From Pedobacter sp. JY14-1 (lineage in GTDB: Bacteria > Bacteroidota > Bacteroidia > Sphingobacteriales > Sphingobacteriaceae), in contig NZ_JARJHU010000009.1 in NCBI RefSeq assembly GCF_029269825.1, positions 62,601 through 126,600 of the forward strand: a stretch of DNA of 64,000 bases. Direction: 5' to 3'. Positions 1 to 64,000 of the stretch are shown piece after piece. A program made the position numbers and the translations under genes. A model generated the notes under the pieces. The model saw only the letters and a program-made list of their open reading frames with translations. It ran no database searches and was not told the DNA's origin. How positions within the stretch are numbered: the first letter of the stretch is position 1; each line of letters begins with the position of its first letter.

Positions 1-1542
1 GTCAGACCAGACGGCGGCATTATATGGGCCAGGGTGGAAGGTAAGGTATTGCACAACCAGCTAGGACAACCTGTACGCATCATCGGAACTGTATTTGATT
101 TTACAGAACATCGCCATGATAAAGAAATCCAGCGCAAACTTAAGGCGTTAGCCGACAACAGTGTCGACCTCATGGCGCTCCTGGAGCTAGACGGAAAAAA
201 CAGCTATATCAATGAAGCTGGTAAAAAGCTGCTTGGTTTTACGAGCGATCTGGAGGTACAGGAAACTCCGATTTCCGAACTTCATACGCCGGAAGACTTT
301 ATTTATGTTCAGGAACAGGTACTGTCTTCTGTGATGAGCCAGGGCAAGTGGGATGGTGTTATGCAAGTACGGCACCTGCAAACTAAGGAAGTATTTCCCG
401 TTCTGAATTATACTATACGGATCGATGATCCGCTATCCGGAAAACCGATAGGAATAGGGGCAATCATGCGTGACCTGAGGCCAGAACTAGCCGCTAAGAA
501 GGCCCTTGCCGACAGCGAACAAATGCTAAGGAACGTGACCTCGGCAGCACCTACGGCGTTATGGCTGGCCGATCAAACAGGCAGTCTTACTTATGTGAAC
601 CAGACTTGGACGGACTGGACCGGACTTACCCTGGAAAAAAGCAGGAAGGTCAGCTGGCTGGAGATAGTACATCCTGAAGATTTGCAGCGTATCACAGAAA
701 TCTACCTGAATGCCTTAAATAAGGAACAGGCTTTTGAAGCAGAGTACCGGACTATCGACGCTGCAGGATGCCTCAGGTGGTTTTCCACAAGGGGAAAGCC
801 TCAGGTTAACAGTGACCAGCATTTCAGCGGCCATGCAGGCGTGTGTATAGATATTACCAGTCAGAAAGAACTTCAAAAACAAAAAGATGATTTCATCAGC
901 ATCGCCAGTCATGAACTGAAGACGCCTATCACCAGTTTGAAGGCAGCGATACAATTACTAAATAAATACGACATCCAGTCGGCAAACCCGCTTGTTCCCA
1001 AACTTTTGTTACAAGCCGGAAAAAGCGTAGACCAGGTGAGTGCCCTGATTGATGACTTGCTAAATGTCAGCAGGCTACAGCAGCAACAACTGAAACTTAA
1101 CAAAACAAAATTCATCCTTGGAGAACTTCTGACCAGTTGTGCCAGCCCTATCGAGTTTGCGAGCAGACAGGAAGTCCGGATCAGCGGAGACATCGATCTG
1201 GAAGTCTTTGCGGATGAGCATCAGATCGCGCAGGTCGTTACCAATTTCCTTACCAATGCCATCAAATATGCTCCAGATTCCTTAGTTATAGAAGTTCGGG
1301 CAGAGCAGCAGGACGGTCATCTAAGAGTGTCGGTTACAGACTATGGCCAGGGTATTCCACCCAACCGTTTAAAGAATTTGTTTGAACGCTTTTATCGTGT
1401 AGAGGAAACCATTCATCAGGCATCCGGACTGGGACTCGGCCTGTATATCAGCGCAGAGATCATCCAGCGGCACGGTGGTAAGATAGGTGCCGAAAGCGAG
1501 CTTGGTAAGGGAAGTACCTTCTGGTTTAGCCTGCCGCGGTGA
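1..1542 (+). CDS. PAS-domain sensor histidine kinase, 5' end missing
   Basis: The frame is open to base 1, and the first residues (VRPDGG..WARVEGKV) are the PAC tail of a PAS domain, so the gene starts outside the window and the GTG at 34 is not the start. Counting residues from that GTG, a second PAS spans about 35-150 and a third about 165-280. The HisKA phospho-acceptor lies in ASHELKTP (His about 293). The HATPase_c domain shows an N box (NFLTNAIKYA, about 404), G1 (DYGQG), F (FERFYR) and G2 (GLGLGLYIS). No membrane segment is visible, so signal input is probably through the PAS domains. No response regulator follows; a partner may lie upstream. Kinase identity is firm; the signal is unknown. 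Confidence 0.95.
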   Translation, partial: VRPDGGIIWARVEGKVLHNQLGQPVRIIGTVFDFTEHRHDKEIQRKLKALADNSVDLMALLELDGKNSYINEAGKKLLGFTSDLEVQETPISELHTPEDFIYVQEQVLSSVMSQGKWDGVMQVRHLQTKEVFPVLNYTIRIDDPLSGKPIGIGAIMRDLRPELAAKKALADSEQMLRNVTSAAPTALWLADQTGSLTYVNQTWTDWTGLTLEKSRKVSWLEIVHPEDLQRITEIYLNALNKEQAFEAEYRTIDAAGCLRWFSTRGKPQVNSDQHFSGHAGVCIDITSQKELQKQKDDFISIASHELKTPITSLKAAIQLLNKYDIQSANPLVPKLLLQAGKSVDQVSALIDDLLNVSRLQQQQLKLNKTKFILGELLTSCASPIEFASRQEVRISGDIDLEVFADEHQIAQVVTNFLTNAIKYAPDSLVIEVRAEQQDGHLRVSVTDYGQGIPPNRLKNLFERFYRVEETIHQASGLGLGLYISAEIIQRHGGKIGAESELGKGSTFWFSLPR

Positions 1543-1641
1543 CATTCCTCTGGCAGAGAAAACGATCGCCAGCCAAAACAACTTGATAAATGCAGTGTTA
1601 ACACCGAAGGTATTGCACATTACAGGCACTTATGATTTAAT

Positions 1642-2121
1642 ATGGAAAATTTTACGCAAGTTATCATTCATGCGGCAAGGGTAGGAAATATTGAAGTCCT
1701 TCAGGAGCTGATCGACAGGGGAGTTGACATTAACTTACAGGATGAAAAAGGTTATACACCTTTGATCATTGCCTGCTATAATAATCAGTATGCTGCAGCG
1801 GAATTCCTGATCGGCCACGGATCTGATGTTAATGCTGTTGACTATGGAGGCAACACTGCGCTGATGGGCGTTTCCTTTAAGGGCTATCCGCAAATTGCCG
1901 AACTGCTGATCAGGAAAGGTGCTGATTTGGACAGGCAGCATGGCAACGGAGGTACCGCGCTGATGTTTGCAGCTATGTTCGGCAGACACGAGCTTCTCAG
2001 GCTTTTACTTCAGGCAGGTGCTAAAACCGATCTGGTTGACCATCGCGGAATGTCCGTATATGACCTTGCAGCACAACAGGGAAATACAGAGGCCATATCA
2101 ATTTTGCAGGCAGCAAGCTAA
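1642..2121 (+). CDS. Ankyrin-repeat protein
   Basis: The 159-residue protein is almost entirely ankyrin repeats. Four to five 33-residue units are visible, with the diagnostic GYTPLIIAC, GNTALMGVS and GGTALMFAA starts near residues 38, 71 and 105. There is no signal peptide, so it is probably cytoplasmic. It converges on the catalase gene 46 bases away and shares a terminator with it. Ankyrin proteins beside catalase genes are known elsewhere (AnkB beside KatB in Pseudomonas, Cj1386 beside KatA in Campylobacter), where they support catalase activity or haem loading. A similar role here is inference from position only. Confidence 0.88.
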   Translation: MENFTQVIIHAARVGNIEVLQELIDRGVDINLQDEKGYTPLIIACYNNQYAAAEFLIGHGSDVNAVDYGGNTALMGVSFKGYPQIAELLIRKGADLDRQHGNGGTALMFAAMFGRHELLRLLLQAGAKTDLVDHRGMSVYDLAAQQGNTEAISILQAAS

Positions 2122-2131
2122 AGATAAGCTT

Positions 2132-2169
2132 AAAAAAAGCGCCTTGACATTCCGTCAAGGCGCTTTTTT
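2132..2169. terminator. Bidirectional terminator between ankyrin gene and katE
   Basis: Perfect stem GCGCCTTGAC / GTCAAGGCGC with a 5-base ATTCC loop, flanked by an A-run on the left and a T-run on the right, so it can end transcription from both sides. The katE stop codon lies in the T-run. Confidence 0.9.
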
Positions 2170-4387
2170 ATGCAGGTATCATTCTCGGCTTTTCTCGCTC
2201 CCAAAACCGGTGCATAGCAATTGCCTTCGCAAAGATTTTTGCAGTTTTAACCGGGTCAGGGCCAATGATAATACCTTCAGCCAGTGCTGTTTCCTCATTA
2301 TATTCCTCTGGTAATTTTTTGTAGAAGTAAGTGGCTTCCAATACTTGTATCGCCTGTTCATCTGCAGCGATCGCTTTACAATGCTTGAAAGCTTCATTCA
2401 GGAAATGTACAGCATTGGGTTCTGCCTCCAGGCTGGCGACACTGTTGGTGCCACCGGGTACGTATACTGCGTCAAATAATACTGAAGCGGCTGTAAGAAA
2501 GCTATGGTCTGCCATGAATACGGTGTCATCGGCAGCTATAACGTTACCCAGCCTGGGCGCGATCAGCTCTGCAACTGCACCCTGAGCCTCAAGAACTGAT
2601 TTAACAGCCTTGACTGAAACTGCATCCACCCCGTCTGCAACAAGAATGGCGATCTTCCGGGTTAAGATAGACTCCTTTCTGGTATGGGCCATGCTCAAAG
2701 CCTTAGAGGCTGCCAGTGCACTTTTCATCTGGATGGGCTCATGATCTTCCGGTTTACCGTCTGCCGGTATGCTGTGGTTCAATGGCCGAGCCAGATCATT
2801 GGGAATACTTAGTCCGAGCCCGTAAGCTACCTGTGTAGCGAGACTGTCATCAATCTGCTTTAAAATGCCCAGCATCCTTTGACGGATGGCCACTGTCTTT
2901 ACTTTTCCCAGTTCAAATATCAGGGCCTCGGCCATATGGTTTTTCTCGGGGTCAGACTGACTGTTAAAAAAGAGCCTGGCCTGGCTAAAATGGTCCCGGA
3001 AGCTGTTACTGCGGGCACGTACCTTTCTCGCATCGATGCGCTCGTTATAGGAAGTGAAACCTCCGTCTGCCGCCTTAACCTGCTGAGGATCGTTGTTGCC
3101 CAGGCTGTTCGGGTTATAGCTGGATTTGCCCCTGTTCACGGTTTGGCGCATGAAACCGTCCCGCTGGTTGTTATGTACAGGGACCAGTGGTCTGTTGATC
3201 GGTATTTCCTGAAAATTTGGACCACCAAGCCGGATCAGTTGCGTATCGGTATAAGAGAACAGCCTTCCCTGCATCAGCGGATCATTGGTGAAGTCTATCC
3301 CCGGTACGATATGGCCAACATGGAAAGCGACCTGTTCGGTTTCCGCGAAGAAATTATCCGGGTTACGGTTCAGCGTCAGCTTGCCAACAGGCTGGACCGG
3401 TACCAGCTCTTCCGGAATGATCTTCGTTGGATCAAGAAGATCGAAATCAAACTTAAATTCATCTTCTTCCGGCACGATCTGTAAGCCAAGCTCCCATTCG
3501 GGGTATGCACCCGATTCAATGGCATCCCACAGATCTCGACGGTGGAAATCCGGATCTTTTCCGGATATATTTTGGGCCTCATCCCAGGCCACAGCGTGTA
3601 CACCAAGCAGCGGTTTCAGATGGAATTTGACAAAACTCGATTTGCCTTCAGCATTGATCAGTCTGAAAGTGTGCACACCAAAGCCTTCCATCATCCGATA
3701 GCTCCTGGGTATTGCGCGGTCACTCATCAGCCACATGACCATATGTGCAGATTCCGGCATCAGTGAGATGAAATCCCAAAAGGTGTCGTGGGCAGAAGCT
3801 GCCTGAGGGATCTCATTCTCCGGCTCGGGTTTCACCGCGTGTACAAGGTCAGGAAATTTCATCGCATCCTGGATGAAAAAAACCGGCATATTATTGCCTA
3901 CCAGGTCAAAGTTACCTTCCTCCGTGTAAAATTTTATAGCAAAGCCTCTTACGTCTCTCGCCAGATCGGTAGAGCCCCTGGACCCTGCGACTGTCGAAAA
4001 GCGTACAAAGACGGGTGTCTCGGTTTTTGTATCATTCAGAAAGGCTGCTTTGGTATATGGAGCTTGCGACTCATACAATTGGAATACACCGTGCGCACCC
4101 GATCCCCTTGCATGTACGACCCGTTCAGGGATACGTTCATGGTCAAAGTGCGTGATCTTTTCCCGTAATATAAAGTCTTCCAATAGGGTTGCACCCCGGT
4201 CACCTGCTTTGAGTGAATTCTGGTCGTCGTTAATCTTTACACCATGATTGGTTGTCATCTGTTCGCCGGCGGCATCGGCAGTATGGGGCAGCAGGGAAGT
4301 GGTCTTCGCGGTTTCCTGCTGCAATACCTCCTTGCGGTCAATAGCCGCCTCGGTACCTTTCTTAGGTGATGGTTTTTTAGTCGCCAT
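2168..4387 (-). CDS. katE: Large-subunit (clade II) haem catalase, HPII type
   Basis: Decomposes hydrogen peroxide to water and oxygen. The start chosen is the ATG at 4385-4387 ([10 protein letters not shown]), giving 739 residues; the longer frame would run into the upstream gene. Catalytic His92 lies in [12 protein letters not shown], the Asn in [11 protein letters not shown] (165/166), and the proximal haem Tyr379 in RLFSYTDTQ. From about residue 560 a flavodoxin/DJ-1-like domain follows ([12 protein letters not shown]..), the hallmark of the roughly 750-residue HPII class. A lysine-rich N-terminal tail and no signal peptide suggest a cytoplasmic enzyme. It sits 4 bases behind the DUF892 gene, probably as one operon. 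Confidence 0.96.
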
Positions 4388-4391
4388 GTGT

Positions 4392-4943
4392 TTATGATTC
4401 TGTTGATGCCTGCTGATTAATGTTTGCCTCAGCAATTTTGCTTAAGGTAATATCTGCTCTTTTTTCTTCTTCCAGGGTTTGTACCAATAAGGCTGAAACT
4501 TCACTAAGCCCCAAGGTAGTGGCCAGCTGCGCCAGCCCACCGTAGGAGGCGATCTCATAATGTTCTACTTTCTGGCTGGCGAGTATGATGCCTACATCCC
4601 TGGTCGCTGTTCCTGACTCGGTGCTTTCAAGGATGCTTTCACCCTCTTTGGCCAGTCCTTCCATTGCATCACATTTTTTAGCCTGAGCCTTTTCATCAAG
4701 CAGCGTAAATATCTGCTCAAGTCTGGCGACCTGTCCTCTGGTTTCATCCAGGTGCTTTCCGATTGCGCCGGCAAGTTCCGCTGAAGTGGCGGATTTTTGC
4801 ATTTTAGGGAGCACCTTCAACAGGTGATTCTCGGCCCAGTACAAATCCTTGATACCATCAATGAACAATTCTTTCAGCGCAGGCTCTTCAGCGATGCTGG
4901 TCTTCGTACTGAGCTTCGGCTCAGATCCGCTTTTTGTTTTCAT
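4392..4943 (-). CDS. Ferritin-like DUF892 (YciE/YciF) family protein
   Basis: The 183-residue protein carries the family core LKELFIDGIKDLYWAENHLLKVLPKM from about residue 23, followed by a helical bundle with the AEL-type helices typical of YciF. YciF relatives are ferritin-like four-helix proteins induced by osmotic and general stress; their biochemical activity is unsettled. The N-terminal 20 residues are polar and low in complexity. It is the first gene of a two-gene unit with the catalase, supporting a stress-protection role. Confidence 0.9.
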   Translation of the reverse strand: MKTKSGSEPKLSTKTSIAEEPALKELFIDGIKDLYWAENHLLKVLPKMQKSATSAELAGAIGKHLDETRGQVARLEQIFTLLDEKAQAKKCDAMEGLAKEGESILESTESGTATRDVGIILASQKVEHYEIASYGGLAQLATTLGLSEVSALLVQTLEEEKRADITLSKIAEANINQQASTES

Positions 4944-5067
4944 AGTGTAGCTTAGTTTACATCATAACAGAATCGGAAGCGGAGGGTTTTCTAATTCGAA
5001 GGATTCCTGAAAAAATATAGATTTGTCTTTTATTGGTCCAAATTTTACCTGTCGCTATTATTGTTAG

Positions 5068-5364
5068 ATGATCACCTATATTCAGCTTCTTCGGATTTTT
5101 TGGCTGTTTCATCAGAAACTCATTTTGCCAGCGTTAACCTTATCGTTCCTGCTCTCATTTTTATATATGCGGCTCAATCAGATATGTGTCGGTGCGGGAA
5201 TGACCATTGTTATTATATTACCAACCTTTCACTACTTGTTTTACGACCTGAGTAAGCCGAATGAATATATGTTTTATCACAATGCAGGGCTGAGCAAACT
5301 CGCGTTATGGATTAGTACCTTCATATTCAGTTTAATCCTCTGTTTAATCTTGGTGATAATATGA
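5068..5364 (+). CDS. Small integral membrane protein, probable ABC partner
   Basis: The 98-residue protein is very hydrophobic, with three likely membrane helices (about residues 18-35, 42-60 and 76-97). It resembles no family I can name. Its last four bases overlap the start of the ABC ATPase gene (ATGA junction), so the two are translationally coupled. It is far too short for a conventional permease, so it may form part of a minimal exporter or act as a membrane anchor. A second reading frame over the first 190 bases looks like a shadow. Confidence 0.68.
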   Translation: MITYIQLLRIFWLFHQKLILPALTLSFLLSFLYMRLNQICVGAGMTIVIILPTFHYLFYDLSKPNEYMFYHNAGLSKLALWISTFIFSLILCLILVII

Positions 5365-6050
5365 ACGGATTACATGCCGACAGTATAAGGAAGGCTTTTG
5401 CCGGAAAGCAGATATTGAATGATGTGTTCATTTCCTGCGCATCAGGTGAAGTTGTAGGTCTTCTGGGCAGAAACGGATCGGGCAAGTCTACCTTATTGAA
5501 AATCATCTTCGGCGCACTTGCTGCAGACTACAAATATGTGCTTGCAGCCGGTAAGCGTATCACTTCGTTACATGATTCTAAGGGCTTCATCAGCTACCTG
5601 CCGCAGGATAGTTATTTACCCGTACATGTACGTCTTGAAAAGATCATCGACTCTTTCTGCCTGAAAGACGAAGCGAGACGATTAAAAGACAATGTTTATA
5701 TAGAACCGTTTCTCAAGAGAAAGGCGCAAGACTTATCCGGAGGTGAAAAGCGTGTCATCGAAACACTTCTAATCATTTATTCAGGCGCAAAATACTTATT
5801 GTTGGACGAGCCATTTAACGGACTGTCGCCCCTGTATTGTGAGCGAATGAAAGAAATCATCCGTCAGCATCCGGATAAAGGCTTTATCATCACAGACCAT
5901 GATTATTGTAACGTTCTGGACCTCGCAACAAAGGTCGTACTGATGCAACATGGCAACACCAAGATCATTGAACATCCGTCGCAACTGATCGACTTGGGGT
6001 ATCTTCCTGAAATAATGCGAAATGAATTGTCTGCGTATGACAAGCATTAG
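5361..6050 (+). CDS. ABC transporter ATP-binding protein
   Basis: A 229-residue stand-alone nucleotide-binding protein with every catalytic motif: Walker A GRNGSGKS (36-43), Q-loop in YLPQDSY, signature LSGGE (125-129), Walker B YLLLDEP (145-151) and H-switch His180 in IITDHDYC. The layout resembles LptB or other exporter-type ATPases. The only linked candidate membrane partner is the 98-residue protein that overlaps its start. Substrate unknown. About 175 bases without a gene separate it from the AraC regulator. Confidence 0.92.
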   Translation: MNGLHADSIRKAFAGKQILNDVFISCASGEVVGLLGRNGSGKSTLLKIIFGALAADYKYVLAAGKRITSLHDSKGFISYLPQDSYLPVHVRLEKIIDSFCLKDEARRLKDNVYIEPFLKRKAQDLSGGEKRVIETLLIIYSGAKYLLLDEPFNGLSPLYCERMKEIIRQHPDKGFIITDHDYCNVLDLATKVVLMQHGNTKIIEHPSQLIDLGYLPEIMRNELSAYDKH

Positions 6051-6225
6051 CGCTGATCAAACAAACTGTAGTCAACAGTTTCACGACTGAAACCCGTAAA
6101 CATTTAAACTTCCGGCAGCTTGCTTTAAAACGCTAGCAATATGATGCAATCGGTTATCTGGCGATAAAATCAGCTGTCTGTCGACAGATCTTTAATTATT
6201 TCTCAGTTTCGGGTTGCTTTGCATA

Positions 6226-7104
6226 ATGCATGTAAATTGCTACAGCCCCTCTGCCGTTTTACAGCCTTACATCGACAACTATATGTTTGTTGACATTGAC
6301 TGGCGAACGACGTCCGCAATGCCGGCATTATGGCGGCTCATTCCGTTTGGCCAGGTTTCTGCGCTTTTTCTTTATGGCGACAATCACCAATATAGCCCGT
6401 TGAGTGCCGGAGAGCAAATGGAAGAAACATCCGGTGCCTTTTTGGTTGGGCAACTTACAAAGCCGCTGTGGTTAAAGTTTTCAGGTCATACACGCCTGGC
6501 AAAAGTGCAGTTCAGGACAGGAGGCGCTCAGCAATTTCTTACTTTGTCACTTGCCGAGCTTACAGATACCCCGAGTACCTGTCTTGGAGAATTCTGGGGT
6601 CCGGAAGCCCATTTGCTTAATGAGCAACTACACGCTGCCGAAAGCGACTACGCCCGGTGTGCATTACTGAACCGGTTTTTCCAATCTCAACTATTATCAG
6701 AAAACCTCCAGGCCAACTATGTACACTACACCCTCAGGCAACTGAATCAAACCCGAGGTAACTGTAAGTTGGCAGACCTGGAACATTCCCTAGGCATCAG
6801 TGCCAGGCAACTGGAACGCGTTTTCCACTCCCGTGTCGGCCTTTCACCCAAGACCATCAGCAAGTTTATCCGTATAAATACCGCATTAAACGCCCTGGAG
6901 CACAATCCTTCACAACACCTCTCGGCACTCGGTTACCAATTAGGTTATTTCGATCCGGCACATTTCTCAAAAGACTTCAAACAAGTTAGCGGAATTTCTC
7001 CGTCTGCATTTCATAAGCGTGACAGGAGTGAATACCTCGTTTCAGGTGGCAAATGCTTTTCAGCATCCCCATGTCGGATTTTTACAAAGACGACGGCCGT
7101 CTGA
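6226..7104 (+). CDS. AraC-family transcriptional regulator
   Basis: The C-terminal third carries a two-helix-turn-helix AraC domain (LADLEHSLGISARQLERVFHSRVG..., ending in GYFDPAHFSKDFKQVSGISPSAFHKR). The N-terminal 150 residues match the DUF6597-type sensor layout (YSPSAVLQPYIDNYMFVDI). The first ATG, at 6226, is preferred over a TTG 12 bases earlier. A short CTGTCGACAG palindrome lies 39 bases upstream. The next genes encode a YceI lipoprotein and an unknown lipoprotein in the same direction; whether they are its targets is inference. Confidence 0.9.
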   Translation: MHVNCYSPSAVLQPYIDNYMFVDIDWRTTSAMPALWRLIPFGQVSALFLYGDNHQYSPLSAGEQMEETSGAFLVGQLTKPLWLKFSGHTRLAKVQFRTGGAQQFLTLSLAELTDTPSTCLGEFWGPEAHLLNEQLHAAESDYARCALLNRFFQSQLLSENLQANYVHYTLRQLNQTRGNCKLADLEHSLGISARQLERVFHSRVGLSPKTISKFIRINTALNALEHNPSQHLSALGYQLGYFDPAHFSKDFKQVSGISPSAFHKRDRSEYLVSGGKCFSASPCRIFTKTTAV

Positions 7105-7139
7105 AACCGAAATTTGCGGAAACGTAATTCAATACATCT

Positions 7140-7757
7140 ATGAAATTTAATCAAACACTGATGGCTATCGCATGCATAGCTACCCTGACCGCCTGCGAAA
7201 AGGAAAATAATGACGATGCATCCTATCTTATCAACACTGAAACATCGGTGGTGGAATGGAAAGGTGTCGCCAGTGACCATTTTCACACTGGCGCTTTTGA
7301 GGTAACCGGTAATTTACAAACCCAAAGCGGAATCGTGTCAGCAGGAAATTTTATCATTCCCATCTCTAGCATCAAAAATTATGATTTGCCTGATCCGGCA
7401 AAAACTGAACTGCTGAATCATTTGAAAAGCCCCGATTTTTTCAATGTCGCGCTGCACCCGAATGCTGAATTTAAGCTGAAAACAGCAAAGGCGCTTGATA
7501 AAGCAGATACACTGACCACCGCTGGCTATAATTACAGGATCACCGGCGATTTCTCCATGATCGGGCAGACACATGAGATTAGTTTTCCGGCTAAGATCAC
7601 CATCACCCAAGACAGCCTGTTCACTACAGCCGCCTTCAAGATTAACCGTTTAACATGGGGAATGACCAGTTACAATGATCCATCAAAACCACTTTACCTG
7701 CTTCCTGACGTCGAGCTAAAATTGAATGTAAAGGCTGCAGTGGTATTAAAAGATTAG
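7140..7757 (+). CDS. YceI-family lipoprotein
   Basis: A 205-residue protein with a lipoprotein signal peptide (ATLTAC, Cys19). A YceI-like lipocalin-fold domain follows from about residue 34 (TSVVEWKGVASDHFHTGAFEVTGNL... to the C-terminal ..NRLTWGMTSYND). YceI proteins bind isoprenoid-type lipids in a beta-barrel; the role is often envelope stress or unknown. The acidic/lysine residues after the Cys (EKENNDD) resemble the surface-export signal of Bacteroidota lipoproteins. It is followed 20 bases later by another lipoprotein gene, a likely operon. Confidence 0.9.
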   Translation: MKFNQTLMAIACIATLTACEKENNDDASYLINTETSVVEWKGVASDHFHTGAFEVTGNLQTQSGIVSAGNFIIPISSIKNYDLPDPAKTELLNHLKSPDFFNVALHPNAEFKLKTAKALDKADTLTTAGYNYRITGDFSMIGQTHEISFPAKITITQDSLFTTAAFKINRLTWGMTSYNDPSKPLYLLPDVELKLNVKAAVVLKD

Positions 7758-7777
7758 GCAAACCATATGTTATCAAA

Positions 7778-8944
7778 ATGAAAAAGCTCTGTTTGCTTGC
7801 AGTGATTGCGCTATCCATAGCCAGCTGTAAAAAAGATCACCAGGATACGCCAGATAATCAGGAAGTAATCACGCCGCCGAAAGACCCTTTGTTGTTTGGT
7901 CAAATCTGGACGCCGAACTCCAATGGAGTCGTTACGGTATGGAATGGAAAAACCCGCGATACCAACATCGTTGCCTACAAGCATGATGGCCTGATCGTGA
8001 CAGGCTTCTACGAAAAGTCCGTGGTTTCTCCTGGCGGAATAGCGAAGGGAATCGTTTTTTATGGCAATGAAGTAAAAGATGGCAACGGCTCCCGCTTATG
8101 CCAGTTTTTACAGCAAAGCACACCCTTTGCCGAGTCCACCGGACGTCAACATGATCCCCGCTATGTAGAGTGGGCGCAGGGTAGTATCACCTATAAGGGC
8201 GACACTTATATTGTCGCACTTGGGGGCGTGCCCGGTCAACGGGCCAAATCCTATTACTACAAAGTCGACGGCAACACCGGAAAGCAAACTTACCACCCGT
8301 TGGCACAAACACCCAATGGTAATGGCTACGGACGATACTGTGGTACCGAAAAAGGCCTGATCGTCTGTAAAGCACTAAGTCCCGAAACGAAGACCACTTT
8401 CCTGCAAGTTTTCAGGGAGAATCAATTGATAAATGAGTACAAGCTTGAAATACCCGGCTATATCTATATCGACATCGAAAATATCTTTGCCAGAGACGAC
8501 GACAATCTGATCGTTATCATTGCCAGCAAAAAGGAAGGCACACCAATAACGGGCTTATTTTACGTCGCAATCAACCTCATCGACCATACTATAAAAACGT
8601 ATAAGGCAGATATGCCGGAAGTGAATTATCACATCAATGAAGGTACCTACGTCAACCAGAAAGTTTACCTGCCATACTATGAAAATGGGGTGAATAAGTG
8701 TGCTTACGTCACACTTGAATTTGACGACAAAACCAATAAAGTTATTTCCAAGAAGTTTGACCTGCCCGGAAAAGCTGGTCAACCTTACGGCTTAGCTACA
8801 TTGGTTGCCACTAACGGAAATAATGTGTACGTTGGTGGGTCTCAAGGCTCATTCGCCTGCTACTGGAGAAATGACAAACTTGTCGAGATCGACAATACCG
8901 GCGCGACCCTATCGGCCATCACGAAAATTGCGGTGTTTGATTAG
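7778..8944 (+). CDS. Lipoprotein of unknown function, possibly beta-propeller
   Basis: A 388-residue protein with a lipoprotein signal (LSIASCKKD, Cys17). The remainder is rich in beta-strand-like segments and repeating GxxY/DxxN patterns (for example NVYVGGSQGSFACYW near the end), which suggests a propeller, but I recognise no named family. It lies just downstream of the YceI gene, so it is probably co-transcribed and exported to the outer membrane. Function not assignable. Confidence 0.8.
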   Translation: MKKLCLLAVIALSIASCKKDHQDTPDNQEVITPPKDPLLFGQIWTPNSNGVVTVWNGKTRDTNIVAYKHDGLIVTGFYEKSVVSPGGIAKGIVFYGNEVKDGNGSRLCQFLQQSTPFAESTGRQHDPRYVEWAQGSITYKGDTYIVALGGVPGQRAKSYYYKVDGNTGKQTYHPLAQTPNGNGYGRYCGTEKGLIVCKALSPETKTTFLQVFRENQLINEYKLEIPGYIYIDIENIFARDDDNLIVIIASKKEGTPITGLFYVAINLIDHTIKTYKADMPEVNYHINEGTYVNQKVYLPYYENGVNKCAYVTLEFDDKTNKVISKKFDLPGKAGQPYGLATLVATNGNNVYVGGSQGSFACYWRNDKLVEIDNTGATLSAITKIAVFD

Positions 8945-8971
8945 TGTTCCAACTTTTCCATCTTTGCCTCG

Positions 8972-9523
8972 ATGAACTCATATAGGCAGCAGATTGAACA
9001 AGACGGCTTCGCGATCCATTGAAAAACCATCTATTTTGACAAGCCGGAACAATCAAACTGGTTTGTATCCTATCATCAGGACCTAACAATCTCGGTGGAC
9101 AAGCGTATTAACGTTGAGGGCTTCTGTAACTGGACCGTAAAACAGGGGCAATTTGCGGTACAGCCACCATTACCTATACTTCATAAGTGCTTCACGGCAC
9201 GAATTCACCTCGATGATACAAATGAACACAACGGAGCGCTGAGAGTAATTCCCGGATCACACCTTGATGGTATCCAACGTCTGGATGATATAAGTAAAGA
9301 TACAGAAGTCATTTGTGCTGTCCCTAAGGGCGGGGTTATGATTATGAAGCCTTTATTAATGCACAGTTCCAGCAGGACGACCAATAATAAGAGAAGGAGA
9401 GTAATTCATATTGAATTTTGTGATCAGGAACTACCAGAGCAATTACAATGGTCGGAGAGGATGGATATATCAGTTACTTTAAGTGAGCCAGGGGATATTC
9501 CGGCAGGGATATATATCATGTAG
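8972..9523 (+). pseudogene. Decayed phytanoyl-CoA dioxygenase (PhyH) family gene
   Basis: The ATG at 8972 gives MNSYRQQIEQDGFAIH, a typical PhyH N-terminus, then an in-frame TGA at 9020. The same frame continues at once with TIYFDKPEQSNWFVSYHQDL and on to the C-terminus. Between DGFAIH and the iron-binding HxD segment (YHQD) an intact relative would have about 60-70 more residues, so a central piece is lost and a stop lies at the junction. The distal half is well preserved, including LHLDD-type RIHLDD, VIPGSHL and the distal His in LLMHSSSR. A 142-residue product could start at 9095 but would lack the HxD motif. Confidence 0.85.
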
Positions 9524-9723
9524 GTAGCGGCCTTCAACTGCAAACTTGTTTTTGTGTATACAGGTTCCTTTTGGTCGACCAAGGCAATGAAATAGACCTC
9601 AGATCGTCTAAAAGATGAAGCAGGCAGCAAAAGATGAGAATACTTTTTTGCAGCGCAGTGTTCCTGGTTTAAATATCCCTTTTTTTGTCGCGAACAACCC
9701 TCATTGAATTTCATGTCATCACT

Positions 9724-9731
9724 TACCTTTG
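9724..9731 (+). promoter_or_regulatory. -7 promoter element of the VOC gene
   Basis: TACCTTTG fits the Bacteroidota TAnnTTTG element, 25 bases before the ATG at 9757. A weak -33 (ATTG, 9703-9706) lies 17 bases upstream. The rest of 9524-9756 shows no gene. Confidence 0.6.
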
Positions 9732-9756
9732 ATAAGTAGATACTAAAAAAATAATT

Positions 9757-10191
9757 ATGAGAACAATCAATCCATGGATCAACTTCAACGGCAACGCCGA
9801 AACAGCATTTATTTTTTACAGATCAGTCTTTGGCGGCGAGTTCAGCAAAATCATCCGTTTCAAAGACTTGGCCAGCCCAGAATTTGAGGTTCCAGAAAGT
9901 GAAGCTAATAAAATCATGTATATCGCTTTGCCAATCGGCAAACACAATGTATTGATCGCTAACGATGTGCCCGAATTTATGGGCAAGGTAAACGAGCGCG
10001 AAAACAGGTCGAAAATTGTGGTTAGTGCCGAAAGCCGCGAAGAAGCCAGCAACATATTTAACGACTTGTCAGTGGATGGTGAAGTCGAAGGCGACATCGG
10101 TGATACACCCTGGGGCAGCTACGCAGGAATGCTCAGAGATAAATACGGCATTGAATGGATTGTAGAATTTGACCCGGCTTATGACAGATAG
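9757..10191 (+). CDS. VOC-superfamily (PhnB/glyoxalase-like) protein
   Basis: A 144-residue protein with the PhnB-type opening INPWINFNGNAETAFIFYRSVFGGEF and the closing WGSYAGMLRDKYGIEWIVEF, matching the 3-demethylubiquinone-methyltransferase-like branch of the vicinal-oxygen-chelate fold. Members are usually dimers with unknown substrates. A monocistronic gene with its own promoter and terminator. Confidence 0.88.
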   Translation: MRTINPWINFNGNAETAFIFYRSVFGGEFSKIIRFKDLASPEFEVPESEANKIMYIALPIGKHNVLIANDVPEFMGKVNERENRSKIVVSAESREEASNIFNDLSVDGEVEGDIGDTPWGSYAGMLRDKYGIEWIVEFDPAYDR

Positions 10192-10201
10192 CCGGATATG
10201 T

Positions 10202-10230
10202 TAGTCCTGCGGATGCAGGACTACTTTTTT
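10202..10230 (+). terminator. Intrinsic terminator of the VOC gene
   Basis: Nine-base perfect stem TAGTCCTGC / GCAGGACTA with a GGAT loop, then a six-T tail, starting 11 bases after the stop codon. Confidence 0.9.
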
Positions 10231-10316
10231 ATTCCCAGCCCGGTTCCAAACCACATGAGAGCGGCCCAGAGGTGTCAACTCCATCACTATTACTAATAAT
10301 TTTGGCTTAACTTGAA

Positions 10317-10350
10317 TAAAAAAAAACATCCACCTCGTTCAGATGGATGT
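10317..10350 (-). terminator. Intrinsic terminator of the cold-shock gene
   Basis: Read on the minus strand: ACATCCA / TGGATGT stem with an 11-base loop, followed by a long U-tract (A-run at 10318-10326 on the plus strand), 27 bases beyond the csp stop. Confidence 0.82.
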
Positions 10351-10376
10351 CTTACCAATTTATGAAGGAAATCTAA

Positions 10377-10568
10377 TTAGCTGATTTTAACATTAATTGC
10401 ATTCAGGCCTTTCTTGCCCTGCTCGATATCGTAGCTTACTGAATCATTCTCGCGAATACTGTCAATTAAGCCAGATACATGGACAAAAATTTCGGCGTCA
10501 CCATTTGCTGGCACGATAAATCCAAAACCTTTTGTCTCATTGAAAAATTTTACTGTTCCTTGTTGCAT
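10377..10568 (-). CDS. Cold-shock domain protein (CspA family)
   Basis: A 63-residue single cold-shock domain. RNP1 (KGFGFI, about 13-18) and RNP2 (IFVHV, about 27-31) are intact. Binds single-stranded RNA or DNA and acts as an RNA chaperone. The promoter lies only about 20 bases upstream, so the long 5' leader of enteric cspA is absent. Confidence 0.94.
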   Translation of the reverse strand: MQQGTVKFFNETKGFGFIVPANGDAEIFVHVSGLIDSIRENDSVSYDIEQGKKGLNAINVKIS

Positions 10569-10588
10569 TTTATTTTATTTAATATGGG

Positions 10589-10596
10589 CAAAGATA
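10589..10596 (-). promoter_or_regulatory. -7 promoter element of the cold-shock gene
   Basis: On the minus strand TATCTTTG is an exact TAnnTTTG element, 20 bases before the ATG; the leader is therefore very short and AU-rich. Confidence 0.75.
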
Positions 10597-10904
10597 CTAA
10601 AAATTTTGATTTTATGAAATATTTATTTTTATTCCTTTTATTTTATAAAATAATATTTCGGGAGTATCGTTAAAAAACCTTCCAACATACCCTTAAGGGT
10701 GGATAATGTGGCCGGAAACCATCTTCCGGATATGAATTTTTGACAGTTAGCAAATGTTAAATTTACAGCACTTATGCAATTTTTTCAGTGTAGAACCACC
10801 TGAAACCTGGTGGCACAGGACTTGTAATATTTCCATCGAACGTAAGTTTTGAGTTTAATTAATAATAAGTTTTAATCGTTAAATTAAATTAAGGAGAAAA
10901 ACCC
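10597..10904. other. Intergenic region between divergent csp and hsp20
   Basis: About 300 AT-rich bases with no gene. Two short stems are visible: CCGGAA/TTCCGG around 10713-10731 and CCACC/GGTGG around 10796-10813. The hsp20 leader ends in AAGGAG (10891-10896), an unusually good Shine-Dalgarno for this phylum. I could not place a confident hsp20 promoter. Confidence 0.5.
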
Positions 10905-11345
10905 ATGACATTGGTTAAATTTAATCCAGACAACAGGAGAAGCTCGTTAATGCCAGGCTTTAATGAAGTTTTCGATTCCATCTTCAACGATACTTTCTTT
11001 TCAGACCGTATGGTTGCAAGAGTGCCCGCTGCCAATATCAGTGAAAGTGCAGACCATTACCATGTAGAACTGGCCGCTCCGGGACTTAAAAAGGAAGATT
11101 TCAAGTTAAGTCTTGAACGTCATGTCTTAAGTATTTCCGTGGAGCAGCAAAAAGAGGACAAACACGAAGACAGAAACTATGCTAAACGCGAATACAGCTA
11201 CAGTTCTTTTGTCCGCTCGTTTACCCTGCCGGAAAGCGCTGATGAAAACGGCATTCAGGCGACTTATAACGATGGTGTTTTGGCTATTGATATTCCAAAA
11301 CTGGAAGAAGCAAAAACCATAAGCCGTCAAATAGAGATCAGCTGA
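10905..11345 (+). CDS. Hsp20/alpha-crystallin small heat-shock protein
   Basis: A 146-residue ATP-independent holdase chaperone. The alpha-crystallin domain runs from about residue 38 (PAANISESADHYHVELAAPGLKKEDF) to the A-x-x-x-GVL motif (ATYNDGVLAIDIP), and a short C-terminal tail ends in RQIEIS. AAGGAG lies 8 bases before the ATG, suggesting strong translation. Monocistronic, with a terminator directly downstream. Confidence 0.95.
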   Translation: MTLVKFNPDNRRSSLMPGFNEVFDSIFNDTFFSDRMVARVPAANISESADHYHVELAAPGLKKEDFKLSLERHVLSISVEQQKEDKHEDRNYAKREYSYSSFVRSFTLPESADENGIQATYNDGVLAIDIPKLEEAKTISRQIEIS

Positions 11346-11363
11346 TTTCCCAAGATCAAAGGT

Positions 11364-11390
11364 AAGGGCCACCAAGGAGTGGCCCTTCGT
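11364..11390 (+). terminator. Intrinsic terminator of hsp20
   Basis: Nine-base perfect stem AAGGGCCAC / GTGGCCCTT with a six-base loop 19 bases after the hsp20 stop; the following T-run is short (TTCGTTT). Confidence 0.75.
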
Positions 11391-11485
11391 TTAATAGCCC
11401 CAAAAAATCTGCGGCGAAGTAAAATGGATACAAATTAGTTAAGAATATTCTATTTTGTATTTCTGGGTACGGCTAATATTGTTGC

Positions 11486-11979
11486 ATGGAACTACGTCTA
11501 TTATTCTTCCTCGCGCTTTTCGCTTCCCTAACTGTTGATGCGCAAAGCACCTATCCGAAAATTGCAGGCTATGTGGGTATCCTGCATCCTGTCGTTACCT
11601 TCAGCAGTGCCGGTACCGAAACTAACTTTAAAAACTATTATGCCGTAGGCCTGCCGGTCGGTATCAATATCTGGAAATTCAGTGCATTGGTTTTTCAGCT
11701 GAGTTTGTACCCACGGTGCGGGCTGACGCCAACACCAGTAAAATGACCAACTTCACTTTTCATCCTGGTGTTCTGGTAGCTTTAGGTAAAGACTGGACTT
11801 TTGCCGGCCGTGCCGCTTTTGAAACTTCGGGCCGTTATGGCCTGACACCCGTATTGAATAAAACCATGATCAAGGGTAAAAGCAGCAGCCTGTTTGCTGC
11901 AGTTCCCCTGCCGCTGCGTTTCGGTAATGATAAACCAACATCGTTCGGTATAGGCTTCCAGTTCGGTATCGCATTCTGA
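11486..11979 (+). pseudogene. Outer-membrane beta-barrel protein, frameshifted
   Basis: The first frame encodes a signal peptide (MELRLLFFLALFASLTVDAQ) and barrel-like strands up to about GINIWKFSAL near 11690. The continuation is in another frame, from about FSAEFVPTVRADANTSKM, and runs through TNFTFHPGVLVALGKDW to a terminal FQFGIAF ending in Phe, as in outer-membrane barrels. Loss of one base near 11687-11695 (GG followed by TTTTT) explains the break. The two parts together would make a protein of about 164 residues. The second part ends 2 bases before the chromate transporter start. It may be a true mutation or an assembly error in a homopolymer. Confidence 0.8.
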
Positions 11980-11981
11980 TT

Positions 11982-13130
11982 ATGGAAAATAAGAAATATA
12001 CATTACGGCAACTGACCCTCTACTTTCTGAAGCTGGGCACCTGGGGTTTCGGGGGACCGGTCGCCTTAGTCGGCTATATGCACCGCGACTTGGTAGAGCA
12101 GAAACAATCGCTGACAGAGGAAGAATATAAAGTGGGTATCGCATTGGCCCAATTGGCACCCGGCCCGTTGGCCGCGCAACTGGGTATCTATATCGGCTTT
12201 GTTCATTACGGCTTTTTGGGTGCAACATTAGCAGGCTTGGCTTTTGTCCTGCCATCGTTTGTGATGGTCACGCTGTTGGGTATGATCTACCAGCAATACA
12301 GCGGCCTCAGCTGGATGCGGGAAGTGTTTTATGGTGTCGGGGCAGCGGTGATCGGCATTATCAGCATCAGCACCTATAAACTGACGCTCAAATCGGTCAG
12401 CCAAGTCAACTTGGATGCGATCAAAGCTAACTGGTTGCTGTGGCTTTTTTATCTGGTTGCGGTAGCGATCACCGTGGTCACGCACCAGGAACAAATCCTG
12501 CTGTTTGCCGGTTGCGGGTTAATTTATATGGCCATTAAAGCACCGCCTGTCTGGCTAAAGAGGCCAAGTGCCGCACCAGCTATTTTGCTGACCAGCACCG
12601 GGTTCTGGGATTATTCTAAAGACACGCTTATTGAAATCGGCTTGTTCTTTTTAAAAGCGGGCACATTTGTTTTTGGCAGCGGCCTGGCTATTGTTCCCTT
12701 TTTGCATAGTGGTGTGGTCAACGAATATCACTGGCTGACAGAAAACCAGTTTGTCGATGCCGTGGCAGTCGCAATGATCACGCCGGGCCCGGTAGTGATC
12801 ACGGTGGGTTTTATCGGGTACCTGGTCAGCGGACTTCCCGGCGCAGCCACTCCTGCCTTAGCCACATTTCTGCCATGCTTCCTGTTCACGGTCATCCTAG
12901 CACCTTACTTTAAAAAGATTGCGAAGAATGCCAGCATCAAAGCCTTTGTAGACGGGATCACCGCGGCTGTTATCGGTGCGCTGGTGGGTTCGGTGATCGT
13001 TATTGCCAGCCGTTCTATTGTCGATATTCCGACCGCTTTGATCGCTGTGGCAACCGGACTGGCGCTTATTTATGTAAAGAAGTTACAGGAACCGTACCTC
13101 ATGCAGCAGCGGCTATCTTGGGGATATTGA
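11982..13130 (+). CDS. chrA: Chromate transporter (CHR family)
   Basis: A 382-residue inner-membrane protein of the long CHR type, made of two homologous halves. The first opens with LTLYFLKLGTWGFGGPVALVGYM and the second, near residue 210, with IGLFFLKAGTFVFGSGLAIVPFL. Both halves carry APGP/TPGP motifs (LAQLAPGPLAAQLG, MITPGPVVITVG). Family members export chromate by proton motive force or carry related oxyanions. It is coupled to the preceding barrel gene with only a 2-base gap. No chrB-like regulator is present. Confidence 0.93.
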   Translation: MENKKYTLRQLTLYFLKLGTWGFGGPVALVGYMHRDLVEQKQSLTEEEYKVGIALAQLAPGPLAAQLGIYIGFVHYGFLGATLAGLAFVLPSFVMVTLLGMIYQQYSGLSWMREVFYGVGAAVIGIISISTYKLTLKSVSQVNLDAIKANWLLWLFYLVAVAITVVTHQEQILLFAGCGLIYMAIKAPPVWLKRPSAAPAILLTSTGFWDYSKDTLIEIGLFFLKAGTFVFGSGLAIVPFLHSGVVNEYHWLTENQFVDAVAVAMITPGPVVITVGFIGYLVSGLPGAATPALATFLPCFLFTVILAPYFKKIAKNASIKAFVDGITAAVIGALVGSVIVIASRSIVDIPTALIAVATGLALIYVKKLQEPYLMQQRLSWGY

Positions 13131-13445
13131 TCAAAAGCATTTAGGCAAACCCAACTAAATAGGCAAAATCTGCCCGATTGGTGGTACCTTTTCGGAAATT
13201 TTAACTAGCTAATATCAGGGGTGATTGAGCGATGTATTCAGGTATGAAATGAAGACATACAGCACATATGCTGACCGGCTGTTAATAGCGTGCTATAATC
13301 CAGTCACGTGGTAGGTATTATGGGATTCAGATAAACAAGCATGAATGTCATTATTTAGATTTTGTATAAATAAGTTTTTGATTTCAAAAACTTCCTCTAT
13401 TTTTGGAGTATTAATTAAAATCAGTCTAAATAAGTTTAATGCGAA
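13131..13445 (+). promoter_or_regulatory. Control region of the TonB receptor/PepSY operon
   Basis: A 315-base gap without a gene. A good promoter lies at its end: -33 TTTG (13377-13380), 17 bases, then -7 TATTTTTG (13398-13405). Two related AT-rich repeats flank it. One is at 13351-13373, with arms TTATTTA / TAAATAA. The other, at 13411-13433, is in opposite orientation and shares TTATTTAGA. A third dyad, AAGTTTTTG / CAAAAACTT (13372-13393), overlaps the -33. This layout suits a repressor, plausibly iron-responsive given the genes served. The region 13131-13350 shows nothing recognisable. Confidence 0.6.
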
Positions 13446-15917
13446 ATGAGAATAGCTTTTACCAGATCCCTTTTGTTAATTCTTTTTATAGGTCTTTTTA
13501 CACGGCATGCCGCTGCACAGCAGAAGGCAGTGTTGCAGGGGACAGTTCGGGATGCGAATGGGAAAGCCATAACCGGTGCGACGGTCAGCGTTGATGGCAC
13601 CAATGCCATTACATCCACCAACAACCGCGGGAACTACAAGCTCCAGGTCAACCCTGGCGAGATCGTTTTGCGTGTACATTTCGTAGGGTTTCATGATATT
13701 GTTAAAAGCCTTGATCTTGGGGGAGGTGACATCGAAGAGAATATTGTGCTCAACCAATCAAGCGGCGACCTTCAGCAGGTTGAAATCACCGGGCGCAAAG
13801 AGAAGACCTACAAAACCAAGTCAACCTTTATTGGTAAGATCGAGAATGAACTTAAAGATATTCCTCAATCCGTTTCTTATGCCAGTAAAGAACTTATTGC
13901 TGACCAGGGTCTGATGCGGGTTGGCGAAGTCGTGAAGAATTTCAGCGGCGTGAACCAATTCAGCTTTTATGATGACCTCACCATTCGTGGTTTTCGGGTG
14001 AATGGGCAGACCAATACCCAGTTGCTCAACGGCCTGAGGACAAGCACCGGTTTCTGGAAGCAATCGCTGGCCAATTACCTGGAAAGGGTTGAAGTGCTGA
14101 AAGGCCCGTCGTCCGCTCTTTTCGGCAATGCCAGCCCTGGCGGCGTTGTGAACAGGGTGACCAAAAAGCCTTTGGATGAAACTCGGCGATCCGTTAACCT
14201 CACGTTGGGAAGTTTCAACATCCTGAGAGCTCTGGCAGATTTCACCGGCCCCGCAACAAAGGACAGTTCGCTGCTTTATCGCCTGAACCTTGGTTATGAA
14301 AATGCAGAGACCTTCAGAGACCTGATGTTTGACCGGAACTTTGTGCTGGCTCCCTCGTTGACCTTTGTACCTTCAGACAGGACTAGGATCAACTTCGACC
14401 TGGTATATACCGATTCGAAAAGCCGTTTGGACAGGGGGCAGCCGATCTTCGGCAGTTTTGATCTGAACTCTACACCTCAGTCCCTGTCGTTGAACACCAG
14501 TAATGACTATTTAAACGAACTTACCTATAACGCTACCTTCTCAATATCCCACAAGCTTGCCGACAACCTGAGCCTGAACGCATCCTACCTGAAAACAGGT
14601 TATTCAGAGGATCTAAACGAGCACCGTACCTCCAATGCTTACGGCGTAGACGCCAACGGTGCACCGATCAACAACATGGCCGGTATGATCGTACAATTGA
14701 GAAAGCGTAAGCGCTTTATCGATAACTTTTCGGGATACATCAACTATACGCCAACTACCGGTATCATTGAGCATAAGATCGTCGCGGGATACGACTTTGG
14801 AAGTGAAAAGTTGCCCGTGGGCGGCTCGCAGCTTACCGCAGGCGGTTACCGCAATGCGGCCAATAACGGGGCGATCGCTACCTATGTCGCGGCCAATAAG
14901 TCAAAATATTTACTGGATGCAGCGGGAAATCCTGTACCCAACGTACCGCACTTCAATCTGAGTGACCCGCTTTCGTCACAAAGGATGCAGGACGACAGCA
15001 AGCTTTTCTTTACCCAGTCCATTGTGGCCCCAACTTATTACTATCTCAATTCAGGCTACATCCAGGATCAGTTCAAGATCGGGAACTTGCAAGTGCTGGC
15101 CGGGGTCCGTTATGAATATTATACTGATTTTGCCAATTACAAGACGCCGACGCAAGCGAAGACCAACTCTCATGCTTGGTTGCCACGGTTCGGGGCAGTC
15201 TATAGCATTATCCCCAGTATTAATGTCTATGGCAGCTATGTTGAAGGGTATAACCCGCAATCGGCCGCGACGATAGCCAACCCGAATGCTGGCGGACCGT
15301 TTGACCCGTTGGAGAGTAACATGGCTGAGTTCGGTGCGAAAACGAGCTGGTTCCGCGATCAGTTAAGTATCAGCGCAGCTGTTTACCAGATTAAGCAAAC
15401 CGGTGCCCTCTATGCGACTCCGGGCGTGCCGGACGTGTTGAGGCAGGTCGGCGATGAACAATCGCGGGGATTTGAATTTGATGTGACTGGTAAGATACTG
15501 CCCAACTGGAACGTCATTGCGTCCTATTCTTACAACAGGGCGAAGATTCTTGAAAGCGGAACCGAGGGCGAAGAAGGTCTGCAAAAGCCAAATTCACCTA
15601 AGAACACGGCCAACCTGTGGACACGGTACAATTTTATCAGTGGCCCGGTAAGCGGACTTGGTGTTGCCCTTGGTGTCAATTACATGGATAAGCGCAACCT
15701 GATCTATGATGCTAAGTTTTCACCGGAAGACCAGATCACGATCCCATCATTCACATTGTTCAACGCTGCTCTGTTCTATAACATCGGCAAACTGCAACTG
15801 CAGTTGAACGCGAACAATATTGGAAATAAGAAACACTGGGTCGGCGGATATGATTACCTGCGCCTGTTCCCGGGTCAGCCTGAAAACTATATGTTCACCA
15901 TCGGCTATTCATTCTAA
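13446..15917 (+). CDS. TonB-dependent siderophore receptor
   Basis: An 823-residue outer-membrane receptor. It has a signal peptide ending near HAAAQQ (residue 25). A carboxypeptidase-regulatory-like beta-sandwich domain covers about 28-110 (KAVLQGTVRDANGKAITGATV). The plug lies at about 130-245 (DIPQSVSYASKELI, LTIRGFRVNG, VEVLKGPSSALFGNASPGGVVN). A 22-strand barrel follows, ending in the C-terminal Phe of YMFTIGYSF. The DIPQSV..RVEVLKGP pattern is that of siderophore (FhuA/FpvA-like) receptors. The stop codon overlaps the ATG of the PepSY gene. Iron-siderophore uptake is well supported; the ligand is unknown. Confidence 0.95.
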   Translation: MRIAFTRSLLLILFIGLFTRHAAAQQKAVLQGTVRDANGKAITGATVSVDGTNAITSTNNRGNYKLQVNPGEIVLRVHFVGFHDIVKSLDLGGGDIEENIVLNQSSGDLQQVEITGRKEKTYKTKSTFIGKIENELKDIPQSVSYASKELIADQGLMRVGEVVKNFSGVNQFSFYDDLTIRGFRVNGQTNTQLLNGLRTSTGFWKQSLANYLERVEVLKGPSSALFGNASPGGVVNRVTKKPLDETRRSVNLTLGSFNILRALADFTGPATKDSSLLYRLNLGYENAETFRDLMFDRNFVLAPSLTFVPSDRTRINFDLVYTDSKSRLDRGQPIFGSFDLNSTPQSLSLNTSNDYLNELTYNATFSISHKLADNLSLNASYLKTGYSEDLNEHRTSNAYGVDANGAPINNMAGMIVQLRKRKRFIDNFSGYINYTPTTGIIEHKIVAGYDFGSEKLPVGGSQLTAGGYRNAANNGAIATYVAANKSKYLLDAAGNPVPNVPHFNLSDPLSSQRMQDDSKLFFTQSIVAPTYYYLNSGYIQDQFKIGNLQVLAGVRYEYYTDFANYKTPTQAKTNSHAWLPRFGAVYSIIPSINVYGSYVEGYNPQSAATIANPNAGGPFDPLESNMAEFGAKTSWFRDQLSISAAVYQIKQTGALYATPGVPDVLRQVGDEQSRGFEFDVTGKILPNWNVIASYSYNRAKILESGTEGEEGLQKPNSPKNTANLWTRYNFISGPVSGLGVALGVNYMDKRNLIYDAKFSPEDQITIPSFTLFNAALFYNIGKLQLQLNANNIGNKKHWVGGYDYLRLFPGQPENYMFTIGYSF

Positions 15918-17074
15918 TGGCGAAGCGCAGATTCAGGAAAGTCGCAGGCTGGCTGCATTTATGGATCGGGCTCTCCACGGGTCTCATCGTATTCATCGTG
16001 TCCATTACCGGGTGTATCTTTGTCTGGGATGAGGAAATTTATGATATGGTGCACAGTGATATCGTTTATGTACAGAAAACCGGCCCCGCAAGGCCGGTTT
16101 CTGAATTACTTTCCAATGCACAGAAAGCGGTAGGAACAGGGAAGGAGCTGAGCAATGTCAAGATCGCTGCGGACAATAGAACCTATGTGTTTTCAGGTTA
16201 CAAGATCAATGACCGCAAAAAGATTAACTTGTCTTATTTTAGCCAGTTTGAGTACATGGATAAGGTATATATTAATCAATATACCGGGCAGGTACTGGGG
16301 GTTGTAGATGTCCGTTACGAGTTTTTTAACGTTGTGGAACAATTGCACAGACAATTACTTCTGGTAAAACCCGTAGGAAGCCCATTGGTTGGCACCTGCG
16401 TCCTGCTGTACCTGCTCATGCTGATTACCGGGTTTATCCTATGGTTGCCCAAAAAATATAACCAGCTTAAAAAGAGACTTTCCATCAAATGGACAGGCAA
16501 ATGGAAACGAGTCAATTATGATCTGCATAATACCCTGGGTTTTTATATGCTGCCTGTAGCCATCATCATAGCGGTAACGGGACTGGTATGGTCATTTAAG
16601 TGGTGGGAAACCGGTATTTACCGGATATTGGGCGATAAAGGCAAGTCGGGTTTTTCGCGACCCCTGCCTCAGATTACTGCCAGTGATACGACCCTGAACA
16701 AAATTGACCTCATCCATTTTCGACTGCTTAAAAAGCTAGACGGTGACTGGCAGGAAATAGGGTTGGGCATACCAGGGGAGAAGGATAAGGTATCCATGTC
16801 ATTCGTAAAGATCGCAAGCAACAGGGATGCCTGGCGCGGCATCAGTTATTATTTCTATGACGGAAGGACCGGAGATCTAATCGATGCCATGCCCCACGAA
16901 AAGAAGACGCTGGGAATGAAGTGGAGAAATTCGAACCTGGAACTCCATACAGGCAGGCTGTATGGCGGCACCACGCAGATCCTGGCTTTTCTGGGTTCAC
17001 TGATCAGCGCATCACTTCCCCTTTCCGGATTTTTGATCTGGTGGGGCAAGCGGAATAAAAAGCGGAAGGTTTAG
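15917..17074 (+). CDS. PepSY-associated membrane protein, probable siderophore-linked reductase
   Basis: A 385-residue inner-membrane protein. The N-terminus (FRKVAGWLHLWIGLSTGLIVFIVSITGCIFVWDEEI) and four hydrophobic spans (about 17-37, 153-175, 208-230 and 355-375) fit the PepSY_TM family, with conserved His residues in HLW, HRQ and HNTLG. Such proteins regularly accompany TonB siderophore receptors in Bacteroidota and some are proposed to reduce ferric siderophores. It overlaps the receptor stop codon by one base (TAATG), indicating tight coupling. Confidence 0.9.
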   Translation: MAKRRFRKVAGWLHLWIGLSTGLIVFIVSITGCIFVWDEEIYDMVHSDIVYVQKTGPARPVSELLSNAQKAVGTGKELSNVKIAADNRTYVFSGYKINDRKKINLSYFSQFEYMDKVYINQYTGQVLGVVDVRYEFFNVVEQLHRQLLLVKPVGSPLVGTCVLLYLLMLITGFILWLPKKYNQLKKRLSIKWTGKWKRVNYDLHNTLGFYMLPVAIIIAVTGLVWSFKWWETGIYRILGDKGKSGFSRPLPQITASDTTLNKIDLIHFRLLKKLDGDWQEIGLGIPGEKDKVSMSFVKIASNRDAWRGISYYFYDGRTGDLIDAMPHEKKTLGMKWRNSNLELHTGRLYGGTTQILAFLGSLISASLPLSGFLIWWGKRNKKRKV

Positions 17075-17132
17075 CAGATTGTATTTACTCCAAAATGGCG
17101 CGGATTCCTTTTCAGACTCCGCTCGCCTCCTT

Positions 17133-18422
17133 TTACATTCCAGCACGCCTTATCCTGAAGTTGCCCCTCGCTTTTTTCGCGGTGACCTCACATTTTTCGT
17201 AATGGTACAGGGTAGCGCTGAAGCCTCCTTCAATGAAACCTCCAACCTGGCCGATCGATTCTACATTCACGTAGCCATCGCTGAAGACGTCCTCTCCACT
17301 ATCGCATTTTTCGTAACTGGAGCTATACCCTTTGTTGCCGTAAACAACAAGCAAACCGCCCTTGCCTTCTTCATCCTGGCCAAAACTGTAGGTGCCGGCT
17401 TCCATTGACTTAATGCCGATAGATACAGACCCGTTCTGGTGCATGCCCGTGATAAAGATCTGACCGTTACTTACCGAAGCGGCATAACCGGCGCCGGCAA
17501 ATTTCTCGCCGGAAATTTCCCAGTTAAAGTATTCGCCAGGCATGATTTTGATAGGCGCCAGAAGGATGACGATCCCGTCTTCACCGGGTTCACGAGGGTC
17601 GTTCTTATTAATTACTCCCTTAAGTGTAACTTCCACGGTAACTTCATTTTCCTTATCTACAGTTTCCGGCGCGGTATAAATGGCTTCCAGGCTTTTTTTG
17701 TTGGAAATGTTGCCCACGCCATGCAGCTTCCAGTTTACGACATTGGCATCGAGTACCTCAGTCACCGGCAGAAGAAGGTCAAAAAGGTTGTCTTCATTGT
17801 CGACGTCAAGCCAGGTTACCTTTATATTGGCTTTTTCGCCTGCACTGACTAGGTCTTTATCTACCTCAAGCAAGAATTCGCGCAGCATTGCCCAATCGCT
17901 GAAATGTGTGGTCTTTACCTTGAGGGTATTGTTTTGCTTATTCAGTTCCGTTTTCTGGATTTTGTGCCAGTAGCCTTCGGCATCCTGATATCCCAGGTAC
18001 AGAAAATCTTCAGCAGAGCCGGCAAAGTCTTCTTCGGTGTAGTTGAATGTCAGTTCGACCGGCTTCTGGAAGGTGATGTTTTCGGGGCTTAGTCTGAACA
18101 CCGGGCCGGATGTTCCCGGAAGGGTACTGCTGACTACCGCTATTTTAAAGGTAGTCTGTCCGCTTAACGCACCTGCAGGTATGGTCATGCTCATCCGTCC
18201 ATCAGGAAAGGCAATGGTACCACCCTCAGGACCGATCTGTTTTTCAGTTTGCGGCCCCGTAGCTGTACCGTGCGGAAACTTTGGCGCATGCTGAGCTGGT
18301 TTATCATTACCGGGCTTTGCAGAGGGATCTTCGACTTTATTGCCGCTCTTTTTGCAGGCGCTCATCACGAGTAAAAACATCCACATCAGGTACGATGCAG
18401 ATCTAAGGAGATTGTTCTTCAT
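17133..18422 (-). CDS. ZU5-containing lipoprotein of unknown function
   Basis: A 429-residue protein with a lipoprotein signal (LLVMSACKKSG, Cys23) and a proline/lysine-rich linker. A ZU5-like module follows at about 65-150 (IGPEGGTIAFPDGRMSMTIPAGAL..FRLSPENITFQKPVELTFNY). The rest (about 190-429) is beta-rich and unassigned. It is probably anchored on the outer membrane. Its end converges with the PepSY gene. Upstream is a roughly 140-base gap, then the 94-residue gene in the same direction. Confidence 0.8.
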   Translation of the reverse strand: MKNNLLRSASYLMWMFLLVMSACKKSGNKVEDPSAKPGNDKPAQHAPKFPHGTATGPQTEKQIGPEGGTIAFPDGRMSMTIPAGALSGQTTFKIAVVSSTLPGTSGPVFRLSPENITFQKPVELTFNYTEEDFAGSAEDFLYLGYQDAEGYWHKIQKTELNKQNNTLKVKTTHFSDWAMLREFLLEVDKDLVSAGEKANIKVTWLDVDNEDNLFDLLLPVTEVLDANVVNWKLHGVGNISNKKSLEAIYTAPETVDKENEVTVEVTLKGVINKNDPREPGEDGIVILLAPIKIMPGEYFNWEISGEKFAGAGYAASVSNGQIFITGMHQNGSVSIGIKSMEAGTYSFGQDEEGKGGLLVVYGNKGYSSSYEKCDSGEDVFSDGYVNVESIGQVGGFIEGGFSATLYHYEKCEVTAKKARGNFRIRRAGM

Positions 18423-18560
18423 TACAGTAGTTTTTACTGCAAATTTTTCTTAAACCTGCTGAATAAACTATCTCCGTCGACGGAATGCAGTTGTTTTAAG
18501 ACGGAAACCAGGTAGGGGACGGTGGTTAGCCGTCTGCAGGTTGCCGGAAAATGCGGGTAA

Positions 18561-18845
18561 CTAACGACGGCCAACAGCCAGTAACGGACGCTTAACATTC
18601 GTAACCGCGATGCCACCATACCCTTCATCTGCGGAATACCGTTCTACGAAGTCGACATATTTGCCAATCTCTAATTTAAACTGCGCATAGTGGTCGTCAA
18701 AACTTCCGGCAAAACCGGATATCACGGAAAGACCTGCTTCAAATCGTGATTTGCTGTACAAGATTACATCTCCGATGCTTACCTCTTCATAATAACTGGG
18801 GCTGGGGGATGCAAAAACCAGGTCTTCAGATCGTATCTTACTCAT
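18561..18845 (-). CDS. Small hypothetical protein
   Basis: A 94-residue protein with no signal peptide or membrane span, of mixed charge, and with aromatic-rich segments (YYEEVSIGDVILYSKS, DDHYAQFKLEIGKYVDF). No family recognised. It is real rather than a shadow in view of its start codon and the operator-like dyad TAGTGTACAAAGTACAC centred about 64 bases upstream. An overlapping 64-residue frame at 18434-18628 is probably spurious. Confidence 0.6.
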   Translation of the reverse strand: MSKIRSEDLVFASPSPSYYEEVSIGDVILYSKSRFEAGLSVISGFAGSFDDHYAQFKLEIGKYVDFVERYSADEGYGGIAVTNVKRPLLAVGRR

Positions 18846-18900
18846 AACTATTTAGTTTTTATGGTTTTATGTTGATTTTGAATTAGTAAATACCAATACT

Positions 18901-18917
18901 TAGTGTACAAAGTACAC
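18901..18917. promoter_or_regulatory. Dyad GTGTAC-AAA-GTACAC, putative operator (copy 1)
   Basis: A perfect six-base inverted repeat with a 3-base spacer, preceded by TA, 56 bases upstream of the small hypothetical gene on the minus strand. Nearly the same sequence occurs at 59994-60012 before the dGTPase gene, so one regulator may bind both. Confidence 0.55.
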
Positions 18918-18980
18918 ATTTAATTTAATAGTCATAGCATTTAAGCTATTTTTTTAAAAAAAATGTGTTGTTTGTGCTAA

Positions 18981-19490
18981 CTATTGGGATTTTTTCTTGC
19001 TATCCTCATAGGTTGGGCCATACATACTGGGCACTTTGTTCCCGGTTGCCCGCAGGTAAACGATCAGTTCGCCGCGATGGTGATAAATATGGTTGAACAA
19101 AAAGCCACGTGCCACAATACCTCTCGGCATAGGTCCCAGAATGGTATGTTCACCTGCTTTCATGGTCCAGTTATCCTGCAGCTGCTGTTCCGTAAGGGAT
19201 TGTATTGCATTCCTTGCTTTTTGTACATTGCTTTCGAAGAGTGCGAGCGTGGCCGTGATGTCCCCTGGCGCTCCACGTTCCAGGTGATCGGCAGCGATAT
19301 CATAGACGTCTTGGGTCAGGGTACCGGCATACCAGTAATAGATAGTAGCAATATGCTGGGCCAGTTCACCCATGGTCCAGGAAATTTCAGAGGGTCTGTA
19401 GCCGAGATCTTTTTCAGGAACGGCCTGCAGTAGTTTTCGGGTACTTTCTACTTCATGTTCGAATTCCCCTGTAAGGTATTGCAGTATCAT
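18981..19490 (-). CDS. DinB-family protein
   Basis: A 169-residue four-helix-bundle protein of the DinB/YfiT superfamily. The metal-binding histidines are visible in MGELAQHIATIYYWYAG (about residues 41-57) and in FNHIYHHRGELIVYLRATG (about 132-150). Members are often metal-dependent thiol (bacillithiol-type) transferases or proteins of unknown activity. Despite the name, nothing here ties it to DNA damage. Upstream is a 75-residue gene in the same direction. Confidence 0.9.
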   Translation of the reverse strand: MILQYLTGEFEHEVESTRKLLQAVPEKDLGYRPSEISWTMGELAQHIATIYYWYAGTLTQDVYDIAADHLERGAPGDITATLALFESNVQKARNAIQSLTEQQLQDNWTMKAGEHTILGPMPRGIVARGFLFNHIYHHRGELIVYLRATGNKVPSMYGPTYEDSKKKSQ

Positions 19491-19529
19491 ATGTTTTTTT
19501 GATTTTCAATAAATATTAGGATTATTTAT

Positions 19530-19757
19530 TCAGGCATCTGGCGCCCTCAGCTGATCGTCTGCAAGAGAGTTTTGCCAGGGATCGGTTTCGGACGCATGTT
19601 GTAAACCAGAAAGAGTAGCCTCCGGATCAGCACCTGGTTCCGTTACGAAGCTGCGGGGCAACTCATCAGCGTGATAAACAGTAAATGCGCGTCTGGTGAT
19701 CAACCGGACGGCCTCGTAAATGGCGATGCCTATCAGGGCTTGTTTGATAAAATTCAT
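19530..19757 (-). CDS. Small hypothetical protein with hydrophobic N-terminus
   Basis: A 75-residue protein with a weakly hydrophobic start (MNFIKQALIGIAIYEAVRLI) and an acidic, disordered-looking tail (EPGADPEATLSG..DDQLRAPDA). No named family. It lies between DinB and the DoxX-like gene, all on the minus strand and closely spaced. Probably real because its composition matches neighbouring genes, but the call is tentative. Confidence 0.55.
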   Translation of the reverse strand: MNFIKQALIGIAIYEAVRLITRRAFTVYHADELPRSFVTEPGADPEATLSGLQHASETDPWQNSLADDQLRAPDA

Positions 19758-19811
19758 AATTGCAATTCTTTAGACCTGATAACAAGCTTCCGCACAAATG
19801 GTTTGTATGCA

Positions 19812-21065
19812 TTAGCGGTTGTAGGGATATTCATTGATCCAGCGGAAAGGTATTTCTGTCAACTGATACTTCTTCAACAGGAGGCGTATGGTTACCTTTC
19901 TCCCAAAGAGTTTCCCATCCAAGACCAGGTGTTCATGATCCGGCCGGTGATAAGTGAAGATGTAGTTGGTCTCCGGATCTACGGAGGGCTGTATCTTGAG
20001 CGTCTTTTTTACCGTATCTACCTGGTGGGTAAGCCATACCTTTTCTCCGTTCTGTTCTTTAACGACTGCATAGTCATTAACATCAAAGGCAAGCATTTCC
20101 CAGGATCTTGCTTCTGCCTCGTCATCAGGATCGGGCCGCTCTTTCCAGTCTATCCCTTCAATTTCATAAGCGCCATAGAGGGCGGACCGGTTTACCTGCG
20201 CTTCTCCGCTGACCATTACTTTTATGCTCATTAAAAAAGGTAATGCAATATATACGGCGATATAGACATACTTAAGTACCAGTTTAGTGATCTTCATCCA
20301 TCTCTTCCGGAATTCAGGCGCTTTTGGGTTATTCAGCGCTATGGTCTGACCAAGGAAGAATAGGCGGAAAAGACGCACGATATCTGGAGAAAGCAGTATA
20401 AGGCACATAGAGACCAATGCGGTGGTGAGCAACTTTACCGGAACATCAAAACAATAATTAATCATCATGATATTCAGGCTGGTCATCAGGCACAGCAGCG
20501 CACCGAGTGTTGCTGTTCTTCTGAAAAACAGTAGGATGCCCATCATTTCTGCGATGAACATAAAGGTTTTATAACCTTCCGAAAACCCAAGGAAGCGCCA
20601 GGCCAGGCCCATAGGGGAGGATTCACCGTAGCTGGACATCAGTGTTCTGGGCGAAAGTCCGGGAAACTGCCCGTTATTTAGTTTTGCTAGACCGTAATGT
20701 ACAAGCATTGAACCGACATAAAACCTGAGAATGACCGTTGTCCAGTAAAAGAGCTGATCATGGGATTTCCTTTTACGGTCAAGGACAGACCAGACCACCG
20801 TGCCCGCAATAGCGGTAAGCATTACGACAAACAGCAGGACATAGTCATAGGTCGTATCACCGCTGCCGTTAGTGAATACCGTTATCGGGTAACCAAGTTG
20901 GAGAAACTTCCAGGCAAACCATGGAATAAACTGATGCAGCAATGGAATGAGGACACGTTGCAGGTATTCCAGGAAGGGATAAGCACCATTGTTAAATCCT
21001 AATACGAAACAAAAAGTAAGCAGGAAGACAAACCTGTGCAGGATAAGGGCGGTAATTTTTTTCAC
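19812..21065 (-). CDS. DoxX-like multi-pass membrane protein
   Basis: A 417-residue protein starting at GTG (MKKITALILHRFVFLLTFCFVLGF). It has about seven membrane helices over residues 8-300 and a soluble C-terminal domain of about 110 residues. The stretch LRFYVGSMLVHYGLAKLNNGQFPGLSP resembles the core of DoxX/SURF4-like proteins. The C-terminal part (DYAVVKEQNGEKVWLTHQVDTVKKTLKI..) is typical of Bacteroidota DoxX-like proteins without assigned function. No partner gene identifies its role. Confidence 0.75.
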   Translation of the reverse strand: MKKITALILHRFVFLLTFCFVLGFNNGAYPFLEYLQRVLIPLLHQFIPWFAWKFLQLGYPITVFTNGSGDTTYDYVLLFVVMLTAIAGTVVWSVLDRKRKSHDQLFYWTTVILRFYVGSMLVHYGLAKLNNGQFPGLSPRTLMSSYGESSPMGLAWRFLGFSEGYKTFMFIAEMMGILLFFRRTATLGALLCLMTSLNIMMINYCFDVPVKLLTTALVSMCLILLSPDIVRLFRLFFLGQTIALNNPKAPEFRKRWMKITKLVLKYVYIAVYIALPFLMSIKVMVSGEAQVNRSALYGAYEIEGIDWKERPDPDDEAEARSWEMLAFDVNDYAVVKEQNGEKVWLTHQVDTVKKTLKIQPSVDPETNYIFTYHRPDHEHLVLDGKLFGRKVTIRLLLKKYQLTEIPFRWINEYPYNR

Positions 21066-21229
21066 GGTGTTTTTGGTTAAGTAAGCCTAAAATAGTGGAA
21101 ATATGCCCGCTTCCGGTAACCTGAAGTATAAATTAACATTTTTTAACCTGGTCAGTTAAAGTATATAACCAATTGCGAAACAAGTCCCGGAAAACTTTTA
21201 GCGAGCTTTTTGGTTATGAAAAAATCAAA

Positions 21230-21523
21230 ATGACATTTATGGAACCGTTCAATATCAGGATCAATGAGCAAGGAGAGGAAGTAACGCTTACAATTTTGCC
21301 TTATGGGAGTAACGCTTTTAAAGTGATCTATTACGGCGGTATTTTAGGTGCAGTAAAAAAAAACAGGGGCCACTGGGGAACTGTTGCGCCTGATGAAGTC
21401 CCTGCGGGTGAGCTGCCACTGTTTGAACCCCACCGGCAACACGAGGAGATTGAGCTGGAATTGAGCGAGGCACTGGCAATAAGCGTAGGCAAAGCAATTG
21501 ATAGCCACTTGGCTGATGGATAG
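21230..21523 (+). CDS. Small hypothetical protein
   Basis: A protein of about 97 residues from the ATG at 21230 (MTFMEPFNIRINEQG); another ATG nine bases later is equally possible, and a TTG at 21173 would add 19 residues. The sequence reads as a small beta-rich domain with an acidic tail (EEIELELSEALAISVGKAID). I recognise no family with certainty. It abuts the cupin gene stop-to-stop. Confidence 0.65.
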   Translation: MTFMEPFNIRINEQGEEVTLTILPYGSNAFKVIYYGGILGAVKKNRGHWGTVAPDEVPAGELPLFEPHRQHEEIELELSEALAISVGKAIDSHLADG

Positions 21524-21868
21524 CTATTGGGGATTAGACCGTGCTATACGTGCTAAATCGCCATACTTGTTGAGCGATAAACGTACAATACTGTCCCTTT
21601 TCGCAACAAGATCATGAGAGACATTTGCATCCAGCGCAACCAGCATGCCCTTCTCCAGCAGGTGCCTTTGTTCTCCGACACCAAAGTCGATACATCCTTC
21701 AACAACAGAGACGACAATCGGGTAAGTTGCTTTATGCGCTTTCATTTCCTGGTCTTTTTTTAAGGCAATCCTGATTTCCTTTACAGCGGGGGTGTTTAAA
21801 AGAACCCTGACAGCAGGTTTATCCTGCAGGTATTCGATATCTTCTAAAAGTGACGCGATATTCATCAT
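21524..21868 (-). CDS. Cupin-fold small protein
   Basis: About 114 residues from the ATG pair at 21863-21868 (MMNIASLLEDIEYL), chosen because a longer frame would overlap the upstream gene. The core IALKKDQEMKAHKATYPIVVSVVEGCIDFGVGEQRHLLEKGMLVALDANVSHDL is a small cupin with a single His (KAH) and SHDL, like the sensor-type cupins found near respiratory and nitrogen-oxide genes. It is last in a three-gene unit with a membrane protein and a truncated hemoglobin. Confidence 0.8.
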   Translation of the reverse strand: MMNIASLLEDIEYLQDKPAVRVLLNTPAVKEIRIALKKDQEMKAHKATYPIVVSVVEGCIDFGVGEQRHLLEKGMLVALDANVSHDLVAKRDSIVRLSLNKYGDLARIARSNPQ

Positions 21869-21893
21869 GTTGATTTTAAAGGTATTTAGCAGT

Positions 21894-22322
21894 TTAATCG
21901 TGGGCATTTTTAAATAACGCCGTACCTAACGAAAGCAGAGCGATCATTTTAACGATCTCTCCGATCACATAATATAAGTGAACATGGCTGGGCCGCACGG
22001 AGGCACCAGTGATGTATAACTGTGCACGTTCATCGAGTATTGGAAGTAGCCATATGGTTTGTACAATTACAACCAATACAGCGATTAAAAATAAGCTATT
22101 AATGCGTTTTGAAGTTTGGTATGGAAACAACGAGGCTCCAATGCCCAAGAGCAACACCCATTCTACTTTGTTAAGCGCAGCAAAAACAAGCCTGCCTATG
22201 CTCAGGCCGATGGGCAGGGTAACGCCCGGAGCCCTGAACTTTAACCAGGCCTCCATAAAACTGATGGCCCCGATAAATCCTATCCAGATAAACACGGTTG
22301 CTGTTGCTGCTTTTCTGCTCAT
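21894..22322 (-). CDS. Four-helix membrane protein of the hemoglobin operon
   Basis: A 142-residue, strongly hydrophobic protein with four likely membrane helices (about 7-27, 46-66, 76-94 and 117-137). Its ATG overlaps the stop of the truncated hemoglobin gene by four bases (ATGA), so translation is coupled. No named family recognised; the company suggests a role in nitric-oxide or oxygen physiology. Confidence 0.78.
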   Translation of the reverse strand: MSRKAATATVFIWIGFIGAISFMEAWLKFRAPGVTLPIGLSIGRLVFAALNKVEWVLLLGIGASLFPYQTSKRINSLFLIAVLVVIVQTIWLLPILDERAQLYITGASVRPSHVHLYYVIGEIVKMIALLSLGTALFKNAHD

Positions 22323-22705
22323 ATCAGTGGATGCTTATCTGTGCCTTTATAGTATTCGATCTTTGAAAGGAACATAGTAGCCATAGCCTGTCCCCGCCAT
22401 TTTGCCTCTTCCGCCTTTTCTCCTTTAAAAAGGGTATCTATGGTGTCACGCCATATATCAAGCCAGCGATCGAAGTGCGCAGGGTTAAGGTCCATTTTCA
22501 TATGCGGAGGGAAAGGTCTGCCCTGGTAAGTGTGTTCCTGCAAGAGGGCCGTCTGCCAGAACGTGTACATCTTAGCCAAGTGGGTTGGCCAGTCTTGAAT
22601 GATGCGCATGAAAATTACTCCGATGAACGGATCTTGCTGCACCCGTCCGTAAAAAGTATCGACGAGCTGCTGGATGTCTTCTAATTGGACGATGTCATTT
22701 TTCAT
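22319..22705 (-). CDS. Group III truncated hemoglobin
   Basis: A 128-residue protein from the ATG at 22703-22705 (MKNDIVQLEDIQQLVDTFYGRVQQDPFIGVIF). The trHb-III pattern is clear: FWQTALLQEHTYQGRPFPPHMKMDL, with the proximal His in NPAHFDRWL and the following W-containing helix. Such globins bind O2 and NO and are linked to NO detoxification or sensing. It is the first gene of a unit with a membrane protein and a cupin, with a promoter and dyad just upstream. Confidence 0.93.
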   Translation of the reverse strand: MKNDIVQLEDIQQLVDTFYGRVQQDPFIGVIFMRIIQDWPTHLAKMYTFWQTALLQEHTYQGRPFPPHMKMDLNPAHFDRWLDIWRDTIDTLFKGEKAEEAKWRGQAMATMFLSKIEYYKGTDKHPLI

Positions 22706-22728
22706 ACACAAAGGTTAAAATATTCTAT

Positions 22729-22747
22729 AGAGGACAAAAATATCTTT
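22729..22747 (-). promoter_or_regulatory. -7 element inside an imperfect dyad, hemoglobin operon
   Basis: On the minus strand TATTTTTG (22735-22742) is an exact TAnnTTTG element 30 bases before the ATG. It sits within AAAGATATTTTTGTCCTCT, an imperfect AnAG...CTnT dyad that could be a repressor site. No -33 element is obvious. Confidence 0.5.
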
Positions 22748-22880
22748 TATTATTTTATTTTCATCTGACAGTAGGATAGGGGTACGGCAGCACTCATGAG
22801 ACAGCACCCTGAGCGCATAATTGGATTTGTCTGGAAATTTGATAAATTAGGAGAGCTTATTGTTAACAGATTTAAAAAAG

Positions 22881-25181
22881 ATGAAGACCTACTTAACGCT
22901 CTTAACTGCAGTACTGATTGCAGGAAAATGCTTTGCTCAGCAACTAAACATTGTTAAAAACAAATCCTTTGAAATAACAAGCCGGAAGATTGATACATTG
23001 ATCGGCTCGTCTGATGAGTCGACAACTTATGTGTTTAAATCATTAGGCAGGGACGAGCAGGGTAATACTGTATTGGAATGCAGGATTGTGAGGGCGCTGA
23101 TCGAGTATGATAAAAAAACACTGCTCAATACAGACTCAATCAGGAAAACAGACTTCATGTCGAGTGGTGTGTTGTTCCCGCTTGCAATGTTTAACAGGCC
23201 GTTTACACTGACGCTGGACAAAAAGGGTAAGGTGGTGGGGGTCGCCAGGGTGAAGGAGCAACTGAACCCGATCCTTGCCAAATGGGATATACAGCCAGAG
23301 ATCAGGGAGCAAATTAATCAGAACTATGATAAGGGTTTTATAGCCGATATGCAGGGTTTGTTTTATCAGTTTCCTGAAAGGAAACTTAATAATAACCAGG
23401 CAACCTGGACTGATAAAGACTCTGGTGTTAAATTTAATCTGACAAAGGGCAGGGACCATACCCTGAAACTGGTCACCGAAGAAAAAGAAAATGATCGCAG
23501 GAAAAAGACAACCCGGTCATTTGATCCGGCCACAGGATTGATGCTCAGTGAACTTGACATCACAGAAGTTGTTGCGAAGCAGACAGATGAAAATGGTATT
23601 GAGCGATCGAAAAAAGGCGAGCTCGTCCAGATGAAGAAACTGACTGGCGCAAAGACGCAGACCCGGTCGGATACAGCCTGGTCCAATATGGCAGCGCAAC
23701 TGAGTTACTGGAGCAACAGCATGAAGACAGGCGGCGAATATGATACGGTAAAGATATTCAGGATGTTTAGTGTCTATGATGCTGAATTTAAAAATGATGC
23801 TACTTATAATGTAGCCAAATTAAGCCTGATTCAGCAAACCAGAAGCAGAGATAATTACCAGGTGTACGATGATGCGCTCATGCAGGTGCCCAATGCATAT
23901 CTAAAGGGGCATTACAGTCATTTGCATAATAAACTTGGAGAAGCCTTGCGTAAAGGCACTGCTGCAGACGCATATGCGGTAAGCCGCTACCTTTACGACA
24001 AACCGACGTTTTCGCAGTGGTTGCAGCAATCATTTGCACAAAATTTTATTGTGGAGCACGATTTTGAGGGACGTAAGGAACAGGATAGGAAAAGTGCTGA
24101 ACTGCTCAATATGTTCGTTACGGACAAAGATCCGATATACCGCCAGAAGTCCGGACCATTGAGCCTGTGGGTTAAGGCCAAGGCTGACCCGGGTAATGAA
24201 GCCTTGCAACTGCAAACTGCTGCTGTCTTCAATAAAATGAGTGACAGGGAAATGAGAGAAGGGAATGGCGGAAGGTATGCTTTATTGGTATACAATCTGT
24301 TGAAGAATGTAAACCGAATAGGGGCAGCCGATACTTTGCTCGACAATACCATTACCAGACTTTCCCGGTATTCGTCAGATTCAGTGGTAAATGAAGATAA
24401 ATATGAAGCCCATAACCTGCTGGCACATGCATATTATCTGAAGTTCCTTTCATTGATTCAAAAGGATTCTGTAAACGCAATGAAATATCTTGCCCAGGCA
24501 GCTGACTATTCACCAAAAAATAACTGGGAGAAGGCATATGGTAGCTTTTACGACAGGGTTTTTCTGAAGTCCAAGGAGAGCTACAGAGATGATTATATTG
24601 AAAAATTACTGAACGGTGGCCATGAGACTGAAGCAATGAAGCTATTTGCCTTACAGATTAATTCAAGTCCTGAAACCCTGGAGGAAATGCAGAAAAGATT
24701 TCAAACCAAATTTCCAGAAAGAAGTTTCAGAGACTTTTTAATAAACCATGTGATAGATACCTGGGTACAGGCGCCGGATTTCAAGCTCAAGAATATCTCT
24801 GGTAAGGAAAATACACTTGCTCAGTACAAAAATAAATGGCTGATACTGGATTTCTGGGGTACTTGGTGCGGACCGTGCAGAGAAGAGTTACCAGATGTGA
24901 ACAAGTTTTATACTGAACTCGCAGCAGGTAAACATGGTGAGCTTAATTTCCTGAGTGTAGCCTGCTATGATACTGAAGACAAGGTCAATGGTTTCCTGGC
25001 GGCAAATAAATATGAGATCCCGGTCGCATTATCAGATAATAAGATTCAGCGGGACTATAAGATTACCGGTTACCCATCTAAAATTCTCATTGCTCCAAAT
25101 GGCCGAATGCTGAACGTCCAGTTTGGTAAGGACTGGAAAGGGATATTGAAACGTTTCAGCCAGATCTATGCGGGGAACTGA
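22881..25181 (+). CDS. TlpA-type thioredoxin-fold protein with long N-terminal region
   Basis: A 766-residue protein from the ATG at 22881; the TTG at 22860 is less likely. A signal peptide (MKTYLTLLTAVLIAGKCFAQ) sends it to the periplasm. The last ~130 residues form a TlpA/ResA thioredoxin domain with APDFKLKN, the active-site WCGPC and the cis-Pro loop GYPSKIL. It probably reduces or exchanges disulfides. The first ~620 residues are unassigned, with helical, TPR-like character from about 480 to 620. It ends at a strong bidirectional terminator. Confidence 0.87.
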   Translation: MKTYLTLLTAVLIAGKCFAQQLNIVKNKSFEITSRKIDTLIGSSDESTTYVFKSLGRDEQGNTVLECRIVRALIEYDKKTLLNTDSIRKTDFMSSGVLFPLAMFNRPFTLTLDKKGKVVGVARVKEQLNPILAKWDIQPEIREQINQNYDKGFIADMQGLFYQFPERKLNNNQATWTDKDSGVKFNLTKGRDHTLKLVTEEKENDRRKKTTRSFDPATGLMLSELDITEVVAKQTDENGIERSKKGELVQMKKLTGAKTQTRSDTAWSNMAAQLSYWSNSMKTGGEYDTVKIFRMFSVYDAEFKNDATYNVAKLSLIQQTRSRDNYQVYDDALMQVPNAYLKGHYSHLHNKLGEALRKGTAADAYAVSRYLYDKPTFSQWLQQSFAQNFIVEHDFEGRKEQDRKSAELLNMFVTDKDPIYRQKSGPLSLWVKAKADPGNEALQLQTAAVFNKMSDREMREGNGGRYALLVYNLLKNVNRIGAADTLLDNTITRLSRYSSDSVVNEDKYEAHNLLAHAYYLKFLSLIQKDSVNAMKYLAQAADYSPKNNWEKAYGSFYDRVFLKSKESYRDDYIEKLLNGGHETEAMKLFALQINSSPETLEEMQKRFQTKFPERSFRDFLINHVIDTWVQAPDFKLKNISGKENTLAQYKNKWLILDFWGTWCGPCREELPDVNKFYTELAAGKHGELNFLSVACYDTEDKVNGFLAANKYEIPVALSDNKIQRDYKITGYPSKILIAPNGRMLNVQFGKDWKGILKRFSQIYAGN

Positions 25182-25214
25182 TAAGTTGATGAGTAACACC
25201 GCTATTACCGGAAT

Positions 25215-25246
25215 AAAAAAGGGCGCCCGCTTGGGCGCCCTTTTTT
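25215..25246. terminator. Strong bidirectional terminator
   Basis: GGGCGCCC, loop GCTT, GGGCGCCC, with six As before and six Ts after. Serves both the TlpA-type gene and the convergent glutaminase gene. Each stem arm is itself palindromic. Confidence 0.93.
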
Positions 25247-25249
25247 AAT

Positions 25250-27718
25250 TTATTTTTTATTCAGTTTGTCGTTAAACAGCTTCATATAGAAACCGCCGAC
25301 TACACTTCTTCCTTTGAAGTTTTCCCGGATACCGGTTTTGGAATCGTAAAAGTCGTTCAGCGGAACACGGGATTCAGTTTCTATAGCATGGATATAAACC
25401 GGATGTACCAGTGCCTTAAACTCTTCTTCAGTAGGGGCAAAGGTAGCTGTCCACAAGATCCAGTCATTCTTGGTATAAGCTTTCCTGCTGTCCAGGGGTA
25501 TCCCGAATTTGTTCTGTTTGGTCAGATAGTATTTGGTCTCGGTGTCATAGATCTTTTGTGGGAACAGGTTGAGAACAAGTACTTTGTCCCAAACCAGATT
25601 GTACTTCTGGCTCCAGGTATTCTTATTGTCGAAGGTGAGTGCATAGTGATCCCCCGCGTCTGCCATTTCTATCCATTTAGGGACCATGCTCTCAGCTATA
25701 GACCTGTATTTTTTCGCAGTCTCGGTATAACCCAGTGTTTCTGCCATCTGTGCATAACAAGCAATACCAACAATCGCCTTTACGGATAAGTTTGCATTCC
25801 TTGCAAGGTGACCGGCGAAGTCGTCTGTACACAACTGGGTCTTAGGGTCCAGTCCTTCCTTGACGAGGTAATCGGTCCATGTCGTGAGGGTTTTCCAGTG
25901 TTTTTTGGCATAGCTGGTATTACCTTGCGCCTTGGTGATCGCTGCTGTAAGTATAACCATGTTACCTGATTCTTCAACCGGCATGGGTTCGCCATAAGTC
26001 TGGCCATTGGCAATTGGATAGGTACCCAGGTCATGCGCCGCCCATGGGTGTGGATATTTACCGCTTTCGCTGAAGTAGAAAATGCCATTGAGCATACCTT
26101 GCAGCAGACTTGGGTTATAAATCAGGTAAAGTGGAGCAGATGGATAAGTTACATCGACTGTGTTGATGAAACCACCGCTGTTGTTTTCTTTAGACAGCCA
26201 CAGTATTTCACCTTCAGGGCTTTTTACCAGAGTATGTGCTGCGATACTCTGGCGGTAAGCGAGTGCGCAAAGGTGCGCGTATTCTTCCCCACCTGATCTC
26301 AGGGCATCGGCATATACTGATTTATTGAAGGTATCGCATTTCTGCATGATCTCCTTATACTGGTCTGCAGCAGCTGTAAGCTGACCTTCAATTGTTTCTT
26401 TACCAGAAGTATTCCACCACGGCCTTAAGTTTCTCTTGAAATACTGGATAGAAAGCACCTCGTCATAACCCAGCGCTATAAAGCGCTCTACCGGTGTTTT
26501 ACCTACAGTGCCAAAAGGGATCACTGTATTTAAAGCCAGTGATCTACCTTTAGAAACGGTAGAAGCAGAAGTACCGTTCCTGAAAGCGTCAGCAGCTGCG
26601 TTGCCATGGGTAATGAACTGCACGGCATTGCTGGACTTAGGGGCGGCTACATAAAAATATCCCCAGTCAATACGCATGTCGTCCGCACCTTTTTGCAGTA
26701 CAGGCTGTTCTGTGGTACCTGTCTTCAGTACCGCCAATTTAGCGGTCGCATATTTTTGTGCACTGACCTCCTGCGACGGCCTGTATACGGCGATGTTTGA
26801 AGATGCGCTGAGGAATACTTTTACTGCATGGCTCTTAGCATCGTTAGACTGCACCTGGTAGCTTATATAAGAAACAGGACGTGACAATATGCCCAGATCG
26901 CTCATAATTAAAGGAGACGTGAATGTCAGTTTGAGGTCAGCCTTACCGCAGGTAAAGTTGTAAACGGTCTGAGTAGCGGTAACTTCTACATTTTTTTGTT
27001 CTGCAAGCTGGATCCTGGCTGCGTTGTCTTTCTGCTTGTCCACCAGGCCGAAATCCAGGTATCTGCCTCCCGCTGTATTGGCCAGGTGAATGGCTATGGT
27101 ATTTTTCCCGGTCTTCAGATCGCCCTTGCTGATCGGAAAATATTGAAATGTGCTGGTCCAGCCCTCTTTTTCATATACCTTCTTGCCATTCAGGTATACT
27201 TCTACATTGTCGTCGTGGTTCATTTTTAGCAGCAATTCGTTAATGCTGGCCGGGTTGGTAATATTGAAATTACGTCTTACCCAGATATGGTCAGACTTCC
27301 ATAGTGTTTTTACCTGTTTTGCATCGTCGCCAATGGGAGCCGAACCGGTTTTCCATCCGATATTGGTATAACCTACTGATTTCCAGTCGCCCTGAGGGGC
27401 TGTTTCGATATACGCTACTGTATAGGGTTTCTCATCGGAAGTCTCCAGGATGGTCTTATAGCTGGCCTCCTCTTTTCCCAGGAAACGGTAGATATTTCCG
27501 TCGACGCTGATGAGGCCGAGCAGCGAATGGTCTGCACCCGTCCAGTGGGTGGTGGTAGAAGCATTTAGCTTGTCGGTATTAGACCAGATGCTGAAATTCG
27601 GGTTGTGGGTGATCAGGGGATAGGATGGTGCCTTACGTTCCTGCGCATTGGTCTGGCCGGCTGTGAAAATACAGGCGAACAAGCTCAGAAACATTAGTTT
27701 ACTGTTTTTTTTCATCAT
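25250..27718 (-). CDS. Glutaminase-family (DUF4965/DUF5127/DUF1793) secreted protein
   Basis: About 822 residues from the ATG pair at 27713-27718, chosen because a signal peptide (KLMFLSLFACIFTAGQTNAQ) follows directly. The domain order is that of GtaA-type glutaminases in Bacteroidota: an N-terminal module (YPLITHNPNFSIWSNTDKLN), DUF5127-like beta-sandwich segments, the DUF4965 region, and the C-terminal (alpha/alpha)6-like part (SAPLYLIYNPSLLQGML.., YAQMAETLGYTETAKKYR, TWSQKYNLVWDKVL). A galactose-binding-like insertion is suggested by HMNHDD-type text near residue 175. Activity on glutamine is predicted for the family but unproven for most members. Confidence 0.85.
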   Translation of the reverse strand: MMKKNSKLMFLSLFACIFTAGQTNAQERKAPSYPLITHNPNFSIWSNTDKLNASTTTHWTGADHSLLGLISVDGNIYRFLGKEEASYKTILETSDEKPYTVAYIETAPQGDWKSVGYTNIGWKTGSAPIGDDAKQVKTLWKSDHIWVRRNFNITNPASINELLLKMNHDDNVEVYLNGKKVYEKEGWTSTFQYFPISKGDLKTGKNTIAIHLANTAGGRYLDFGLVDKQKDNAARIQLAEQKNVEVTATQTVYNFTCGKADLKLTFTSPLIMSDLGILSRPVSYISYQVQSNDAKSHAVKVFLSASSNIAVYRPSQEVSAQKYATAKLAVLKTGTTEQPVLQKGADDMRIDWGYFYVAAPKSSNAVQFITHGNAAADAFRNGTSASTVSKGRSLALNTVIPFGTVGKTPVERFIALGYDEVLSIQYFKRNLRPWWNTSGKETIEGQLTAAADQYKEIMQKCDTFNKSVYADALRSGGEEYAHLCALAYRQSIAAHTLVKSPEGEILWLSKENNSGGFINTVDVTYPSAPLYLIYNPSLLQGMLNGIFYFSESGKYPHPWAAHDLGTYPIANGQTYGEPMPVEESGNMVILTAAITKAQGNTSYAKKHWKTLTTWTDYLVKEGLDPKTQLCTDDFAGHLARNANLSVKAIVGIACYAQMAETLGYTETAKKYRSIAESMVPKWIEMADAGDHYALTFDNKNTWSQKYNLVWDKVLVLNLFPQKIYDTETKYYLTKQNKFGIPLDSRKAYTKNDWILWTATFAPTEEEFKALVHPVYIHAIETESRVPLNDFYDSKTGIRENFKGRSVVGGFYMKLFNDKLNKK

Positions 27719-27891
27719 GTGTGTAGGTTGGTTTACCGTATGATTTGATTTTTGGTTATAAGCTGTAAAAATACACGATTTGAAGATGCCCGGGCTGCGT
27801 TTTTGTATCAAGCTTTAGCGTATGCGTCTCAATTTTATCAGGGACCGGCAAAGAATGTCTGCTTATAATTCACCAGAATGCTAAATGAGAC

Positions 27892-27899
27892 TATATTTG
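27892..27899 (+). promoter_or_regulatory. -7 promoter element of the YfhO-type gene
   Basis: TATATTTG fits TAnnTTTG exactly, 22 bases before the ATG at 27922; the -33 element is not clear. Confidence 0.6.
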
Positions 27900-27921
27900 G
27901 TCAGCTTTTAAAATTTACATT

Positions 27922-30405
27922 ATGAAGAAATGGTTCCTTGCCAATTATCTGCATTTCGTGATCTGCGGCCTTTTTGTAGCGCTGTCATTCGTCTATTTCA
28001 GTCCTGTGCTGGATGGAAAGGTGCTTTTCCAGGGCGACGTGATGGAAGCAAAGGCCATGGCCGGCGAGATCATGAATGTGAAGGCTAAGACGGGCAAGGC
28101 ACCGCTCTGGACAAACGGCATGTTTGGTGGGATGCCCGCTTTTCAGATCTGGGCGAAGTATCCCGGGAACATGACCACTTATGTAATTGATTTACTAAAG
28201 ACCGTGTTTCCGGAACCGGTCGATATCATTGTCTGTTTCTTTCTGGGCGCTTACTTTTTATTAAATGTACTCCGGCTGAAACCCTGGGTTGCTGCTGCCG
28301 GAGCGGTAGCATTTACCTTTAGTTCCTACAACTTCATTTACATACTGGCGGGGCATAGCAACCATGCGATGGCCATGGCGTTCTTTGCACCGATAGTCGG
28401 TGCTATATTGCTTACACTCAGGGGAGGACCGCATCTGCTGATAGGAAGTGTCCTTACCGCGTTCTTTCTGGCGCTGGAGATCCGGACAAACCATATCCAG
28501 ATGACTTACTACCTGTTTATTGCAGTCCTGATACTCGTACTGATCGAATTATACCATGCGATAACTGCTAAGGAGATGACGGGTTTTCTGAAGTCACTGA
28601 GCTACCTGGTTGCATCTGCACTACTTGCCATAGCTATTAATGCAGGGACTTTATGGTCTACCTGGGAATATGCACAGGAATCCATCCGGGGAAAGGCAAT
28701 ACTCTCGGATAAAGGGGTTACGAATGATTCCGGACTTGACCGAAGTTATGCCTATCAGTACAGTCAGGGTGTTGGCGAGACGGGTACGTTTCTTATACCT
28801 GATCTTTACGGCAGGGCGTCGGGTAGTAAATTCCCCGATGGCCCGGTTGCCGTTAAAGCCGGCCTGATCAAAAACGGCCTTGATGAGGTGCAGGCTTCGA
28901 ACCTGACCAGTCAGCTGGAACAAGCTGGAGTCCTGAGGCCCTATTGGGGCAACAAGCCAGGTACTGCGGGTTCCTGGTACTTCGGGGCCATAGTGATCTT
29001 CTTATTCATACTGGGGCTGTTTATTGTAAATAACCGCTTGAAATGGTGGATAGCGGTTACGGCCTTTCTGTTTATATTCCTGTCTTTCGGCAGGAATTTT
29101 CCATTGGTTTCTGATCTTTTCTTTGATTATGTGCCGATGTACAACAAATTCAGATCGGTAGATTTTGCACTGGCCATACCCGCCTTCCTTTTTCCAATGC
29201 TTGGGTTTATGGCGTTACAGGAACTGATCATACAACGAGAGAAACGCGGTGACCTGATAAAGAAGCTTTTATATTCGTTTTATATTACTGCAGGCCTGCT
29301 GGCAATTGTTTTAGTGCTTCCTACGCTGCTGTTTGATTTTCGTGCTGCTGATCACCACGAGCTTATCACGCACCTGACCCAGGCACTCGGAGGTAATTCC
29401 GCAATGGCTAACGTGATCGGCAATGGCCTGGTGGAAGACCGTATTTCTATGGCAAGGGCGGATGCACTCAGATCACTGATCTTTGCAGGTCTTGGCTTCG
29501 CAGTGATTTATTTTATGCTGAAAGCAAAGCTGAACAGCCAGAATACAGGCATTATACTGGGGTTACTGATCCTGGCAGATATGTGGATGGTAGACCGCAG
29601 GTATCTCAATGACAAGAATTTCTTTAATAAAGAGGAGCTGGAACAGGGTTTTCAGCCTACTGCTGCCGATAAGGCGATACTGGCAGATAAGGCGCTTGAT
29701 TTTCGGGTATTGGACCTGACCCGGGGAAACCCATTTTTTGACGCTTCTGCTTCTTATCTGCATAAATCGGTAGGGGGAAGGCATTCTGCCAGGTTAAGAC
29801 GTTACGATGATTTGGTTCGTATACAATTCGACGGGAAGATGAACGAACCTGTGCTGGACATGCTGAATACGAAATATGTGATAGTCTCAGACTCAGTATC
29901 ACCGGCTCCCAGGGCAATTCGGAGGCCAGGCGTACTTGGAAATGCCTGGTTTGTCGACAGCATCAGGTACGTACGAAACGCAGACGAAGAAATGCAGGCG
30001 ATTTCTGCATTTGACCCGGCCACTGTTGCTATAGTAGATCAGGAATTCAGACAACAAATCAGTGCGATTTCTCCTCAAAAGGACAGTGGGGCGGAAATTG
30101 TATTAAAAAGCTATCATCCTGATCATTTGGTTTATACCTACCATATCCGTAAGGATGCGCTCGCTGTATTTTCCGAGATCTGGTATGACAAAGGCTGGAC
30201 TGCATATCTGGACGGAAAGCAAATACCTTATATCCGGGCAAATTATGTGTTAAGGTCTGCTAAGCTGCCGTCTGGTTCACACCAGCTGGAATTTAAATTT
30301 GAACCTGCTTCTTATCTGATCGGGGACCAGATTTCCATGGTCGCATCGTGCATTCTATTGTTAACCGCAGGCCTTACATTATTTTATCGTTACAGGAGGA
30401 CCTGA
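27922..30405 (+). CDS. YfhO-type (GT-C-like) integral membrane protein
   Basis: An 827-residue protein with a first helix at about 7-27 (NYLHFVICGLFVALSFVYFSP) and roughly a dozen membrane helices up to about 545. A C-terminal globular part follows, then a closing helix (SMVASCILLLTAGLTLFYRYRR). FQGDVMEAKAM, the acidic first loop, and the YfhO-like region YDKGWTAYLDGKQIPYIRANYVLRSAKLPSG identify the family. YfhO in Firmicutes helps glycosylate cell-wall polymers from lipid-linked sugars; in Bacteroidota the acceptor is unknown. Confidence 0.9.
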   Translation: MKKWFLANYLHFVICGLFVALSFVYFSPVLDGKVLFQGDVMEAKAMAGEIMNVKAKTGKAPLWTNGMFGGMPAFQIWAKYPGNMTTYVIDLLKTVFPEPVDIIVCFFLGAYFLLNVLRLKPWVAAAGAVAFTFSSYNFIYILAGHSNHAMAMAFFAPIVGAILLTLRGGPHLLIGSVLTAFFLALEIRTNHIQMTYYLFIAVLILVLIELYHAITAKEMTGFLKSLSYLVASALLAIAINAGTLWSTWEYAQESIRGKAILSDKGVTNDSGLDRSYAYQYSQGVGETGTFLIPDLYGRASGSKFPDGPVAVKAGLIKNGLDEVQASNLTSQLEQAGVLRPYWGNKPGTAGSWYFGAIVIFLFILGLFIVNNRLKWWIAVTAFLFIFLSFGRNFPLVSDLFFDYVPMYNKFRSVDFALAIPAFLFPMLGFMALQELIIQREKRGDLIKKLLYSFYITAGLLAIVLVLPTLLFDFRAADHHELITHLTQALGGNSAMANVIGNGLVEDRISMARADALRSLIFAGLGFAVIYFMLKAKLNSQNTGIILGLLILADMWMVDRRYLNDKNFFNKEELEQGFQPTAADKAILADKALDFRVLDLTRGNPFFDASASYLHKSVGGRHSARLRRYDDLVRIQFDGKMNEPVLDMLNTKYVIVSDSVSPAPRAIRRPGVLGNAWFVDSIRYVRNADEEMQAISAFDPATVAIVDQEFRQQISAISPQKDSGAEIVLKSYHPDHLVYTYHIRKDALAVFSEIWYDKGWTAYLDGKQIPYIRANYVLRSAKLPSGSHQLEFKFEPASYLIGDQISMVASCILLLTAGLTLFYRYRRT

Positions 30406-30531
30406 GTACAGAAATTCGTCACATCCGGTAATTTCCTGTTTGGCTGAATTTTTGCCTAAAGTTCCCGAATTCTTAATCTAAGCATTAACAGGATTCATTA
30501 AGGGAGTCAAATAGATATTGTAAACGAAAGG

Positions 30532-31026
30532 ATGAAGAGGGCCAACAGACCAACAGACTTTGTCATGCTGAAGGCAAGAACAAGAAGTGATGCCGACCGG
30601 TGTGAGTTTGCTTTATTGCACGTTACAGAAGCTTGGAAAGTGATTATGAGAAAGCGGCTCGAAGCATTGGAGCCGTTTAAGGAGAATACCTCAGTGTATT
30701 GTCACACTTACTGGGATTCGCCAATGGGATATTTCAGGAGCCGTGTGGCCCTGAACAGCGATACAGATGCTGACCACATGTCGGATCAGGATTGTATAAG
30801 TCTGGTTGACAGTGTAGTATTGGATGGTAAGACCTGGGCATATATTGACCTGTTGTCAACAGATTTCGCCTTGTTTGAAATGACGGAAAGCCGCCTGGAT
30901 ACCCATCTGATGATGATCAGCCCTGACGGAATCGCCTCCTATATGTGTTTTGGTACAGGCTCAGATGAACAATACGTTACTGAAGGTTTTGATCTGAAGG
31001 CCATAGTCCACATGAAAAGTATTTGA
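30532..31026 (+). CDS. Hypothetical cytoplasmic protein
   Basis: A 164-residue protein without signal peptide or membrane span. Segments such as TDFVMLKARTRSDADRCEFALLHVTEAW and VVLDGKTWAYIDLLSTDFALFEM do not match a family I know. A purine-rich AAAGG precedes the ATG. It lies in its own interval between the YfhO-type gene and the SulP gene, all on the plus strand. Function not assignable. Confidence 0.7.
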   Translation: MKRANRPTDFVMLKARTRSDADRCEFALLHVTEAWKVIMRKRLEALEPFKENTSVYCHTYWDSPMGYFRSRVALNSDTDADHMSDQDCISLVDSVVLDGKTWAYIDLLSTDFALFEMTESRLDTHLMMISPDGIASYMCFGTGSDEQYVTEGFDLKAIVHMKSI

Positions 31027-31062
31027 TACTACGGCTTTTTATCTCGTGTTTTGCGTTTTAAA

Positions 31063-32589
31063 ATGAAAACGCACCTGAACCTATTTGATTTCACTCAAAA
31101 GATCAATTATAAAAATGAGATCCTGGCCGGACTTACCGTAGCGATGACGATGATGCCAGAATCATTGTCCTTTGCAATACTGGCGGGTTTTCCACCGCTT
31201 GCAGGCCTTTATGCAGCATTTATAATGGGATTGGTTACTTCTGTACTCGGTGGCAGGCCAGGACTGGTTTCCGGCGGGGCGGGCGCAACTGCGATTGTAC
31301 TGATTGCCCTGATGAAAAGCCACGGAATTGAATATGTCTTTGCTGCGATCGTATTTGCGGGGATTTTCCAGATTTTAGCAGGCCTCTTTAAACTTGGTAA
31401 GTTCATCCGCTTAGTGCCTCAGCCCGTAATGTACGGCTTTGTTAACGGCCTGGCAGTAGTTATCTTCACTGCCCAACTGGAGCAGTTTAAAATTTCGGAG
31501 GCAGGTACATTACACTGGATGACGGGTATGCCGTTGTTTGTTATGGCAGGTCTTGTATTACTGACCATTGCTGTAGTGCTGGTCTTTCCCAGGATCACAA
31601 AAGCAATTCCGCCGTCGCTTGCAGCCATCCTGGTCGTTTTCCTGCTGGTGCTGATCTTTAATATAGACACCCGGACCGTGAAGGATATTGCCGATGTCAA
31701 TGGCGGCTTTCCGCCTTTCCATATCCCTCAGGTACCTTTTACACTGCAAACGCTGCAGACGGTATTTCCTTATGCGCTGATCATGGCAGGAGTGGGGCTT
31801 ACAGAGGGTTTGCTTACACTTAATCTAGTAGATGAGATCACCGCATCCAGGGGAAACGGCAACAGGGAATGCCTGGCCCAGGGCACTGCGAATATTGCAA
31901 ATGGCTTATTATCTGGTATGGGAGGCTGTCCAATGATTGCACAGACGCTGGTCAATTTGTCTGCCGGAGCCAGGGCGAGGTTATCCGGCATTATCGCAGC
32001 TTTTACTATCCTGCTCATTATTCTTTTTGGTTCGCCTGTAATAGAACGCCTGCCTATGGCCGCGCTGACAGGTGTAATGATCATGGTTGCTATAGGAACA
32101 TTCGAATGGGCCAGTTTCAGGATTATCAATAAAATGCCTAAGCAGGATATCATCATAGGTATTCTGGTTGCTGCAATAACCATTTATCTTCACAACCTGG
32201 CGCTCGCAGTATTAATCGGCGTGATCATTTCTGCATTGGTATTTGCCTGGGAAAGCGCAAAACGTATAAGGGCAAAAAAATATACTGATGACAATGGAGT
32301 TAAGCATTATGAACTGTTCGGTCCGCTGTTTTTTGGATCGGTCGCTGCCTTTAACGAAAAGTTCGATGTAGCAGGTGATCCTGAGACCGTCATCATCGAT
32401 TTCAGGCAAAGCCGGATTTTCGATATGAGTGGCATCGATGCGATCCATAAGCTGACGGAGCGGTATGCTGCTATCGGAAAGACACTTCATCTCAGGCATC
32501 TCAGTGACGATTGTCGCCTGCTGCTAAGAAATGCAGCCCCGGTGATTGAGGTGAATGTAATCGACGATCCCGGGTATAGGGTCTTATAG
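31063..32589 (+). CDS. SulP-family anion transporter with STAS domain
   Basis: About 508 residues from the ATG at 31063; a TTG 12 bases earlier would add four residues. It has ten or more membrane helices with the SulP signature early on (EILAGLTVAMTMMPESLSFAILAGFPPLAGLYAAF). A C-terminal STAS domain covers about 415-505 (ETVIIDFRQSRIFDMSGIDAIHKL). Family members move sulfate, bicarbonate or other anions. No adjacent sulfur or carbonic-anhydrase gene fixes the substrate. Confidence 0.93.
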   Translation: MKTHLNLFDFTQKINYKNEILAGLTVAMTMMPESLSFAILAGFPPLAGLYAAFIMGLVTSVLGGRPGLVSGGAGATAIVLIALMKSHGIEYVFAAIVFAGIFQILAGLFKLGKFIRLVPQPVMYGFVNGLAVVIFTAQLEQFKISEAGTLHWMTGMPLFVMAGLVLLTIAVVLVFPRITKAIPPSLAAILVVFLLVLIFNIDTRTVKDIADVNGGFPPFHIPQVPFTLQTLQTVFPYALIMAGVGLTEGLLTLNLVDEITASRGNGNRECLAQGTANIANGLLSGMGGCPMIAQTLVNLSAGARARLSGIIAAFTILLIILFGSPVIERLPMAALTGVMIMVAIGTFEWASFRIINKMPKQDIIIGILVAAITIYLHNLALAVLIGVIISALVFAWESAKRIRAKKYTDDNGVKHYELFGPLFFGSVAAFNEKFDVAGDPETVIIDFRQSRIFDMSGIDAIHKLTERYAAIGKTLHLRHLSDDCRLLLRNAAPVIEVNVIDDPGYRVL

Positions 32590-32606
32590 GCCCGGGGAAG
32601 GCTATG

Positions 32607-35450
32607 TTATTTGGAAGCAGGTTTTGATTTCTTACCAAACTGGCGGGGATAGTATGAAATAGTTGTCATAAAATATTGTTTGAGCACATTCTGAGTACCT
32701 ATGGTAAAGCTGTTTGAGTTTCCGTAGTTGATTACACTGCTGTTCTGTCTCAGGAGGTCCAGTGCGGAAAACTTGATTTCCGCATTATTGCCTTTAAGGA
32801 ACCGGTAGATGGCACTTGCATTCCAGATGGTAAAATTGATGTTATCTGCACTGGAGGAGGAACTCTGGTTAAAGCTGACATTGCTGTATAAGGTTAACTT
32901 TTTGGTCACATTATAGGTGGTACTGAAGTTGGTGCCAAGATTTTTTCCGCTGTACCCGGTATTGAACTCCTGCTGCTTTGATGAATAGGTATTGAATGAT
33001 TCGTCCAGGACAAATGCAAAGATACTTTTGTATGTGTAGTTGACACTTGCATTGTTATAGGTATTCAGGTTGCTTGAAAAGGTAAACTGGTTATTGGTAT
33101 AGCCTGGATTCCGGTTTGCGTTCATGCTGCTGTTCAGGCTAAACTGGAGTTCAGATGTCTTTAGTTTAAACGCCTTTCTTACCTCTCCGTAGAAATTGAT
33201 ATACCTGTGTCCGTCTGCATTGATCTGGTATACAGTACGTCGGTTTTGCGCGTCGATAAAAATACTGTCGACAATGTTGTCTTTGACAAGACCAGCCCTG
33301 ACGTTAAAATAAAAGTTCAGGCTGTTCTTATTGCTCTGGTCATAATGATTAAGGTTGAGGGAGAGCTCCTGTTGTACACCGGCGCGCAGGTTAAGGTTGC
33401 CTCTTTGAAGGTAATACAGGTTTGTACTGTCTGTAAGCGGAGCCAGCTGCTGGATATTTGGAATGCGCAGCGTAGTAAAATAATTCAGACTTACAGATCT
33501 GTAATATTCTCCATACTGGTTGTCGCTGTAATCGATTCCGGCATCGGGCACGAACTTATGGTAGTTCCTTCTGATATTCTGAAATGCGCGGTCTGACTTA
33601 TTATCCTGGTCCATCATAATTATTTTGGGATGGAACCTGAAGGTGAGGTTGGTATAGAAGCGATTGGAAAGGCTTTTACGGAACGACCTCTGTATCCTAA
33701 GCCCGGGTGTTTCTTCAATCTCATTGGTCTGAATACGGTTGCTCAGGTAGGAATTTTCCTGATAGATATTCGTCAATGTATCCAGGTCCTGTACCCTGTT
33801 GTTATTTTTATCTGTCTTCAGTACCAGTTTATTGGTAACATCAAAACTGATACCCGCCATTTGTTTATTGCCCAGGAGAATTGTTTTAAGGTCGGGAACG
33901 GTGATGTTGATCTCCTGTCTGCTGCCATCGCTGTTGGTGTCGTATTTCCTGTTGAAGACCCGGTTTGCGGTTGCATCGGTAAGAGACCTGAATTCAGTCC
34001 GGTTGATGCGCTGTCCTTCGTTTTCATATAATGAGAAGTCATAGATTGCTGATAATCCCCTGAAACGGGTTTTTGATGTGATGATATAAGGCGAATACCT
34101 GTAATCTCCCTTCAGGTTGAAGTTTCGGTTATTGTATTTATTGTAGTTTGAGGAATTATTAGTACTGGTGAGTTCTCCCTGGAGATTTTCTGCGGAGCGC
34201 AGGTTCTGTTCCGTATTTTCCTCACGGTCCAGATTGACTGACTGTGTAAAATTAAGGTCATGCCCACGACTCCCATATTCATAGCTGTTATCAAAACGAT
34301 GGCGTGTATTTGAAGACGAATTACTACTGTTGCTGTTTTCGATGATCTTGTCACTGCTGCTGACAGAGGTAGTTGTTTTGGTCTCTGACAGGAAATCACT
34401 GCTTCTGTCCTGCAGGAAATAATTAGACTTTAAGGTACTCTTTCTCTGATAGGTAGGGTTTTCTATAAAATTATAGGTCAGACTGGCTCCAGCCGCGCCA
34501 GGCCTGTTGAGTCCCGTTGCCCTGAAATCCGGCTGATACTCCACATTAGTACCAACGCCCTTAAAAGTACTGTTAGCCATAAGAGAATTGATACTATTCG
34601 GCGTCTTATTAATGTTATTGAGCGCTCCTATTACTGCCAGCTGCATTTTAGGGGTATACATGTTAATACTGGCATCCATTTCATACCGGTTATCTGTTCC
34701 ATAGCCTGCGCTGATCTTGCCAAAAAAGCCGATATCCTTGCCCTTTTTAAGTTTGAGGTTCATTTCAAGAGTCGAGTCGAGCGGATTGCTCTGATCTTTC
34801 ACGGTATTGTATACCTGTACCTTTTGAAGCGCATTTTTTGAAATGTTCTGAATGGCGACTTTGGCATCGCCTCCGAAAAAGGTCTTCCCGTTTACTTTCA
34901 GACTTTTCACTTCTGCACCATTGACAGTAATAAGTCCGTCCCCCCATAGCGTAATATTTGGTATCTTCCGGAGCATATCCTCCACTGTAGCGTTGGTGTC
35001 CAGTTTAAAGGCTGCAGCGTTAAACTCCAGTGTATCTCCGTTAATACTTACCGGAGGGACTGAGATTACCACATCTTTCAGGGTAATGTCCTGTCTGTTG
35101 ACGATAATGGTTTCCAGGTCAATGAAATTCTTGCTGGCGGGTATGGTAAAGTTTTTTCGGCCAGTCATATAGCCGACGTGACTGATCTCCAGTCTCAAAG
35201 GCAGGCTGACCGGAAGATTCCTGAAGCTGAACTCTCCGTAATTATTGGTGACCTGGTAGCTGAGCAGTGTGCTGTCAGCAGCTTTGTAGATGGATACAGT
35301 AGCCGATTTGAGTACGTAATTCTGAGCAGTATCCCTTACAATGCCCTTTGCACTTCCCGGATTTGCCGGTGTGTTGGCTTGCTGAGCGTAACAAATGGAA
35401 GCTGATGCGCTCAACAGGCACAGTAGCGTCAGGAAAATGGATTTGAACAT
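32607..35450 (-). CDS. TonB-dependent-receptor-like outer-membrane protein (OMP_b-brl_3)
   Basis: A 947-residue protein with a signal peptide (MFKSIFLTLLCLLSASASICYAQ) and a carboxypeptidase-regulatory-like domain at about 33-115. A plug-like region follows at about 125-225 (DMLRKIPNITLWGDGLITVNGAEVK..FFGGDAKVAI), then a long barrel rich in Ser/Asn/Tyr repeats. This is the outer membrane beta-barrel family 3 layout, often with unknown cargo. It follows the propeller gene by 7 bases, so the two are likely co-expressed. Confidence 0.9.
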   Translation of the reverse strand: MFKSIFLTLLCLLSASASICYAQQANTPANPGSAKGIVRDTAQNYVLKSATVSIYKAADSTLLSYQVTNNYGEFSFRNLPVSLPLRLEISHVGYMTGRKNFTIPASKNFIDLETIIVNRQDITLKDVVISVPPVSINGDTLEFNAAAFKLDTNATVEDMLRKIPNITLWGDGLITVNGAEVKSLKVNGKTFFGGDAKVAIQNISKNALQKVQVYNTVKDQSNPLDSTLEMNLKLKKGKDIGFFGKISAGYGTDNRYEMDASINMYTPKMQLAVIGALNNINKTPNSINSLMANSTFKGVGTNVEYQPDFRATGLNRPGAAGASLTYNFIENPTYQRKSTLKSNYFLQDRSSDFLSETKTTTSVSSSDKIIENSNSSNSSSNTRHRFDNSYEYGSRGHDLNFTQSVNLDREENTEQNLRSAENLQGELTSTNNSSNYNKYNNRNFNLKGDYRYSPYIITSKTRFRGLSAIYDFSLYENEGQRINRTEFRSLTDATANRVFNRKYDTNSDGSRQEINITVPDLKTILLGNKQMAGISFDVTNKLVLKTDKNNNRVQDLDTLTNIYQENSYLSNRIQTNEIEETPGLRIQRSFRKSLSNRFYTNLTFRFHPKIIMMDQDNKSDRAFQNIRRNYHKFVPDAGIDYSDNQYGEYYRSVSLNYFTTLRIPNIQQLAPLTDSTNLYYLQRGNLNLRAGVQQELSLNLNHYDQSNKNSLNFYFNVRAGLVKDNIVDSIFIDAQNRRTVYQINADGHRYINFYGEVRKAFKLKTSELQFSLNSSMNANRNPGYTNNQFTFSSNLNTYNNASVNYTYKSIFAFVLDESFNTYSSKQQEFNTGYSGKNLGTNFSTTYNVTKKLTLYSNVSFNQSSSSSADNINFTIWNASAIYRFLKGNNAEIKFSALDLLRQNSSVINYGNSNSFTIGTQNVLKQYFMTTISYYPRQFGKKSKPASK

Positions 35451-35457
35451 GGAGCAG

Positions 35458-36711
35458 TTAATTTTTCTTGGGTTTTAGCTGGATGATAACGGGATTGCTT
35501 TTTTTGTTTTGGGTTTTAAAATAGTTGCTGAGTACAGGATCATATACTCTGTTTTTACCTTCATTCTGCTCCTTAAACGAAAACAACGCGAGTGATGAAT
35601 AACTCGTATAAAAATAGGTTTTATCAAAAAGGAGAAATCCTTTGTTGGCGAAATCATAGTGCATTCCTGCATCAGTAACCGGCAGGAATTGTGAAAGCGT
35701 GTCGGGTTCTATGTCTGAAATTGAAGTGATCAAATTGCTTTTCAGATTATAGATAAACGCCTTTCTTGAATTGGCTCCCCAACTCCAGTTTGAGCCTTTG
35801 AGGTACAGGTTGTCGCCAATCAGATAAGGATTGCCTATGGCAAAAAACACCTTTGGATTCTTCTCAAAGTATTCAGCGCGTTTTCCCTTGTAGACAGGAT
35901 TATCCTTAAAATCCGGAGGTAATGAATTGTTGACCGGAAAGATAAGTCTGTAGGAAAGAGATAGCTTGGCAGGGGTCAGCCTGTAAATGTTGTAATCATA
36001 ATAATTGACAAAAAAGAGTTCATCTCTGACACCGTAGTCGGTGACAGATTCACCGCCACTGTAAAACTGGTCGTCTTTATATCTTTTTTGAGAATAGGGG
36101 AAATAGCCTGCGATCTTTTTTTTGTCTTTCACAAGGCTGACTTCATAATAAATGCTGTCTTTATCCTGCTTCTCCATATAACCCTGGTCAACGATAGTTC
36201 CGTCACTGAACTGACGCTGATAACCATAAACCTTCCCTTCCTCATATTTCTCCTTACGGATGAGATTTCCGTCAATATCAAAGTAATGGATGTTTTTACC
36301 CGTTGAAACTTGGATAACCGGATTGTTGTTTTCGTTTCTAAGCGTAAATCCCCAGAATTCCTGGCTTTGTTTGCTGGAAGGATCTTTTTCAATCTTACTG
36401 CCATTGATCTTTGCTTTGTATTTTCCATCCTTTGTAAAGATAAGGATGGACTTAGTATCATAATCCCAGATGATATACCTGTCGTCCGTAACACGAAGCT
36501 GACTAATGGAACCGAACATGCTTTCTTTGGTAGTTTCGAGCGGAATGAATTTTACCTCATCAAAGATTTGAGAAACTGAAGCGCCGCGGGCAGCATCAGG
36601 ATCTATCCGAAGTGTCCTGTACCCTGTGCTGTCGATTTTGCCGGTCTGGGCCATCAGCTGGCTGCTTAAAAATGTACAGGTGATAATGCTGAAGAGCGCG
36701 TGTTTGGTCAT
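35458..36711 (-). CDS. Secreted six-bladed beta-propeller protein
   Basis: About 417 residues from the ATG at 36709-36711, where a signal peptide begins (MTKHALFSIITCTFLSSQLMAQ). The body matches Bacteroidota six-bladed propeller proteins: FDEVKFIPLETTKESMFGSISQLRVTDDRYIIWDYDTKSILIF, with blade-like repeats to the end. There is no lipobox Cys, so it is probably periplasmic or secreted. It sits directly upstream of an outer-membrane receptor gene; a pairing of ligand binder and channel is inferred from position. Confidence 0.82.
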   Translation of the reverse strand: MTKHALFSIITCTFLSSQLMAQTGKIDSTGYRTLRIDPDAARGASVSQIFDEVKFIPLETTKESMFGSISQLRVTDDRYIIWDYDTKSILIFTKDGKYKAKINGSKIEKDPSSKQSQEFWGFTLRNENNNPVIQVSTGKNIHYFDIDGNLIRKEKYEEGKVYGYQRQFSDGTIVDQGYMEKQDKDSIYYEVSLVKDKKKIAGYFPYSQKRYKDDQFYSGGESVTDYGVRDELFFVNYYDYNIYRLTPAKLSLSYRLIFPVNNSLPPDFKDNPVYKGKRAEYFEKNPKVFFAIGNPYLIGDNLYLKGSNWSWGANSRKAFIYNLKSNLITSISDIEPDTLSQFLPVTDAGMHYDFANKGFLLFDKTYFYTSYSSLALFSFKEQNEGKNRVYDPVLSNYFKTQNKKSNPVIIQLKPKKN

Positions 36712-36796
36712 ACGGGTGGTTAATTGGTGGACTAAAGATATAGTTAATTCCGAAAACCAGTATACGATTAACAAATTTTAACAGACACAGGTGCCG

Positions 36797-39700
36797 TTAT
36801 TTAAAGTTTCTTCCTGAATGAAAGACATTTATACTGTTTAAAAGTCCGTTATAATTGAAGCATCTCTGGACGATGATATGGACGACATGTCCTTCGCGCT
36901 GCATTCTGCCTTCGGCCATGAGCAAACGGGACTGAAGGATTTCTTTCCGGTATTTCTCGAATAGTTCCTGAAAGACAACGAGATTACAGGAACCGCTCTC
37001 GTCTTCCAGCGTAATGAAGCAGATGCCCGAAGCAGTGCCGGGCCGCTGCCTGACCAGTATAAGACCTGCAACTTTTACCAGGCCTCCATCAGCGATATCT
37101 TTCAGCTGTGATGCTTTTGTAATCTGCAGCAGGATCAACTTTTCCCGTATGAAGCTAAGCGGGTGTGCCTTCAGGGACAAGGTCGTCGATGCATAATCCT
37201 GTATGACATGTTCTGCCAGTGTCATGAGCGGAAGTTCAACCTGTGTTTCAAAACTGCTTGCAGAAGGTTGTTCGCTGAAAATAGCGACCGGACGGTCACC
37301 CAGTGCAGCTACTTCCCACAAAGCTTGTCTCCGGTCCATGCCCAATGAACGGAATGTATCTGCGTCTGCCAGTTTTTCCAGGGCTTCCATGCAGACACCC
37401 GCATCCAGCAACTGATACATCTGAGTATAACCTTTCTTACGGCCCATAACAAGCGCCTGCATTTCTGCTTCATTTAACCCTTTTATTTGTCTGAAACCCA
37501 GCCTTACAGCGTGCTTAGCTGGCTGTGTTTCCTCCAGCTTGTTGTCCCAGCAGGATAGGTTAATATCTGCCTCCCGGACTTCGACCCCGTGGGCCCTGGC
37601 ATCAGCTACCAACTGAGCAGGCTGGTAGAAACCCATAGGCATACTGTTCAGTAGTGCTGCAAGAAAAATATCAGGGTAATAATGCTTTAACCAGCAGGAT
37701 ACATATACCAGCAGTGCAAAGCTGGCGGCATGGCTCTCCGGAAAACCATAACTGCCGAAGCCCTTCAGCTGATTGAAGACCCGTCGTGCAAAATCTTCCT
37801 CGTAGCCGTTTTTCAACATGCCCCCGATCAGCTTTCTCTCAAACTCTTCTACCTTACCTTTGGCTTTGAAAGTGGCCATACTTCGCCGCAGTTCATCGGC
37901 TTCAGCAGGTGCAAAACCTGCTGCATCAATGGCAATCTTCATGGCTTGTTCCTGGAACAAAGGCACACCTAAGGTTTTTTTAAGTATATCTTTGAGTTCC
38001 GGAGATGGATAATCAACGAGTTCCGGATTTTCACGACGCTTCAGATAGGGGTGCACCATATCTCCCTGTATCGGCCCTGGTCTGACAATGGCCACTTCAA
38101 TGACGAGGTCGTAGAATTCTCTTGGCTTCAAACGGGGAAGCATAGACATCTGAGCCCTGCTTTCGATTTGAAAGGTACCCATGGTATCGGCACGGCAGAT
38201 CATGTCGTATACAGGCTTACCTTCTTCCGTTTCTTCTTTTCCTAATATCCCGGCCATATTCAGGTCTAAGCCATAGTGGGCCCTGGCCAGGTCAAAGGCT
38301 TTCCGTACACAGGTAAGCATACCCAGTGCCAGCACATCGACCTTAAGAAAACCGAGTGCTTCGATATCGTCCTTATCCCATTCAATATTGGTTCGGTCTT
38401 CCATACGGGCATTCAGGATGGGGCAGAGATCGGTGATCCTACCCTGCGTGATGACAAAACCACCGGTATGCTGGCCGAGCTGTCTGGGAAAGCCAATCAT
38501 CTGCGCAGTCAGTTCCAGTACTTTATGCAAATGCGGATCTTCAGGGTTTAGTCCCTGTTCTTTCAGCCTTTTCCCGTCAAAAATATTATCGGAAAAATGC
38601 CATACGGCAGCAGAAATCTTATTGATGGTATCTACGGAAAGACCCATAGCTTTACCCACATCACGTATGGCACCTTTTTGCCGTTGCTGCGTCACTGTAG
38701 CGACAATAGCAGTGCGGTCACGGCCATATTTATTGTAGATATACTGGATCACTTCCTCACGCCGTTCATGTTCAAAATCAACATCTATATCCGGAGGTTC
38801 ATTGCGTGCCGAGGAAATGAAGCGTTCAAACAGCAGGTCGATTTTCTTTGGGTTTACGGAAGTGATTCCCAGGCAAAAACATACTACAGAATTTGCCGCT
38901 GAACCCCGGCCCTGACAAAGTATTTTTTGAGAACGGGCAAACCGGACGAGGTCATGAACGGTCAGAAAATAAGAGGCGTAGTTCTTTTCGCGGATAAATT
39001 TCAGTTCATGCGCTATGGTTTCTTTGATTTTCTCTGTGATTTCAGTACCAAATTTCTCACAGGCACCCAACCAGGTTAAATGGATCAGTTCTTCCATTGG
39101 ACTGCGGCCCTCCGAAGTAAGCTCCTCAGGATAAATGTATTTAAGTGAATCTAGGCTGAACTGGCATCGGTCTGCGATCTTAATGGTATTTTCTATAGCA
39201 TCCGGTAACAGGTAGAACAGCCGCTGCATTTCGGAAACAGACTTTAAATGGCGTTCTGCATTCTGATGCAACAGGTAACCTGCATCATAGATCGTACATT
39301 TTTCGCGTACGCAGGTAAGTATATCCTGAAGCTCACGACGTTTAGGTTCATGATAAACGACATCATTTACTGCTGCTATTGGAATGTCTAATTCTTCGGA
39401 TAACCTCGAAATACGGAACATTCTCTTCTGGTCGTAACCCAGGTAATTGCGTGAACCGGCAAGATACAGGTTGTTTCCGAAGGCGCTTTTATAATCGGCA
39501 AGTGCTTCCCTGATGTCCGGATCGAAATCAAAACGGTTGTTCAATACGGCCGGAAGAAGTGCGATAAAGACTATGCCTTCTTTATGAAGAAAGACATCGT
39601 TCCTGTACAAAAGGCATTGTCCTTTCTCTGTACGCAGATTTCCTATGCTCAGGAGTTTTGACAGGCGCGAATATGCAGATTGATCGGTAGGATAAGCCAG

Positions 39701-39925
39701 TAGAGGAGGGGCATCCTGCAACTCCAGCCTGCAACCTGGAATAAATTTTATATGGTGTTTTTTAGCAGCTACATGGGCACGCACAATGCCCGCGAGCGTA
39801 TTTACGTCTGTAATGGCGATACCCTTATAACCAAGCTTAGCAGCCTGTATAACCAATTCTTCAGGGCCTGAGGCTCCTCTGAGAAAGCTGAAATTGCTTG
39901 TAACCTGTAATTCGGCGTAACTCAT
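36797..39925 (-). CDS. dnaE2: Error-prone DNA polymerase III alpha subunit (DnaE2/ImuC)
   Basis: About 1042 residues from the ATG at 39923-39925 (MSYAELQVTSNFSFLRGASGPEELV), the standard DnaE2 start with its PHP domain. The polymerase active site is seen in PPDIDVDFEHERREEVIQYIYNKYG. LGFLKVDVLALGMLT, FQEQAMKIA and a C-terminal OB-fold region (VAGLILVRQRPGTASGICFITLED) are typical. It performs translesion synthesis under damage, with ImuB as the hub. It is 5 bases downstream of imuB in a three-gene operon. Confidence 0.96.
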   Translation of the reverse strand: MSYAELQVTSNFSFLRGASGPEELVIQAAKLGYKGIAITDVNTLAGIVRAHVAAKKHHIKFIPGCRLELQDAPPLLAYPTDQSAYSRLSKLLSIGNLRTEKGQCLLYRNDVFLHKEGIVFIALLPAVLNNRFDFDPDIREALADYKSAFGNNLYLAGSRNYLGYDQKRMFRISRLSEELDIPIAAVNDVVYHEPKRRELQDILTCVREKCTIYDAGYLLHQNAERHLKSVSEMQRLFYLLPDAIENTIKIADRCQFSLDSLKYIYPEELTSEGRSPMEELIHLTWLGACEKFGTEITEKIKETIAHELKFIREKNYASYFLTVHDLVRFARSQKILCQGRGSAANSVVCFCLGITSVNPKKIDLLFERFISSARNEPPDIDVDFEHERREEVIQYIYNKYGRDRTAIVATVTQQRQKGAIRDVGKAMGLSVDTINKISAAVWHFSDNIFDGKRLKEQGLNPEDPHLHKVLELTAQMIGFPRQLGQHTGGFVITQGRITDLCPILNARMEDRTNIEWDKDDIEALGFLKVDVLALGMLTCVRKAFDLARAHYGLDLNMAGILGKEETEEGKPVYDMICRADTMGTFQIESRAQMSMLPRLKPREFYDLVIEVAIVRPGPIQGDMVHPYLKRRENPELVDYPSPELKDILKKTLGVPLFQEQAMKIAIDAAGFAPAEADELRRSMATFKAKGKVEEFERKLIGGMLKNGYEEDFARRVFNQLKGFGSYGFPESHAASFALLVYVSCWLKHYYPDIFLAALLNSMPMGFYQPAQLVADARAHGVEVREADINLSCWDNKLEETQPAKHAVRLGFRQIKGLNEAEMQALVMGRKKGYTQMYQLLDAGVCMEALEKLADADTFRSLGMDRRQALWEVAALGDRPVAIFSEQPSASSFETQVELPLMTLAEHVIQDYASTTLSLKAHPLSFIREKLILLQITKASQLKDIADGGLVKVAGLILVRQRPGTASGICFITLEDESGSCNLVVFQELFEKYRKEILQSRLLMAEGRMQREGHVVHIIVQRCFNYNGLLNSINVFHSGRNFK

Positions 39926-39930
39926 ATTGT

Positions 39931-41430
39931 TCAGGCAAACAGACCATGAATAAACCACTGAGAACCCTCTTCATCATAATGGCCCGACCGGAAAAGCCAG
40001 TAGCGGTGTCCCTGATGATCTTCAACAGTGTAATAATCTCGGTGTTCTCCGTCCTCGAGCCACCATTCTCTTTCTATACGTTCGGGTCCGTCTGCTTTAA
40101 CAACAGGATGCAACTTATTCTTATACCTGAAATTCATAGGCGGATAGTCGGGGATGGGTGCACTTACCTCTATTGGTTCTGGTTTCGCAAATATCCTTAC
40201 TGGTCTTGATTTATCTGTTCTCCAGGTAGTATTGCAGGATTCTTCCAGTTCTTCTGCAGTTCTGACAGAACGCTCCGGCCAGTAATGTTCCTGGGGAAGA
40301 TAGCGCCTGATGCTGATGGTACTGGTCTTTCCTGTAAGTCTGTCCAGTAGTTCGGCGAGTCCCTCGTCCTGAAGCTCGGCTTTGAGGTTCCATAACTTTT
40401 CCTGGGCCAGCCGGACGGGTTCCGTCTTATTTGCTTCCATACTGAACAGTTCAATGCCCAGTCCGGGGTCAATGGTGGGGATCTTCAGCGAAAACAACCT
40501 GAACAGGTGTGCTTCACTGGAGGAACTACGACTGGTACCAATGGTAACTGATAGTTTTTTCCCATCTATCCGGTAACAGGTCAGCGTTGCAGACCTGACG
40601 CCAAGCCCTTCTGTTCTGAGCCTGCTGCAGATCATTTTCAATAATTGACTTATGGCAATTTCAATTGCTGTGCCGGTAATTAAGGGTTCTATGCAGGGCA
40701 ATCGCTCCTCATAAGGAGGTACCGGGATTATTGAATGTAAAGGCTCGTCTTCTGTACCCAGGGCCTGCCTGATCCTTGTCAGCAGGTGAGGCCCGAACCT
40801 TCTTCTCAATACCCGGGGAGGAATCTGTATGAACTGGCCGATTTGCCGTAATCCAAGTTTATTTAAACGTTGTGCAGTGTCTGGTTCCAGCCTTAGGGCT
40901 TCAGGCGGCAGTGACAAAAGATGCTCCAGTTGGGTATGCGCTGTGAGTATTGCTGCGTTGTCTGTGTAATGTACTATTGCCCATGCTGCTCCGATTGTAC
41001 CGGCAATTGCACCGCGGCAATGGTATCCCATACTGCGTATCTTTTCCAGAATGATGCGTAGATAGTTTTCTTCTCCACCCCACAAATGACTGCAACCGTC
41101 ACTGTTCAGTATGAGGCCGTCCGTGCCGTCTGTCGCTACAACCGGGCTGAAACGGACAAACCATTCGGCAAGTTTTTCGAGCAGTTTTGAAAATCGTCCG
41201 GGATGATCGTCAAAAGAAAGTATGTCAGGTACTATCGTCCTGGCATCCGCAAGCACCATGCCTGTACGGATGGCCTGGGCCCTCGCAGCAGGACTGACTG
41301 CACTAATGACCATACGGCCATGCTGTTTTATGGTAAGCACAAAGCAGGCGTCTTTCAACTCTGGCCTTCTTCTGATCAGCCAGTCTGTTTTTAATTCAGG
41401 AAACCATATGTAAACAAATCTTGCCGGCAT
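39931..41430 (-). CDS. imuB: ImuB-like Y-family polymerase-related protein
   Basis: About 499 residues from the ATG at 41428-41430 (MPARFVYIWFPELKTDW); the longer frame would overlap imuA. The Y-family fold is recognisable, but the catalytic acids are missing: the first metal motif reads YIWFPEL, and the second region reads VATDGTDGLILNSDGC instead of a serine-x-Asp-Glu. This matches ImuB, a catalytically dead hub that recruits DnaE2 and the sliding clamp. One base separates it from the imuA stop. Confidence 0.93.
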   Translation of the reverse strand: MPARFVYIWFPELKTDWLIRRRPELKDACFVLTIKQHGRMVISAVSPAARAQAIRTGMVLADARTIVPDILSFDDHPGRFSKLLEKLAEWFVRFSPVVATDGTDGLILNSDGCSHLWGGEENYLRIILEKIRSMGYHCRGAIAGTIGAAWAIVHYTDNAAILTAHTQLEHLLSLPPEALRLEPDTAQRLNKLGLRQIGQFIQIPPRVLRRRFGPHLLTRIRQALGTEDEPLHSIIPVPPYEERLPCIEPLITGTAIEIAISQLLKMICSRLRTEGLGVRSATLTCYRIDGKKLSVTIGTSRSSSSEAHLFRLFSLKIPTIDPGLGIELFSMEANKTEPVRLAQEKLWNLKAELQDEGLAELLDRLTGKTSTISIRRYLPQEHYWPERSVRTAEELEESCNTTWRTDKSRPVRIFAKPEPIEVSAPIPDYPPMNFRYKNKLHPVVKADGPERIEREWWLEDGEHRDYYTVEDHQGHRYWLFRSGHYDEEGSQWFIHGLFA

Positions 41431-41431
41431 T

Positions 41432-42166
41432 TTACCCCACCTCCTGACGTTGAAATACAAAATTGTGATGCGGTTGTGGCAGGTCAAGGAAGTGACCTCC
41501 ATTCCACACGATCCTGAAAATGCCCGGGCGGCCGTTGCGTACCTTTAATAACTTTACCTGCCAGCTGGGGAAACCTACGCCAGGCAGGCCATCTTCTGTA
41601 TAACTAGGCAGATGACTGACCTGCCAGCGGGCAGCACAGGCAGTATTACCGGCATTTTTTGGTGTATTTCTCAGGATTATCCCTGTTACGTTGCTTTTCT
41701 CGGCTGCAAGCTGCAGTCTTCTTGACTGGTTGAAGCTGATCTCAGGTAATTCTGCAATCACTGCGGACAGCGCGCTGCACTTCAGTGCTTCCTCCATTGC
41801 CCATATAATTTCATTCTCATAGATGGAGTGAACGAAAATAATGCGTTCAGGATCAACATTAAAGCTGCCTATACCTAAAGGAAAAACAATCGCTGAACGG
41901 CTGATCCAAAGACAAGCATTTCCTTTCATTATCCTTGAAAGAAGCCCGGCAATGAAGCCGGCGGCGGCGGCTGTTTCTTCAACAGTACCACAAATGAATT
42001 CATGGAGGTGTCCACATGGGAAACAACCGCCTGGAAAGGCTGCTTCTATTGTTCCCAGCCCAAGACTGTCAGGTTCTGCCGACGAAGGTCGCCCCATTCC
42101 CTGCAAAACCAGGATTTGTTGTTGTAACTGCTGAATGATCGCTTTCCTGTTTACTTCCATAATCAT
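41432..42166 (-). CDS. imuA: ImuA-like protein, RecA-related
   Basis: A 244-residue protein starting at 42166 or, two codons later, at 42160. The opening KAIIQQLQQQILVLQG and LGTIEAAFPGGCFPCGHLHEFI follow the ImuA (RecA-like) pattern. The Walker A loop is degenerate (no GKT), and IAELPEISFNQSRRLQLAAEKSNVTGIILR is the RecA-like core. It is first in the imuA-imuB-dnaE2 cassette used for damage-induced mutagenesis. A perfect dyad surrounds its -7 element. Confidence 0.9.
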   Translation of the reverse strand: MIMEVNRKAIIQQLQQQILVLQGMGRPSSAEPDSLGLGTIEAAFPGGCFPCGHLHEFICGTVEETAAAAGFIAGLLSRIMKGNACLWISRSAIVFPLGIGSFNVDPERIIFVHSIYENEIIWAMEEALKCSALSAVIAELPEISFNQSRRLQLAAEKSNVTGIILRNTPKNAGNTACAARWQVSHLPSYTEDGLPGVGFPSWQVKLLKVRNGRPGIFRIVWNGGHFLDLPQPHHNFVFQRQEVG

Positions 42167-42199
42167 AGACTGAACTGGAAATTATATTTATATCTAAAG

Positions 42200-42224
42200 T
42201 TATTAGCAAATATAATACTAATAA
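42200..42224 (-). promoter_or_regulatory. Promoter with embedded operator dyad, imuA-imuB-dnaE2
   Basis: Perfect inverted repeat TTATTAG ... CTAATAA with an 11-base spacer. Read on the minus strand the spacer contains TATATTTG (42207-42214), an exact TAnnTTTG -7 element, so a bound protein would block RNA polymerase. The ATG of imuA lies about 40 bases downstream. A LexA-like or S24-peptidase repressor is the expected type, by analogy with SOS-controlled imu cassettes. Confidence 0.7.
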
Positions 42225-42339
42225 TTTTAGTTTTTGCCTTCTGTTACAGAATATGATTTTATTGATGTCGCAGTATGTAGGACTGCATTAATTTAAATAA
42301 ACGTATCTTAGATCCTGGTGTTTAACCTGATACCTATTT

Positions 42340-42771
42340 ATGCAAAACTACAATAACCACAGGCGTTATTATATACCGCACCATTTTGTGTTTTATCCTG
42401 TTATTCTTGCAGGAACAATATATTCAGTCTTTCGGGCACTTCATCATGCTGAAAATTCACCGGTATGGTATTGCCTTGCTTTTATATTCCTCTTATTTGG
42501 CTGGTTGTCTTTTATGTTGCGTCAGCATTACGCACTTACATTGCAGAACCGGCTGGTAGTTACGGAAATGCGTTACCGCTATTACGTGCTTACCGGCCAA
42601 AGGCTGGAACTGCTTGAGGACCAGTTAACTTTCGGACAGATTGCAGCGCTCCGGTTTGCTCCTGATGACGAACTCCCCGTACTGGTACAACGGGTGTTGA
42701 AAGAAGACCTTTCTCCAGATCAGATTAAGAAGCATATTAAAAACTGGCTTCCTGATCATAAACGGGTATGA
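42340..42771 (+). CDS. DUF6526-like small membrane protein
   Basis: A 143-residue protein with two membrane helices (about 15-31 and 42-58) and a cytoplasmic C-terminal domain (NRLVVTEMRYRYYVLTGQRLELLEDQLTFGQIAALRFAPDDELPVLVQRVLKEDLSPDQIKKHIKNW). This looks like the DUF6526 family common in Bacteroidota, function unknown. It ends 9 bases from the convergent lyase-like gene. Confidence 0.8.
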   Translation: MQNYNNHRRYYIPHHFVFYPVILAGTIYSVFRALHHAENSPVWYCLAFIFLLFGWLSFMLRQHYALTLQNRLVVTEMRYRYYVLTGQRLELLEDQLTFGQIAALRFAPDDELPVLVQRVLKEDLSPDQIKKHIKNWLPDHKRV

Positions 42772-42780
42772 TATTGCTGG

Positions 42781-43737
42781 TTAACGGGCAATAGGACCAA
42801 TATATTTTCTGGATATAACCAGGTTAGAGAATTTGATGTGATGCGATTGCCCTGAAGGTGTCGTATCGTCATAAAATTCGATCCAGAGGTAGTTAAGGTT
42901 TAACTTATCGTCAGTTCTCCATCTGAAACCCTCAAATGGCTTTGCTGCAGCATCATTGATCCATGAGTCTGCATCCCAGTATCCATTCGGAAAGCCAGGC
43001 CCCCAATGTCCTATTTCTTTTCCATCATGCCATACTTTAAGTTCCCCGTTATACGCGTTTGCAGGTGTATTTAACCGGATCATCAATTCGACACAGATCC
43101 ATTTGTCCCATTCTAATTTTTGGGCAGAGGGACTGTTATTGATCATATCATTTCCATAGCATCTTCCACGTGCGCCTGCCTTCATGTCTCCCCAATAGAG
43201 ATAAGTATCCATATTTGGTGCATTGACAGGTTCGTAAGCAATGGAAATGCGCTGATCCCCAAGCCCACATATTCCTGCCCTTGGATTCGGATATCTTGTA
43301 GCGGGTGAATAGCCCCCGATCCATACCGATTCATGGTGTATATAACCCTTTGAATCTGAAGGATACTTGACGTAATAACGAATAAACACGGTCCCATCTA
43401 TACCCGGTGAAAACTGCCTGAAAAGATGCCCGCCGTCATTCACTCCACCTTTGTTCGTCATCTTCAGTGAAAACGTATTTCCCGCCGGAACATCTATACT
43501 GTCAATACTCATCCCTTCAGGATTAAGTACATCTGAATAACGATTAAGTATATGCCGCATACCATCATTAAACTTTTCGGCATAGAGTACATCGGAATCA
43601 TTTTCTATCCCCTGGTCTCCAGGATACTTTTGAGCGAGCGGGACTTCCTGGCCCGGTAAACCAGCAGGTCCGCTTCCCTGAGGCCGTAAGCTTAGTGACA
43701 GAAATAATGCAGAAAGAAAGAGGATTACAGGCTTCAT
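42781..43737 (-). CDS. Secreted polysaccharide-lyase-like protein
   Basis: About 318 residues from the ATG at 43735-43737, where a signal peptide begins (MKPVILFLSALFLSLSLRPQ). The body resembles a concanavalin-type jelly roll of the polysaccharide-lyase (PL14-like) group: VFIRYYVKYPSDSKGYIHHESVWIGGY, ELMIRLNTP..NGELKVWHDGKEIGHWG, LWIEFYDDTTPSGQSHHIKFSNLVIS. Catalytic residues cannot be identified by eye. It is a single gene without a polysaccharide-use locus beside it. Family assignment is tentative. Confidence 0.65.
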   Translation of the reverse strand: MKPVILFLSALFLSLSLRPQGSGPAGLPGQEVPLAQKYPGDQGIENDSDVLYAEKFNDGMRHILNRYSDVLNPEGMSIDSIDVPAGNTFSLKMTNKGGVNDGGHLFRQFSPGIDGTVFIRYYVKYPSDSKGYIHHESVWIGGYSPATRYPNPRAGICGLGDQRISIAYEPVNAPNMDTYLYWGDMKAGARGRCYGNDMINNSPSAQKLEWDKWICVELMIRLNTPANAYNGELKVWHDGKEIGHWGPGFPNGYWDADSWINDAAAKPFEGFRWRTDDKLNLNYLWIEFYDDTTPSGQSHHIKFSNLVISRKYIGPIAR

Positions 43738-43951
43738 TTTTTGCAAAAAAAAACAGTTAAATATAGCTCAATTAAAATATTTATAAAATATAATGCTGAT
43801 TATCAGTTTGATAAAAAACTAATGTAACGGTTTTTTCATTAGCTGCGTCTATGTCTCTGATTGGAAGGAACAAACAGGCCTGTATTTGATGCGCAGGATT
43901 CAGGCCTTAAGGTAAATCTTCCGGAATTAATTTAAAGAAAACCATATAAAA

Positions 43952-44767
43952 ATGACACCTAACAAAACCCTTAGAAAAACTTTTACCCTTTTAATGGCCA
44001 TGGTAGTTTTACTGGCCGCTTCGTGTAAAAAAGACAAAAACAATCTGCCGGACAATGGCGGCGGCTCCGGTGCACAACTGATCAAAATTGAGACCGGTGC
44101 AAATGAATTTTCAACATTAGAATACGATGCAGCCGGAAAGCTGATCAAAATCGTTGAGAACGAAGATGGCGAATCAATTGTAAACACCATTACCTACAAT
44201 GGGAGCAAGGTAACCGAAGTAAATACTCCGGAATCAAAAATGACCTATACCTACAATGGAAATAACGTATCCAAAATTGATATCCTGACTTCAACAGGAG
44301 GAGAAGAAGCTAGCGGTAAGGTTGAATATACTTATGAGAACAACAAGGTAAAGCAATCTGTAATGAGTTTTCTTGTGCCGTCTGAAGAAGAAGGTGAAGA
44401 CCCAATCCTTACACCTTATATCCGGAGTTCATATGAGTATTATGCCAACGGAGATATCAAGAAGCTGACCGTGGAACTTTGGGCTGTGAATAAATGGCAG
44501 GTTTCCGAAAGTACGGTTTATGAATACGATACCAAAAATAACCCGCTTGCAGCCGCAGGCAGTGTATTTATGGCCATTGCTCCTTTGCAAAGCTTACACA
44601 ATATTACCAAAGAAACCGTTTCAAAACCTGACGGCTCCCTGAAAGAAACTGTTAACTATGAATATACCTACAATAATGATGGGTATCCAAAAGAGTCTAA
44701 AAAGACAGTAACTCCTGCAGGAGGTAATGCAGGTGCTGCTGAAGTCACTAAGTTTTCTTATAAATAA
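43952..44767 (+). CDS. Lipoprotein with YD-like repeats
   Basis: A 271-residue protein with a lipoprotein signal (LLAASCKKDKN, Cys25). It contains repeated YDAAGKLIKI / YTYNGNNVSKI / YEYYANGDIKKL / YTYNNDGYPKE segments spaced about 30-40 residues apart, in the manner of DUF4595/RHS-like beta strands in Bacteroidota lipoproteins. Probably outer-membrane anchored; function unknown. A strong terminator follows. Confidence 0.8.
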   Translation: MTPNKTLRKTFTLLMAMVVLLAASCKKDKNNLPDNGGGSGAQLIKIETGANEFSTLEYDAAGKLIKIVENEDGESIVNTITYNGSKVTEVNTPESKMTYTYNGNNVSKIDILTSTGGEEASGKVEYTYENNKVKQSVMSFLVPSEEEGEDPILTPYIRSSYEYYANGDIKKLTVELWAVNKWQVSESTVYEYDTKNNPLAAAGSVFMAIAPLQSLHNITKETVSKPDGSLKETVNYEYTYNNDGYPKESKKTVTPAGGNAGAAEVTKFSYK

Positions 44768-44790
44768 GAATAACTTGTTTTTTTATGTGC

Positions 44791-44822
44791 CCGGCCTGAT
44801 GGATGTCAGGCCGGTTTTTTAT
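44791..44822 (+). terminator. Intrinsic terminator after the YD-repeat lipoprotein
   Basis: CCGGCCTGA / TCAGGCCGG stem (nine bases, perfect) with a six-base loop and a six-T tail, 24 bases after the stop. It isolates the AbiV-family gene from the upstream lipoprotein. Confidence 0.93.
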
Positions 44823-44847
44823 ATATTAGGGCTTTGCCATCAAGATT

Positions 44848-45534
44848 ATGGATCATGACAAGAGGTTCAGGAATTTAAATGCAAAGGAATGTGCGGAGGT
44901 TTTTCCTTCAGTAATTGATAATGCTGAAAGGCATTTTTCTGTCGCCCATCAGATCGCTACCATCAATGAGTATCCAAATGCGGTTGCACACCTGGTAATA
45001 GGAGCAGAGGAACTCGTGAAGGCCACATTACTATTGTTCAGGAGCAGATCGATCCCCGTCAAGAACTTTACTGGATACAATCTTCAGCTTGGCAGCGGGC
45101 AAAACAATTCCTTATTGAAAGATTTTTTTTCTTTTTGGCTGGGCATTAGGGAAATACTCGACCTTCGAAAGGCAAAACACGAATATACGCTCAAAGAAAT
45201 GTTCAATATGCTGGTTATTGGGGTTTCTGGGATTGTAAAGGGCAAGGAGCATTATTACTGGTGGGGTCGTGCAGATGGCTTAAAGGAAAAAAGTCTCTAC
45301 GTTGATTTTAGAAATGAACTGATCCTCCCGGATGTGCAGATCAGTAAGTCAGATTATAACCAGGCCTATCACCATGTGTATACTTTCAGGTACGAATTTT
45401 ACTTATTGTATCATAAACTTATAAATGCCTCGGCCCAGGAACTGGCAGAGTTCAGAGAACAACTTGAAGATGCAGAATTTGTAGAATTGCTTGGTGAGAC
45501 ACTGAAGCGCAGAAAGATGAACCTGTTGTCTTAA
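44848..45534 (+). CDS. AbiV-family (HEPN) abortive infection protein
   Basis: A 228-residue protein. The stretch IDNAERHFSVAHQIATINEYPNAVAHLVIGAEELVKATLLLFRS is the HEPN_AbiV pattern, with the AEEL.K motif near residue 55. The middle segment KEHYYWWGRADGLKEKSLYVDFRNEL also fits the family, where a KxxGLYVDY-type motif recurs. AbiV of Lactococcus blocks phage translation by binding the phage protein SaV. The gene stands alone behind a terminator, with no other defence gene nearby. Phage defence is family knowledge, not shown here. Confidence 0.75.
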   Translation: MDHDKRFRNLNAKECAEVFPSVIDNAERHFSVAHQIATINEYPNAVAHLVIGAEELVKATLLLFRSRSIPVKNFTGYNLQLGSGQNNSLLKDFFSFWLGIREILDLRKAKHEYTLKEMFNMLVIGVSGIVKGKEHYYWWGRADGLKEKSLYVDFRNELILPDVQISKSDYNQAYHHVYTFRYEFYLLYHKLINASAQELAEFREQLEDAEFVELLGETLKRRKMNLLS

Positions 45535-45572
45535 GCGGTAAATATTTATTGATTACATTAAGTAAAGGCTAT

Positions 45573-47948
45573 CTAATCAGCACGAAGTGACTTAGATGGA
45601 TCAGCCAATGCAGTGACAACTGATTTATAGCCTACTGTTAATGCGACTACAAAGAAGGTAATTCCAAGCGCTAGTAAGAATATACCTGGTCCAAGATCAA
45701 TTCTGTAAGCAAAGTTCCGCAGCCAGTTCTGCATTACCCACCATCCCAATGGAGCCGCAAACATAAATGCAATCACCATCAGCAATCCGAATTCCCGGAC
45801 GAAAAGCAGGACTATGCTTTTTACACTCGCGCCCAGGACTTTCCGAACAGCAATCTCACGCCTCTTCTGGGTAGCCATAAAAGATACCAGGCCATACAAG
45901 CTCAAACACCCGATAAATATGGCGATGAAAGTGAAAACCTGTATCAGGGTCATCATCATCTCATCATTTTCATAGCGTTTAGCTATTTGCTCATCCATGA
46001 ATTCCTGTTTGTACAAATGATCTGGATAACTTTTTTTCCAGGTGCGTTCTAATGCTAAAAGGGTTTCCTTTAAATTGCCCATATCTACTTTAACTGCACA
46101 ACTGCTGTACCAGACCCTGAAGGTTGTCAATGCTAATGGCTCAATCGCTGCGTGAAAAGATTTGTTATGAAAATCTTTGACCACACCCACAACTTCTCCC
46201 TTATAACCATTGACTTCAATTTGTTTACCCAACACTTCATTATTCGACTTTAAACCCAGCATTCTCACTGTAGTTTGGTTAATCAGGAATTCTTTAACGG
46301 TATCTGAAGGAAATACATTCCTGCCTGCCATGAGTTTCAGCCCAAATACACTTGCATAATTAGCGTCAGCTGCTCTGAAGGAGATCTGGAATTTCTCTGG
46401 TTCTGAATGGTTCCCCACCCTTATTTTCGTCAGATTGGCATCCTCATAAGCTGGTGGTCCGTAACAATAGGTCAGGCCTTTTACACCTTTGATTTTTTCC
46501 ATCTCTGTTTTCATAATGCCGATTTTGGAGGCCTGAAAGTCTGGCAGTGGCAGGATAACAATGCCATCTTTTATAAAACCCACATCAGCCTGTTGTGCGT
46601 AATGCATCTGGTTCACAATAACTATGGTACCGATGATCAGCAGCTGGGAAATAGCAAATTGAGTAACAACCAATCCTTTACGGAGTGGCATCGATCCAGA
46701 ACTGCCATGAGAGATTTTTCCTTTTAAAGCAAGCACAGGTTGTATTCCTGAGAGAATCAAACCAGGATAGCATCCTGAGGAAATGACCGTAAATACCAAT
46801 AAACAGGCCAAGAAACCGATAAGATAGGAATCTGTAAATAAGCTGATATCTAATTTAGCCTGGAATAACTGGTTGACAAAAGGGAGCACAAGTTCCGCAA
46901 ACGCCAATGCTATAATCAATGCTAAAATGCTGATCATTGCTGTTTCCACAATACACTGCCAGAATAGCTGCGATCTGGTGCCACCCAGTACTTTTCTCAC
47001 CCCAATTTCCTTTGAACGGCTGATTGCCTGCGCAGTAGCCAGGTTAATGAAATTGAAGCAGGCTGCCATTACCAGAAACAAACCTATACAAGCCAGCGCC
47101 ACTAAACTTTCTCTGCCAACTGAGGCGCCAAATTCAGTATCCAGGTGAATGTCGGCGAGTGGCTGGAGCTTGAACGCCCATTGTATTGCATCTTTTTCTG
47201 CATAGTACTTCCGTATAAAAGCAGGGAACACTGCATCTATTTTTTCTGCAGTTACCCCCTGTTTAAGCCGAACAAACACCTGCATGTTGTCATTAACACT
47301 AGTCCACTTATCAGTCGTCAGCCATGGCTGTAATATTTTCAGATCAGCGAAAGAGACATAGATTTCCTGGGTACGGTCTGTATTTACCGGGAGGTCCTTC
47401 ATCACTGCAGCTATCACTGCCTCAAGTTTTCCGTCGATTCGTATGCTTTTTCCAATTGCATTGTTCCCACCAAAATACTTATTTGCCAGTCTTTGGGAAA
47501 TGATGGCTGAATTGGGCTTGCTTAAAACCTCAGCCGTCCCGATTGACATGGGAAAATTGAACATTTTAAAAAAATCAGGATCTGCGAAGGCCACTTTTTC
47601 CTCAAACTTCTGTTCAGTTGTGCCGGGATTAATCGTGACCAGCAAATTTTCTTCATGAAAAACACGGGTGACCAGATCGGTGAATGGATAGTCACTACGG
47701 AAAGCATCTGCCAGTGGATAAGGCGTACCGGTAATGTGTTTGGTTTCACCAATATTCAGATTTGTAGTTATCCGGTAGACATGTTTGGTATCATTATGGA
47801 AACCGTCAAAGCTAAGGTGATACCTGATTAATGAAAAGATAACAACTGCGCATGCAATGCTCAATGCTAACCCGGCGACATTGATCAACGTATAGAACTT
47901 GTTCCGTTTAAAAGTTCTTAGTGTGGTTAAAACATAATTTTTAAACAT
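45573..47948 (-). CDS. FtsX/MacB-type ABC transporter permease
   Basis: A 791-residue permease with the duplicated Bacteroidota layout: an N-terminal helix (YTLINVAGLALSIACAVVIFSL), a MacB-like periplasmic domain, an FtsX core (LATAQAISRSKEIGVRKVLGGTRSQLFWQ), a second periplasmic domain, and a second FtsX core (FMATQKRREIAVRKVLGASVKSIV). No ATPase gene adjoins, so it must pair with one elsewhere. Substrate unknown; relatives export peptides or act in envelope signalling. Confidence 0.93.
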   Translation of the reverse strand: MFKNYVLTTLRTFKRNKFYTLINVAGLALSIACAVVIFSLIRYHLSFDGFHNDTKHVYRITTNLNIGETKHITGTPYPLADAFRSDYPFTDLVTRVFHEENLLVTINPGTTEQKFEEKVAFADPDFFKMFNFPMSIGTAEVLSKPNSAIISQRLANKYFGGNNAIGKSIRIDGKLEAVIAAVMKDLPVNTDRTQEIYVSFADLKILQPWLTTDKWTSVNDNMQVFVRLKQGVTAEKIDAVFPAFIRKYYAEKDAIQWAFKLQPLADIHLDTEFGASVGRESLVALACIGLFLVMAACFNFINLATAQAISRSKEIGVRKVLGGTRSQLFWQCIVETAMISILALIIALAFAELVLPFVNQLFQAKLDISLFTDSYLIGFLACLLVFTVISSGCYPGLILSGIQPVLALKGKISHGSSGSMPLRKGLVVTQFAISQLLIIGTIVIVNQMHYAQQADVGFIKDGIVILPLPDFQASKIGIMKTEMEKIKGVKGLTYCYGPPAYEDANLTKIRVGNHSEPEKFQISFRAADANYASVFGLKLMAGRNVFPSDTVKEFLINQTTVRMLGLKSNNEVLGKQIEVNGYKGEVVGVVKDFHNKSFHAAIEPLALTTFRVWYSSCAVKVDMGNLKETLLALERTWKKSYPDHLYKQEFMDEQIAKRYENDEMMMTLIQVFTFIAIFIGCLSLYGLVSFMATQKRREIAVRKVLGASVKSIVLLFVREFGLLMVIAFMFAAPLGWWVMQNWLRNFAYRIDLGPGIFLLALGITFFVVALTVGYKSVVTALADPSKSLRAD

Positions 47949-48152
47949 AATCGTCAGGTTTTATAAATGTATAAACCATTTATACTAACCAGATGCCAAT
48001 TGATTTTGTAAAATTAACTATTTGATAAACAGTATTATAAATTATATCTCTTGCTTTTGTTGTCCATTTTTGAACGCCTGATGTACGGGAATGAACAATA
48101 CCATACGCTGTCAACAATGAAATTAAAAGCCCCCACAGAAGTCCAAAGAAAA

Positions 48153-48178
48153 AGGCCTCATCGCTTTCGATGAGGCCT
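48153..48178 (-). terminator. Terminator downstream of tRNA-Leu
   Basis: AGGCCTCATCG / CGATGAGGCCT, an 11-base perfect stem with a CTTT loop; on the minus strand a U-rich tail follows. It lies 25 bases beyond the tRNA 3' end. Confidence 0.88.
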
Positions 48179-48202
48179 ATACTTTTGAGATTAATTCTCA
48201 TT

Positions 48203-48289
48203 TGGTGCCCGAAGAGAGACTCGAACTCTCAAGGATCTTACTCCAACGGCTTCTGAGACCGCAACGTTTACCAATTTCGCCATCCGGGC
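48203..48289 (-). tRNA. tRNA-Leu (anticodon CAG)
   Basis: On the minus strand the acceptor arms GCCCGGA and TTCGGGC pair over seven bases, and the 3' CCA is encoded. The D-arm region (TGGCGAAATTGGTAAAC), a long variable arm, and the T-arm loop GTTCGAGTC are visible. The anticodon loop CTCAGAA reads CAG for leucine. Length 87 bases, typical of a class II tRNA. No repeat of its 3' end elsewhere in the window suggests an integration site. Confidence 0.96.
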
Positions 48290-48325
48290 ATGGTGCTAAT
48301 CAGTGATTAAACCGCTTAACGGATG

Positions 48326-48333
48326 CAAATATA
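48326..48333 (-). promoter_or_regulatory. -7 promoter element of tRNA-Leu
   Basis: TATATTTG on the minus strand, 36 bases before the tRNA 5' end. Confidence 0.7.
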
Positions 48334-48424
48334 GCATAAATCAATAAAATAGAAAAAGATTATTTTACATTTATATCACGTTAACGATATAATCCCCTGG
48401 GCCTGAAATCGCTAATTTTGGAGG

Positions 48425-49087
48425 ATGAAAAATGAAATAGCTGTTATCTTTGATATGGACGGGGTAATCTGTCATACCAATCCTTATCATTCCGTTGCCT
48501 TCCGTGAATTTTTTGCTACCCGAAACCTGAATCCTACTGACGAGGAATTTGCTGAACACATGTTTGGCAAAAGCAACAGTTACATTTTAAGCCATTTTTT
48601 AAAAAGGCCTGTTACCGGAGAGGAACTACTGAAGCTTGAAGATGAAAAAGAGAGCCTGTTCAGAAAAATTTATGAGCCTTATGTTGAGCCTTTAAAGGGA
48701 TTTGTCCCATTTGTTGAAGCGCTTTACGAAAACGAGGTAAAGTTAGGAGTAGCGACTTCCGCTCCCAAGGCTAATCTTGATCTCATCCTGAGTAAGGTAC
48801 ATATAGAACCCAGGCTAGGTTCTCTGCTGGCCAGCGAAAATGTCAGAAGTCATAAGCCGGACCCCGAAGTTTACCTGACCTCGGCCCGGAATCTCGGAGT
48901 CTCTCCCGGACAGTGTGTGGTATTTGAAGATTCATTTTCCGGCGTTTCGGCTGCTATAAACGCCGGAATGAAGGTGATCGGTGTACTCACCTCGCATACC
49001 CCGGATGAGCTGCCTCCCTGCGACGGATATATCAGCGATTATAGTAACCTGACCTATAAAGATATTATTGCCTTTTTTCACGGGTAG
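48425..49087 (+). CDS. HAD-superfamily hydrolase, beta-phosphoglucomutase-like
   Basis: A 220-residue protein with HAD motif I (FDMDGVICHT), a cap domain, motif II (LGVATSAPKAN), the lysine of SHKPDPEVYL, and motif IV (VFEDSFSGVSAAINAGM). This is the PGMB/phosphatase branch acting on sugar phosphates. GGAGG directly abuts the ATG, and a TAATTTTG box lies only 4 bases upstream, so the message may be nearly leaderless. It precedes a GH78 gene, consistent with carbohydrate metabolism. Confidence 0.92.
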   Translation: MKNEIAVIFDMDGVICHTNPYHSVAFREFFATRNLNPTDEEFAEHMFGKSNSYILSHFLKRPVTGEELLKLEDEKESLFRKIYEPYVEPLKGFVPFVEALYENEVKLGVATSAPKANLDLILSKVHIEPRLGSLLASENVRSHKPDPEVYLTSARNLGVSPGQCVVFEDSFSGVSAAINAGMKVIGVLTSHTPDELPPCDGYISDYSNLTYKDIIAFFHG

Positions 49088-49160
49088 GAATAAGTTAAGG
49101 TGTATATTGTAAAGAAGTTTATACGAAGATTTAAAGTGATTGTTATTATTTTGCCTTCGT

Positions 49161-51368
49161 ATGAACGTCTTTTTAACCAAATTTGCAGTGGCAATTTGCA
49201 TTGCATTTTTTTTCATAGCTATAAATTATGCTGATGCTCAGGAAGGTCCGGGTGGTCTGCTTACAGACCTGATACCGCCAGTATCCTTGGCCGGCAAAAA
49301 GAAGGCAGCAAAATATCCCCGGATCCATTCCACCAGCCCATTTTTCAGTTGGACCGTACCTGGGACTAAGCTGGGCGCACACCAGCTAAGTTATCGTATC
49401 CTGGTGGCAGATGCTGTCGGAGAAATAGAAAAGAACAATGGAAATATCTGGGACAGTAAAGAGGTACACTCATCTAATTCTGTTGCAGTGCCTTACACAG
49501 GCCCCTCACTTCAGCCAGATAAGATTTATTATTGGAAGGTACGCAGCATGACCAGCGCAGCCAGTCAGGGTGGCTGGTCAGATATCGTAGCCTTTAAAAC
49601 TTCATCTGACTTAAAACCGTACGCGGCGGCATGGCAGGAACTTGAGAAGACCACACAATATCCGGTCAGTCTTCAAAATAATAATGACCATACGCTACTT
49701 GCAGACTTTGGTCGTGACGCGTTTAGCCAGCTTCGGTTGAAATTGTATTCAGCTGCCGGTCATGATACCGTCACGGTGCAACTAGGGGAAGTGATTTCAG
49801 GAAAGCAGATCCATGCCAATCCAGGTGGCACGATCCGTTTTCAGGAAATCCGTTTACCCTTAGAGCAGGGTACGTTTGATTATGAAGTCAAGACAAGGCC
49901 AGATCAACGCAATACAGGTCCTGCCGCCATAAAAATGCCGGAATATATAGGAGAGGTATTTCCATTTCGCTACGTTTCTATACGAGGTTATAAGGGTCAT
50001 CTTCAAAAAGAAGACATCAGCAGACAAATGGTACACTATCCATTTGACGACAAGGCAGCTTATTTCAAAAGCAGTGATACCCTGTTAAATGCCATCTGGG
50101 AACTATGCAGGTATTCAATGAAAGCCACTTCCTTTGCAGGTATTTATGTTGACGGTGACAGGGAACGTATTCCTTATGAGGCCGATGCCCTGATCAACCA
50201 ACTGGGACATTACGGGACCGACCGTGAATTTTCAATGGCAAGGCGCAGCCTGGAATATCTGTTGCAATACCCGACCTGGCCTACTGAATGGATACTTCAG
50301 GCACCCATTATTGCCTGGAACGACTATCTGTATACCGGAGACAACAGGGTCCTACAGTCGAACTATGACTTATTGAAAAGCCGTACCTTATTACAGCTCA
50401 GGGATAGTACGGGTCTGATCAGTACTGCTGTGGGCCAGGATGAGAACTTCTCCAAGTCCATTCATTTCAAAGGTAAAATCAGGGACATTGTTGATTGGCC
50501 GGTTCCCGAAACAGATGGCTTTATTTTTTGTAAATATAATGCGGTCGTAAACGCTTATCATTACCAGGCACTGATCCTCATGGAAAAGATAGCCTCAGCA
50601 CTGGATAAGACGCCGGACCGTTTATTGTTCAGTAAGCTGTCCAAGCAGCTTAAGGAGACCTATAACCGGTATTTTCTTGACAAAAGCCGTGGTATTTACA
50701 AAGATGGTGATACCACGGCCCATGCTTCACTTCACGCCAATATGTTTGCACTTCATTTTGGACTGGTCCCGGCAGAAATGCGTAATTCTGTGGCCGATTT
50801 TATCGTTTCTAAGGGAATGGCCTGCAGTGTTTATGGTGCTCAGTTTCTGATGGATGCCTTATATGATGCGGGCAGACAAGACGCTGCACTGTCCCTGCTG
50901 ACTTCCAGAGATGAGCGAAGCTGGTACAATATGATCAGGGTCGGGTCGACGATTACCCTTGAAGCCTGGGACAATAAATTTAAGCCAAACCAGGACTGGA
51001 ACCATGCATGGGGCGCCGCCCCCGCCAACATAATACCCCGCAGGCTCATGGGGGTTATGCCCATGAAACCCGGCTTTCAAATCTTTTCAGTCAGGCCTCA
51101 GACAGGTGTGCTTAAATATGCAGAATCCCTTATACCTACTATCCGGGGGAGTATTAAGGTACGTGTAGAAAACGGTGAAGCCTATCGTCTTATCCTGACC
51201 GTTCCGGCAAACTCGTCTGCAATGGTAGCGCTACCGGTAATTGAGGGGAAAAATATAGTCAGGCTCAATGGCAAAATGATCAAAGCAAGACAACATACCA
51301 GTGACAGGTATGCGGAAATTGCCGTTGGTCCCGGTAACCATGACTTTACAATTACTGCGGCACTTTGA
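49161..51368 (+). CDS. Alpha-L-rhamnosidase-like glycoside hydrolase (GH78)
   Basis: About 735 residues from the ATG at 49161, with a signal peptide (MNVFLTKFAVAICIAFFFIAINYADAQ). An N-terminal Fn3-like region (FSWTVPGTKLGAHQLSYRILVAD) comes first. The (alpha/alpha)6 catalytic domain has YVDGDRERIPYEADALINQLGHYGTD (general acid region) and TLEAWDNKFKPNQDWNHAWGAAP (general base region). The C-terminal beta domain is GSIKVRVENGEAYRLILTVPANSSAMVALP. It likely removes rhamnose from plant or microbial glycans outside the cytoplasm. It heads a run of carbohydrate genes. Confidence 0.9.
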   Translation: MNVFLTKFAVAICIAFFFIAINYADAQEGPGGLLTDLIPPVSLAGKKKAAKYPRIHSTSPFFSWTVPGTKLGAHQLSYRILVADAVGEIEKNNGNIWDSKEVHSSNSVAVPYTGPSLQPDKIYYWKVRSMTSAASQGGWSDIVAFKTSSDLKPYAAAWQELEKTTQYPVSLQNNNDHTLLADFGRDAFSQLRLKLYSAAGHDTVTVQLGEVISGKQIHANPGGTIRFQEIRLPLEQGTFDYEVKTRPDQRNTGPAAIKMPEYIGEVFPFRYVSIRGYKGHLQKEDISRQMVHYPFDDKAAYFKSSDTLLNAIWELCRYSMKATSFAGIYVDGDRERIPYEADALINQLGHYGTDREFSMARRSLEYLLQYPTWPTEWILQAPIIAWNDYLYTGDNRVLQSNYDLLKSRTLLQLRDSTGLISTAVGQDENFSKSIHFKGKIRDIVDWPVPETDGFIFCKYNAVVNAYHYQALILMEKIASALDKTPDRLLFSKLSKQLKETYNRYFLDKSRGIYKDGDTTAHASLHANMFALHFGLVPAEMRNSVADFIVSKGMACSVYGAQFLMDALYDAGRQDAALSLLTSRDERSWYNMIRVGSTITLEAWDNKFKPNQDWNHAWGAAPANIIPRRLMGVMPMKPGFQIFSVRPQTGVLKYAESLIPTIRGSIKVRVENGEAYRLILTVPANSSAMVALPVIEGKNIVRLNGKMIKARQHTSDRYAEIAVGPGNHDFTITAAL

Positions 51369-51408
51369 TTTATTTCTATCTATCTTGCAGTTATAACCCG
51401 ATACCACA

Positions 51409-52332
51409 ATGTTCAAAAGATTATTTTCCATCTTCCTGTTTTCGCTTTTTGTCTTAAGCGGCCATGCCCAGCAACTGAACATCGCTACATTTAATCTGAG
51501 ATATAAAAATAACGGTGATGAACGAAAAGGGAATGGCTGGGAGCAAAGAATGCCGGTTATTGCAGATCTGATCCGCTTTCATGATTTTGATATTTTCGGC
51601 ACACAGGAAGGACTGCATGAGCAGCTGCTGGACCTTACAGGTAAGCTTACTGAATACAGCTACGTCGGAGTAGGCCGAAACAATGGCAAGGAAGCCGGAG
51701 AGCATGCGGCGATCTTTTATAAAAAGAATATGTTCAAGCTGATCAGCAGTGGCAATTTCTGGCTTTCTGAAAAGCCGGAAAAACCAAACAGGGGCTGGGA
51801 TGCTGCATTGCCAAGAATTTGTAGCTGGGGCCAGTTTGAGCACATCGCAAGCGGGAAAAAATTCTTCTTTTTTAATACCCATTTTGATCATGTAGGCCTG
51901 GTGGCAAGAAGGGAAAGCGCAAAACTGATACTTTCTAAAATAGGAGAACTCGCAGGCGATCATTCCGCCATTCTAACCGGTGACTTCAATGTCGACCAGA
52001 CCAACGAGATTTATGATATACTTACCGGTTCCGTATTACAGGATACCTATGAGACCGCCCATTTTAAGTATGCCTTGAACGGCACCTTCAATCACTTTGA
52101 CATCAATACCAAAACAAACAGCAGGATTGACCATATATTGCACACTCCCTGTATTGTCGTAAAACGTTACGGCGTGCTTACAGACAGCTACCGCACGATG
52201 AAGAATGGCGGCAGGAATATCAGTACTTCCGGAAACTTCCCTAAGGAAGTAAGTCTCCAGGAATACGAGGCCCGATTGCCTTCAGATCATTTTCCGGTAA
52301 TGGTTGTTGTTGAACTGAAAGATTGCAAATAA
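51409..52332 (+). CDS. Secreted endonuclease/exonuclease/phosphatase-family hydrolase
   Basis: A 307-residue protein with a signal peptide (MFKRLFSIFLFSLFVLSGHAQ) and the EEP fold. Motifs present are LNIATFNLRY, the Glu of FGTQEG, FFFNTHFDH, ILTGDFNVDQ and the closing SDHFPVMVVVEL. Members of this secreted group are presumed phosphatases or phosphodiesterases, sometimes placed in glycan loci. It starts 40 bases after the GH78 gene, so co-transcription is likely. Confidence 0.9.
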   Translation: MFKRLFSIFLFSLFVLSGHAQQLNIATFNLRYKNNGDERKGNGWEQRMPVIADLIRFHDFDIFGTQEGLHEQLLDLTGKLTEYSYVGVGRNNGKEAGEHAAIFYKKNMFKLISSGNFWLSEKPEKPNRGWDAALPRICSWGQFEHIASGKKFFFFNTHFDHVGLVARRESAKLILSKIGELAGDHSAILTGDFNVDQTNEIYDILTGSVLQDTYETAHFKYALNGTFNHFDINTKTNSRIDHILHTPCIVVKRYGVLTDSYRTMKNGGRNISTSGNFPKEVSLQEYEARLPSDHFPVMVVVELKDCK

Positions 52333-52432
52333 TGCTCGTTTCTGTTTGGTATCTTAAGTTTAAATCATAACTTGTCTCTACAAGTTGATCCTGAAGGTCG
52401 GCTGAAAAAAACCAAATACGAGATCATCTGTT

Positions 52433-53302
52433 ATGGCAAGCATTTTATATAGCTCCCATTGTATTTTGGGTGAAGCACCCGTTTGGCACCAGGAAAGGGA
52501 ATCGTGTTTCTGGGCAGATATCGAAACAGGTATTCTTTACGAGTATGTTTTTAAAAATAAAGATGTAAATATTTTTCAGCCCGGCCATAAGGTATCACTG
52601 ATCATTCCCTCAGGGAAGGAGGAGCTGATATTAGGTATGCAGGGAGGAGTCGCAAGGTACAGGCTATCAGATGGACATTTGTCCTGGATCTCACAGTTAG
52701 ATACAGACTGGACCAGCTTTCGATGCAATGACGGAGGTGCGGATATCCATGGAAGGATATGGGTGAGCACTACTGAACTCGATCACAAACCAGGGGCAGG
52801 AAGCATTTTCTGTCTGGACAGGGAAAGTGGCTTAAGGACACAGGTTACGGACATTTCTATTCCTAATGGTATCGTTTGGTCGCCGGACAACCGTAAAATA
52901 TATTATACCGACAGTGTAAAGAATGAGGTTTACGCCCTGGATACAGACCCGCTTACGGGAAACATCATTTCCAGGGATACGGTTATTCAAATTCCTGATG
53001 AAAAAGGCTTACCCGATGGAATGGCTGTAGATAGCGAAGGTTTTATCTGGATTGCATTATGGAATGGCTATGGCCTTGGCAGGTTCAGCCCGGAGAACGG
53101 CAAAATGAATGACTTTATAGCTATACCTGCTCCAAACGTTACTTCATGTTGTTTCGTCGGCAGTGACCTTAATCAGTTGGTCATTACCACCGCAAGAAAA
53201 GGAATGTCTGCGGAGATGCTGGCCATGTACCCCGAAAGCGGGAATATATTTATCACAGAAACTAAAATCAAGGGAATTCCAACATACAAAGCAAGTATAT
53301 AA
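52433..53302 (+). CDS. SMP-30/gluconolactonase-family sugar lactonase
   Basis: A 289-residue six-bladed propeller without a signal peptide, so cytoplasmic. The metal-binding residues of the family are visible: Glu14 in ILGEAPVWH, Asn in IPNGIVWSPDNRKIYYTD, and Asp in LPDGMAVDSEGFIWIALW. It hydrolyses aldonolactones to sugar acids. Placed directly before a sugar-acid dehydratase and an SDR, it fits a non-phosphorylative sugar oxidation pathway. Confidence 0.92.
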   Translation: MASILYSSHCILGEAPVWHQERESCFWADIETGILYEYVFKNKDVNIFQPGHKVSLIIPSGKEELILGMQGGVARYRLSDGHLSWISQLDTDWTSFRCNDGGADIHGRIWVSTTELDHKPGAGSIFCLDRESGLRTQVTDISIPNGIVWSPDNRKIYYTDSVKNEVYALDTDPLTGNIISRDTVIQIPDEKGLPDGMAVDSEGFIWIALWNGYGLGRFSPENGKMNDFIAIPAPNVTSCCFVGSDLNQLVITTARKGMSAEMLAMYPESGNIFITETKIKGIPTYKASI

Positions 53303-53308
53303 TTGATC

Positions 53309-55021
53309 ATGAAAAAGAAACTGAGAAGCCAGGAATGGTTTGGGAAAAAAGGAAAAGACGGCTTTATCTACAGGGCATGGATGAAGAACCAGGGCATACC
53401 AGATGATGAGTTTCTGGGAAAACCCGTCATCGGCATATGCAATACCTGGTCAGAACTAACACCATGCAATGCACATTTCCGTGAATTGGCCGAATCTGTG
53501 AAACGCGGAATCCTTCAGGCAGGCGGTTTCCCCGTAGAATTCCCGGTAATGTCTCTCGGCGAGACGCTGATGAAACCGACCACAATGCTTTACCGTAACC
53601 TGGTCAGTATGGATGTCGAAGAATCTATCAGAGCAAATCCGTTAGATGGCGTAGTATTGCTGTGTGGCTGCGATAAAACTACTCCCGCACTGGTTATGGG
53701 TGCCTGTAGTGTGGATATACCCACGCTGGTAGTTTCCGGGGGTGCCATGCTTACGGGTAAATATGAAGGCAGAAATGTAGGTACCAGTGACTTGTGGAAA
53801 TTCTCCGAGAATGTACGCTCCGGCTTGATGACTGAAGAGGAATTTAATCTTGCTGAAGCCGGAATGTGCAGGAGCAGGGGACATTGCGCAGTAATGGGCA
53901 CCGCATCCTCAATGGCTTGTATGGTCGAGTCGCTTGGGCTCTCACTGCCGGGTAATGCTGCCATTCCAGCAGCTGATGCCGGCAGAAAGGTACTTGCCCA
54001 GTTATCAGGCCGCAGAATTGTCGATATGGTAGGGGAGTACCTCAGACCCTCGGCCATTCTTGACCGGCGGGCCTTTGAAAACGCCATCCGGGTAAATGCT
54101 GCGATCGGAGGATCTACAAATTTTGTGATCCATTTGCTGGCCATTGCAGGCAGGATAGGTGTAAACCTCAATATTGACGATTTTGACCGTCATTCCAGTG
54201 GAACGCCCTTACTGGCCAATCTGCAGCCGTCAGGAGAACACTTCATGGAGGATCTTTATTATGCAGGGGGGCTCCCGGCGGTCATGAAACAGATGTGCCG
54301 GCAATTACATACAGATTGTATTACTGTTAACGGAAGGACAATCGGCGAAAATATCGAACGTGCCGTGGTGCTTAATAAGGAGGTGATCGCCAATTTTGAA
54401 AATCCTTTTAAATTAGATTCAGGAGTTGCGGTACTTAAAGGTAGCCTTTGCGAAGCTGGTATCATAAAACCATCAGCAGCAGATCCGAAATTAATGCAGC
54501 ACACCGGAAAAGCTGTGGTTTTTGAAAATATCGAAGATTATAAAAGGCGCATTGATGATCCAAACCTGGAAGTAGATGAAAACAGCGTACTGGTACTCAA
54601 ACATGTCGGACCGAAAGGTTATCCGGGAATGCCGGAGGTAGGTAATATGGGTCTACCAAAAAAAATGTTGGATAAGGGGGTAACAGATATGGTACGTATC
54701 TCGGATGGGAGGATGAGTGGTACCGGATTCGGGACTGTAGTGCTCCATGTTGCTCCTGAAGCTGCAGAAATGGGTGCCATTGCATTTGTGAGGGACGGCG
54801 ACCTTATTGAGCTGGATGTTCCCGCAAGAAAACTAAACCTGCTGGTTAGTGAAGAGGAACTTAATATAAGGCGTGCAGGTAAACTGATGGGCAGCGCAAA
54901 CATTATCGAACGCGGCTATGGCAAATTATATGTACAGCATGTCGAGCAAGCCCATCTTGGTGCAGATTTCGACTTCCTGAAAGGAAGTTCAGGCAGCGAA
55001 GTATTGAGAGATTCACATTAA
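53309..55021 (+). CDS. IlvD/Edd-family sugar-acid dehydratase
   Basis: About 570 residues from the ATG at 53309, with six bases between it and the lactonase stop. The iron-sulfur cysteines lie in ICNTWSELTPCNAHF, VLLCGCDKTTP and RSRGHCAVMGTASSMA. The first motif is that of sugar-acid dehydratases (arabinonate/xylonate type, [2Fe-2S]) rather than dihydroxyacid dehydratase. It removes water from an aldonate to give a 2-keto-3-deoxy acid. The exact sugar cannot be told from sequence. Confidence 0.93.
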   Translation: MKKKLRSQEWFGKKGKDGFIYRAWMKNQGIPDDEFLGKPVIGICNTWSELTPCNAHFRELAESVKRGILQAGGFPVEFPVMSLGETLMKPTTMLYRNLVSMDVEESIRANPLDGVVLLCGCDKTTPALVMGACSVDIPTLVVSGGAMLTGKYEGRNVGTSDLWKFSENVRSGLMTEEEFNLAEAGMCRSRGHCAVMGTASSMACMVESLGLSLPGNAAIPAADAGRKVLAQLSGRRIVDMVGEYLRPSAILDRRAFENAIRVNAAIGGSTNFVIHLLAIAGRIGVNLNIDDFDRHSSGTPLLANLQPSGEHFMEDLYYAGGLPAVMKQMCRQLHTDCITVNGRTIGENIERAVVLNKEVIANFENPFKLDSGVAVLKGSLCEAGIIKPSAADPKLMQHTGKAVVFENIEDYKRRIDDPNLEVDENSVLVLKHVGPKGYPGMPEVGNMGLPKKMLDKGVTDMVRISDGRMSGTGFGTVVLHVAPEAAEMGAIAFVRDGDLIELDVPARKLNLLVSEEELNIRRAGKLMGSANIIERGYGKLYVQHVEQAHLGADFDFLKGSSGSEVLRDSH

Positions 55022-55041
55022 CTGGTTATTACCTTAAAACT

Positions 55042-55815
55042 ATGTCAGCTACAGCATTTAAAAACAAAACAGCAGTTGTTACTGGTGCCGGTCAGGGCAT
55101 CGGTTTCGAAATATGCAGAAACCTGGCCCTTAAAGGCGCCAATGTTATACTTAATGATATTGACAATGATCTGGCCGAAACCGCGGCCGATAAGATCAGG
55201 GTTGAGGGAGGGCATTGCCTGGCTTGTCCGGGTGATTCAGCCAGCAAAGACTTTATTGAGCATATGATCGGAGAAGCCCTGAGGATGGGCGGACAACTGG
55301 ATATTGCTATTGCAAATTCAGGAATTACCTTATTTGGTGATTTTTTTACTTATCCGGAAGCCTCTCTGAACCGTGTGCTGAACGTAAATATTGCCGGCAC
55401 TTTCTTATTGGCACAGGCTGCTTCAAACCAAATGAAGAAGCAGGGGCGCGGAGGATCATTGCTATTCACATCATCGGTAACCGGTCATCAGGCACATAAA
55501 GACCTTGCGGCATATGGCATGACAAAAGCTGCCATAGAAATGCTGGCCCGCAATCTTGTACTGGATATATCTCCCTTTAAGATCAATGTAAATACGGTAG
55601 CTCCGGGTGCAACGCTTACAGAACGTACGCTGAACGATCCGAATTATGTATCTGTATGGTCGAAAATTACGCCAATGGGCCGCCCGGCTACTGCCCTGGA
55701 TATTGCGAACGCCGCACTTTTCCTGGTGTCAGAAGAGGCCAGGCAAATTACTGGGCATACCCTGGTCATCGATGGAGGCTGGTCTGTAATTAGCCCTTCC
55801 CCCGACGAAATTTAA
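55042..55815 (+). CDS. SDR-family sugar dehydrogenase
   Basis: A 257-residue short-chain dehydrogenase: nucleotide motif TGAGQGIG (about 15-22), an IANSG variant of NNAG, and the catalytic triad Ser in FTSSVTG with YGMTK. The C-terminus ITGHTLVIDGGW is standard. It probably oxidises the free sugar to its lactone, or a 2-keto-3-deoxy acid, as the partner of the lactonase and dehydratase just upstream. The stop overlaps the convergent HMA-like gene by four bases. Confidence 0.93.
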   Translation: MSATAFKNKTAVVTGAGQGIGFEICRNLALKGANVILNDIDNDLAETAADKIRVEGGHCLACPGDSASKDFIEHMIGEALRMGGQLDIAIANSGITLFGDFFTYPEASLNRVLNVNIAGTFLLAQAASNQMKKQGRGGSLLFTSSVTGHQAHKDLAAYGMTKAAIEMLARNLVLDISPFKINVNTVAPGATLTERTLNDPNYVSVWSKITPMGRPATALDIANAALFLVSEEARQITGHTLVIDGGWSVISPSPDEI

Positions 55816-56033
55816 ACAAGGGCATAGGCATTCATCTCTTCACATGAAAAGCCCCGCTCTTTAAGGAGATGACGAACGACTTCCACACAGGGCACAGAAG
55901 AAACGACACTGAGCACTTTGTTTTCAAACGCAAAGAGCCAGTTCTTTTCACCAAAAAGAATATTAAATACAGGCGCTATTAAGGAAAGGTCTTTTTTGTC
56001 TGCCAGAGATGTTTTAAAAATAGCCATATTCAT
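55812..56033 (-). CDS. HMA-like small protein
   Basis: A 73-residue protein that may begin at 56033 (MNMAIFKT) or at 56027 (MAIFKTSL). Its pattern (IFKTSLADKKDLSLIAPVFN, CVEVVRHLLKERGFSCEEM) resembles heavy-metal-associated-like small proteins seen in Bacteroidota. The CxxC metal motif is absent, so metal binding is doubtful. The start codon lies inside a 16-base inverted repeat, suggesting translational control. Confidence 0.65.
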   Translation of the reverse strand: MNMAIFKTSLADKKDLSLIAPVFNILFGEKNWLFAFENKVLSVVSSVPCVEVVRHLLKERGFSCEEMNAYALV

Positions 56034-56088
56034 TTTTTAGGGTCTCATCAAAAAGCTGATGATGTAAAATTGAAAAATGAATATGGCT
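56022..56088. repeat. Long inverted repeat covering a start codon
   Basis: AGCCATATTCATTTTT (56022-56037) and AAAAATGAATATGGCT (56073-56088) are perfect 16-base arms with a 35-base spacer. The spacer holds an inner hairpin, TCATCA / TGATGA (56045-56062). On the minus strand the downstream arm includes both possible ATGs of the HMA-like gene, so in the mRNA the start region would be locked in a stem. The similarity between the arms ends with them. Confidence 0.85.
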
Positions 56089-56153
56089 CTTGCGATAATG
56101 AAGCGCAGGACGACCTTAAAATAACGGCGAATCGTTGAAAATTACCGGTAAAA

Positions 56154-56627
56154 TTATTTAACGTCTGTGACGGTTACTGTAAAGTCGAGAATGGAGTTTG
56201 CCGGTATCTTATTATTGGCAATATTCTTATAGCCATAAAAAGAGGGAGAAATGAAGCGAATTTTTCCTCCCTTTTTGACCTGCTGCAGGGCAAAATACCA
56301 GCATGATATCACATTCTTTAATGGAAAAGTTGAATTTGTGCCGGTCTCAAATACATCGCCGTTCATGATCTTACCTTCATAATCAGCAGTAATTACTGAA
56401 AGTCCGTCTATGGAAGGCCCCTCTCCGGGAGCAAGGATCTGGTAGAATATACCATAATCTTCGTTTTTCACCATGTCTAGCCCCTTTTCCCTGACATACT
56501 CCCTGATCAGTACCGTATCTTTTTGAAATTGCGCAACCTCGTCAAACTCAATGACATTGTTCTTTTTACAGGCAGCAAGACAACCCGCCAGGCATACCCA
56601 CAGTAAAATGTATTTTATTCTGTTCAT
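56154..56627 (-). CDS. FKBP-type peptidyl-prolyl isomerase lipoprotein
   Basis: A 157-residue protein with a lipoprotein signal (LAGCLAACKKNN, Cys20). A coiled N-terminal stretch (FQKDTVLIREYVREKG) is followed by an FKBP domain (ITADYEGKIMNGDVFETG..ALQQVKKGGKIRFISPSFYGYKNI.., IPANSILDFTVTVTD). Catalyses proline isomerisation in protein folding at the envelope, or acts as a chaperone. The conserved Tyr/Asp/Phe residues of the pocket are only partly recognisable. Monocistronic, divergent from purU. Confidence 0.88.
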   Translation of the reverse strand: MNRIKYILLWVCLAGCLAACKKNNVIEFDEVAQFQKDTVLIREYVREKGLDMVKNEDYGIFYQILAPGEGPSIDGLSVITADYEGKIMNGDVFETGTNSTFPLKNVISCWYFALQQVKKGGKIRFISPSFYGYKNIANNKIPANSILDFTVTVTDVK

Positions 56628-56662
56628 GATCTAACAAATATATAGTTTTTTTACATTAGGGC

Positions 56663-57487
56663 ATGATTATCATTATCCAGTGTAAAGACCAGATCGGCTT
56701 AGTAGCCAGCATTTCCAGACTCTTATCCCAGGCCGGCCTGAACATTGTTTCCATGCGCGAACATGTAGACAGGACAGCATTACGTTTTTTCATGCGCCTT
56801 GAGGTAGATGGCAACGGAAATGAGACAGAACTGACCCGCCAATTGATTGCGATACTGCCACAGGGTGCGGAAGTACACGTAAACCCCGTACCCGACAAAA
56901 AAATTGCGGTACTGGTGACCAGGGAATACCATTGTCTTTCAGACATACTCGTAAGGAATGAATTTGGTACACTGGGCGCTACCGTAAGTTGCGTAATTGG
57001 TAACCATGAAATATTAAAAAGACTATGCGAACGTTTTGAAGTGCCCTTTCATCACGTACCTTACGACAACCGGCAAAACGCCGCCGAACACGAGGTGATG
57101 GATCTGTTAGCTCGCTACGCACCGGACTTTATCGTTCTGGCAAAGTTCATGCGCATCCTTTCACCACGTTTTATTTCCGGGTTCCCTCATAAGATCATCA
57201 ACATACACCATTCTTTTTTACCTGCCTTTGTTGGTGCCAACCCGTACCGAAAGGCATTCGAACGCGGGGTTAAATTAATTGGTGCTACAGCCCATTTCGT
57301 AACCGATGACCTTGATGAAGGACCTATTATCGCGCAGCAGATCATTCCTGTAAACCATTCACATACCGTTTCAGACATGGTCAGGGCAGGCAAGGAAATC
57401 GAGACTGCCGTACTGGCTGCGGCATTGCGTCTTGTATTGGCAGACAGAGTTTTTGTATACGGAAATAAGACGGTGGTATTCGAATAG
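56663..57487 (+). CDS. purU: Formyltetrahydrofolate deformylase
   Basis: A 274-residue protein with an N-terminal ACT domain (IIIIQCKDQIGLVASISRLLSQAGLNIVSM) and a formyltransferase-fold hydrolase domain. Catalytic Asn and His lie in INIHHSFLPAFVGANPY and the Asp in THFVTDDLDEGP-type text (HFVTDDLDEGPIIAQQ). Releases formate from 10-formyl-THF, balancing one-carbon pools for purine and glycine metabolism. Length is usual for PurU (about 280). Confidence 0.96.
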   Translation: MIIIIQCKDQIGLVASISRLLSQAGLNIVSMREHVDRTALRFFMRLEVDGNGNETELTRQLIAILPQGAEVHVNPVPDKKIAVLVTREYHCLSDILVRNEFGTLGATVSCVIGNHEILKRLCERFEVPFHHVPYDNRQNAAEHEVMDLLARYAPDFIVLAKFMRILSPRFISGFPHKIINIHHSFLPAFVGANPYRKAFERGVKLIGATAHFVTDDLDEGPIIAQQIIPVNHSHTVSDMVRAGKEIETAVLAAALRLVLADRVFVYGNKTVVFE

Positions 57488-57584
57488 TTTTGGAACCAGC
57501 CGTGTTACAGAAAGCGTCCCAAATTCAAATACCTAAACCTTTTGCCTGTTCCTTTGTTGAAATCAAGATACTAGCAGATCAGCA

Positions 57585-58661
57585 ATGGATTTTGATAAAC
57601 TACTCGAACGCTTTCCGGTTATTACCTATAATTTATTACTGTTTGCAGCTGCTATATGCATAGGCCTGCTCCTAAGCTTTATTATCCGCAAGATCTTTAT
57701 ATTCTTTTCGAGGTTCTGGCTCACGTTTGTCATTAATGCCATTGTAAAACACCTGCGCGGACCAGTCAACTTTCTGATACCCCTGCTTTGTCTCAATGCA
57801 GTGATACCCTTCATGAAGCTTCAGCCCATTTATTACCGGTCTGCCGAAAAACTCGAAGAGATATTAATGGCTGTCCTGGTGGCCTTTTTGCTGATACGCA
57901 CCATTAAAGTAATGGAAGACTACTTTTATCATAAGTACGACCTGAGCAAGGCAGACAATCTGAAGGAACGTAAAGTGAGGACACAGCTACAGTTCATCCG
58001 TAAATTTGCCATCTCGCTGATTGTGATCATTACTGCCGCTATAGTCCTGCTCAGTTTTGAAAGTATGCGCAAAATAGGAGCGGGCTTGCTGACCGGTGTA
58101 GGTATTGGCAGTATTATTATCGGTTTTGCCGCACAAAAATCACTGGGTAACCTGCTCGCAGGTTTTCAGATCGCCTTTACCCAACCTATACGTATAGACG
58201 ATGTAGTCATTGTCGAAGGAGAATGGGGCAGGATAGAAGAGATTACGCTTACCTATGTAGTCGTGAGTATATGGGACGAACGCAGACTGATATTGCCAAT
58301 TACTTATTTTATAGAGAAGCCTTTCCAAAACTGGACACGGGTCTCCGCACAATTACTGGGTACTGTTTTTCTGTACCTGGATTACAACACTCCGGTAAGC
58401 GTGATACGCGAAGAGTTTTCCCGTTTTGTTCAAAATCATAAATTATGGGACAAAAGGGTATGTGTAGTGCAGGTCACCGATAATAAAGTCCAATGTATCG
58501 AACTCAGGTTTCTGATGAGTGCCCGAAGTTCATCAGCAGCTTTTGACCTTCGCTGTGATGTAAGAGAGCACATGATCACTTATATACGTACCCATCATCC
58601 CGAAAGTCTGCCGAGAACACGTCTTGAATACCCTGAAGATACAGGCATTTCATCAAAATAG
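57585..58661 (+). CDS. MscS-family mechanosensitive channel
   Basis: A 358-residue inner-membrane protein with four hydrophobic segments before the pore helix region (GAGLLTGVGIGSIIIGFAAQKSLGNLLAGFQIAF, about 165-200). The beta domain (RIDDVVIVEGEWGRIEEITLTYVVVSIWDERRLILP) is classic MscS, and the cytoplasmic domain follows. Opens under membrane tension to release osmolytes. The GH43 gene starts shortly after its stop, perhaps in the same transcript. Confidence 0.94.
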   Translation: MDFDKLLERFPVITYNLLLFAAAICIGLLLSFIIRKIFIFFSRFWLTFVINAIVKHLRGPVNFLIPLLCLNAVIPFMKLQPIYYRSAEKLEEILMAVLVAFLLIRTIKVMEDYFYHKYDLSKADNLKERKVRTQLQFIRKFAISLIVIITAAIVLLSFESMRKIGAGLLTGVGIGSIIIGFAAQKSLGNLLAGFQIAFTQPIRIDDVVIVEGEWGRIEEITLTYVVVSIWDERRLILPITYFIEKPFQNWTRVSAQLLGTVFLYLDYNTPVSVIREEFSRFVQNHKLWDKRVCVVQVTDNKVQCIELRFLMSARSSSAAFDLRCDVREHMITYIRTHHPESLPRTRLEYPEDTGISSK

Positions 58662-58670
58662 ATTTTCCGG

Positions 58671-59666
58671 TTGCTGCTGAATTTCCGATATTGGCATTAC
58701 ACAAACCTGATCAATATCTTGAGAGCATTATTATTAAGCATGGCAAGCCTTGGAATAGGTCTCTGGCATTATTTTCAATGGCAGCAGCAACCAGTGATTA
58801 CCCTTGCAGATCCAACTATCTTTGTGGATAATGGCCAATATTACCTTTACGGTACAGGGAGCAGCGCAGGCTTTCCGGTTTACCAGTCGAAAGATCTTAA
58901 AAGGTGGCATATTCCCACTTCTGCGAAAGAGGGGCTAGCTTTGAAGAAAGGAGAATCCTTTGGCGAAGCCGGTTTCTGGGCACCCCAGGTTTTCCGTCAC
59001 AGAGGAAGCTACTATATGGCTTATACTGCGGATGAACAAATAGCAATAGCAAAAGGCAGCAGCCCTGCCGGTCCGTTCCGGCAACATGTACTTAAGCCGC
59101 TTTCAGGAGAAGGTAAACAGATTGATCCTTTTATTTTTTTTGATACCGACGGAAAAATTTACCTGTATCACGTGCGTCTTAAAGAAGGTAACCGCATTTA
59201 TGTTGCTGAAATGAAGCCCGATCTCTCAGATATTATTCCCGGCTCAGCAAGACAATGTCTTTACGGAGACCAGCCATGGGAAAATACGGCGCATACTTCA
59301 TGGCCTGTAACAGAAGGCCCTACAGTCATTAAACAAAAAAATATCTATTACCTGATCTATTCCGCCAATGATTTCCGGAATAAAGACTATGCCGTAGGAT
59401 ATGCCACATCGTCATCTCCTACAGGCCCATGGAAGAAATTTTCAGGTAATCCTCTCATCAGCAGAGGAACATTATCTCATAATGGTACTGGCCACGGAGA
59501 CTTGTTTTTAGATAAGAATGGCAAATATCAATACGTCTTTCATACACACCAGAGCCGGGAAAAGATCTCTCCGAGGTTAACAGCAATTACGGAGATGGTA
59601 TTTTCAGATAGCCTGGCAGCTAAAAGCGAGACCTTCCGCTTTCTTCAGAAATCTCCAGTTGACTAG
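58671..59666 (+). CDS. Glycoside hydrolase family 43 protein
   Basis: A 331-residue protein from a TTG at 58671; the first ATG (58740, MASLGIGLWHYFQW) would give 308 residues. Both keep a short hydrophobic N-terminal segment that looks like a membrane anchor. The five-bladed GH43 propeller begins at LADPTIFVDNGQYYLYGTG (catalytic Asp). Also present are ..EAGFWAPQVFRHRGSYYMAYTAD, an Asp near IDPFIFFDTDGKIYLYHV, and the catalytic Glu in VTEGPTVIKQ. Acts on arabinan or xylan side chains. No carbohydrate transporter adjoins. Confidence 0.88.
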   Translation: MLLNFRYWHYTNLINILRALLLSMASLGIGLWHYFQWQQQPVITLADPTIFVDNGQYYLYGTGSSAGFPVYQSKDLKRWHIPTSAKEGLALKKGESFGEAGFWAPQVFRHRGSYYMAYTADEQIAIAKGSSPAGPFRQHVLKPLSGEGKQIDPFIFFDTDGKIYLYHVRLKEGNRIYVAEMKPDLSDIIPGSARQCLYGDQPWENTAHTSWPVTEGPTVIKQKNIYYLIYSANDFRNKDYAVGYATSSSPTGPWKKFSGNPLISRGTLSHNGTGHGDLFLDKNGKYQYVFHTHQSREKISPRLTAITEMVFSDSLAAKSETFRFLQKSPVD

Positions 59667-59693
59667 ACAAGCTATAAAAAATGTAAAGATATT

Positions 59694-59724
59694 TTTGCTT
59701 AATTAATTGATAGTTATATCTTTG
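59694..59724 (+). promoter_or_regulatory. Strong canonical promoter with no adjacent gene
   Basis: -33 TTTG (59694-59697), 19-base spacer, -7 TATCTTTG (59717-59724): a textbook Bacteroidota promoter. No protein gene begins within 350 bases downstream. Confidence 0.75.
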
Positions 59725-59729
59725 TCATC

Positions 59730-59865
59730 GTTAACAATAGGGATGATTATAGAGGGGGCCGGAATCTATTCTGCTCCCTTTATTTAATCACAGACTAACC
59801 AATATAGAACCAAATTGCTGTATATAAAAAAAGGGCTGCTCCATCCGGACACTACCCTTTTCTAA
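59730..59865 (+). ncRNA. Candidate small RNA locus
   Basis: The 417-base gap 59667-60083 holds no protein gene. After the canonical promoter, the sequence can form a hairpin (GGGGGCCGGAA / TTCTGCTCCC, 59754-59779) followed by a T-rich stretch. A second A/U-rich terminator-like hairpin follows (AAAAGGG / CCCTTTT, 59829-59861). The likely transcript of about 135 bases matches no RNA family I recognise. It could instead be a long leader of the dGTPase gene. Confidence 0.4.
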
Positions 59866-59993
59866 CCAAATATAAACCTGTATGAACGGTTTTTCTCTTT
59901 ATAGCAATCTCTGTACCAATTTTCGATCGCTTTGAAATTCTTATTTAATTGTCTGCTTCTTTAAGAAGACATACAAATATATATGTTTTTATA

Positions 59994-60012
59994 TAGTGTA
60001 CAAAATACACTA
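59994..60012. promoter_or_regulatory. Dyad TAGTGTA-CAAAA-TACACTA, putative operator (copy 2)
   Basis: A perfect seven-base inverted repeat around five bases, 72 bases before the dGTPase start. Almost identical to the dyad at 18901-18917 (both contain TAGTGTACAAA and TACAC). Confidence 0.55.
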
Positions 60013-60083
60013 AGTTATATGACTTTCAGATAACAATTCGCATTTTCAGGAAATAACCTATTTTCGCATCGGTATTAAAACAT

Positions 60084-61433
60084 ATGTCTATGAATTGGGT
60101 ACAATTGTTATCCGCTAAGCGATGGGGTAACGAAGCACGGTTTTCGGGTAACCAGCAGGAGGCCAGGTCCGAGTTTCAGCGAGATTACGACCGCATCATC
60201 TTTTCATCCCCTTTTCGCAGGCTACAGAACAAAACTCAGGTATTTCCACTTCCGGGAAGCATTTTTGTACATAACCGGCTTACGCACAGCCTTGAAGTGG
60301 CCAGTGTGGGCAGATCGCTCGGTACGCTTTTTTATAACAGGATGAAAGATCATTACAAACAGATAGACGATGACTTTCCTCTAATGAGTGAGACTGGGAA
60401 CATTGTCGCATCTGCCTGCTTGGCCCATGACCTCGGCAACCCTGCTTTCGGTCACTCAGGTGAGTCTGCCATTTCCCATTACTTTATAAATGGAGACGGC
60501 AAAAGTTACCAGAAACAAGTCAGTCCGCATCAATGGGAAGATCTAACCCATTTTGAAGGAAATGCCAATGCGCTGCGCATCCTTACCCACCCATTTGCCG
60601 GAAAAGGTACCGGCGGATTTGCATTAACTTATGCTACGCTTGCGGCAATTGCAAAATATCCCTGTGCATCTCCGGCGGGTCACGATAAAAGTAATATCTT
60701 CACTAAGAAATATGGCTTTTTTCAGTCAGAGCAGGCAGGTTTTGAAAAAGTAGCCACAGAACTGGGTCTCATCAGACAGCAGGAATCCCCCTTGGTTTAT
60801 AAACGTCACCCGCTTGTCTACCTGGTAGAGGCGGCAGATGATATTTGTTATAATATCATTGATCTGGAAGATGCGCACAGGCTGAAAATCCTGACCTATG
60901 CAGAGATCGAGGAGTTGTTGCTGCCCCTGTGTAATGACACCAATATGTCAGACCGGCTTTCCGCAATAGAAGATGCCGATGCCAGAATTACGCTGATGCG
61001 TGCCAAAGCCATCAGCACACTGATCAGCCAGTGTGCAAATGTCTTTTATACCAAACAGCATGATCTGCTGAATGGAACTTTCAATGCCTCATTGATGGAT
61101 TCGATTGAGGACCCTTTTCTTTCCGTAATGAAAAAAATAGCCGATATCTCGGTAAAGAAAATATATAATTACTCGTCTGTCGTACAGATTGAAGTGGCAG
61201 GTTATAAAGTTATGGGAGGCTTACTGGAAGAATTTATCCCTGCATACCTGGAAAATACCTCAAAATATCATAAAAAACTTATAGAACTCATCCCTCAGCA
61301 GTTTCTTACAGGCAATTCAGATAGTTACTCGAAAATACAGACCATTTTGGATTTCGTCTCCGGAATGACCGATATTTATGCGGTGGAGATGTTCAGGAAG
61401 ATCAAGGGAATATCTTTTCCCTCAATTAGTTAG
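60084..61433 (+). CDS. dgt: Deoxyguanosinetriphosphate triphosphohydrolase (dGTPase)
   Basis: A 449-residue HD-domain enzyme. The motifs are RRLQNKTQVFPLPGSIFVHNRLTHSLEVASVGRSLG (with the H of NRLTHS), AHDLGNPAFGHSGE (HD motif) and the later HPLVYLVEAADDICYNIIDLED. It cleaves dGTP (or other dNTPs) to the nucleoside and triphosphate and can limit dNTP pools. The start could be the ATG at 60084 or 60090. A perfect dyad lies upstream, hinting at specific regulation. It is followed by the ECF sigma factor gene. Confidence 0.95.
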   Translation: MSMNWVQLLSAKRWGNEARFSGNQQEARSEFQRDYDRIIFSSPFRRLQNKTQVFPLPGSIFVHNRLTHSLEVASVGRSLGTLFYNRMKDHYKQIDDDFPLMSETGNIVASACLAHDLGNPAFGHSGESAISHYFINGDGKSYQKQVSPHQWEDLTHFEGNANALRILTHPFAGKGTGGFALTYATLAAIAKYPCASPAGHDKSNIFTKKYGFFQSEQAGFEKVATELGLIRQQESPLVYKRHPLVYLVEAADDICYNIIDLEDAHRLKILTYAEIEELLLPLCNDTNMSDRLSAIEDADARITLMRAKAISTLISQCANVFYTKQHDLLNGTFNASLMDSIEDPFLSVMKKIADISVKKIYNYSSVVQIEVAGYKVMGGLLEEFIPAYLENTSKYHKKLIELIPQQFLTGNSDSYSKIQTILDFVSGMTDIYAVEMFRKIKGISFPSIS

Positions 61434-61543
61434 GTTACTTGCAGACAGGTTTTTGGTACGTGTTTTGACGGATTTTTGATGCTGAATACAGATCTGCTTG
61501 CAGATTTTAAAGTAGTAACAAAAAACTCCCCAAAATCCCTATT

Positions 61544-62068
61544 ATGAACACAATCGATTTCAACCAACAACTCAGCAGCAATCAATCTGCCCTGGAAACT
61601 TTTGCCTATAAGTTTACGCAGGATTACGAAGATGCCAATGATCTGGTACAGGACACCTTACTTAAGGCCATGCGCTATTCTGAGCAGTTTAAGGAAGGAA
61701 CTAACTTTCGAGGATGGCTCTATACCATCATGAAGAACACATTTATCAATGGCTATCGCAGGGCGGTAAAAACCCGCTCGCTTATTACCATCCATGATGA
61801 TATTCCCGCTGCCCAGTTGCAAACCAGTGCTACAGGAAATACGGGTGAAAATAAATTTGTACGGGAAGATATACAGAACGCAATGAAAAAACTACAGCCT
61901 GAATATCTCACACCTTTCGTGAAATATTTCGAAGGTTTTAAGTATCATGAAATTGCCGACATGCTGAATATTCCAATTGGTACAGTAAAAACACGTATAC
62001 ATATTGCCAGGGGCATACTGAAAAAAAACCTCAAAGTATATACTAAGGAATTCGCAACTGAATTCTGA
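61544..62068 (+). CDS. ECF-family RNA polymerase sigma factor
   Basis: A 174-residue sigma-70-type factor with region 2 (YEDANDLVQDTLLKAMRYSEQFKEGTNFRGWLYTIMKN, about 29-66) and region 4 (YHEIADMLNIPIGTVKTRIHIARGIL, about 137-163). No FecR or other anti-sigma gene lies next to it, unlike the usual Bacteroidota sigma-FecR-TonB units. It may belong to the housekeeping-like ECF group controlled at the level of its own expression. A terminator lies directly after it. Confidence 0.94.
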   Translation: MNTIDFNQQLSSNQSALETFAYKFTQDYEDANDLVQDTLLKAMRYSEQFKEGTNFRGWLYTIMKNTFINGYRRAVKTRSLITIHDDIPAAQLQTSATGNTGENKFVREDIQNAMKKLQPEYLTPFVKYFEGFKYHEIADMLNIPIGTVKTRIHIARGILKKNLKVYTKEFATEF

Positions 62069-62093
62069 TCATATCATCATACCCAAACACAAG

Positions 62094-62333
62094 TTAGCGG
62101 ATAGAAGCCAGAAAGGCTTCTATTTTTTTTTCAATATCCTGAAAAACCTCTCCGGAGAAAGTTCGGCCGCCATAATTTTCAATGATCCATGAATTTTCAG
62201 TACGCTTCAGAATAATAGGGTCAGGTTCTCCTGTTACCATTTCTACTTTGAAACGCTGCTCATTGTCAGACACCGTAACAATCGCATCTAATTCTACACA
62301 ACCTGCTTTAAATATTATAGGGAAAACTCTCAT
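62094..62333 (-). CDS. Small hypothetical protein
   Basis: A 79-residue protein with no signal peptide: MRVFPIIFKAGCVELDAIVTVSDNEQRFKVEMVTGEPDPIILKR.... It is beta-rich in the middle with an alpha-helical end (QDIEKKIEAFLASIR). No family recognised. It sits 5 bases downstream of the DUF4136-like lipoprotein gene and is probably co-transcribed. The end of its gene carries the sigma-factor terminator. Confidence 0.65.
   Translation of the reverse strand: MRVFPIIFKAGCVELDAIVTVSDNEQRFKVEMVTGEPDPIILKRTENSWIIENYGGRTFSGEVFQDIEKKIEAFLASIR
62102..62130 (+). terminator. Terminator of the ECF sigma gene
   Basis: TAGAAGCC / GGCTTCTA stem (eight bases, perfect) with an AGAAA loop and eight Ts. It lies inside the 3' coding end of the convergent small gene, so the two functions share the same bases. 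Confidence 0.92.
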
Positions 62334-62338
62334 ATCAG

Positions 62339-62971
62339 CTATTTAATGACCCGGCTCTTACTCATATTTTCAAATATCTTACTTGAAAATTCCGAAGCAA
62401 GCGATTGCGGACTTGCCGGGTTTACAGATCTCGTTTGTGCCGAATACAGGAGCTTGTCATTCTTCAGGTCATACAAACTCGCCTCCAGCATAAAACTATT
62501 GGTTACGGTATAATAACCCGGTTCATAAATGCGACCATACATATGATTGTAATACCCCCAGAAGCGGTAAGGATAAGGCATTGGATAAAAACCTACGCCA
62601 CCTGGATTGTAATTCCTTTCCTTCTTCTTATCTAGAAGTGCGACTGTAATGGCGCCATCATATCCTTTATCCCTCAGCTCTTTAACGGCAGATGTCTCGT
62701 TTTTTCCTTCAAATGTCTTAGGCCCGTACTCTTCAAATGCTGAACCTGCATTAATGCCCTTGTTGCGAAGGTGCTGCACGATGATCTTTTCTACATTTTC
62801 TCTTAGCATTCTGTCCTTGCTACCCATCAGTCCCACAACCAGAACTTTGTCAAAATGTTGCTCTGCCGTTCCCGGGGCTGTCCAGGACGATACCAGCCTG
62901 GTACTTCCGCAAGATTGTAACAACAGCAGCATCACAGCGCAAATCAAACCTACCTTAATATGAGTTTTCAT
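62339..62971 (-). CDS. DUF4136-like lipoprotein
   Basis: A 210-residue protein with a lipoprotein signal (LLLLQSCGSTR, Cys21). The stretch LVSSWTAPGTAEQHFDKVLVVGLMGSKDRMLRENVEKIIVQHL, followed by KGYDGAITVAL, resembles DUF4136-type lipoproteins with a TolB-N-like alpha/beta fold. A Tyr/Pro-rich insert (GFYPMPYPYRFWGYYNHMYG) occupies about 125-150. Probably outer-membrane anchored; function unknown. A 79-residue gene follows closely. Confidence 0.78.
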   Translation of the reverse strand: MKTHIKVGLICAVMLLLLQSCGSTRLVSSWTAPGTAEQHFDKVLVVGLMGSKDRMLRENVEKIIVQHLRNKGINAGSAFEEYGPKTFEGKNETSAVKELRDKGYDGAITVALLDKKKERNYNPGGVGFYPMPYPYRFWGYYNHMYGRIYEPGYYTVTNSFMLEASLYDLKNDKLLYSAQTRSVNPASPQSLASEFSSKIFENMSKSRVIK

Positions 62972-63043
62972 AATATTACCGCTTACCTGTTTAATAGCAT
63001 AACAATTTCACCGGCATTTTGTTATCTCTCCAGAAGTCTAATT

Positions 63044-63244
63044 ATGCCATCGACTGTCATTGATAAGTTTTTTTATGATGCCGACCGCAGGTGGCTTACA
63101 GTGATATTCCGGTCAGGTAAAACTTACAGGTACATAGACGTACCGCAGGATGTCTATCTGTCGTTAGGGGCATCGATATCTAAAGGACGTTATTTTAACA
63201 GGAAAATAAGAAATGTCTATTCATACAAAAGCCTGGAAGATTGA
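63044..63244 (+). CDS. KTSC-domain protein
   Basis: A 66-residue protein from the ATG at 63044 (MPSTVIDKFFYDADRRWLTVIFRSGKTYRYIDVPQDVYLSL). This is the complete KTSC domain, a small beta-rich module named after Lys-tRNA synthetase C-terminal-like sequences, function unknown. The first part of the longer frame (62960-63043) is not needed. Its stop codon sits in the loop of its own terminator. Confidence 0.85.
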   Translation: MPSTVIDKFFYDADRRWLTVIFRSGKTYRYIDVPQDVYLSLGASISKGRYFNRKIRNVYSYKSLED

Positions 63245-63258
63245 TATTCCAGGCTTTT
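63227..63258. terminator. Terminator overlapping the KTSC stop codon
   Basis: AAAAGCCTGGAA / TTCCAGGCTTTT, a 12-base perfect stem with an eight-base loop containing the KTSC stop. The A/T flanks would also work for the convergent DUF2383 gene. Confidence 0.92.
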
Positions 63259-63277
63259 CATTAAAAAATCAATTCAA

Positions 63278-63739
63278 TCAGTGTTGAGCCACCTGGTCTC
63301 TCAGTGCTTTAATCTCATCGTGCGATCCTTTCAGCTCAAATTTCTGGTACGAGATCAATGACCTCAGATTTGCGCTAAGCGTGTCTTCATCCAAAGCCAT
63401 CTGATAGGCTTTTTGAGCAGCATCTTCTCCGAACTCACAATTATTGAGTACGGTTTCCTTGTCATGTCCCGTAAAAATTGCTTTTAAGTCCATCCATCCC
63501 CTGTATATCTTCCCGTAAGTCGTTGTACCCTGGCTGGCGTCTTCACCGTTCACTTGTATTTCCTGCACCAGTGCAGACTTCAACCTATGGCTTTGGGCAA
63601 TCATTTCCAGGAATAAGGGCCTTAAATCATCGTCTTCCTGCCTTAACTCTTTAAGCGCTTTTTCGTAACCTGCAATTCTGTCATTGTTGATCTGAACGAG
63701 ATCATTTAAGATGTCTGCATTTGCTTTGTTGTTTTCCAT
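63278..63739 (-). CDS. DUF2383 (PA2169-type) four-helix-bundle protein
   Basis: A 153-residue protein with two paired-helix halves: ILNDLVQINNDRIAGYEKALKEL..LRPLFLEMIAQSHRLKSALVQEI, then TYGKIYRGWMDLKAIFTGHDKETVLNNCEFGEDAAQKAYQ. This is the PA2169/DUF2383 ferritin-like fold, common among stress-induced small proteins of this phylum; activity unknown. It lies upstream of the sodC end on the same strand. Confidence 0.92.
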   Translation of the reverse strand: MENNKANADILNDLVQINNDRIAGYEKALKELRQEDDDLRPLFLEMIAQSHRLKSALVQEIQVNGEDASQGTTTYGKIYRGWMDLKAIFTGHDKETVLNNCEFGEDAAQKAYQMALDEDTLSANLRSLISYQKFELKGSHDEIKALRDQVAQH

Positions 63740-63819
63740 GGTTATAGGTTTTGATGTATTAAAGACAACAAGACGAAATTTTAAAGGTTTGTAAAAAACT
63801 CATTTTTCCGTAGGAAGGG

Positions 63820-64000
63820 TTACTTCTGTTCATCTTTAGTAATCACACCACAACCTACGCGAGGGCCGGAATTACCACTGGGTTGGGTACTGTAATCGTC
63901 CGTACCACCATGTACGATAATACCTCTGCCAATGATATTGTCGATATGATCTGCTTCAATGCTCCAGCGGTCGGTAGTTACACTTACGCTGCCATGGCCT
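63820..64000 (-). CDS. sodC: Cu/Zn superoxide dismutase, C-terminal part only
   Basis: The frame is open to the end of the window; the gene starts beyond base 64000. The visible 59 residues hold the C-terminal half of a SOD_Cu fold: GHGSVSVTTDRWSIEADHI, then GRGIIVHGGTDDYSTQPSGN with the copper-binding His, and the closing SGPRVGCGVI. It converts superoxide to oxygen and peroxide in the periplasm, complementing the catalase at 2.2 kb. The remaining ligands and any signal peptide lie outside the window. Confidence 0.92.
   Translation of the reverse strand, partial: GHGSVSVTTDRWSIEADHIDNIIGRGIIVHGGTDDYSTQPSGNSGPRVGCGVITKDEQK

Follow-up and report, generated by a model that had tools for sequence, protein, structure and literature searches.

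Two CTAA-N5-TTAG boxes, a predicted pair of SOS operators, flank the -7 element of the imuA-imuB-dnaE2 promoter in a Pedobacter genome

The -7 element of the imuA-imuB-dnaE2 promoter in Pedobacter sp. JY14-1 lies between two exact copies of the palindrome CTAA-N5-TTAG. We consider it highly probable that each palindrome is one SOS operator and that the two serve the non-canonical LexA of the genome. An earlier note on this DNA had described the site as a single dyad, TTATTAG-N11-CTAATAA, and had proposed the dyad as the SOS box of the lineage. The note was, very probably, right on SOS control, and wrong on the operator letters, because the dyad consists of the facing inner halves of two operators of a published type. 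Throughout, the window refers to the whole 64,000-nucleotide stretch of DNA that was analysed.

Layout of the imuA promoter

The features of the cassette and its promoter are as follows (window coordinates).

36797..39958, minus strand: dnaE2, error-prone DNA polymerase (NCBIfam NF004225, 1365 bits, above cut-off)
39931..41502, minus strand: imuB, Y-family polymerase-like (Pfam IMS, E 3.4e-12)
41432..42166, minus strand: imuA, 244 aa, first gene of the cassette (NCBIfam ImuA, E 1.9e-17, below the model cut-off)
42194..42206, minus strand: box A, CTAA-AGTTA-TTAG, second predicted SOS operator (exact CTAA-N5-TTAG; abutting layout as at the recA promoter)
42202..42202, minus strand: predicted transcription start (from the TAnnTTTG position in F. 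psychrophilum, PMC9723704)
42207..42214, minus strand: TATATTTG, -7 promoter element of imuA (from sequence; consensus TAnnTTTG from PMC9723704)
42218..42230, minus strand: box B, CTAA-TAATT-TTAG, predicted SOS operator in the conserved position (exact CTAA-N5-TTAG; -7 element at +16)
42200..42224, no strand: the dyad reported earlier, made of the halves of boxes A and B that face each other, and no unit by itself

The letters and position of the reported dyad hold: TTATTAGCAAATATAATACTAATAA occupies exactly 42200-42224, matches TTATTAG-N11-CTAATAA and encloses the complement of TATATTTG, about 40 bp ahead of the imuA ATG (42166). Its boundaries do not. When the flanks are read 6 bp outward from the dyad, two CTAA-N5-TTAG palindromes emerge, 24 bp apart, and it is these that recur. 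The N11 of the dyad is the gap separating an arm of box A from an arm of box B, and the outer halves of both boxes fall beyond the dyad. Box B stands just upstream of the -7 element, while box A begins directly after it and overlies the predicted transcription start. The start is placed at 42202 because TAnnTTTG occupies positions -12 to -5 in F. psychrophilum (PMC9723704). No obvious -33 element was found at the imuA promoter. The true start of imuB is probably internal, near 41430.

Could TTATTAG-N11-CTAATAA nevertheless be one operator, bound by a single repressor spanning the -7 element? The dyad is perfectly symmetrical about that element, and its pattern had no occurrence in dinucleotide-preserving shuffles of the window. 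Against this, the pattern has a single copy in the whole 4,084,524-base genome; among 88 family imuA promoters it is found once, at the window's own, and is missing from the other 87. Every letter of it is accounted for by the inner halves of two boxes, each of which recurs at SOS genes, and a validated relative is intolerant of altered spacers (PMC8565304). We therefore regard a single operator as scarcely credible, and the strict dyad was rejected as a genome-wide motif. The earlier suggestion that TTATTAG-N9-13-CTAATAA would recur before other repair or S24 genes fails likewise: the genome contains no second copy.

A DUF6526 gene (42340-42771, plus strand) is divergent from imuA, and both boxes lie 110-146 bp ahead of its start. 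No TAnnTTTG adjoins the two boxes in the direction of this gene, and its co-regulation with imuA is only possible.

Recurrence of the box and its candidate regulator

CTAA-N5-TTAG occurs at 27 sites in the 4.08-Mb genome, which we examined as individual loci. Thirteen of these precede eight damage-response genes, for which the chance expectation is about 0.01 sites (our own arithmetic, from genome density and windows of ~250 bp before the eight genes). Two boxes each stand before imuA, recA, dinB, the gene of an HTH+S24 repressor and a PA0069/splB-like radical SAM gene; one each stands before umuD, an alkB-like oxygenase gene and a DnaQ/GIY-YIG exonuclease gene. The remaining sites lie within ORFs or ahead of genes of doubtful relevance (2'-5' RNA ligase-like, COX15). 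While a search with TTATTAG-N11-CTAATAA yields nothing further, one with CTAA-N5-TTAG thus brings together a coherent SOS regulon.

One of these remaining sites is a perfect box (L026:3401-3413) 53 bp before the 2'-5' RNA ligase/LigT-like gene. This is no known SOS gene; we list it as a candidate addition to the regulon.

Two other promoters of the same genome resemble that of imuA. At recA, a box likewise follows directly after the -7 element (TATATTTG|CTAACACAATTAG), and at the splB-like gene two boxes, 22 bp apart, flank the likely promoter.

The earlier note had expected the regulator to be an S24/HTH protein distinct from the LexA of Proteobacteria or Firmicutes, and the gene content agrees. 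The canonical LexA DNA-binding domain (PF01726) has no match in the genome, with positive controls, and canonical LexA was rejected as the regulator. Three S24 matches lie above the Pfam cut-off: (i) a UmuD-like protein without HTH, (ii) a 258-aa protein with HTH_3 and Peptidase_S24 domains (C1:459270-460043), and (iii) a match at C5:282400. The 258-aa protein contains an A106-G107 bond, S145 and K184; relatives of it are present in 58 of 61 family genomes, and all 30 of the repressor-gene promoters examined in the family carry a box. Solved structures offered no near full-length match to it, only short matches to the HTH domain. Judged by sequence, the 258-aa protein is likely to be the genome's non-canonical LexA, and to be autoregulated.

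The boxes might instead serve a different regulator that recognises these half-sites, either another HTH+S24 protein or a repressor of phage type. Paralogues and motif switching are reported for the group in PMC8565304, and the third S24 match could supply such a protein. Yet the 258-aa repressor is the only relative in the genome at E 1e-15, and a box stands in its own promoter both here and throughout the 30 genomes, which makes another regulator very unlikely.

With the 258-aa protein as repressor, the promoter might work as follows. In the undamaged cell, RNA polymerase would be held off the -7 element by repressor dimers sitting on one box or on both. Upon damage, the repressor, prompted by RecA filaments, would cleave itself at Ala106-Gly107 through its Ser145/Lys184 dyad; with the boxes vacated, imuA-imuB-dnaE2 would be transcribed, and error-prone lesion bypass would follow. 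Repressor binding, cleavage and damage induction at imuA are extrapolated here from published relatives. We hold it very likely that a non-canonical LexA places the imu operon under SOS control.

Conservation and exchange of the box among relatives

The position of the box at imuA is conserved, which, together with its recurrence at SOS genes, bears out the earlier claim of operator DNA under SOS-type control at this promoter. Among 88 family imuA genes, with starts placed from match coordinates, 74 have a box within 300 bp (62 with one box, 12 with two). When all 256 possible 4-N5-4 palindromes were scored within 150 bp of these genes, CTAA was found at 72 of the 88 and the next best at eight. 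Among 80 named imuA loci, drawn from several families (Mucilaginibacter, Pedobacter, Sphingobacterium, Olivibacter, Chitinophaga, Segetibacter, Dyadobacter and others), 70 carry a box. Pooling and deduplication gave 154 promoters, and in 125 of them a box lies no more than 120 bp from the ATG. The distance from box to promoter is nearly fixed: an exact TAnnTTTG begins at +16 from the box start in 78 of these 125 unique promoters, and at +15 in 11. This geometry can help to tell true boxes.

At all three Dyadobacter loci (L230, L233, L240), CTAA-N5-TTAG is missing ahead of imuA. Other inverted repeats, such as attgttacttttgagatcaataaattgttac... in L240, are seen at these loci and may represent another operator type.

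Since TATATTTG lies at its +16, box B is the conserved operator as judged from the letters, with box A an apparently uncommon addition. It might be argued that box B alone is functional and that box A is a chance match, or a decaying copy without a role; only box B holds the conserved place, most relatives manage with one box, and the 24-bp spacing was seen in no other sampled imuA promoter. On the other hand, box A matches perfectly and has the placement of the recA box in the same genome, and the splB-like promoter is also flanked by two boxes. Moreover, second boxes downstream exceed the shuffles among the pooled promoters, with five exact (0.14 expected) and 16 when one mismatch is allowed (2.9 expected); some of those spaced at 21-23 bp come from Chitinophaga-type promoters. 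On balance, we think it unlikely that box A has no role.

The role of box A is suggested by the recA promoter of the same genome and by promoters of Chitinophaga type, a few of which show a comparable sandwich. Tentatively, and with rather less than even confidence, we propose that two repressor dimers enclose the -7 element like a clamp, one on the ancestral upstream box and the other on a box placed over the start site in the manner of recA. If so, the imu operon would be tighter and later-opening here than under the one-box promoters of most relatives, and the 21-23 bp clamps of the few Chitinophaga-type promoters would make this a recurrent solution.

Two further observations concern the distribution of the box. 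Firstly, in five Mucilaginibacter loci (L186, L188, L199, L217, L254) a gene of ~120 aa (MEEFYIDVELSRGLTRIQVDEVP...) lies ~10-400 bp ahead of imuA on the same strand, and the box stands before this gene rather than before imuA. The gene may be a new member of the SOS operon. Secondly, of 30 family genomes (L150-L179), only 10, this one among them, have a box at recA, as against 30 of 30 for the repressor promoter; recA control through CTAA-N5-TTAG looks patchy in the family.

The box is missing at 14 of the 88 family imuA promoters. Many exceptions in fact support the rule: a missing box goes with a change in either the start of the operon or its repressor. Seven of the 14 carry TTGTYAY-N5-RTRACAA instead, two of them as variants (L290-L296, in genomes G112, G107, G090, G063, G073, G150 and G145). 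Across the palindrome from imuA, each of the seven has a diverged HTH+S24 gene in divergent orientation; its product has roughly 32-40% identity to the genome-wide repressors, with the same cleavage and catalytic residues. Among 110 imuA loci with flanks, such a divergent HTH+S24 neighbour was found in only one, P. borealis, which is among the seven. Three of the genomes (G063, G073 and G145) have another imuA with a normal box. We read these seven operons, from their sequences, as swaps to a private divergent S24 repressor and a different palindrome.

As a second genome-wide SOS motif, TTGTYAY-N5-RTRACAA was rejected: most of 151 genomes have 0-2 matches to it, and the reversed control behaves alike. 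The palindrome seems particular to operons that have a diverged repressor nearby. If imu operons have naturally swapped repressor and operator, the determinants of specificity would become open to testing, and we rate this finding of greater interest than the window's own site.

Comparison with known systems

The imuA site is an instance of a published system. CTAA-N5-TTAG was reported in 2021 as the operator of a non-canonical LexA (HTH+S24) of Bacteroidetes (Sanchez-Osuna 2021, PMC8565304), such that the SOS box of Bacteroidota, which the earlier note thought the dyad might show, was already known. In that report, EMSA with the P. actiniarum protein demonstrates that both half-sites and the exact spacer are required, with spacer changes abolishing binding; damage induction of targets was measured, and imuA-imuB-dnaE2 is already among the targets listed.

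The two systems are alike in half-sites, N5 spacer, kind of repressor (HTH+S24) and autoregulation. Common targets, according to that report, are recA, dinB, umuD, splB, the DnaQ/GIY-YIG exonuclease gene and imuA-imuB-dnaE2, and more than one box per promoter is described there too. What differs here is the arrangement of two boxes flanking the -7 element at a spacing of 24 bp. The fixed distance from box to -7 element at imuA was measured in the present work, and was not found in the portions of PMC8565304 available to us.

The swaps in relatives have a parallel in Elizabethkingia anophelis, whose TTAC-N5-GTAA operator (PMC8565304, Fig. 8) displays the same dyad-N5-dyad layout as the TTGTYAY-N5-RTRACAA palindromes, which have a repressor gene beside an error-prone polymerase gene. 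E. anophelis belongs to another family than Sphingobacteriaceae, its half-site is different, and its operator is not the window's site. A more distant comparison is the LexA box of E. coli, CTGT-N8-ACAG. There, too, promoters are covered by an S24 repressor until it cleaves itself under stimulation by RecA. The DNA-binding domain and the motif differ, and canonical LexA is absent here.
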